Shown here: positions 1 to 27,034 of the stretch, piece after piece
How positions within the stretch are numbered: position 1 is the stretch's first letter
Layout of the letters: the number at the start of each line of letters is the position of its first letter
IMG/VR virus record: IMGVR_UViG_3300036407_000018
Location: 1 to 27,034 of that record
DNA: 27,034 bases
Source: a virus
Strand: one strand, 5' to 3'
Notes under the pieces: generated by a model
The model's input: the letters and a program-made list of their open reading frames with translations, nothing else
The model's database searches: none
Told to the model about the DNA's origin: nothing
Translations under genes and position numbers: made by a program

Positions 1-156
1 GGTGAGAACGCAATCGTCGTCCACGACGACATGGGTCTAGTCAAAGCTGTCATTCCCATCAGCGAGGTATATGGCGTGTTCAGTGATGAAGTGGTCGAGC
101 AGATTCGGACCCAGCCTGTTCCGGAGGAGCACGCAATTCCCGGCCACCCTCACTGA
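1..156 (+). CDS. 3' end of an unknown plus-strand gene (partial)
   Basis: The frame is open from the first base to a TGA at 154-156 and gives the last 51 residues of a protein whose start lies outside the window. The tail reads as ordinary soluble sequence (VVHDDMGLVKAVIPISEVYG) and I recognise no family. It is convergent with the leftward element operon and its stop overlaps the end of the next gene by 7 nt. It has the same strand as the cassette genes at the right end of the window, and the heptamer GCCTAAC at 168-174 follows 12 nt after its stop, so it might be a cassette gene. It is more likely flanking DNA than part of the element, but this is inference. Confidence 0.5.
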   Translation, partial: GENAIVVHDDMGLVKAVIPISEVYGVFSDEVVEQIRTQPVPEEHAIPGHPH

Positions 157-578
157 GAAGCTTGCGAGCCTAACGACTTCCTGAACGATCGCAGCTGCTC
201 TGCGATCTTGCCACGCGTTTGATCGTCGGCGCGAGTTTCGACTCCGACACAATCCAGCTTCGTCGTCGTCTCCTTTGCGTCCGTCGTGCGAGGCCGTTTC
301 ATGGCTAGCCGCGCAATGGCTAAGTCGGCATCGAAGTTATCCGGCTGCAGAAAGTTACTCAGCTTCAACGCGCCGAGGTTCCGCTTGTCGCGCGCGATCT
401 CGCGCTTCAGGTAACGAACGATCAGCTCCGCATCCGCGCGCAGCCGGCGAAAATCGAATCCGTAGTACTTCGACAGGTCGTACCACAGTCGCTGCGAAAA
501 GCAGAGTTTCGTCTGTAGCCCGGTCCGCCCGCAGTACCACTGGTGCAGCTCAGCGATCGCCTGTTCGGTCGTCGTCAT
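150..578 (-). CDS. Hypothetical protein, last gene of the leftward operon
   Basis: I chose the ATG at 578 (MTTTEQAIAELHQWY), which overlaps the end of the preceding small gene in the style of the operon. The 142-residue product is basic, with a central helical stretch (YYGFDFRRLRADAELIVRYL) and a charged tail, and it has no signal peptide or membrane segment. The sequence resembles small phage or plasmid DNA-associated proteins in composition, but I recognise no family. It runs to the edge of the element, and its stop lies inside the convergent gene at 1-156, so its last few codons may come from flanking DNA. Confidence 0.6.
   Translation of the reverse strand: MTTTEQAIAELHQWYCGRTGLQTKLCFSQRLWYDLSKYYGFDFRRLRADAELIVRYLKREIARDKRNLGALKLSNFLQPDNFDADLAIARLAMKRPRTTDAKETTTKLDCVGVETRADDQTRGKIAEQLRSFRKSLGSQASQ
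187..207. repeat. Perfect 8-bp inverted repeat (hairpin) near the left boundary
   Basis: GATCGCAG at 187-194 and CTGCGATC at 200-207 are perfect reverse complements separated by a 5-nt loop. The hairpin lies in the C-terminal codons of the last leftward gene. No T-run follows on either strand, so it is a poor intrinsic terminator. It could be an end structure or a chance palindrome in GATC-rich DNA. Confidence 0.4.
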
Positions 579-717
579 TTTTTGGCTCGCGCTCTTCTTT
601 TCCTTCCAGGCTCTCGAGCGCTTCATCGATCGGCGCATCGTCCATCACGAAGCCCTGTTGCAGCACGCGCTCGCGCTCTTCGTCCGCTTCAGATTGTGGT
701 GATTTCGGTTCGTTCAT
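550..717 (-). CDS. Small acidic hypothetical protein (55 aa)
   Basis: The ATG at 717 lies inside the 3' end of the MuF-type gene, and the frame ends in TGA at 550-552, overlapping the start of the next gene. The product begins MNEPKSPQSEADEERERVLQ and is very acidic and probably mostly disordered, with no Cys or hydrophobic core. Position and overlap fit the operon's style. Its reading frame fills a gap that would otherwise be empty between two real genes. Function unknown. Confidence 0.5.
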   Translation of the reverse strand: MNEPKSPQSEADEERERVLQQGFVMDDAPIDEALESLEGKEEREPKNDDDRTGDR

Positions 718-2089
718 ATCGAATTGCCTCCGGGAATCGCGTCGTCAGACGCCGCATCACGTCGTGTGTGAGTCTCGTTCGCGCCTCCGCGTTCGTCATC
801 TCGCCGCGGGCGATCGCCGCGTTGAACTCGCTGAGGAGGCGGCTCAGCGTCGCCCTGTAATCGTTCACGATCGCGCGCAGGTCCGCGTGCGGCCAGCCGT
901 GCGCCGGCCGTTGCAGTGAGTAGAGATAATCGCGGCCATCGGCAGCGCGCCCGATCGCGCGGATCTCCGCCAGGTCGGCATGAAACGCCAACTCGATATC
1001 GGCGAAGGAAAACGCCGACCCTTGCGGATGGTTGTGCGTCAGGACGAAATCTTTCATCTGCCGCACATCGTTCGGGGTGAATCGGACCTCGCTCCGGTGA
1101 CCTTGGCTGCGCGAGAAAAGCAAGTCGCCCTCCGGTCCGCTGAAGAGATGCGCCGACTCTGTCGTGCGGTGCATGATCTCGCGCTCCTTTTTCGCCAACG
1201 GCGTCGGCTCCGGCCGCGCCTTCGGGAGTTCGACGTTGGGCGTTGAGCGTTTGACGTTCGACGTTTTCTTTTTGCCTCCGATCCAATCCCAGACCGTTCG
1301 TTCCTGATCGGCAATGTTCGTGCGCCGGGCCCATGATTCGAACGCGTTCCAGGTCGGCGCGTCGTAGCGCTTCTTTAGATCGTCGACGCGGAGCGTGAGA
1401 TCGCCCGGATCGAACCGAAATGCGCCGGCCGGCGTCACGTCGACGAACTGCCGCGTGCCTTTCGCGAGGTCATAACGCTCGATGATGTTCTCGCGCTCGA
1501 GCTTCGCGAGCCGCGCCGGATCGCGCGCAACCACGGGCTCCGGATTCTTCTGCGCGATCTCTTCTACGTCGTCATCGGAGAGCGCGATCTTGATGCAACG
1601 GCAGCCGAACTCCCAGGGCGGATCATGCAGTTTCCAAAAGGGCGAGTCCGCCCGCAGGATAATTCCGTCGAGCGCCCGGTGCGACGCGCGCACCTTGTTG
1701 TCGCCCATCGTCTGGTATTGCCAGTACGGGAAGATCTCAGTTTGCCGGCGCATCACGCGATCGGCCGCGGCCGCGTAGGATTCATGGCCATGCACGCGGA
1801 GGAGCAGCTCCGCTTTCGCGAGCGCGCTTTCATCGTTGCCCAGGTAAGGCGAGATCAGTGCCGCGAGATCCTTTTTCACGACGTCCCACGGCTTGCCGGC
1901 TGGAAGCGTCGCGATGATGTCGCGGGCGTTCTGCAGGACGTTCGCGGACTCGATGCCGGTGATCGTAAACGCGCGCGCCTGGAGCTCCGGAAGCAGCCGA
2001 TCGAACACATCGCGCGAAACGGCCGGCTTCGATCGAATAAACTCGATCGCCTCGTCATGTGGGACCGGGCCAAAGAGAAAATCTGGCAT
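689..2089 (-). CDS. Phage Mu F-like minor head protein with a JAMM-like C-terminal domain
   Basis: The 466-residue protein starts at the ATG at 2089. The MuF signature is at residues 135-166: a conserved ASHRALDG stretch, then FWKLHDPPWEFGCRC. In Mu and SPP1, MuF-type proteins bind the portal and enter the prohead with the DNA. A variable linker at about 270-300 is encoded by a degenerate 7-bp repeat. The C-terminal part (about 305-466) contains THNHPQGSAFSFADIE at 351-366, close to the JAMM/MPN zinc-protease pattern HxH...SxxD (H352, H354, S361, D364), also seen in RadC. This suggests a metallopeptidase or an effector-like domain fused to MuF. The gene would normally sit next to the portal, which here is 22 kb away on the other strand. 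MuF assignment is strong; the function of the C-terminal domain is inference. Confidence 0.88.
   Translation of the reverse strand: MPDFLFGPVPHDEAIEFIRSKPAVSRDVFDRLLPELQARAFTITGIESANVLQNARDIIATLPAGKPWDVVKKDLAALISPYLGNDESALAKAELLLRVHGHESYAAAADRVMRRQTEIFPYWQYQTMGDNKVRASHRALDGIILRADSPFWKLHDPPWEFGCRCIKIALSDDDVEEIAQKNPEPVVARDPARLAKLERENIIERYDLAKGTRQFVDVTPAGAFRFDPGDLTLRVDDLKKRYDAPTWNAFESWARRTNIADQERTVWDWIGGKKKTSNVKRSTPNVELPKARPEPTPLAKKEREIMHRTTESAHLFSGPEGDLLFSRSQGHRSEVRFTPNDVRQMKDFVLTHNHPQGSAFSFADIELAFHADLAEIRAIGRAADGRDYLYSLQRPAHGWPHADLRAIVNDYRATLSRLLSEFNAAIARGEMTNAEARTRLTHDVMRRLTTRFPEAIRYERTEITTI
1234..1268. repeat. Degenerate 7-bp tandem repeat CGTTnnn, five units
   Basis: CGTT occurs at 1234, 1241, 1248, 1255 and 1262, an exact 7-nt period, with units CGTTGGG, CGTTGAG, CGTTTGA, CGTTCGA and CGTTTTC. 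A 7-bp unit cycles through all three frames. In the MuF frame it encodes the linker TSNVKRSTPNVE, and other frames give similar NVQR-like peptides. I remember similar heptamer repeats from verrucomicrobial genomes but cannot check this here. Confidence 0.65.
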
Positions 2090-2092
2090 GGC

Positions 2093-2569
2093 CTAAAATT
2101 CGGCCTCTCGCCGCGCCTCGCCGATGCCTGTACGCTCGCGGGCGGCCGTTCCGCTAGTCTGGGAGCCCTTTGTAGCCTGGCTCGCTTGCGGCGATTTTAG
2201 CGCAGGGGTCAGAATCCGGACGGCGCGGCAGTAAGCCGCGTCGTAAAGATCACTCCGCCACAGCGCTTTGGCGACGCCGGCATCAAGCGAGTCGAAACAG
2301 GCGCCACAAAAAGACTCGCGCTTGCGCTTCTTCCGTCCGCACGGCCTGCATACGGCGCCGCGAAGATCATCGATGATCTCGCGCCGCGAAACTGTGATCG
2401 GCTCTGCCGCGAGATCCTCTGGCACTTCCACGTTCCTCCGGAGGTCGCGTCGCCGTAGCACTTCCGCGCGGCGCTCGAGCACTTTCAATGCGCGAGCGAC
2501 ATTCGGGTCCTCTGGCATGATCCCGCGCACCAGGTCGATAATGATGACCGTCGCCTCGCGCTGATTCAT
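2093..2569 (-). CDS. Hypothetical protein with a CxxC...CxxC zinc-binding motif
   Basis: The 158-residue product starts at the ATG at 2569, which overlaps the stop of the DUF2786 gene by 4 nt. Cysteines C74, C77, C88 and C91 form a CxxC-x10-CxxC pair with basic residues between them, typical of a treble-clef or zinc-ribbon module binding nucleic acid or a protein partner. The N-terminal half is helical and charged, and the C-terminal tail is polar and probably disordered. It lies 3 nt before the MuF-type gene. It may be a small regulator or packaging accessory, but no family is recognised. Confidence 0.7.
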   Translation of the reverse strand: MNQREATVIIIDLVRGIMPEDPNVARALKVLERRAEVLRRRDLRRNVEVPEDLAAEPITVSRREIIDDLRGAVCRPCGRKKRKRESFCGACFDSLDAGVAKALWRSDLYDAAYCRAVRILTPALKSPQASQATKGSQTSGTAARERTGIGEARREAEF

Positions 2570-3258
2570 TCCAGGAGCAGCTGGCCGGCGCCGCCCGGAT
2601 TCAGCGGCTTGTTAATCTTTGCTGACTGGCCGGCAAGGAAACCGGAGACCAGCGCCGTCTCATTCTTCCGTTTAACCTCGCGCGGCTTGATCGTGCGCGT
2701 GCTCGGCATCAGCTCCGCCATGTAATCGGTGCGCGCTTTTTCCTGCGCGGTTAGCACGAGCGCGGTCTGGCTGTCTTCCAGAACGACTTGCTGTCGCTCG
2801 CTCAGCTGGCGCGAGATGCCGTAAACGAAACCCTGGGTAAAACTGCGGCGCTTGTTCAGCGTCATGCGACGCCGCGCGGCCCGCTCACTGCGCTCGTAAT
2901 CGCGCAGCCAGTGGCGGCCTTGCTGCACGATGAACCCGTAAACATACCAGGCGATCTGGACGTCCACCGCGGCGCCGACGAAGACAACGCGTGGGCGTGA
3001 GACGCATGCGTTGACATTGAAGAACGTCATCACGATGCCGATCGCGCGCGCCTGCAGGTAGCTGAGTTGCCCGCCGATCTTGAACCACTCGTGCACGATC
3101 CGTTCGCTTTCCTCGTCGAGGTCGAGGGTCGTGACATCGATGTGATGGCGTTGCGCTAACTCAAACGCGCGCGCCAGCGCCAGCTCCGCTTCATGGCGGT
3201 TCGCGCTGCGCGATAAACGCAGCAGCTTCTTGATGCGCTCGACGACGCCGTCGCTCAC
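2566..3258 (-). CDS. DUF2786-family protein
   Basis: The GTG start at 3258 overlaps the preceding stop as GTGA. The N-terminus (VERIKKLLRLSRSANRHEAE, then LARAFELAQRHHID) is the typical DUF2786 helical motif. The remaining 190 residues match the usual C-terminal part of these phage and bacterial proteins, including a conserved hydrophobic stretch around VQIAWYVYGFIV. The family is common in phages and its biochemical role is unknown. The 230-residue length is normal for the family. It sits between a coiled-coil protein and the zinc-motif protein in one coupled operon. Confidence 0.82.
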   Translation of the reverse strand: MSDGVVERIKKLLRLSRSANRHEAELALARAFELAQRHHIDVTTLDLDEESERIVHEWFKIGGQLSYLQARAIGIVMTFFNVNACVSRPRVVFVGAAVDVQIAWYVYGFIVQQGRHWLRDYERSERAARRRMTLNKRRSFTQGFVYGISRQLSERQQVVLEDSQTALVLTAQEKARTDYMAELMPSTRTIKPREVKRKNETALVSGFLAGQSAKINKPLNPGGAGQLLLE

Positions 3259-3593
3259 AGCCGCACCGCCTCCAGCTCAGTGAGCGATTGTTGCTTCGCC
3301 TGATACAGCTCGATCAGTCGCGCGACTGCTTCCTCGAGACCATGGAAGCTCTCGTTGGTCGCCTTTTCGATCGCTGACACTGCATTCGCGATCGTTGTGT
3401 TCGCTTCGTCCAATTCGTCATGCCGGCTCTCCTTGTCTTCGATCTCCTGCTCGATCGCGTTGATGTAGCCGATCACGAAATCGAACGTCGGGCGCAGCGG
3501 CGACGAGAGCGGCATTCGACTTACTGCCAGCTCTAAGTCGTCCATCGCCTGGTGGACCCGCTCTTCACCGTAGAAGCAGCCGTTGATGATCAT
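3255..3593 (-). CDS. Coiled-coil hypothetical protein
   Basis: I chose the ATG at 3593 (MIINGCFYGEERVHQ) because it overlaps the preceding stop by 4 nt. The open frame continues upstream to 4019 but there only shadows the excisionase-like gene. The product has 112 residues. From about residue 45 to the end it is rich in Glu, Ala, Ile and Leu with heptad spacing (YINAIEQEIEDKESRHDELD), a predicted coiled coil. No enzyme motif or signal peptide is seen. It may be a structural or scaffolding-type accessory. Confidence 0.7.
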   Translation of the reverse strand: MIINGCFYGEERVHQAMDDLELAVSRMPLSSPLRPTFDFVIGYINAIEQEIEDKESRHDELDEANTTIANAVSAIEKATNESFHGLEEAVARLIELYQAKQQSLTELEAVRL

Positions 3594-4006
3594 AGCGCGT
3601 CGTTGTAGCGCTGCTTGTTCTCGCGCCGGCTCCAGAACTCCGGGTCCTTCCGCACGCGTTCGACGTGTTCGAACCAGGAAGCGAGGTTCACCTGGTAAAA
3701 GCCGGGCGACGGCTGCGTGCCGTCCACAAACCGAGCGTCGACGAGCCGCCGCAGCGTCTTGTAATCGATGTGCAGAATGCGCGCGGCTTCGGTGACGCGG
3801 ATCTCCGGATCGAAGACTTTCACGAGCGGGCGATAGGTCCCGTCGCCCACGGCCTGCCATTTGATGATCGCGATCTCCGGAACGTGCTCCTTCGCGAGCG
3901 GCGCGACTTTTATGCCGGGCGCGACTTCGATCAGTTTGCGCGACGGATAGAGCGTCACCTTGCGGGTGGCGCTGCCGTGCTTGGCTGATGATCCATTTCC
4001 CTTCAT
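3590..4006 (-). CDS. Excisionase-like small DNA-binding protein
   Basis: The 138-residue product starts at the ATG at 4006, 10 nt after the preceding gene, and ends with a 4-nt overlap. Residues 75-125 (IRVTEAARILHIDYKTLRRL, then GFYQVNLASWFEHVERV) have the pattern of MerR-type helix-turn-helix excisionase or transcription-factor domains. The N-terminal 70 residues are a beta-rich extension with no recognised family. A role in regulation of the element, or as an architectural factor in transposition, is inferred only from this fold. Confidence 0.68.
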   Translation of the reverse strand: MKGNGSSAKHGSATRKVTLYPSRKLIEVAPGIKVAPLAKEHVPEIAIIKWQAVGDGTYRPLVKVFDPEIRVTEAARILHIDYKTLRRLVDARFVDGTQPSPGFYQVNLASWFEHVERVRKDPEFWSRRENKQRYNDAL

Positions 4007-4015
4007 GCGGCTTCG

Positions 4016-4348
4016 TCACCCGTCGAGCTGGAGCTCCGGCTGATATCCCGGCCTCAACGCCGCCGCGCGATCGGCGAAAAACTTGGCGCGCGCTTCCTCG
4101 AGTGTGAGCGCGCGATAGATCCCTTCGTTGCCAGGCACGCCGCCGAGCAGCTTCAGGAAGCCGAGCTGGTAAAGCTCCGTCGCGCGCGGCCGCAGATTGA
4201 GAATGTCGATACCGGATGCGCGCGCGACGGCGCGCGTCGTCCCGGGGCCGTGTTTGCGGAAAGCCTCATAGACGCGCATGCGCTTGTCCACTAATCCGCG
4301 CGCCTGCACCATCTCCCACGTTTCGTTCCGATAATCGATCGGCTTCAT
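4016..4348 (-). CDS. Winged-helix DNA-binding protein
   Basis: The 110-residue product starts at the ATG at 4348, overlapping the preceding stop as ATGA. Residues 18-80 (MRVYEAFRKHGPGTTRAVAR, SGIDILNLRPRATELYQLGF) look like a winged helix of the phage MarR-like kind, where the second helix places a recognition helix and a wing (GGVPGNEGIYRAL) follows. The tail is charged. It is probably an operon-internal regulator or a replication accessory; the target is unknown. Confidence 0.68.
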   Translation of the reverse strand: MKPIDYRNETWEMVQARGLVDKRMRVYEAFRKHGPGTTRAVARASGIDILNLRPRATELYQLGFLKLLGGVPGNEGIYRALTLEEARAKFFADRAAALRPGYQPELQLDG

Positions 4349-4572
4349 GATGGATTCCCCACCGGATCAAAGCTCGAGCTCCGCGGCTCGTTAGGCCGAG
4401 CGATGCTGATCTTGCGTGTCGTCGCGTGCAGCAGGATCTGCTTGAGCGCTCCGAAATAGAACTCCTCCTCGATTTCGTAGATGTGCGTTACGCCGCCCTC
4501 GATCGTGATCTCGAGTGTGCGCCGGCCATCGTGCGCGGCGCGCGTTAGTGTCTGTGCGATCGCGCTGATCAA
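4345..4572 (-). CDS. Small hypothetical protein, TTG start
   Basis: The frame opens at a TTG at 4572, with GGAG about 8 nt upstream supporting it, and no ATG is available near the N-terminus. The 75-residue product (ISAIAQTLTRAAHDGRRTLE) alternates beta and helix (ITIEGGVTHIYEIEEEFYFG) and ends in a polar tail. It overlaps the next gene by 4 nt and is separated by 36 nt from the upstream gene. No family recognised. Confidence 0.6.
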   Translation of the reverse strand: MISAIAQTLTRAAHDGRRTLEITIEGGVTHIYEIEEEFYFGALKQILLHATTRKISIARPNEPRSSSFDPVGNPS

Positions 4573-4608
4573 AACGGATGCTCCGCCTCCTCTTCGATGA
4601 GCGCCGGC

Positions 4609-5100
4609 TCAGCTGAGACCTTGCGCCCGATTGCGCACCGTGAAGTTCAGATTCCAGAGCTGCTTCGCGTTCGCCTGGTCCAGGTCGCACTTGAACTGAC
4701 TCCGGCAGATCGTCTCCGCGTAGCTCAGCTTCAGTCCGCGATCGGCGCACGATTCCTTCAGCTTGTGCAGCGCGATCGTCTTCTCCTGGACCGCGTCGCG
4801 CAGGTGCGTCTTCACTGCGCGGCCGCTCTCGCCCTTCAGGTTCAGGAACCAGGCTTTGAGCTTCAGGTAATCGGCCTGCACGCAATCCGTGAGCGACTCT
4901 TTGCCGACCGCGAGAAATTGCTGCTCGCATCTCCATTCCCGCAGATCCGCCGCGCCGTGAAAAACGAGCCCGATCCGATCGGCTGCCTCACGCGCGAGGA
5001 TGCAGATCGCGGCCTTCTGCTCGTGCGACAGCGTGCCGCCGGCGCGCCCGGGATAGCTGTTGCGCGAGCGGCGATATTGATTCGCGAACTTTTTGCTCAT
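4609..5100 (-). CDS. Hypothetical phage protein (163 aa)
   Basis: The ATG at 5100 overlaps the preceding stop by 4 nt. The basic, helical product starts MSKKFANQYRRSRN and has conserved-looking aromatic and Cys residues (GLVFHGAADLREWRCEQQFL, AETICRSQFKCDL). There is no membrane segment or signal peptide. In Mu this part of the early operon encodes semi-essential small proteins and Mor, but I see no clear Mor or DUF1018 motif here. It is a plausible DNA-associated protein of unknown role. Confidence 0.65.
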   Translation of the reverse strand: MSKKFANQYRRSRNSYPGRAGGTLSHEQKAAICILAREAADRIGLVFHGAADLREWRCEQQFLAVGKESLTDCVQADYLKLKAWFLNLKGESGRAVKTHLRDAVQEKTIALHKLKESCADRGLKLSYAETICRSQFKCDLDQANAKQLWNLNFTVRNRAQGLS

Positions 5101-5402
5101 CGTTTCCGTTCAAGTGCCGCGATGAAACAGCCGAGCGTGCGCAGCTGATCGAGCGTGCGCTTGCGGTAAAAGCTGGGGCGGATGCTGCGGTAAATGACTT
5201 CGGCGCCGCGGAACTGCAGCGCGATCGCGGTCACGTCGGTCGCGAGATTTGGCCGCTCTTTCTGCAGCTGCTTTTCCAGCTGGTCGCGGATCGCGCGCGC
5301 TTTGTGCAGCGTGATGCGCAACGGCTGGGTGGGAATCGGTATCTCCGTTTGCACGGCTACGGTTTTGGATTTGCCCCCCCCCGACACCTTGTGGCTGGTC
5401 AT
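5097..5402 (-). CDS. Hypothetical protein (101 aa)
   Basis: The gene has an ATG at 5402 and 4-nt overlaps at both ends. After a polar N-terminus the product is helical and basic (QPLRITLHKARAIRDQLEKQ, RKRTLDQLRTLGCFIAALER). No motif is recognised. Its place in an unbroken chain of coupled genes supports it as real. Confidence 0.62.
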   Translation of the reverse strand: MTSHKVSGGGKSKTVAVQTEIPIPTQPLRITLHKARAIRDQLEKQLQKERPNLATDVTAIALQFRGAEVIYRSIRPSFYRKRTLDQLRTLGCFIAALERKR

Positions 5403-5545
5403 CGCGCGTCTCCTCGGTTGCGCCGGCGCAGCCGGGTGAACCAGCGGCGCCGTTTTGGTTTTGCGCTGCGGCGCAGGATCACGCCGATCGCCAGCGGGAT
5501 CTCGCTGATCGTCGGCACGCGTAGCGAGCGATTGATCGTGATCAT
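5399..5545 (-). CDS. Small, very basic protein (48 aa)
   Basis: The frame runs from the ATG at 5545 to the TGA at 5399-5401, overlapping both neighbours by 4 nt, which is the main reason to call it. It begins MITINRSLRVPTISEIPLAI, and its C-terminal half is a run of Arg and Lys with one Trp and one Phe, suggesting nucleic-acid binding or membrane association. No family recognised. Confidence 0.5.
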   Translation of the reverse strand: MITINRSLRVPTISEIPLAIGVILRRSAKPKRRRWFTRLRRRNRGDAR

Positions 5546-6165
5546 GCGGCGAGGAGATGCGGCTGCCGGCGTTGCGCGAAGCTCAGCTGCCAGTGGGCAA
5601 AGGCTGCGTCATAGATGACCAGCGTTGTACAGCGGCCGCGCCATGACTCGCGGGCGCGATCGTGCGCCTCGAGTGCAAGTCGCGCGTCACGGATCGCGCG
5701 CCAATTCGTCGAGCGCAGAGTTTCGCTCCCGAGGTAACGCTCGAGCAGCTCATCGCGGCGCGATCGCCAGGCTGCGAACTGCGGATCGTCTAAGTTGATG
5801 GGAGAAGGACTCGAACCTTCACGAACCGTTTGTGCCGGCTGATCAATTCCGGACGGCTCAGGAGCCACGTGCACGCGACTGCCTGCGTCTGCCAATTCCG
5901 CCACCCCACCTGTTGAAACCTTGCGCTTCGCGGCGCGCGTTTTCTTCGGCGCCGGCTCGATCAAAAACCAATGAACGAATAGCTCGCGGACCCGCGCGAT
6001 CGGTTCCTGCCAGAGTTGCGCAACGACGCCGAGCGATTCGTTAGACTCGACGTAGTCGGCGTACATCGCCTCGACGACTTGCGACGAGAAATCGGCGATC
6101 GCATAACTCGCGTGCGCTTCCTGTAGAAACGCGGCGTGCACGCGGCGGATCTGTTTGCGCGTCAT
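5542..6165 (-). CDS. Hypothetical protein whose ORF contains a tRNA-Leu-like sequence
   Basis: I chose the ATG at 6165 (MTRKQIRRVHAAFLQEAHAS) because it overlaps the stop of the ATPase gene as ATGA. The product has 207 residues. Residues 1-75 form a helical N-terminal part and residues 125-207 a helical C-terminal part rich in Trp and Arg. Residues 86-124 (GGVAELADAG..., ending REGSSPSP) are the recognisable translation of a tRNA-Leu gene read in frame. Either the tRNA-like sequence was inserted and the frame stayed open, giving an odd linker, or two genes flank a tRNA and the continuous ORF is accidental. The downstream half has no good ATG start of its own. Confidence 0.55.
   Translation of the reverse strand: MTRKQIRRVHAAFLQEAHASYAIADFSSQVVEAMYADYVESNESLGVVAQLWQEPIARVRELFVHWFLIEPAPKKTRAAKRKVSTGGVAELADAGSRVHVAPEPSGIDQPAQTVREGSSPSPINLDDPQFAAWRSRRDELLERYLGSETLRSTNWRAIRDARLALEAHDRARESWRGRCTTLVIYDAAFAHWQLSFAQRRQPHLLAA
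5796..5910 (-). tRNA. Atypical tRNA-Leu-like sequence inside an ORF
   Basis: On the minus strand the acceptor 5' strand GGTGGGG (5910-5904) pairs with TCCCATC near the 3' end, all seven positions with two G-U pairs. Next come TG and a class II D-arm, GCGGAATTGGCAGACGC, highly typical of tRNA-Leu. The T-arm is perfect: GAAGG, loop TTCGAGT, CCTTC. A short ACG-GTT-CGT arm before it could be the variable arm. The span is 115 nt, about 30 longer than a usual tRNA-Leu, and I cannot form a canonical anticodon stem and 7-nt loop by eye. CCA is not encoded. It may be a degenerate or insertion-bearing tRNA, so no anticodon is assigned. Confidence 0.5.
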
Positions 6166-7958
6166 GATTCGAACAGCTCCGGACTGGCTTTGAAAACGCC
6201 GCGGCCGCCGACGACCAGATCGCGCGATTTCAGGCGCGACATGAAGGTCGAGAACGAGCCGCCCTTTGTGGAAACGCCCGCGGCGGCGCCGATCTCCTCT
6301 GCGCTCATCTCGCGCGGATAGGCTTCGTAAAGGACGCGGAAAATATCGGCCGCTTTCGTCGCGCCGAGGTCGCGCATCCAAAAGTCGAACAGCTCGCGGC
6401 CGCTCGGCAAAGGCTCATACGAGCCGAGCGCCTCGAGCCCTGCCGGCGTGATGTGCATGGCCGTCGACGGCGTGCCGTCGATCCAGCCGGCGCCGCGGCC
6501 GCGGGAGATGAACGTCGAGAACGATCCGCCTTTCGTGGAGACGCGAGCTCGCGCGCCGATCTGCCGCGCATTGAGCCCGTTTGGCGATACCTGCGCGAGC
6601 GCGACCATGATGTCGCGCAGCTTGCCGGTAGGTCCGCCTTCGACCGGCGGCGCCGTCACTCGCGGAGCGCGTGGCGTAGAAGCGGGCGGCGCGACAGTGA
6701 ATGGCTCGTTGTGCCGGACCTCCACTTTCACGGGCACATCTGAATCGACGATCTGCTTCATCCGTTGAAGCAGTGCGCTCGCTTTTGTTTTCAGGTCCGC
6801 GAACTCGCGTGATCGTCCTTCGACAATCGTTTCGATCTTCTTCAGCGCGTTATCGACTGCGGCGCCGATCGCCTTCTTTACTTCCTCTGCCGGAACGCTC
6901 GCGTCGAAGTTCCGCGTCGTGATCTCGATGACGAATTTCATGGCTTCCTCCAATGCGCGCTTTGCTTTTGCGACTTCCTCAGCGCGGATGTTTTGCTGCG
7001 GATCGGCTTTCGGGACCGCCTTCTTGGCGAGCTCGCGCTTCAGCTCAGTGACTTGCTTCTGTAGATCGGCGATCGTGACGCGCTCCTGCTCTGCCTCCTG
7101 GGGAAGATCGGCGAGCTTCGCCAGGACCGACTTCACTTTCGATTTTGGCGCCGCAACTGGCGCCGGCGCCGCGCCCGCTTCCGGATGCGTGGTCATGACG
7201 TCGCCGACCTTGAACTTGATCACGTCGCGCGAGATCGCCGGACCGAACCCGTAGAACTCGCCCGGCTCCAGGTTGCGGAGTGAGAGCGTTTCTGCGCGCG
7301 AAGTGAAGCCGAGCTCCTCCGCCGCGCGCTTGCGGTCGAGGTCGATCGTGGCGCCGCCGATCAGTTTATTTTTCGCTTCCGCGGCTGCGTCTTTGTTCAG
7401 CTTCGAGATTCGCTGCGTGGCAAGGATGCCGCAGAAGCCGCGCTTGCGGCCTTTCGACATGAGGCCGATCACGGCATCCGCGACGGCATCGCCTTTCTGT
7501 TGCTTGCCGTGTTCCGGGCAATACTCGTGCGCCTCGTCGACGACAATCAGTGCGCGATGCCAGAGATGCTTCGGCGCGTTGACTAACGAGTTGAGGAAAC
7601 GGCGCACGAACTCGCGGCGATCGCGCGGGTGCAGCTCGTAAAGCGAAATGATCGCCGAGACGCCGAGCTCGAGCAGACGTGTGGCGAGCAGCTCGGCGCT
7701 GCGCAGTTCCGGAACGCAATCGCCATCCTCGTGACGAACGAGGATGTAGTCGCCTTTTTCGCGCAGCGTGTAGAACTCATCCTCCGGATCGATCACGATC
7801 TGCTGCACGTGACCGTGCGTTTGCTCGAGCAGCCGACGGAGCGCCCAGGACTTGCCGCTGCCGCTGCTCGCCTGCAGGAGGAGCCGCGAAACGATCAGCT
7901 TGCGCAGATCGATCGTGACGTCGCGCCCGGTGCTGTGAATGCCGAGCGATATCTTCAT
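6162..7958 (-). CDS. HerA/FtsK-type ATPase with coiled coil and duplicated winged helix
   Basis: The ATG at 7958 overlaps the preceding stop as ATGA, so I prefer it to the ATG at 7964. In the 598-residue product, Walker A is QASSGSGKS (29-37), followed by an IDPEDEF motif near 56-62 and Walker B ALIVVDEAHE (136-145). A sensor-like ILATQR at 178-183 completes a HerA (DUF87-like) hexameric DNA-pumping ATPase core, residues 1-255. Residues 280-405 are charged and helical, probably coiled coil. Residues 440-598 hold two winged-helix-like repeats sharing VSTKGGSFSTF (472-482 and 562-572). HerA ATPases translocate or load DNA. In a Mu-like early operon it could remodel the transpososome or serve replication, which is inference. 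Mu itself has no such protein. Confidence 0.85.
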   Translation of the reverse strand: MKISLGIHSTGRDVTIDLRKLIVSRLLLQASSGSGKSWALRRLLEQTHGHVQQIVIDPEDEFYTLREKGDYILVRHEDGDCVPELRSAELLATRLLELGVSAIISLYELHPRDRREFVRRFLNSLVNAPKHLWHRALIVVDEAHEYCPEHGKQQKGDAVADAVIGLMSKGRKRGFCGILATQRISKLNKDAAAEAKNKLIGGATIDLDRKRAAEELGFTSRAETLSLRNLEPGEFYGFGPAISRDVIKFKVGDVMTTHPEAGAAPAPVAAPKSKVKSVLAKLADLPQEAEQERVTIADLQKQVTELKRELAKKAVPKADPQQNIRAEEVAKAKRALEEAMKFVIEITTRNFDASVPAEEVKKAIGAAVDNALKKIETIVEGRSREFADLKTKASALLQRMKQIVDSDVPVKVEVRHNEPFTVAPPASTPRAPRVTAPPVEGGPTGKLRDIMVALAQVSPNGLNARQIGARARVSTKGGSFSTFISRGRGAGWIDGTPSTAMHITPAGLEALGSYEPLPSGRELFDFWMRDLGATKAADIFRVLYEAYPREMSAEEIGAAAGVSTKGGSFSTFMSRLKSRDLVVGGRGVFKASPELFES

Positions 7959-8152
7959 CGGCATACCCCTTCGTGTAGCGTCACACGAACGACGCGGGAC
8001 GCTTTAAGGTTGCGATCCTTTAGGGCGCCCTCCGCATTACGCCGGTCGGTAAACAGCCAAGGCGTTCCGATCCGTCCTGGATCGTGCATGAAGTACGGGG
8101 CGTGACGCCGCGGGTCGCCGATCCTGATCGCGTAGTATTTCTCGCGTGTCAC
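7955..8152 (-). CDS. Small hypothetical protein (65 aa), GTG start
   Basis: The GTG at 8152 overlaps the preceding TGA as GTGA, and the end overlaps the ATPase start by 4 nt. The open frame extends upstream but only as a shadow of the Cys-rich gene. The product begins with Tyr-rich beta sequence (TREKYYAIRIGDPRRHAPYF) and contains TPWLFTDRRNAEGAL, reminiscent of small phage proteins that process short host-like motifs. No family recognised. Confidence 0.6.
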   Translation of the reverse strand: MTREKYYAIRIGDPRRHAPYFMHDPGRIGTPWLFTDRRNAEGALKDRNLKASRVVRVTLHEGVCR

Positions 8153-8532
8153 GCGGCCGCCTCGCTTTCCAGCGCCAGCTCGAGCGATGCGCGCACACAC
8201 GCGCTGCAGAGCGTGTGCTGTTCGTTAACCCAGTGACACGGCGCGCCTGTCTTCGCGATGCACTGGCCGCAGTTGTCGTCTGTGCAGCCGCAGACCTGGC
8301 AGCGGCCGCGAGGATCGAGCAGCGCAAGCGCGTATCGCTGCGGCGCATCGGCGCGCGGATGGAAACCGCGCTTCGCGCCAAGCTTCAGGTAAGCCAGGCA
8401 ACGCTCGACATTGACCTCCGGACCGCCGGTAACGAGTCCGTATTTTTGCGCGGCATCGAGCGCGATCGCGCCCTCGCATTCGTCGACGAGGCTCTGCCAT
8501 TCCTCGTCTGTCGCTGGCAGCTCGAGATCCAT
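8149..8532 (-). CDS. Cys-rich zinc-binding phage protein
   Basis: I chose the ATG at 8532 (MDLELPATDEEWQSL), 4 nt after the Gam gene; the frame upstream shadows gam. The product has 127 residues. Its C-terminal third carries C78, C81, C83, C88, C91, C99, C109 and C112 in the order CQVCGCTDDNCGQC, then PCHWV and LCSAC. This pattern occurs in small proteins of Mu-like phages and would bind two zinc ions. The N-terminal half is an acidic helical domain. It is probably a DNA- or protein-binding accessory next to Gam. Confidence 0.72.
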   Translation of the reverse strand: MDLELPATDEEWQSLVDECEGAIALDAAQKYGLVTGGPEVNVERCLAYLKLGAKRGFHPRADAPQRYALALLDPRGRCQVCGCTDDNCGQCIAKTGAPCHWVNEQHTLCSACVRASLELALESEAAA

Positions 8533-8536
8533 TGCG

Positions 8537-9112
8537 TCAGGCGATCCGGCGGATCTCCTCCACGGCGGCGCGCGACCGCGCGATCGCTTCGCTGCTCGGC
8601 TCGATGAAAAAGAACTCTTCCTGGTCGAACCGCAGGCCGACCGCGGCGAGGTTCTCTTCCGGGATCTGCGCGCGATCGCGCAGCAGCGCCTCTTTATCGA
8701 GCGATGGCTTCCACTCGACATACGCCGGGCCCCACTCGGTTTCGTCCAGACGCCGCGCGATCGCTTCGAAGGTGTCGGCTTTCAGTCGTTTGCCGACGCT
8801 GGGCGGATTGGTGCGGAAGCCGATTCGCGCGTTCGCAAAATCCTTCGACTTCTTTTCGCCTGGGAAAAGCTCCGCGCGATGATTGACCGCGTAGAGCTGC
8901 ACGCTCGACTCGAGCACGGCGAGCTCCTCGCGCTGTTCCTGGACCGCGCTATCGAAAGCGCTGTTCAGTTGCGCGACTTCCTTCTCGTGCGCCGCGGTCG
9001 CTTCCGCGATCTGCAGCTTCAGTTCGACGAATCGATTGAGCGTGCCGAGCATCGCGTCCTCCGATGTGAGGACCAGCGCGGCGACGGTGATTTTCTTCTT
9101 CCTGTTAGGCAT
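8537..9112 (-). CDS. gam: Mu Gam-like host-nuclease inhibitor
   Basis: Gam binds double-stranded DNA ends and protects linear phage DNA from exonucleases such as RecBCD. The ATG at 9112 has a good ribosome binding site (GGAGG) and overlaps the preceding TAA by 1 nt. The 191-residue product (Mu Gam is 174) has the family layout: a long N-terminal coiled-coil hairpin (about 15-80, FVELKLQIAEATAAHEKEVA), then a short stretch with AVNHRAELFPGEKKSKDF and GFRTNPPSVGKRLK, and a C-terminal alpha/beta part. Position after the transposition genes matches Mu. The open frame upstream of 9112 is a shadow. Confidence 0.88.
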   Translation of the reverse strand: MPNRKKKITVAALVLTSEDAMLGTLNRFVELKLQIAEATAAHEKEVAQLNSAFDSAVQEQREELAVLESSVQLYAVNHRAELFPGEKKSKDFANARIGFRTNPPSVGKRLKADTFEAIARRLDETEWGPAYVEWKPSLDKEALLRDRAQIPEENLAAVGLRFDQEEFFFIEPSSEAIARSRAAVEEIRRIA

Positions 9113-9444
9113 TATTTCCTCCCTGTTCGTTTCGATGATCCCGCGGCTCGTTTGTTGTCGCGGATGAACTCCTCGAGCGCGGCGGAAGCGCGCAGCCAGA
9201 TCATGCGGCGGCCGGTACCGCCGTAACGCGCTTCGAAGTCCTTCGGGCAATCCGCGTTCCGCAACGTGCGCGGCAGACTTGTGATGTGAATGCCCATACG
9301 CGCCGCGAACTCAGATGGCGTCTCCTTCTCGTGCAGTTCCCGCTTGCGCACGTCGAAGCCCTCGTCGCTCAGAAACGCCGTCATAAAGGCGATTACCCCA
9401 GCGGTGTCGCCACTTTCGAAAGTGATGCGGATCGGCTTGCTCAT
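9112..9444 (-). CDS. Small putative DNA-binding protein (110 aa)
   Basis: The ATG at 9444 overlaps the preceding stop as ATGA. The first 35 residues form a beta-rich segment (KPIRITFESGDTAGVIAFMT). Residues 42-75 (TPSEFAARMGIHITSLPRTL) have a helix-turn-helix pattern, followed by RMIWLRASAALEEFIRDNK, as in excisionase-like proteins. The tail is basic. It lies directly upstream of gam. A role as small regulator or DNA-bending factor is inference. Confidence 0.66.
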   Translation of the reverse strand: MSKPIRITFESGDTAGVIAFMTAFLSDEGFDVRKRELHEKETPSEFAARMGIHITSLPRTLRNADCPKDFEARYGGTGRRMIWLRASAALEEFIRDNKRAAGSSKRTGRK

Positions 9445-9752
9445 ACGGTGCGACCTTTCGGTGGAACCGGCGGCACGCCGGCATCCGTGATGATGATTTG
9501 CGGCGCAGCGCCTGCCGCGGATTTCATGTGCGGCAGGTCGGCGATGAGGCGCTCGCGCTGTTCAACGATCAGATTCGCGATCCGATAAGCGGCGCGCATT
9601 GCCGGCGTCGTTTCCTTCCGGCTCTTGATCGACGGTTCGAAACTAAGATCCGCGGTGAAGCTGTCATCCGCGTGATCCTTTAGGACGATGATCGCGCGCT
9701 GGAGCGTCTTCGCTTTCGTGCGCGGCGTTCCTTTGTCTGCGATCGCCGGCAT
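9441..9752 (-). CDS. Hypothetical protein (103 aa)
   Basis: I chose the ATG at 9752 (MPAIADKGTPRTKAKTLQRA), which overlaps the preceding TGA by 1 nt. The product is mixed alpha/beta with a helical central part (AMRAAYRIANLIVEQRERLI) and a Pro-rich tail. No family recognised. It is fully embedded in the coupled early operon between the AP2-like gene and gam. Confidence 0.62.
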   Translation of the reverse strand: MPAIADKGTPRTKAKTLQRAIIVLKDHADDSFTADLSFEPSIKSRKETTPAMRAAYRIANLIVEQRERLIADLPHMKSAAGAAPQIIITDAGVPPVPPKGRTV

Positions 9753-10090
9753 CACCTGTCCTCCTGTTCGGTGCCCGCGATGACAACGCCGACTCGCGCG
9801 GCGCACTCTTCGCCCTTCGCGACGGCCGCTTTCATGTCGTCAAACGCGGCCTGGCGCGTGACGAGCTCAGTGCGACAGAAGAGCAGGACTTTCAGCTCCT
9901 CGGTCACTGCCAGGCCGCCGCGAATCGCAGCTTCCGATGTTCGCGCGTCCGGCTTCAGGTCCTTCTGCACGCGCTCGCGCATCGCGATGATCTCGCGCAG
10001 CGCACGCTCATCGATAGACTTCAGTGCGTTCGCGATACTGCCGCACGCCTGTATCAGCAGGCTCATTCGGATCATTTCATCCGCGTTCAT
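9752..10090 (-). CDS. Hypothetical helical protein (112 aa)
   Basis: The ATG at 10090 overlaps the AP2-like gene's stop as ATGA, and the frame upstream is a shadow. The product is mainly helical (ADEMIRMSLLIQACGSIANA, ELKVLLFCRTELVTRQAAFD) with no signal peptide. No family recognised. Confidence 0.62.
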   Translation of the reverse strand: MNADEMIRMSLLIQACGSIANALKSIDERALREIIAMRERVQKDLKPDARTSEAAIRGGLAVTEELKVLLFCRTELVTRQAAFDDMKAAVAKGEECAARVGVVIAGTEQEDR

Positions 10091-10395
10091 GCGGCCCTCC
10101 GGAGCGTGCGCTCGTATTCGGCGCGGTAGCGCAGCGCGCGGCGCCACGCTTCCTCTTTGCCTAACGAATCGATGTTAAACTTGCGGTTCGTTCCGCCGGC
10201 ATGCGCGGCGAAGAAACGATGCCCACCGGTCCGGACGATCGAGATTCCGACACAGCCGGTGCGATTGCGGCGATCGCGACTGCAGAGTGTGCCGGCACGT
10301 TTACCGCGACCAGTGCGCACCTTGCGCACCTTCACGCGCTTGCCTTCGACATAACGACGATACCAGGCGGGGCAGAGCGGATCGTTGATGCTCAT
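10087..10395 (-). CDS. AP2-like DNA-binding domain protein
   Basis: The 102-residue product starts at the ATG at 10395, overlapping the MuB-like stop by 4 nt. After a basic N-terminus, residues 44-98 read as an AP2/ERF-like fold: a three-stranded sheet (TGCVGISIVRTGGHRFFAAH, then RKFNIDSLG) followed by a helix with KEEAWRRALRYRAEYE. Phage and mobile-element AP2 domains are often fused to homing nucleases; here the domain stands alone with no HNH motif. It may act as a DNA-binding accessory to the transposition proteins. Good assignment at the fold level, weak for function. Confidence 0.7.
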   Translation of the reverse strand: MSINDPLCPAWYRRYVEGKRVKVRKVRTGRGKRAGTLCSRDRRNRTGCVGISIVRTGGHRFFAAHAGGTNRKFNIDSLGKEEAWRRALRYRAEYERTLRRAA

Positions 10396-11378
10396 CGGCT
10401 CGCCGCCTCCTCGGTTACCGCGCTGGTAAAGAGCTCGATGGTGACCTCGTCTTTACCGGCCTTCTCGTTCGCGCGTTTGCACGCTTCGCGAATGAAGGCG
10501 TACATCCCGGTGCTGCCGTTCGCCTCTTTCATCGCGACCGCGACGGCTTGCTTGATGTCGCCGTTCGCCCAGTTCGTGATCCGGCGCTCGATCAGCTTTT
10601 TGACATCGCTCTCGCGAACGTCTCTGCCGAGATAGATCTTTTCCGCGAGCCGATTGCCAGTGAGTTGCTTGGCCTCTTCGTAGGCGCGCGTCTCCAGTTT
10701 CTTCCAGAGCGTGTCGATCGCGATCAGGATGAACTCCGCGGGCGTCTGGTTGATCAGCGTTTTGATCAAGTTCAGGCAACGCGGCCCGAGGTGGTGCGCT
10801 TCCTCGACGCAGATGCAGCGGCGATATTTCTTCAGCCGCTTAAGCGTTTCATCGAGACGCTCGATAAAGGGCACGTCGTCCTTGCCGAGCGCGGAGAGAA
10901 GCGCCGCGAGCATCGCCTGTGGCGAATCATTCCAAACAACCGACGCCTCGATTGTCGCCAGCCGTTGCCCATATTTTTCGAGCAACAACTTGCGCGCGCT
11001 CGTCTTGCCGCTGCCGCTCGGTCCCAGGAGAAAGATCGCGCGCGCCTGGCCGCGATCGCGCGTCGTCTCGAAAAACGCGCGCTTCAGCTGAATAACTGGA
11101 TACAGATCGTCGTACAGCTCCTCCTCCTCGCCGTCGTCGCCGGCCATCGATTCGATGAAGGCGACCGCGCTCCGGTAGTTGTTGAGCTGGTTTTCGAGAT
11201 CCAGCTCTTTCAGATCGCCCGCGAGAATGCGGCGATAGGTCTTAGTCGATCCAATGCTCGGGACCTGCTTCGCGAGTGCCGAGTCGGAGAGCTTCTTTGC
11301 GATCTGAAATTCCTGCACCTTCTGGGCGAGGTCCTGCAGCTCCTGGACCTCTAACGTGCCGAAGAGTTCAGGCGCCAT
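10392..11378 (-). CDS. MuB-like AAA ATPase, transposition target-DNA activator
   Basis: MuB-type ATPases coat target DNA, choose the target site and activate MuA. I chose the ATG at 11378 (MAPELFGTLEVQELQDLAQK), which has GGAGG upstream, over earlier starts. In the 328-residue product an N-terminal helix-turn-helix at about 30-65 (SDSALAKQVPSIGSTKTYRR) is followed by Walker A GPSGSGKT (119-126) and Walker B CICVEEAHH (188-196), where the usual Asp is Glu. The C-terminal part is the helical lid and DNA-binding region. It follows the transposase with one small gene between, as in Mu apart from that insertion, and overlaps it by 11 nt. Confidence 0.87.
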   Translation of the reverse strand: MAPELFGTLEVQELQDLAQKVQEFQIAKKLSDSALAKQVPSIGSTKTYRRILAGDLKELDLENQLNNYRSAVAFIESMAGDDGEEEELYDDLYPVIQLKRAFFETTRDRGQARAIFLLGPSGSGKTSARKLLLEKYGQRLATIEASVVWNDSPQAMLAALLSALGKDDVPFIERLDETLKRLKKYRRCICVEEAHHLGPRCLNLIKTLINQTPAEFILIAIDTLWKKLETRAYEEAKQLTGNRLAEKIYLGRDVRESDVKKLIERRITNWANGDIKQAVAVAMKEANGSTGMYAFIREACKRANEKAGKDEVTIELFTSAVTEEAASR

Positions 11379-11715
11379 GGGTGACTGCCTCCTTTCCTTC
11401 GACTTTTGCGATCGCGGCAAGGGCTGCGCGGCCGCCATCGCACTCGTCCCATGCACCCTGTGAGCACGAGGCGCACAGCCGCATGTGTAACAGCGATTCG
11501 TACAGCTCTGGAGACGCGCCGATCAATCGCGCGTTGGCCGCCTGATAGGGCGAGCGGCCGTCTTTACCTTTCCTGCCGCCGCTCGGCTCTGCCACGACGG
11601 CGATTGGAGTGTAAGGCTCTGCGCCGCTTTTAATCTGCCAGCCCGGCAGCGCGACGCACGGCGATGTGTCGTAGCCGACGATCCACGGCGGCGGGGTGTG
11701 TTCTGCATTATCCAT
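11368..11715 (-). CDS. Small hypothetical protein between MuA- and MuB-like genes
   Basis: The ATG at 11715 has AAGGA a few nt upstream, and the stop lies 11 nt inside the MuB-like gene. The open frame upstream is a shadow of the transposase. The product has 115 residues: an N-terminal beta-rich part (EHTPPPWIVGYDTSPCVALP) and a helical C-terminal part with CASCSQGAWDEC, possibly binding a metal. The repeated aromatic and Gly pattern recalls small phage proteins of the DUF551 type, but I do not claim that. In Mu there is no gene here. Confidence 0.65.
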   Translation of the reverse strand: MDNAEHTPPPWIVGYDTSPCVALPGWQIKSGAEPYTPIAVVAEPSGGRKGKDGRSPYQAANARLIGASPELYESLLHMRLCASCSQGAWDECDGGRAALAAIAKVEGKEAVTHGA

Positions 11716-11746
11716 GTTCCTTTGATCCTGTTTTTCCTGTTGCTGC

Positions 11747-13939
11747 CTACGTGACGAGGATGTCGCCGCGCTCGATCGCGTCGCGCTCGAGGCGTTGAAT
11801 CCGAGCGAGCTCGGCCTCCTCATCGAAAGGGGTTGCCGCCGCCGCTGGTGATTCATGACCGAAGCCCCGCGCAAGCACTGGCGCGGGCGAAGGCGACGCG
11901 GGACATCCCCGCGAACCACGCCCAGCCGACGACGGCAAATTTTCTGTGCGCGCGCTATTCCCGTAGCCGTCGCGCGCGGTGCTGATTCTTCTGCCGGTGC
12001 GACCTGCGCCGACAATTGCGCGGAACTCGCTGCGCACCGCGGCGTTCGCGTTTTTGCGCCGGACGAACTCGTATTCTTCCGGCCGAAGATTGAGCTGCGG
12101 CGCATCCTCCGCGAGCGGCGCCACGAACATGCCCTCTCCGAATTTCAGCCCTTCGCGATTGCGCGCGCCACGCTCCGCATTGAAGACGTGGCAGCCATCC
12201 TCCGGACGTCCAGGATGGAACGCGATCAGGACCGAGTACCCGTGCTCGAGATAGAGATCGGAGACGCCGTTGACGCGGAAACGGAACGGGAACGGATAAT
12301 GGTCGATCGACTTCTCGATCGCACCGCCGCGGACCGTGGCAGAGTCTTTAATCGGCAGGAACCGCCAGAGCTCGTCGACCGGGCATTCGCGTTTTGTGGC
12401 GCCGGCAAACAAGTCGTTAGGCACGACCGGCTGCTTGCCGAAAGCGCGCCGGACTTTCGGTCGCGCATTGAACCGCTGCATCGCCGCCTGGATGCCATCG
12501 GCGGCCGCGGCGATATCCCAGAAGTGCATTGCGGCGCGCGCCCGTTTCTCGACGCTCGCCTTCGCATCGGTCGCATCGCGCAGCAGCCGCGTGGCGTGTT
12601 CGAACTCGCCGCGGCGCCGGCCGATGCAAGCACCGTCGCGTTCCGGATGGTGGTCCATCAACGACTGCAGGAGATCGAAGCTCGATTCGATCGTGCCTTT
12701 CGCGCCCGAGGTGAAGACGTGCTGGACGCGAAAGAGTGCGTCGAGCCCGCCCCAGCGTTTCTTCTCATCCCAATCCGGCGGGCGGATCTGCGGCTTTAGC
12801 CTGATGCCGTCGATGACCTGGTTCTCCCAGGCGCCGCGCTCAAACCGCCAGATCTGCGGCAGCCCATGCGCCAGGACGATGTCGCGCAGATGGTCCGCGA
12901 TATCTTCCAGCCGGTAGGCGTCGCGATCGCGACCGATCGGCGAGACGCCCAGGAAGGCGTTCGAATAGACGTCGACGGTCGCGAGGTTTTGCCGCCCCAC
13001 ATCGAGATTGCCCGTCTGCGGATCCACGTAGCGATGCGGCTTGTTCGACGACATGTCGTCGCTCTCGCGCAGCGTGTTCGGGCCCATCGGGATCTCGACG
13101 CCGTTCTCCGGATCAAGCAGCCACATGCCGCGGCGCTCGATGATCTCGAACTGGCGCGCGTGCTTCTTGCCGCGGAACGCGGCGCGCATTTCATCACTCA
13201 CGTAGCCGGCGCGTTGGAGCGACATCGGCCAGCTCGGCAGCCGGCGCTCGCGGGCCGCGCGTTCCAGTTCCGCCACGATCAGCTCGCGGGTCTCCGGCCG
13301 GCACTCCGGTTCGCTGATAAAATCTTCGATCGCCAGTGGCAGCGAATCCTTGCGCAGCCGGCAATGGCGGAGCGCGTTCTGTTCGTCCTCATCGAGCTCG
13401 AACTTCGCTTTCGCGCCGCACTTCGCGGCCTGCTGTGGAATCAATCCATCGCGCCCTTTCTCCTCGTACGCACGGCGCCACCGCGAAAGCACCGCGGCCG
13501 ATTCGCCGAGAATCTTCGCCGCATGATTTTGTGAGAGTGGATTAACCTCGCGGTTAATCAGCGTCAGTAACTGCAGCACGATTCCCTCGCGCCGGTTCCG
13601 CTCCGTCGCCTGAAACTCGGAGAGTGGAGATTGCCTCTCACGACGGTCGCCACGGCCCACAACGGCGGAATCCGGAACATCGTCGTGTTGCTTCGCGGCC
13701 TTTACGCGAGGCGCTCCCTGCTGCGCGATCTTTTCGAACGCGCGCATGAGCTTGAGAAATTCCTCTTCCGCCAGCTCCTCGATTTTCTTCACCCGGCCGA
13801 GCACACGCGTTGTGATGGCGAATCGATTTGCACCGGGCTGCGCTTCCTCGGCTGCCTTCCATAAGCGCCAGTAGATCGCGTTGCGCTGCGCAGCCGACAT
13901 CGGCTCCGGCGCGGGCGTATCGAGGACGAACTCTTTCAT
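11747..13939 (-). CDS. MuA-type DDE transposase
   Basis: The 730-residue protein starts at the ATG at 13939, overlapping the preceding stop by 4 nt; MuA has 663. It catalyses strand cleavage and transfer during replicative transposition. Residues 115-180 (SQNHAAKILGESAAVLSRWR) are a helix-turn-helix of the end-binding type. The core is at about 285-460. My reading of the acids is D294 (in ESDDMSSNK), E367 (in RFERGAWENQ) and E418 (in KGTIESSFD). The spacings of 73 and 51 residues compare with 67 and 56 in MuA, but the middle acid appears to be Glu rather than Asp. A beta-barrel region follows near 500-600, and the last 100 residues are Pro- and Ala-rich with a charged helix at the end, the place of the MuB-interacting domain. 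Identity is firm; the Glu needs an alignment. Confidence 0.92.
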   Translation of the reverse strand: MKEFVLDTPAPEPMSAAQRNAIYWRLWKAAEEAQPGANRFAITTRVLGRVKKIEELAEEEFLKLMRAFEKIAQQGAPRVKAAKQHDDVPDSAVVGRGDRRERQSPLSEFQATERNRREGIVLQLLTLINREVNPLSQNHAAKILGESAAVLSRWRRAYEEKGRDGLIPQQAAKCGAKAKFELDEDEQNALRHCRLRKDSLPLAIEDFISEPECRPETRELIVAELERAARERRLPSWPMSLQRAGYVSDEMRAAFRGKKHARQFEIIERRGMWLLDPENGVEIPMGPNTLRESDDMSSNKPHRYVDPQTGNLDVGRQNLATVDVYSNAFLGVSPIGRDRDAYRLEDIADHLRDIVLAHGLPQIWRFERGAWENQVIDGIRLKPQIRPPDWDEKKRWGGLDALFRVQHVFTSGAKGTIESSFDLLQSLMDHHPERDGACIGRRRGEFEHATRLLRDATDAKASVEKRARAAMHFWDIAAAADGIQAAMQRFNARPKVRRAFGKQPVVPNDLFAGATKRECPVDELWRFLPIKDSATVRGGAIEKSIDHYPFPFRFRVNGVSDLYLEHGYSVLIAFHPGRPEDGCHVFNAERGARNREGLKFGEGMFVAPLAEDAPQLNLRPEEYEFVRRKNANAAVRSEFRAIVGAGRTGRRISTARDGYGNSARTENLPSSAGRGSRGCPASPSPAPVLARGFGHESPAAAATPFDEEAELARIQRLERDAIERGDILVT

Positions 13940-14169
13940 GAGCGCGTGACCTCCGGTGGCGCCGCCTCGATCGCTTCGCGAAGGAGCTGGATCTGGAACG
14001 CGAGATCGGCGCGGCGTTGAATTGACGTCTCTGGCGTCTGACAGAACTCGCGCTCGAGCGCGGCGCGCGCACCATTGAGAAAGACGTAGTGAACCGGCGT
14101 GAGCTGGCGTCCAAACGCCATCGCCTCTTCCGTCGAGCGCAGCTCGGGCAACGTCAGCTCGTCGCTCAC
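13936..14169 (-). CDS. Small hypothetical protein (77 aa), GTG start
   Basis: The GTG at 14169 overlaps the preceding TGA as GTGA, and the end overlaps the transposase start by 4 nt. The mostly helical product (SDELTLPELRSTEEAMAFGR, RADLAFQIQLLREAIEAAPP) has no recognised motif. The tight coupling to the transposase suggests co-regulated expression. Confidence 0.58.
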   Translation of the reverse strand: MSDELTLPELRSTEEAMAFGRQLTPVHYVFLNGARAALEREFCQTPETSIQRRADLAFQIQLLREAIEAAPPEVTRS

Positions 14170-14315
14170 GAGAGCCCTCCGCAGATGGCGATCACGACCA
14201 GCAGGAGGACCAGCTCGCAATCAATGATCGCGTTGAGCAGCTCGCGCGCGACGAAGTCGAGCACGGCGAGAATGCCGAACGCAACGATCAGCACTGGAAT
14301 GATCCACGCGATCAT
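14166..14315 (-). CDS. Small single-pass or hairpin membrane protein (49 aa)
   Basis: The ATG at 14315 overlaps the ParB-like stop as ATGA, and GGAG (14323-14320) lies 4 nt upstream. The product is almost entirely hydrophobic: MIAWIIPVLIVAFGILAVLD and then CELVLLLVVIAICGGL, two possible transmembrane helices separated by a short charged link (FVARELLNAIID). It is unusual to find it directly upstream of a transposase. It could be a superinfection-exclusion protein, a toxin-like peptide or a holin-like factor, but the sequence does not decide. Confidence 0.6.
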   Translation of the reverse strand: MIAWIIPVLIVAFGILAVLDFVARELLNAIIDCELVLLLVVIAICGGLS

Positions 14316-15151
14316 CGCGCTCCTTTCGTTAGGCGCGACTTCAACGCCGCGAGGACGCGGACCTGCACTTCCTCCGGGGCCTCGGCGACGGCTTCCGCAA
14401 ATTCGTTCGCGACCAGGAGCCGCATTTTCGGCGAGAGCTTGTCCCACCTGGAGAAGCGGACGCGCAGCGCATTGATGCCGCGGTGAAACAGATCGAGCTG
14501 GTCCGCGCCGGACTGCCCGCTGTTTCTTCCCTGCTGAGTCGCGACGTATCCGGCGACGCCATTGATGGCGTAGCCGAGGCAAAGCTCGCCGCTGAGGATC
14601 TCCGGCTCGAGGATCTTCTTCGCCTCCGGATGTTTCGCGAAAAGCTTGTGGACCTCTTTCGCTTGGAAAAACAAAGCGCGGCTGACTCCCGCCTGCCGCG
14701 CTATGCCTTCCGCCGATCCACTCGATAGTACATTTTGTGTACTATCGAGCTTTTGAGGCACTTGTACGTTGGCCGCGTTCGGAATCAGGTTGCCAACGCG
14801 ACGATGCCGACTCTCGACTACCATCGCTTCGAAGAGCGGATAGGCGAGGTAAGCGAGCGCCGATTTCGAGTGATGCCGGCGCTGGAGAAGTGATTGGACG
14901 ATGATCGTCGCTGCGTCAGCACTCGAGGCGCGTTTGATCGGCACTTCGGCGAGGTCGATCGCGAGCGCGACCTTTAGCCGAATGCGGCCATTCATGACGC
15001 GGTTTTTCTCGTCGACGATGAGCGCGTCATCGATCCCGCGCTCGACGATATCGTTCGCCATCGAAGTCATCAGCTCCGACTCCGGATCGGGCATCTGCGC
15101 GAGCAGCGGGTGAAGGCGGAGTGAATCTGTGGCGACGATTTCGACGGTCAT
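14312..15151 (-). CDS. ParB/Srx-domain protein
   Basis: The ATG at 15151 overlaps the preceding stop by 4 nt. The product has 279 residues. Residues 5-85 form a ParB N-terminal domain (MTSMANDIVERGIDDALIVD, MNGRIRLKVALAIDLAEVPI), including the NGRIR element corresponding to the usual GxxR box that binds CTP. Residues 145-170 (GIARQAGVSRALFFQAKEVH) look like a helix-turn-helix. The C-terminal part is helical. ParB-like proteins load on DNA as clamps. In an element with a transposase it may act as regulator, DNA-end clamp or segregation factor. No ParA is visible. Confidence 0.82.
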   Translation of the reverse strand: MTVEIVATDSLRLHPLLAQMPDPESELMTSMANDIVERGIDDALIVDEKNRVMNGRIRLKVALAIDLAEVPIKRASSADAATIIVQSLLQRRHHSKSALAYLAYPLFEAMVVESRHRRVGNLIPNAANVQVPQKLDSTQNVLSSGSAEGIARQAGVSRALFFQAKEVHKLFAKHPEAKKILEPEILSGELCLGYAINGVAGYVATQQGRNSGQSGADQLDLFHRGINALRVRFSRWDKLSPKMRLLVANEFAEAVAEAPEEVQVRVLAALKSRLTKGAR

Positions 15152-15369
15152 GATTTTTCGGCGAGCATGTCTCCGAGCACGAGTTGCGAGGCCTCCGCTT
15201 GGCGATAGTGCGCGGCGGTGATTCGGCTTTGTTCCGCTTCTGCCGGCGCCGCGATAAGCGCGATGCCTTCAAGCAGGCGGATGCGATCGGAAATCTGTGG
15301 AAGAGACGGAATCGTTGTCGCCGCCTGCTTGGCGACGAAGTCGAGGAGTTTGCGCTCGCCCGCCGTCAT
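15148..15369 (-). CDS. Small hypothetical protein (73 aa)
   Basis: I chose the ATG at 15369 (MTAGERKLLDFVAKQAATTI), overlapping the Ner-like stop as ATGA; the long frame upstream is a shadow. The product is helical and contains PSLPQISDRIRLLEGIALIA. No family recognised. It lies between two DNA-binding proteins at the head of the early operon. Confidence 0.6.
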   Translation of the reverse strand: MTAGERKLLDFVAKQAATTIPSLPQISDRIRLLEGIALIAAPAEAEQSRITAAHYRQAEASQLVLGDMLAEKS

Positions 15370-15566
15370 AGCGAGATGCCGAGCACGGCGGCGATTTCTT
15401 TCCGAAGCAGGGGGAAAACGTTGTTGTTGATCGCCGTGCTGACGGATGCGCGCGGCCGATTCAACCGCCCCGCTAGCCAATCGACAGTCTTGCCACGCCG
15501 GATCAGCGCGATTTTGACTTTCTGATCGAAAGTTTCTTCTTGTCCGGCTGGTGCAATCTGTGGCAT
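15366..15566 (-). CDS. Ner-like helix-turn-helix regulator, first gene of the leftward operon
   Basis: The frame could start at a GTG at 15611, but I prefer the ATG at 15566. It leaves 69 nt for the control region, and the best leftward promoter (-10 at 15599-15604) would place transcription start near 15,592. The 66-residue product has a lambda-repressor-type fold (FDQKVKIALIRRGKTVDWLA, then RLNRPRASVSTAINNN). Mu Ner and Cro-type proteins at this place repress early and repressor transcription. No strong ribosome binding site is seen at either start. Confidence 0.7.
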   Translation of the reverse strand: MPQIAPAGQEETFDQKVKIALIRRGKTVDWLAGRLNRPRASVSTAINNNVFPLLRKEIAAVLGISL

Positions 15567-15582
15567 TGATCGACGGCGTTGG

Positions 15583-15642
15583 TTGATAAACGTTGACCAG
15601 TAGACGTTCACTAAGCCGACCCGTCAACGACAAAAGTGAACG
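15583..15642. promoter_or_regulatory. Divergent control region with nested inverted repeats (operator candidate)
   Basis: Between the Ner-like and XRE genes, GTTCACT (15606-15612) and AGTGAAC (15635-15641) are perfect reverse complements. GTTGAC (15592-15597) and GTCAAC (15623-15628) form a second, interleaved pair, and TTGATAAACGTTGACC carries a further GTTGA copy. Such nested half-sites fit binding of the two helix-turn-helix regulators. The outer half-site overlaps the GTG start of the XRE gene. Strand assignment and use as operators are inference. Confidence 0.6.
15599..15627 (-). promoter_or_regulatory. Candidate leftward early promoter
   Basis: On the minus strand, TTGACG at 15627-15622 (5 of 6 to the sigma-70 -35 box) lies 17 nt from TCTACT at 15604-15599 (4 of 6 to the -10 box). 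It points into the early operon and falls between the inverted repeats, so a bound regulator would block it. Host sigma-factor preferences are unknown. Confidence 0.4.
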
Positions 15643-16112
15643 AAAGTGAGAAATTCTCTGCCCGCCTGAAGCGCTGGCGCGCGCGAGTGGATCTCTCCCA
15701 ACCGAAGGCGGCCAAGCTCCTAAAAATCGGCCGCACCTACTATTCGGAGCTCGAGAACGGCCGTGAGCCAGGAAAGTTCCTGAAGATGAAGTTTGACGCG
15801 ATTGAACGCGCAGGCGTCGACTATATCAACAGGAGTCTACAATCTCTCGAATCAGCGGAGCCGGATCGGCGGCAACTTGCCGAGATGCTGGATCGGCACT
15901 ATTCGGCGCAAAACCCCGTAGTAGAGGGTATGACCGGCGACACCGTGCAAGATCCGGCCGGCGAGTATGGGATGATGAAAAAGATCATCAAGATCGCGGA
16001 GGAAGGAACTCCACAGCAGAAGGCGCTGGTCAATGACTTCCTCGACAGCGTGTGTAAACAACTCGGAATCGCAAAACGGGCACCGGGCAACTCCGTAGAA
16101 CAAAAAGGGTGA
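15636..16112 (+). CDS. XRE-family repressor
   Basis: The GTG at 15636 is the only usable early start, and it lacks a clear ribosome binding site. The product has 158 residues. Residues 7-60 (FSARLKRWRARVDLSQPKAA, KIGRTYYSELENG) are a helix-turn-helix of the XRE type. The rest has a helical region (MLDRHYSAQNPVV) and a C-terminal helix (KKIIKIAEEGTPQQKALVND), with no peptidase residues of the LexA/CI kind. It diverges from the early operon and should be the maintenance repressor. As its start overlaps a candidate half-site, it may regulate itself. The absence of a cleavable domain suggests induction by some other route than LexA-type self-cleavage. Confidence 0.8.
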   Translation: MNESEKFSARLKRWRARVDLSQPKAAKLLKIGRTYYSELENGREPGKFLKMKFDAIERAGVDYINRSLQSLESAEPDRRQLAEMLDRHYSAQNPVVEGMTGDTVQDPAGEYGMMKKIIKIAEEGTPQQKALVNDFLDSVCKQLGIAKRAPGNSVEQKG

Positions 16113-16122
16113 GCGCCTTTTT

Positions 16123-16518
16123 ATGAAAAGCAAAATCGTAATTGCAGCCGGCCTCATGCTGCTAGCGGGCGCGGCTAGCGCCGCGCCGACAAAGCAGGAA
16201 ATTGCCCGTGCGCGGTTCGAGCCGCTGCCGAGCAACTACGAAGCTCGCGCGCGTGAGTTCATCGGGATCACGCTGAAAGATCCGTATAGCGCCGTCTATG
16301 AGTTCCGCCCGCCGCTAAAGGGCTGGTGGCAGGATGGCTGGGCTGCCGGCCATCGAAAGCATTTTGCCTGGATCATCCCAGTGACTGTAAACGCGAAGAA
16401 TAGCTACGGCGCCTACGCAGGTCGCCAGTTTTATTGGTTGGCGTGGAAGGACGGACAAATGGTCAGTGTGACGAACATGTTCATGCTGAAACGAGCGGGC
16501 TTTGTGGGCGCGCGGTGA
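16123..16518 (+). CDS. Secreted hypothetical protein
   Basis: The ATG at 16123 has GGGTGAG upstream. Residues 1-20 (MKSKIVIAAGLMLLAGAASA) are a Sec signal peptide with an ASA cleavage site. The mature part of about 111 residues is rich in aromatics (FRPPLKGWWQDGWAAGHRKH, GAYAGRQFYWLAWKDG) and reads as a small beta-rich periplasmic or outer-surface protein. No family recognised. As it directly follows the repressor it may be expressed in the lysogen, so it could be a surface-altering or exclusion protein. That is inference from position only. Confidence 0.72.
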   Translation: MKSKIVIAAGLMLLAGAASAAPTKQEIARARFEPLPSNYEARAREFIGITLKDPYSAVYEFRPPLKGWWQDGWAAGHRKHFAWIIPVTVNAKNSYGAYAGRQFYWLAWKDGQMVSVTNMFMLKRAGFVGAR

Positions 16519-16537
16519 CTTCGCGCCGCTAATTTTC
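16507..16537 (+). terminator. Possible rho-independent terminator
   Basis: GGCGCG (16507-16512) and CGCGCC (16522-16527) can pair around a 9-nt loop, followed by GCTAATTTTC. The hairpin overlaps the stop of the secreted protein and would separate the repressor unit from the late genes. The T-run is short, so support is moderate. Confidence 0.4.
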
Positions 16538-16588
16538 TCTTGGATTCCTTCCCACGCTGATTAGTCGGCGGCGGCGGGAGTTTCTACG

Positions 16589-17083
16589 GTGCGAGCACGC
16601 ATGCTCGCGCTTTGTGTTTTAGCCCAGTCCGCGCCGCCGCCACTCTCCGCGGAGTGGCAGGGCGGATTGATCACGCTCGGCGTACTTGTCCTCATCGCGC
16701 TGAACATCTGGGACAAGGTGCGCCGCAAGCCGCCCCTCGAGGATATCTTCGCCACGAAGAAAGATTCAGAGGCGGCCGACGCGCGTTTCGAGCGCGAGTT
16801 GAAAGGCCTCGACGAGCGCACGGATCGCAAGCTCGAGGCGATGGAGCGCCGGCGCGAGCAGGGCGAAAAGGACAATCGCGACCTTCTGCATCGCGAGATC
16901 GCGGGCATCAAAGAATTTATCAGCGATCGCATCAGCGAGAATCGCGAGAGTAACGCCAGCCAGTTCGGCGAGATGAACGGCCGCATCAGCGCGCTGACCA
17001 CTTCATTCCAGGGGCTCTCGAACGACCTCATGCACCAGGTCGGCCGGCTCGAAGGCCGCACCGAGAAGATTTCGAAGGCATGA
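16589..17083 (+). CDS. Mu gp25-like membrane-anchored coiled-coil protein (DUF2730-like)
   Basis: The GTG at 16589 has GGGAG 8 nt upstream; an ATG at 16601 is the alternative. The 164-residue product has one membrane segment (ITLGVLVLIALNIW, about 28-42). A long charged coiled coil follows from residue 50 to the end (RFERELKGLDERTDRKLEAM, IKEFISDRISENRESNASQF). This topology and the place upstream of the gp26- and gp27-like genes match the small DUF2730-type gene of Mu-like phages. Function in Mu is unclear; some of these proteins have been suggested to take part in lysis. Confidence 0.7.
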   Translation: MRARMLALCVLAQSAPPPLSAEWQGGLITLGVLVLIALNIWDKVRRKPPLEDIFATKKDSEAADARFERELKGLDERTDRKLEAMERRREQGEKDNRDLLHREIAGIKEFISDRISENRESNASQFGEMNGRISALTTSFQGLSNDLMHQVGRLEGRTEKISKA

Positions 17084-17352
17084 GCGAGCAGCAACAACAA
17101 CAGGAGCGGCGCGAAGAATGCCGGCGAGAAGTGCTCGCATTCCTGGCGGATCGCAGCGTGCTCGCTTTCCGCGCTGAGACGATCCGGAACAAGCTCGCGC
17201 GCGAGCATCAATTTTCTCTCGATGAAATCAACGCCGCCCTGGAGTTCCAGATCAGCGGAGGCCGCGTCACGCGGGAGCCAGATCCGGACGGAGCAACGCC
17301 GTTCTACAAGGTGACCCGCGAGGGAATCCTGCATCACGAGCGCACGCCATGA
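17080..17352 (+). CDS. Mu gp26-like winged-helix protein
   Basis: The ATG at 17080 overlaps the preceding stop by 4 nt. After a Gln-rich start, residues 10-85 (RREECRREVLAFLADRSVLA, ALEFQISGGRVTREPDPDGA) follow the pattern of the short winged-helix family found next to gp27 in Mu-like phages (VpaChn25-type). Such genes lie just before the small terminase, although here a set of exported proteins intervenes. A packaging- or regulation-related DNA-binding role is likely but not shown. Confidence 0.7.
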   Translation: MSEQQQQQERREECRREVLAFLADRSVLAFRAETIRNKLAREHQFSLDEINAALEFQISGGRVTREPDPDGATPFYKVTREGILHHERTP

Positions 17353-17588
17353 TAAAGTCACTCTACGTTGAGGGCGGGCTTTACACGGTCATTGCGATGG
17401 GTGCGCCGTGGCTCGAGCTGCTCCGCGGCGACGCCGATTTAACGGGCCGTTCCGTCGCCGCCACTGCCATCGCGTCGCTCGTGGCCGGCGCGACCGCGCT
17501 GAAAGCGTTCCTCTCCACTTCGTACTCTCGCGCCACCGGTGACGCGCTTCTCGTGCGCGATCCACGGCCTAACGAAACGCCGTCATAG
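17349..17588 (+). CDS. Holin-like small membrane protein
   Basis: The ATG at 17349 overlaps the preceding stop by 4 nt. The 79-residue product has two possible membrane segments (GGLYTVIAMGAPWLELL and SVAATAIASLVAGATALKAF) and a short charged C-terminus. Size, topology and place before two lipoproteins recall a holin in a lysis cassette. No endolysin gene is seen, so the call is tentative. Confidence 0.55.
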   Translation: MIKSLYVEGGLYTVIAMGAPWLELLRGDADLTGRSVAATAIASLVAGATALKAFLSTSYSRATGDALLVRDPRPNETPS

Positions 17589-17602
17589 CCTCTTCTCCGC
17601 AG

Positions 17603-17812
17603 ATGTACTACCTCATTCTTCTCGTCACGCTCGCGCTCCTCAGCGCGTGCGCGCGATCGCAGCGCCCGCCGCGCGATCACGATGACTGGCGCACGCGTCC
17701 AGCTGACGGCCCTGACACGTCACAGGTGGTCTACTTCGAAGACGGGGAATGGCGCACAAACTTCGGCCCGGTCCCGCCGGGCTACGACCTCCGTCAACCA
17801 CCGCAGCAGTAA
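17603..17812 (+). CDS. Small lipoprotein (o-spanin-like size)
   Basis: The ATG at 17603 starts a 69-residue product with a signal peptide MYYLILLVTLALLSAC ending in a lipobox (LSAC), so the mature protein would carry lipid on Cys16. The mature part is polar and Pro-rich (QPPRDHDDWRTRPADGPDTS) and contains VVYFEDGEWRTNFGPVPPGY. It resembles outer-membrane spanin subunits in size and lipidation, and it follows the holin-like gene. No i-spanin partner is certain; the coiled-coil gene at 16,589 is a candidate. Confidence 0.6.
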   Translation: MYYLILLVTLALLSACARSQRPPRDHDDWRTRPADGPDTSQVVYFEDGEWRTNFGPVPPGYDLRQPPQQ

Positions 17813-17842
17813 ATCAAACTCGTCACGTCCGCACTCTCGATT

Positions 17843-18274
17843 ATGAAAACCCTCACACTCCTCCTCGCCTCCGCCGTCGCGCTGCTCTCTCTCTCGAGTT
17901 GCGCCACGAATGGTGGCTCCAGCGACCCGAATCTCTACCTCCGCAGTGGCAGCGCTGTCGCGTGCACCGGTTTGCTCATCGGTGTGAAGCCGGAGAAACG
18001 AACGCAGCTGGCCGTAAATCTCGCAGCCACCGCGGAGGTCCTTGAGTCACTGAGCGTATCTTCCTTGCCGGACCCGGAGGCGTTGCGTCAGCTGCTCATC
18101 ACCGCGCTGCCACACAGCGCTGACTACACGCTGATCGTTAATTCGGTCTCGGCGTTTTACCGCAGCGTCTGGCCGCAGCTCCAGCAGGGCCCGCCGCTGG
18201 CCTCTGCGGCCCTGCGCCAGATCGCGCTCGGGCTCCGGGATGCCGCGTTTCCCTATCTGCCGCCTGGTCGTTAG
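17843..18274 (+). CDS. Lipoprotein, hypothetical (143 aa)
   Basis: The ATG at 17843 begins a signal peptide with a lipobox, LSLSSC at 15-20, so Cys20 would be lipidated. The mature part is helical and hydrophobic in places (AVACTGLLIGVKPEKRTQLA, ALPHSADYTLIVNSVSAFYR) and ends in Pro-Gly. No family recognised. It is the second lipoprotein in the cluster of exported proteins. Confidence 0.65.
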   Translation: MKTLTLLLASAVALLSLSSCATNGGSSDPNLYLRSGSAVACTGLLIGVKPEKRTQLAVNLAATAEVLESLSVSSLPDPEALRQLLITALPHSADYTLIVNSVSAFYRSVWPQLQQGPPLASAALRQIALGLRDAAFPYLPPGR

Positions 18275-18320
18275 GCCCCTGGCTGCGCCTGCCGTGAGGA
18301 AATTACTCGCCACATACACC

Positions 18321-18779
18321 ATGAAAACAACTCGCCTCATCTCCGTTCTCACCGCGCTCGCCGCGTGCACGCTCCTGCTCGTCTCTCCCGGGCAGGCGCA
18401 ACAATCGTCTTCGAAGAAAAATGCCGCTAAATCGGCCGCCGCTGTCACTTCCGAGCAGCCGGCCTTGCCACAGACGATCCCGATCGTCCGGACTGGACCT
18501 ATTCCGTTCGCGTGGGACGCGTCGCCCAGTGAAGGCGTAACGGAATATCGATTCTTCGCTGACGGTAGCCAACTCGCCACCGTGTCGGCGAATGCGACCA
18601 TCTTTACAATCGAGGCCGGCCTTACTGTGGGTGAACACACCGTCGAGGTGCGCGCCTGGAATGGATTTGAGGAGAGCGAGCCCGGGCAGTGCGTCCTGAC
18701 ATTTCGCGTTGTCTCGAGGCCGTTGATGACTCAGACGCTGCGCATCACGAACATCGGCGCCGGCAAGCCAGGCCGATAG
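18321..18779 (+). CDS. Exported protein with an Ig/FN3-like domain
   Basis: I chose the ATG at 18321 (MKTTRLISVLTALAACTLLL); the frame upstream has no sensible start. Residues 1-26 form a Sec signal peptide (SPGQA). A Ser- and Lys-rich linker follows, then a beta-sandwich-like domain at about 55-140 with TGPIPFAWDASPSEGVTEYR and GLTVGEHTVEVRAWNG, a typical FN3/Ig-like pattern. In phages such domains bind carbohydrate or decorate surfaces. With a signal peptide it would act in the envelope. The product has 152 residues. Confidence 0.68.
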   Translation: MKTTRLISVLTALAACTLLLVSPGQAQQSSSKKNAAKSAAAVTSEQPALPQTIPIVRTGPIPFAWDASPSEGVTEYRFFADGSQLATVSANATIFTIEAGLTVGEHTVEVRAWNGFEESEPGQCVLTFRVVSRPLMTQTLRITNIGAGKPGR

Positions 18780-18785
18780 CGAGTG

Positions 18786-19274
18786 ATGAAAGCATTCTGC
18801 GTTCTTTTGCTTGTTGTCGCTGCGCTTGGCGAAGCGCGGGCGCAGTCGCTCATACATGGAAAGGATCCGGCCGGAAGCGCGGCGTCTTCGAATCCAGTCG
18901 TCATCGGTGGCGTCGGCTCGACGGGGCAGGCCGTGAAGCTAAAGCTGAACGATGACGGCACTTTGGAAATTGGCGGCATCAGCCTGGGCGACGTCACTGT
19001 TAGCCAGGCCGGCGCGGCGAACGCGGCGGGCAGCCAGGTTGCTGCCTCGACCACAGCCGGGACGCTGGTCGTCGCGCGGGCGACGCGTCGCACCTGCCTC
19101 GTCCGAAACCTGGACGCGGCGATCACGGTGTATATCGGGCCGGCGGGAGTAAGTGTGAACAATGGTATGCCGATCCGACCCGGTGAATCGGTCGTGGTCT
19201 CCGCGGTGACGCTTTGGCAGGTCATTGCCGCTTCGGGGGCGCCCATAGTGGCAACGCTCGATGAGTATGATTAA
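18786..19274 (+). CDS. Exported hypothetical protein preceding the tail-spike-like gene
   Basis: The frame could start at a GTG at 18783, but the ATG at 18786 is preferred. Residues 1-20 (MKAFCVLLLVVAALGEARAQ) are a signal peptide. The 162-residue product is beta-rich, with ISLGDVTVSQAGAANAAGSQ and a late part (NLDAAITVYIGPAGVSVNNG, IRPGESVVVSAVTLW) that resembles small phage head or fibre-associated proteins. It overlaps the next gene by 14 nt. Function unknown. Confidence 0.66.
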   Translation: MKAFCVLLLVVAALGEARAQSLIHGKDPAGSAASSNPVVIGGVGSTGQAVKLKLNDDGTLEIGGISLGDVTVSQAGAANAAGSQVAASTTAGTLVVARATRRTCLVRNLDAAITVYIGPAGVSVNNGMPIRPGESVVVSAVTLWQVIAASGAPIVATLDEYD

Positions 19275-20628
19275 ACATCTTCTCTCCCTTCCAGGCCTTG
19301 TGGCACTGATCTGCGCGCCGGCGTTCGCGGTGAGTCCAATCATGGGCGGCGGTGGTGGTGGCGGCGCTGTCGATTCGGTAAACGGGCAAACGGGCACCGT
19401 TGTGCTCCCGCTTTCGTCAACGCTTTACCCGGAATCGTTCGGCGCAGTCGGTGACGGCACCACGGATGACACGGCTGCGATTCAGGCTGCGATCAATGCA
19501 GCGCAGAGCAGCGGGAAGGCGCTGGAGTTCGCGGCTAAGACCTACAAAACGACGGCCACGCTCAATATCACCTCCGCTTTCATCTTCCGCGGGCAGGGCA
19601 TGGCTACGATCATTCAAAGCACCTTCGCCACCGGCGACGTGATCCACGTCGAGCCGACCGCGCCACCGTCTTCGACCGGGCTGACCGACATCGGCGGGGT
19701 GCGGAACATGGTCTTCAGAGATTTCAAAATGGCGTCAACCGTGACTCGCACCAGTGGCTACGCGATCGGGACGCTCTACACGACGAATATGCTGCTGCAG
19801 AACATCGAGATCGGCGACTTCGATCTTGATCCCACGCACACGCTCCCGTTCTTCGGCGGGGTGTCGCTTTTAGTGCAGGGCGCGTTTCACATGAATCAGT
19901 GTCGTATCTACTCGCGCGCGACCGGCGTCGCGATCTCCGGGAGTAACACTTACAATTTCTTTCGGTTCGATGGGATCATCGATGGTCAATCAAAGATCTG
20001 GAGTAACTCCGCGTCGACAACGTCAGTCGGGGTCCTGATCGGCGGATCAACCGGCGGCGTGGTGGTCGCCGACTCGGACATCTGCGAGTGGGGGGAAGGT
20101 ATCCGCGTTGACACTTCTCTGAGCGGCGAGACGAACCGCGAGTTCTTCATGAACGGCGCATTCCTTGACAACAATGTGGTGAATGGGCTGGTCGTTACTG
20201 CGGACAGCCTCACGCTGCTCGAGTGCAATGACATGTGGGCGGCGGGTAACGGCAGAACGAACAATGCCGGCACCGGCGTGTCTCTGGCTGGCCCCACACG
20301 CGCCACGATCAGTGGCGGACGCATCTATGCTAACGAGACTTATGGCTTAACGGTTGACTCCGGTGTGCAGCTCCTGATGACGGGCGTCAACCTGTACGGC
20401 CACGGCTCCTACGGGATCTACCTTCTCTCCGGGAGCGTCGCGACCCTCGCCGGGAACGACCTCACCGGGAACACCGGCGCGTGCGTGCACATGGCCTCGG
20501 GCGTGCTCGCGGTGACGCTGAGCGGAAACAATCTGCAGACCGGAAACCCGATTGTCACCGGCGATATCCCAACCTACTTCAAAGCGTCGGGCAATCTCGG
20601 CTACGCCGACGCGGACGTTCACCCGTGA
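19261..20628 (+). CDS. Pectate-lyase-fold (right-handed beta-helix) tail-spike-like protein
   Basis: The ATG at 19261 overlaps the preceding stop by 14 nt; an ATG at 19267 is the alternative. The 455-residue product has a signal peptide (MSMIKHLLSLPGLVALICAP, cleavage near AFA) and a Gly run at 29-35. Then come VNGQTGTVVLP and YPESFGAVGDGTTDDTAAIQ (56-75), the hallmark entry to a pectate-lyase-like beta-helix. The remaining coils show repeated G/N turns. Phage proteins of this fold are tail spikes that bind or cleave surface polysaccharide. A Sec signal is unusual for a tail protein, which assembles in the cytoplasm. Enzyme activity is not shown by any motif I can see. Confidence 0.8.
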   Translation: MSMIKHLLSLPGLVALICAPAFAVSPIMGGGGGGGAVDSVNGQTGTVVLPLSSTLYPESFGAVGDGTTDDTAAIQAAINAAQSSGKALEFAAKTYKTTATLNITSAFIFRGQGMATIIQSTFATGDVIHVEPTAPPSSTGLTDIGGVRNMVFRDFKMASTVTRTSGYAIGTLYTTNMLLQNIEIGDFDLDPTHTLPFFGGVSLLVQGAFHMNQCRIYSRATGVAISGSNTYNFFRFDGIIDGQSKIWSNSASTTSVGVLIGGSTGGVVVADSDICEWGEGIRVDTSLSGETNREFFMNGAFLDNNVVNGLVVTADSLTLLECNDMWAAGNGRTNNAGTGVSLAGPTRATISGGRIYANETYGLTVDSGVQLLMTGVNLYGHGSYGIYLLSGSVATLAGNDLTGNTGACVHMASGVLAVTLSGNNLQTGNPIVTGDIPTYFKASGNLGYADADVHP

Positions 20629-20640
20629 GCCCTCCCATTC

Positions 20641-21309
20641 GTGAGTGAAAGCGCCCGTAAGGGCAAGATCGCGAGCCTGCCGGCGCAGATCCGCGAGGAG
20701 GTAAATCAGCGGCTGTATAACGGCGAGCAGGCGCCGCAGATCCTGCCGTGGCTCAACGCGCATCCGGACGTCCTCCGCGTCCTTGATGAACGCTGGGGTG
20801 AGCAACCGGTCTCGCCGCAAAATTTGAGCGAATGGCGCAACGGCGGTTACAGGGACTGGCTGAAGCGCAACGACCGCGTTCATGCGCTGCGCACGCTGAG
20901 CGATTACTCGCTGAAGCTGGCGCAGGCTGCCGGTGGATCCATCAGCGAAGGCGCGGCCGCGATCGCGGGTGGGCGTATCCTCGAATTGCTCGAGCGCTCC
21001 GCTGAATCGCTGGATGATGAAAGTGATGTCAGCGACGCGCGGATTGATCCGGACGAATTAGTGAAGTCGCTGGTCGCGCTGCGACGCACCGAGATCATGC
21101 AGAAGAAGGTCGATCAAAACACGATCGTGCTTGGCCAGCGAGATCGTCAGCTCGCACTCGAGGAGCAGCGGTTTCAATACCGCACGGTCGAGAAGTTCTT
21201 CGATTTCTACGAGGACCAGCGCGCGAAAGAGATCCTGGAAAGCGACGCGCCGCGTCCCGTGCAGATGGATCAAATGGTGCAGCTGATGTTCGGAGCGAAG
21301 CCTGGCTAA
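20641..21309 (+). CDS. Mu gp27-like small terminase (DUF3486)
   Basis: The GTG at 20641 begins SESARKGKIASLPAQIREEV. The next part, NQRLYNGEQAPQILPWLNAH, is the typical start of DUF3486 proteins, followed by a helix-turn-helix (PVSPQNLSEWRNGGYRDWLK). The C-terminal half is a long coiled coil. The product has 222 residues, a normal size for the family. Its place directly before the large terminase genes fits the small subunit, which recognises phage DNA and stimulates the large subunit. In Mu the initial cleavage is near the phage left end. Confidence 0.83.
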   Translation: MSESARKGKIASLPAQIREEVNQRLYNGEQAPQILPWLNAHPDVLRVLDERWGEQPVSPQNLSEWRNGGYRDWLKRNDRVHALRTLSDYSLKLAQAAGGSISEGAAAIAGGRILELLERSAESLDDESDVSDARIDPDELVKSLVALRRTEIMQKKVDQNTIVLGQRDRQLALEEQRFQYRTVEKFFDFYEDQRAKEILESDAPRPVQMDQMVQLMFGAKPG

Positions 21310-21423
21310 CACTTTGCGCAAAACTGCCTGGCGGGGCGGGCGGCGACCTGGCCCTACGAGCGCTGCCGACCGATCCATCGGTGAACTCGTCCCGCACCGC
21401 CAGTGCAGCTGCGCGATTTAGGA

Positions 21424-22452
21424 ATGGCTCAATCTAAGACTTCCAAAAAGATCGTCACGCGACCGCGCGTGGCCGGTAAGTCAACGGCGTCTGCGCGTGT
21501 TGTCGCGCCCAGTGGCGAGCTCGGGCCCGTCGAGCCGCTGGTGCAACTCCGGCCGTATGCGGTCGAGCCGTTCTGGAATGATGATCTGCGCACCGCCTGG
21601 TGGGTTTGGGCGCGCCAGAAGGGCAAATCGTTTCACGCGGCCGCGAAAGCGTTGCGCCGGATGATGATGATCCGCGGACTACTTAGCGTGTTTGTCTCCG
21701 CGTCGATCCGATTAGGCCAGGAGTTCATTCGGAAGGAGGCGCAAATCTGGCTCGATGTGATGGGAAAATATCGACGCCGGCTCGCTGAGGGCGGCGCATT
21801 GAAGCTCGCGACGAGTGCCGACAATGAAGCCGGCGAGCTCCTCGATATCGACGCGATCGCGGATCTGTTCGAACACCAAAAGCTCGAAACGAAAATCTGG
21901 CACGACCGCACGACCTACAGCCGATCGATCGTCGTCGCGCCGAATCCTGACACCGCGGTCGGCTGGACCGGCGACATTTTCTTCGACGAGTTCGGGCGCA
22001 TGCCGGACTTCAAAGACGTACTCGAGGCGTGTTTGCCGTTCATGACGAGCAATCCGCAATTTCGAATGCTCGGCACGTCGACGCCGCCGCCCGACGATAA
22101 GCACTACAGCTATGAGCTGACCGTTCCCCAGGAAGAAAACTTCCCGGTGAATCCGAAGGGCAATTGGTATCGCAGCCAGGCCGGATTCATGGTGCATCGC
22201 GTCGACGCGTGGGACGCTGAAGCGGCCGGGATTCAGATGTACGACGACACGACCGGCGAGCCGGTGACGCCGAGCGAGCATCGCGCGCGGGCCTTCGATA
22301 AGACCGCGTGGGACCGCAACCACGGCCTGCGCTTCATCCGCGGCGGTTCCGCCGCGATCGCGCTGCACGTTTTACACGTCGCGATGACGCGCGGCGCGAC
22401 GGAAGGCATTGCGAGCGACATCACGGAACAAATCACGTTGGAGGCTGCATGA
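21424..22452 (+). CDS. Large terminase, ATPase half (Mu gp28-like N-terminal part)
   Basis: I give the ATG at 21424; a GTG at 21403 in the same frame is possible, and neither has a clear ribosome binding site. In the 342-residue product, Walker A is ARQKGKS at 63-69, Walker B IFFDEFGRM at 185-193 and the motif III coupling element LGTSTPPP at 216-223, all in the usual order for a terminase motor. The ORF ends at the ATPase C-terminal region and the nuclease is in a separate gene 292 nt downstream. The 3' end overlaps the next ORF by 4 nt. The gap of about 114 nt from the small terminase gene holds nothing I can recognise. Confidence 0.85.
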   Translation: MAQSKTSKKIVTRPRVAGKSTASARVVAPSGELGPVEPLVQLRPYAVEPFWNDDLRTAWWVWARQKGKSFHAAAKALRRMMMIRGLLSVFVSASIRLGQEFIRKEAQIWLDVMGKYRRRLAEGGALKLATSADNEAGELLDIDAIADLFEHQKLETKIWHDRTTYSRSIVVAPNPDTAVGWTGDIFFDEFGRMPDFKDVLEACLPFMTSNPQFRMLGTSTPPPDDKHYSYELTVPQEENFPVNPKGNWYRSQAGFMVHRVDAWDAEAAGIQMYDDTTGEPVTPSEHRARAFDKTAWDRNHGLRFIRGGSAAIALHVLHVAMTRGATEGIASDITEQITLEAA

Positions 22453-22745
22453 AGACCGACAAGCGCATCTCAGCCGAGCTCGCGGAAATCCGGCAGAAAC
22501 TCGATTCAATCGAGGAACACCTGGTGTGGCTGATCAAGCCAGACCAGCGCTTCGCAGTCGGTCGCCGTGTTGAGTTTAGTCGCCGCGCACGCAAACGCGG
22601 CTTCCCACTAAGGAAGCGGGCGACTCGCGGCATCGTCAAAGCGATCGATGGCTTCAGCGTCGTCGTTCTCCTCGACGGCTACAGAAAGCCGTCGAGCTAC
22701 CATCATGCGTTCTTCAATCCGGTTTCCGGACCGAAACTTTTCTGA
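22449..22745 (+). CDS. Small protein with SH3/KOW-like barrel between the terminase halves
   Basis: The ATG at 22449 overlaps the ATPase gene as ATGA, and the end overlaps the nuclease start by 1 nt. The 98-residue product has an N-terminal coiled-coil helix (ISAELAEIRQKLDSIEEHLV). A beta-rich basic part then reads FAVGRRVEFSRRARKRGFPL and RGIVKAIDGFSVVVLLDGYR, an SH3/KOW-like small barrel. It could bind nucleic acid or bridge the two terminase polypeptides. No named family recognised, but its coupling to both halves implies a packaging role. Confidence 0.65.
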   Translation: MKTDKRISAELAEIRQKLDSIEEHLVWLIKPDQRFAVGRRVEFSRRARKRGFPLRKRATRGIVKAIDGFSVVVLLDGYRKPSSYHHAFFNPVSGPKLF

Positions 22746-23464
22746 TGAGCAAGATCCGCGCGCTCACTCCCGCTGAGGCCTGGCCTGACGAGTGGAAATA
22801 CCTGCTCGGCGACGGACCGATAGCGGTCGGCGTCGATCCTGCGACGACGACAAAGAAGCTGAGCAATCCGACATCCATCGCGGTGACACAACGCGTGGGA
22901 CTCGATTACTTCGTTCGCGCGGTCATCCGTTTCAAAACTTCCGATCCGGCGGTGACGCGCGCATTCATCGATCGCGCGATCGATCTTCCAGGTGGCAAGC
23001 GTGTCCGGCGCGTCGTGATCGCGGCCACTTCTGAGCGGTTCTTCGCGACGGATGAGCGTAGCCGGCTCGCGGGCCGCGTGCCTGTCGAGCTCGTGATCGA
23101 AAGCGAGAAGGTCGGCTACATGGGCGAGGAGATGACGTACAAGCTCTACCTCGGAAATCTGCTCGTTAACACGCTGAACGATAATCTGCTCTCGCTGCCG
23201 AATGCTGTTTGGTTGCGCAACGATCTCCGGCAGCCGGAAGGCGCGACGTTCCAAGCGGACCCGGACGAAAATGGCAACCATGCGGACGCTTTTGTGGCCA
23301 TCGCCTGCAGCCTGCATGGATTGATCAGCGCGGGCGGACCAGTGATGGCCGCGGCAGTGCCTTTAAGCACGATTGGAGCGCCGCCACATCTGCGCCCGGG
23401 TCTCAAGAACCCGCTCGCACACCTGTTCCCGAAAAAGTATGCAGTTACTCACCGAGTCCGCTAA
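22745..23464 (+). CDS. Large terminase, nuclease half (RNase H-like)
   Basis: The ATG at 22745 overlaps the preceding TGA by 1 nt. The 239-residue product begins with a short helical lead and then IAVGVDPATTTKK, where D31 is the first catalytic Asp of the RNase H fold. Near the end, ENGNHADAFVAIACS (D181) is the usual last acid motif of terminase nucleases. The second acid (normally in a strand near 95-105, here VIAATSERFFATDE) is not obvious. This is the cutting domain normally fused to the ATPase. The 3' end overlaps the portal start by 26 nt. A split terminase is unusual but the order of genes leaves little doubt. Confidence 0.82.
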   Translation: MSKIRALTPAEAWPDEWKYLLGDGPIAVGVDPATTTKKLSNPTSIAVTQRVGLDYFVRAVIRFKTSDPAVTRAFIDRAIDLPGGKRVRRVVIAATSERFFATDERSRLAGRVPVELVIESEKVGYMGEEMTYKLYLGNLLVNTLNDNLLSLPNAVWLRNDLRQPEGATFQADPDENGNHADAFVAIACSLHGLISAGGPVMAAAVPLSTIGAPPHLRPGLKNPLAHLFPKKYAVTHRVR

Positions 23465-25019
23465 GCAACGCATCGCGAATTTTATCGTCACGCGCATCCC
23501 GATGTTGCGTCGAACGGTTTTCAAGCCGCTCCTGGCCGATCAATCGATCGCCACGGCAAACATCGACGCTGCCACAATCCATGCGATCCTGGATGGAACT
23601 GACACCGGTCAAACGAATGAGTACTTCGCGCTCTGCGATCTCATGCTCCTTTCGGATTCTCACATGCAAGGTGAGATCGCGAAGCGAAAGCTGGCACTGC
23701 TCGGCGATCAGCTGACGATCGCGCCGGCGAAAAAGAAAGACGCCGTCGACACTCGCGCAGCCGACCTTTGCCGCGAACAGGTCGACGGATTGCCGTCGTT
23801 CCTGGAATCGTGCGCGGCACTTCTCGACGGCTCGCTTTGGCCGCTCGCGATCGCTGAGAAGATTTTTCGCCCGGCGACGCGCAATCGGAAGCTGAGTTAT
23901 GAGATCGACAATCTTATCCGCGTGCCGCCGCGGCTGTTCGATTTCTCAACCGGCTTCCTGCGCATCTGGGACACGGATCGCACAACCGGCAATGTGCTCA
24001 GCACGACAAGCGAGCCCGATCCGATGCGCTATGTGATCCACCGTGGGCATCTCCTGAGCACGCCGGACTATCGCGGCGGCCCGATGCGCTCGCTCGTTTT
24101 CTGGTGGTCCTTCAGCGCGTTCGGCCGCGATTGGTGGGCGCGGTTCATGGATCGCTACGGCGCGCCGTTCATGGTCGGCAAGTACGACCAGGCCGATGAT
24201 GAGTCGCGGATTATTCTCGAAAACGCGTTCAGCCTCGCGAGCAAGATCAGCGGGCTTGTGATCTCACGCCAGACGGAGGTCGAGATCCACGAGGCGCAGT
24301 CAAAAAGCGGCGGAGAGGGATACGATTTGTTCCTGAAAACGAGCAACCGTGAAAAATCGAAGCTGATCGTCGGACAAACGACCAGCTCGGACGCTGAAAC
24401 GGGGGGGCTGAGCGGCAGTGGCGTTTCGAAGGTGCAGCAAAACGTCCGTAGCGATATCCGGCAATGGGACGGAGTCTCGCTCGGGAATACTCTCAAGCAT
24501 CAGCTGTTCGTTCCGTTCCTGCGGTTCAATGGCATCCCGGGCGATATCAAGATCAGCTGGGGCGGCGACGAAGCGGAAAGCATCGAGCAGGTTTCCTCCG
24601 CCGTCGCGAGCCTGAGTGGCGCCGGCCTCGAGGTGACCGATGACGGACTTGAGGCGCTGAGCGGTTTGATTGGGTTGCCATTGCAGCGCAAGAAAATCGA
24701 GGAGCCGCCGCCTGGTGCGCCGCCGACACGCGGCAAGGTGCTTCCCTTGTCTGTCGACTTGCCAGATCGCTATCGACTCGCGGAGACGGCGAACATTGTG
24801 ATCGCTCGCGAGGGCGCCGCGGATCTCGCGCGAGCCTTCAGCGGAGCGTTCGCGCCGATCGCGCGATTCGTCGCCGACAGTTCAGGACCTGACGATTTGA
24901 TCGCGAAGATCACCGCGCACTATTCCGGACCAAGTTGGCCGCCAGAGCGCGTGGCACCGTTGATTTTAGAAGCTTTGGCAGCAATGGCGGCGAACGGCGC
25001 CGCTCGTAATGCAGCCTAA
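23439..25019 (+). CDS. Mu gp29-like portal protein (DUF935)
   Basis: I chose the ATG at 23439 (MQLLTESAKQRIANFIVTRI); the open frame upstream only shadows the nuclease gene. The product has 526 residues, close to Mu gp29 (about 512). Family marks include DGTDTGQTNEYFALCDLMLL with SHMQGEIAKRKLALLG, the stretch IHRGHLLSTPDYRGGPMRSL, and FMDRYGAPFMVGKYD. The portal forms the ring through which DNA is packed and connects head and tail. The next gene in Mu is the MuF-type head protein; here a methyltransferase follows and MuF is at the far left of the window. The stop is in the same frame as the methyltransferase. Confidence 0.9.
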   Translation: MQLLTESAKQRIANFIVTRIPMLRRTVFKPLLADQSIATANIDAATIHAILDGTDTGQTNEYFALCDLMLLSDSHMQGEIAKRKLALLGDQLTIAPAKKKDAVDTRAADLCREQVDGLPSFLESCAALLDGSLWPLAIAEKIFRPATRNRKLSYEIDNLIRVPPRLFDFSTGFLRIWDTDRTTGNVLSTTSEPDPMRYVIHRGHLLSTPDYRGGPMRSLVFWWSFSAFGRDWWARFMDRYGAPFMVGKYDQADDESRIILENAFSLASKISGLVISRQTEVEIHEAQSKSGGEGYDLFLKTSNREKSKLIVGQTTSSDAETGGLSGSGVSKVQQNVRSDIRQWDGVSLGNTLKHQLFVPFLRFNGIPGDIKISWGGDEAESIEQVSSAVASLSGAGLEVTDDGLEALSGLIGLPLQRKKIEEPPPGAPPTRGKVLPLSVDLPDRYRLAETANIVIAREGAADLARAFSGAFAPIARFVADSSGPDDLIAKITAHYSGPSWPPERVAPLILEALAAMAANGAARNAA

Positions 25020-25047
25020 CCAAAACAGCGAGGAGACGCGTCTTATG

Positions 25048-25057
25048 TTGAGTTGAG
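25048..25057 (+). repeat. Tandem TTGAG duplication at the methyltransferase start
   Basis: TTGAGTTGAG follows the ATG at 25045. Two copies put the ATG out of frame with the methyltransferase; one copy would give ATG TTG AGA GTT in frame. This is either a recent 5-bp slippage or duplication event, or a switch. Two copies alone are weak slippage substrate. Confidence 0.7.
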
Positions 25058-25826
25058 AGTTAAACCAGTGCTGCGGTGGCCCGGTGGCAAAAGCCGGCAC
25101 CTGAAATACATCCTTCCGCTCATTCCGCCGCATCACTGTTATTGCGAGCCCTTCGCAGGCGGCCTCGCCGTCTTTCTCGCGAAGGAGCGATCGCGAATGG
25201 AAGTGATCAACGATCAAAACGGAATCCTGGTCGCGCTCTATCGAAACGCGAAGTTCCACGTCGAAGAGCTGATCGCCGAAATTCAGTGGATTTTGAATGC
25301 GCGGCGCGAGATGGAAGATTATCGCACCGAGCAGGGACTGACTGAGATTCAGCGCGTAGCGCGGTGGCTGGTCCGTAACCGGCTTTCTTACGGCGGGCTC
25401 GGCCGGCACTTCGGAATGGAGGGCGCGAGATCCTCGCGCGAAGCGACGCTGCGCAATCTCGCCGAACTCAATGCGCGGCTCGATCGAACGGTCATTGAGC
25501 AGATGCCTTACGAGAAGTGCATCGCGCACTATGACAAGCCCAACACATTCTTCTTCCTCGATCCTCCATACCTGAACGCCGATCCGGGCGTTTACGACGG
25601 CTGGACGGAAGATCAGATGCGGAGCTTCGCGGCGGTGATTCGATCGATTAAGGGCGAATGGGTTGTCACGGTCGACGACAGCCCCGCGACCCGTAAAATC
25701 TTCGCTGAGCATCGGCTCCGCGCGATCAAGTTCGACAACAAGCTGGCGACGATGCGTAACGGCAAGACGGCGATGCGGGAATTGATTATCACTCCGGCAG
25801 GATCGCGGAGACGCCGCGCTTCTTGA
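25053..25826 (+). CDS. dam: Dam-type DNA adenine methyltransferase (D12 class), irregular start
   Basis: Residues 8-15 (RWPGGKSR) and CEPFAGG (31-37) form the SAM-binding motifs, and DPPY at 170-173 is the catalytic motif. The 257-residue length fits Dam, which methylates adenine in GATC; the target here is not proven. The frame has no ATG: it opens at a TTG at 25053, while a good ribosome binding site (AGGAGA, 25031-25036) suits the ATG at 25045, which is out of frame and stops after three codons. TTGAG is duplicated in tandem at 25048-25057; with one copy the ATG would be in frame. In phage the enzyme may protect DNA or alter gene expression. Confidence 0.85.
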   Translation: MRVKPVLRWPGGKSRHLKYILPLIPPHHCYCEPFAGGLAVFLAKERSRMEVINDQNGILVALYRNAKFHVEELIAEIQWILNARREMEDYRTEQGLTEIQRVARWLVRNRLSYGGLGRHFGMEGARSSREATLRNLAELNARLDRTVIEQMPYEKCIAHYDKPNTFFFLDPPYLNADPGVYDGWTEDQMRSFAAVIRSIKGEWVVTVDDSPATRKIFAEHRLRAIKFDNKLATMRNGKTAMRELIITPAGSRRRRAS

Positions 25827-26016
25827 GCAGGCGTGAGAGCGCGTTGATTACCATCTCGCGGTACTTGCCTTCGAACGGCAGCCTCGCCGCGTAAGGTCGC
25901 AGGTCAATCTCTCGGCCTCGCGCCGGTCGGCGGATGTTCAAGCCGTCGTACCAACGCTGCGCGTCGTCCTGCGCCTGTTTCCAACTCAGCTGCCCATGAT
26001 CCGCGTCTCCCCGCTG
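25789..26016 (-). pseudogene. 5'-truncated leftward reading frame at the right edge of the element
   Basis: From 26016 down to a TGA at 25789-25791 a frame of 75 residues is open, ending SRLLKKRGVSAILPE and containing WKQAQDDAQRWYDGLNI and ARGREIDLRPYAARLPFEGK, which reads like true coding sequence. It is preceded directly by an in-frame TAA (26017-26019) and has no ATG, GTG or TTG near its N-terminus, so it is the C-terminal piece of a gene cut on its right side. It overlaps the 3' end of the methyltransferase by 38 nt on the opposite strand. I do not recognise the family. Confidence 0.55.
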
Positions 26017-26216
26017 TTAAAAGCTCCTGGAACGCCGCACCATGACCCATTTCAGTCATTCCCTCCAGCGCCGACTGTCGCGGCTGATCGCACTAAGTCG
26101 CACCATCGCGCGCCATTTCATTCATCCCGACTGCACTCCGTGTCTGCCGTCGGGAGCGTATCCTGCGTGGGATGCGCAGAGGGCTCGCGGCAGCTGATCT
26201 TGTGTCTCGTTAGGCC
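25827..26216. other. Junction region without a complete gene
   Basis: This stretch holds the truncated leftward frame up to 26016, then about 115 nt with no clear feature, then the right half of an attC-like site (26131-26215). A 51-codon plus-strand frame at 26042-26197 (MTHFSHSLQRRLSRL) ends inside the attC-like part; it might be a small cassette gene but has no supporting evidence. No clean transposon end or direct repeat is seen by eye. Confidence 0.4.
26131..26215 (+). repeat. Partial attC-like integron recombination site (3' half)
   Basis: The region ends in GTTAGGC (26209-26215), the GTTRRRY core where cassettes join. It shares long stretches with the site at 26631-26759, including GTGTCTGCCGTCGG, GAGGGCTCGCGGCAGCTGAT and TCTCGTTAG, over about 85 nt. 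The matching 5' half with GCCTAAC is not seen upstream, so the site appears cut by the element or by a deletion. Confidence 0.65.
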
Positions 26217-26636
26217 GTGAACGTCGTCGACGCTGTCAACACCGCCAAGTCGTTTGACCTCGCGGCGGACCGATGCTCCGAGCCTCGACCGCTGTCTCAG
26301 AACCAGTTTGAGATGCTTGCCGTCCCCGCGATCGTATGTCGCGCTTTTGCCGCTGAGGTCGGTCTCAAGGCACTACTCCTCCATACCGCTGGCGCGGCAC
26401 GCGGACACGATTTGCATGCGTTGTTCGGCCAGCTGCCCAGAGAGGTCCGAGATTCTCTCATCGCCGCTACCGGATTACCGTCGGCTGCATTCGACCGGGA
26501 GCTCGCCGGCGTAGCTCACGCATTCGTGGAGTGGCGCTACGTGTTCGAGACCGCACGAGCCGCAATCAACCTCAACTTCCTCACTAACTTTTCAAAGGCG
26601 GTTATCAACGCGTTACCGCGCACGACAACGGCCTAA
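26217..26636 (+). CDS. HEPN-like protein, integron cassette gene
   Basis: The GTG at 26217 lies 1 nt after an attC core; an internal ATG near 26313 is possible. The stop TAA at 26634-26636 falls inside the GCCTAAC of the next attC, as is common for cassettes. In the 139-residue product, residues 40-75 (VCRAFAAEVGLKALLLHTAG, then RGHDLHALFGQLP) follow the pattern of HEPN helical domains (E...LKALL...GHDL..LF). The R-x4-H ribonuclease motif is not evident. HEPN proteins often act in nucleotide binding, RNA cleavage or toxin-antitoxin pairs. Fold call moderate, function open. Confidence 0.62.
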   Translation: MNVVDAVNTAKSFDLAADRCSEPRPLSQNQFEMLAVPAIVCRAFAAEVGLKALLLHTAGAARGHDLHALFGQLPREVRDSLIAATGLPSAAFDRELAGVAHAFVEWRYVFETARAAINLNFLTNFSKAVINALPRTTTA

Positions 26637-26759
26637 CAAGGCGATGCAGCTGACCGCGAGCAAGTCCGTCGTTTACGCTTGGAGTGTCTGCCGTCGGAGG
26701 TCTATGCTGCGTCGCGTGCACAGAGGGCTCGCGGCAGCTGATCTTGCGTCTCGTTAGAT
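26631..26759 (+). repeat. attC-like integron recombination site (complete)
   Basis: The site starts with GCCTAAC (26631-26637) and ends with GTTAGAT (26753-26759), complementary core boxes 129 nt apart. Inside, GCAGCTGACCGCGAGC (26645-26660) near the start and GCTCGCGGCAGCTGATC (26727-26743) near the end form an imperfect inverted repeat, as required for the folded single-strand attC. The centre is not palindromic. Length and place between two ORFs on the same strand fit an attC. No integrase gene is in the window. Confidence 0.8.
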
Positions 26760-26767
26760 GTAGCGGC

Positions 26768-27034
26768 ATGTCGGCCAATCCACCGCTCGAAGCCAAGCAT
26801 TGGGGCACAGTGTTGCTCATGCTGCCGTTGAGCTTTGTCGCATTTCAGCTGGCGAACGGCCCCTATCTCATCCACCAGCCAGCAGCTTTCGTGTGGCTCA
26901 GCGCACTTGGCTTCTTCGTCGCCTTTATCGTAGCAGGCTTTCTTTGCGTTCGGTTCATCCCAGCAGCGATCACTTTCGTCTTGGCCGCAGTTGCATGGCT
27001 GTTTGCGCTCGTGATCCTCGCGCGCGAGTTGTGA
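26768..27034 (+). CDS. Small membrane protein, integron cassette gene
   Basis: The ATG at 26768 lies 8 nt after the attC core, and the TGA is the last codon of the window. The 88-residue product has three likely membrane helices (WGTVLLMLPLSFVAFQLA, FVWLSALGFFVAFIVAGF and ITFVLAAVAWLFALVIL) with short polar ends. No family recognised. Small membrane proteins are frequent among integron cassettes. It is complete, but its downstream attC would lie outside the window. Confidence 0.7.
   Translation: MSANPPLEAKHWGTVLLMLPLSFVAFQLANGPYLIHQPAAFVWLSALGFFVAFIVAGFLCVRFIPAAITFVLAAVAWLFALVILAREL

Follow-up and report, generated by a model that had tools for sequence, protein, structure and literature searches.

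We report that the large terminase of a phage, which we take to be a Mu-like transposable one, has probably been divided by a single old fission in its linker, that the resulting junction has become a slot for cargo genes, and that the 98-aa gene now lying in it is most likely a passenger. Sequence comparison indicates that the split is a real, old and clade-wide fission in Mu-like phages, mainly those of Verrucomicrobiota. The viral contig analysed, IMGVR_UViG_3300036407_000018, has 27,034 bases and is hereafter called the window. It encodes a MuA-like transposase at 11747-13939 (PHROG 310 transposase, E 1.2e-9) and an AAA ATPase detected with Pfam, and its packaging genes follow the Mu-like order of small terminase, large terminase and Mu-type portal:

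20641-21309, plus strand: probable small terminase subunit (PHROG 426 terminase small subunit, weak support, E 9e-4)
21424-22452, plus strand: large terminase ATPase half, 341 aa from the ATG (PHROG 2 terminase large subunit, E 2.5e-10; Walker A, DE and TPPP motifs)
21610-21630, plus strand: Walker A-type motif ARQKGKS (RxxGKS invariant in nine split relatives)
21976-21990, plus strand: Walker B motif IFFDE (DE invariant in 30 relatives)
22075-22092, plus strand: motif III (coupling motif) TSTPPP (TPPP invariant in nine split relatives)
22449-22452, plus strand: ATGA overlap of the ATPase stop and the middle-gene start, with GGAGG just 5' (read from the sequence)
22449-22745, plus strand: middle gene, 98 aa, probable passenger (64% identical relative at L107:4977-5288, away from the terminase; model pLDDT 48)
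22743-22747, plus strand: TGATG overlap of the middle-gene stop and the nuclease start (read from the sequence)
22745-23464, plus strand: large terminase RNase H-type nuclease half, 239 aa (model with pLDDT 86.6 matches PDB terminase nucleases; D31, E97 and D181 invariant in 83 sequences)
23442-25019, plus strand: Mu-type portal protein (PF06074 Portal_Mu, E 3.6e-59)

The portal ORF opens at 23373, with 23442 as its likely start. A relative of the small terminase was found by tblastn in all 30 split loci.

The original prediction placed Walker A, Walker B and motif III in one ORF and the RNase H-type acids in another, and both placements hold. All three motifs of a packaging ATPase lie in the first ORF, which starts at ATG 21424 (or alternatively at GTG 21403) and stops at 22450-22452. 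In alignments the Walker A-type RQxGKS, the DE and the TPPP are invariant across nine split relatives, and the Walker B DE across 30 relatives including three fused ones. The score against PF03237 Terminase_6N was 20.6 bits, slightly below the cut-off of 22, and tblastn against 50,697 phage records returned a single weak match.

The nuclease half was recognized mainly by its fold and its alignment. It gave no significant Pfam or PHROG match, its profile retrieved nothing in a PDB sequence search, and neither tblastn against the 50,697 phage records nor a close-relative scan with the window nuclease alone found anything, so that an alignment was required to reach its relatives; 10 of 63 nuclease homologues match Terminase_6C. 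The AlphaFold model had 18 PDB matches with E ≤0.001, all of them terminase nucleases (best E 2.3e-5), and the top chains were those of HCMV, HSV, Sf6 and D6E. Given modest TM-scores (about 0.35 to 0.49), this resemblance of a predicted model is a fold match and no close relation. The acids D31, E97 and D181 are invariant in all 83 split and fused sequences. D93 is kept in 76 of the 83 and replaced by A or L in the other seven, the window included, which has A93 and V184. All seven also lack K187; six of them (the window, L002, L003, L009, L100 and L105) have lost D93, D184 and K187 together, whereas in L039 only D93 and K187 are missing. This joint loss suggests that the three residues form a linked group within the active site. 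Since the losses occur in split and fused members alike, they were not caused by the fission. As the predicted nuclease of the window lacks the D93 and D184 of most of its relatives, it may or may not cut DNA.

Relatives were collected by scanning viral and bacterial contigs together with 388 genomes from a single phylum, centred on that of Haloferula luteola (Verrucomicrobiota). These scans yielded 34 split and 49 fused sequences, all distinct. In the window and the 33 other split sequences the two domains lie in two ORFs instead of on one chain, a recurrence far above chance. The split sequences come mostly from phages and prophages of Verrucomicrobiota; where a record names the host, it belongs to Verrucomicrobiota or, in one case, to Kiritimatiellota. 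Isolate genomes with the split include those of Haloferula luteola and Geminisphaera colitermitum, and strain TAV2 of the latter carries three split copies and one fused copy. A tblastn search of the 50,697 phage records with a fused relative (L101) found nothing. Compared with L002, dN/dS was 0.086 and 0.094 for the two halves, with dS above 1 and near saturation; by this measure, both halves are under strong purifying selection.

In a joint tree, the 34 split sequences and one fused sequence (L022) form a single clade with support of 100/99, and the other fused relatives lie outside. The fission point lies within the linker, and in fused relatives the reading frame continues across this position. 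An alternative history, in which the halves were brought together from different phages or the gene was split several times, draws on the separate ATPase and nuclease trees, which disagree in places (for example on L018 and L022). Yet the joint tree requires just two changes of state, against a mean of 26.5 when the labels are shuffled, and all split sequences have one common boundary and similar ATPase tails. We therefore regard both alternatives as unlikely and favor one fission. The finding of 49 fused homologues might have marked the split as an isolated mutation; their pattern is instead that of one old fission.

The fused terminase of L022 (L022:4968-6626) sits inside the split clade, in a group of 24 sequences (99/99). 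A tree that keeps all split sequences as one clade with L022 outside was not rejected (AU p 0.19, and 0.15 in a smaller set). The linker of L022 retains a stretch, DVTDKF, that is similar to the [IV]T[ED] tail found on the split ATPases; the other fused proteins do not show it. Because of this resemblance a re-fusion is favored, and L022 is likely a re-fused terminase, which would provide a split form and a fused form for comparison.

We next consider the junction. Genes of at least 45 codons between the halves were counted in 30 split loci: 15 loci have none, and the remaining 15 have one or two. The cargo includes a C5-cytosine methyltransferase (PF00145) in L008, an MT-A70 methyltransferase (PF05063) in L035, and two ORFs each in L020, L038 and L039; the remaining filled slots include small orphans. 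The slot genes of the window's two closest relatives encode 107 aa (L002) and 62 aa (L003) and are unrelated to the 98-aa protein, and the only slot genes that resemble each other, as judged by eye, are those of L011 and L018. One cargo protein of L020 (231 aa, L020:6199-6894) looks glycosyltransferase-like by eye, with no Pfam or PHROG match.

The original prediction proposed that the middle protein may bridge motor and nuclease. A role as a bridge or regulator joining the two would fit a gene that lies exactly between the halves and overlaps both, and the relative in L107 implies that the protein is conserved. That relative, the sole clear one, adjoins early-type genes in a phage contig of 67 kb, and no terminase match lies within 5 kb of it; a good homologue away from any terminase argues against a bridging role. 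Moreover, the slot is empty in half of the split loci and holds mostly unrelated genes in the others, and L002 and L003 lack the middle protein. We thus consider a bridge very unlikely. The phage database held no convincing relative of the middle protein, the 388 genomes of the phylum gave at most a weak broken match, and the hit to PHROG 3728 was weak (E 0.05). The original prediction also described the protein as SH3/KOW-like; its predicted model had low confidence (pLDDT 48) and Pfam gave no match, and neither lent this small beta-barrel label any confirmation. The GC content of the gene is slightly lower (0.576 vs about 0.61), a difference too small to use. On this sequence evidence, the 98-aa gene is most likely passenger cargo, which would have no needed role in packaging. 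Separately, 46 bases at 1229-1274 of the window are 85% identical to L107:3889-3934 and may be an interspersed repeat.

The predicted overlaps, ATGA and TGATG, were both confirmed in the window, at 22449-22452 and 22743-22747. In most of the 30 split loci the first gene 3' of the ATPase, be it cargo or nuclease, starts inside the ATPase stop, and cargo genes often overlap the nuclease start too. Because stop/start overlaps occur at both cargo ends, cargo appears to occupy the slot in the form of entire cassettes, in most cases with both overlaps preserved, and accessory genes would thus find a tolerated insertion point at the junction. A Shine-Dalgarno (SD)-like sequence is present at the ATPase end of 22 of the 30 loci, compared with 15.7 expected from amino acids and codon usage; the p value of about 0.001 for this excess assumes independent loci, which the split loci are not. 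At the nuclease start of the window there is no clear SD, so the nuclease may be translated by re-initiation at the TGATG. Overlapping stop and start codons would couple translation and supply similar amounts of ATPase and nuclease. The two proteins would then meet at the portal, joined non-covalently, and jointly do the work of a one-chain terminase, in which DNA is pumped and then cut.

One chain might still be restored by RNA splicing, an intein or programmed frameshifting, and there are precedents: the terL gene of Jug phages is split by group I introns (PMC12363816), and the TerL of cyanophage Mic1 contains inteins (PMC7156551). The window resembles the former in having a coding region in pieces with other genes between them, and the latter in that additional sequence interrupts the region coding for TerL. 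However, intron-split terL is restored by splicing and the Mic1 inteins are spliced out of one protein, whereas here the halves are separate genes, each with its own overlapping start and stop. An Rfam search for introns in the window and nine relatives had no match, and thus no group I intron was detected between the coding parts. Furthermore, the halves abut without an insert in half of the loci, and where cargo intervenes a single frameshift could not join them. Restoration of one chain is therefore highly improbable. The metagenomic origin of the contig and a frameshift within the nuclease gene of L044 might suggest faulty sequencing or assembly, or a frameshift that arose recently in a single phage. 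Either is next to impossible, because 34 distinct sequences including two isolates share the split, both halves are under selection and a whole gene lies between them. The original prediction of a stable arrangement and no single frameshift is borne out, since the split runs through the whole clade and purifying selection acts on both genes.

Separate terminase genes are known from Arthrobacter cluster AY phages, in which the two domains are encoded in "two separate and consecutive genes" (PMC11920828); BillyTP (PP978841) is annotated with separate ATPase and nuclease genes. As in the window, the small terminase lies before the two genes and the portal after them. The cluster AY halves, however, are consecutive and overlapping with no gene between, whereas the window has one. 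The terminase family also differs: the BillyTP nuclease matches PF20441, and cluster AY phages are not Mu-like. Our ATPase and nuclease profiles had no significant match among the BillyTP proteins, so a shared terminase lineage was not detected and the fission in the Mu-like lineage appears independent of that in cluster AY. The 49 fused relatives, the large terminases of Mu-like phages, belong to the same ATPase and nuclease families by profile and differ in being one chain instead of two; relatives of the Mu-type portal lie 3' of the fused terminase in 30 of 43 tested. We found no description of a split terminase in Mu-like phages in a literature search that was thin on subscription journals. 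Separate ATPase and nuclease genes were thus already known from cluster AY, and what appears new is the occurrence of the split in Mu-like phages, together with a slot for cargo.

To what extent DNA pumping requires the nuclease domain on the same chain is a central question in the study of packaging motors. We tentatively raise the possibility, which we hold to be somewhat less than even, that these phages have a natural two-chain packaging motor with the nuclease as a separate, exchangeable subunit. If so, pumping would proceed without a nuclease fixed to each ATPase, phages could swap halves with one another, and accessory genes would have a permanent point of entry at the junction; some of these genes, the methyltransferases, may protect phage DNA. 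A long-standing two-chain lineage would be a natural test system, as each half can be made, mixed or omitted. The junction would also illustrate how a fission point inside an operon turns into an entry site for passenger genes.

Several other features of the window were observed. A gene for a 455-aa beta-helix protein with a signal-peptide-like start lies just 5' of the packaging genes (19261-20628, PF13229), and one for a D12-class adenine methyltransferase lies directly 3' of the portal (25053-25826, PF02086, E 3.1e-24). Close to the contig end there is a 74-base direct repeat (26140-26213 and 26684-26757, 86% identical), and a 62-base direct repeat (6234-6295 and 6501-6562, 79% identical) is located in the area of a 600-codon minus-strand ORF at 6162-7964.
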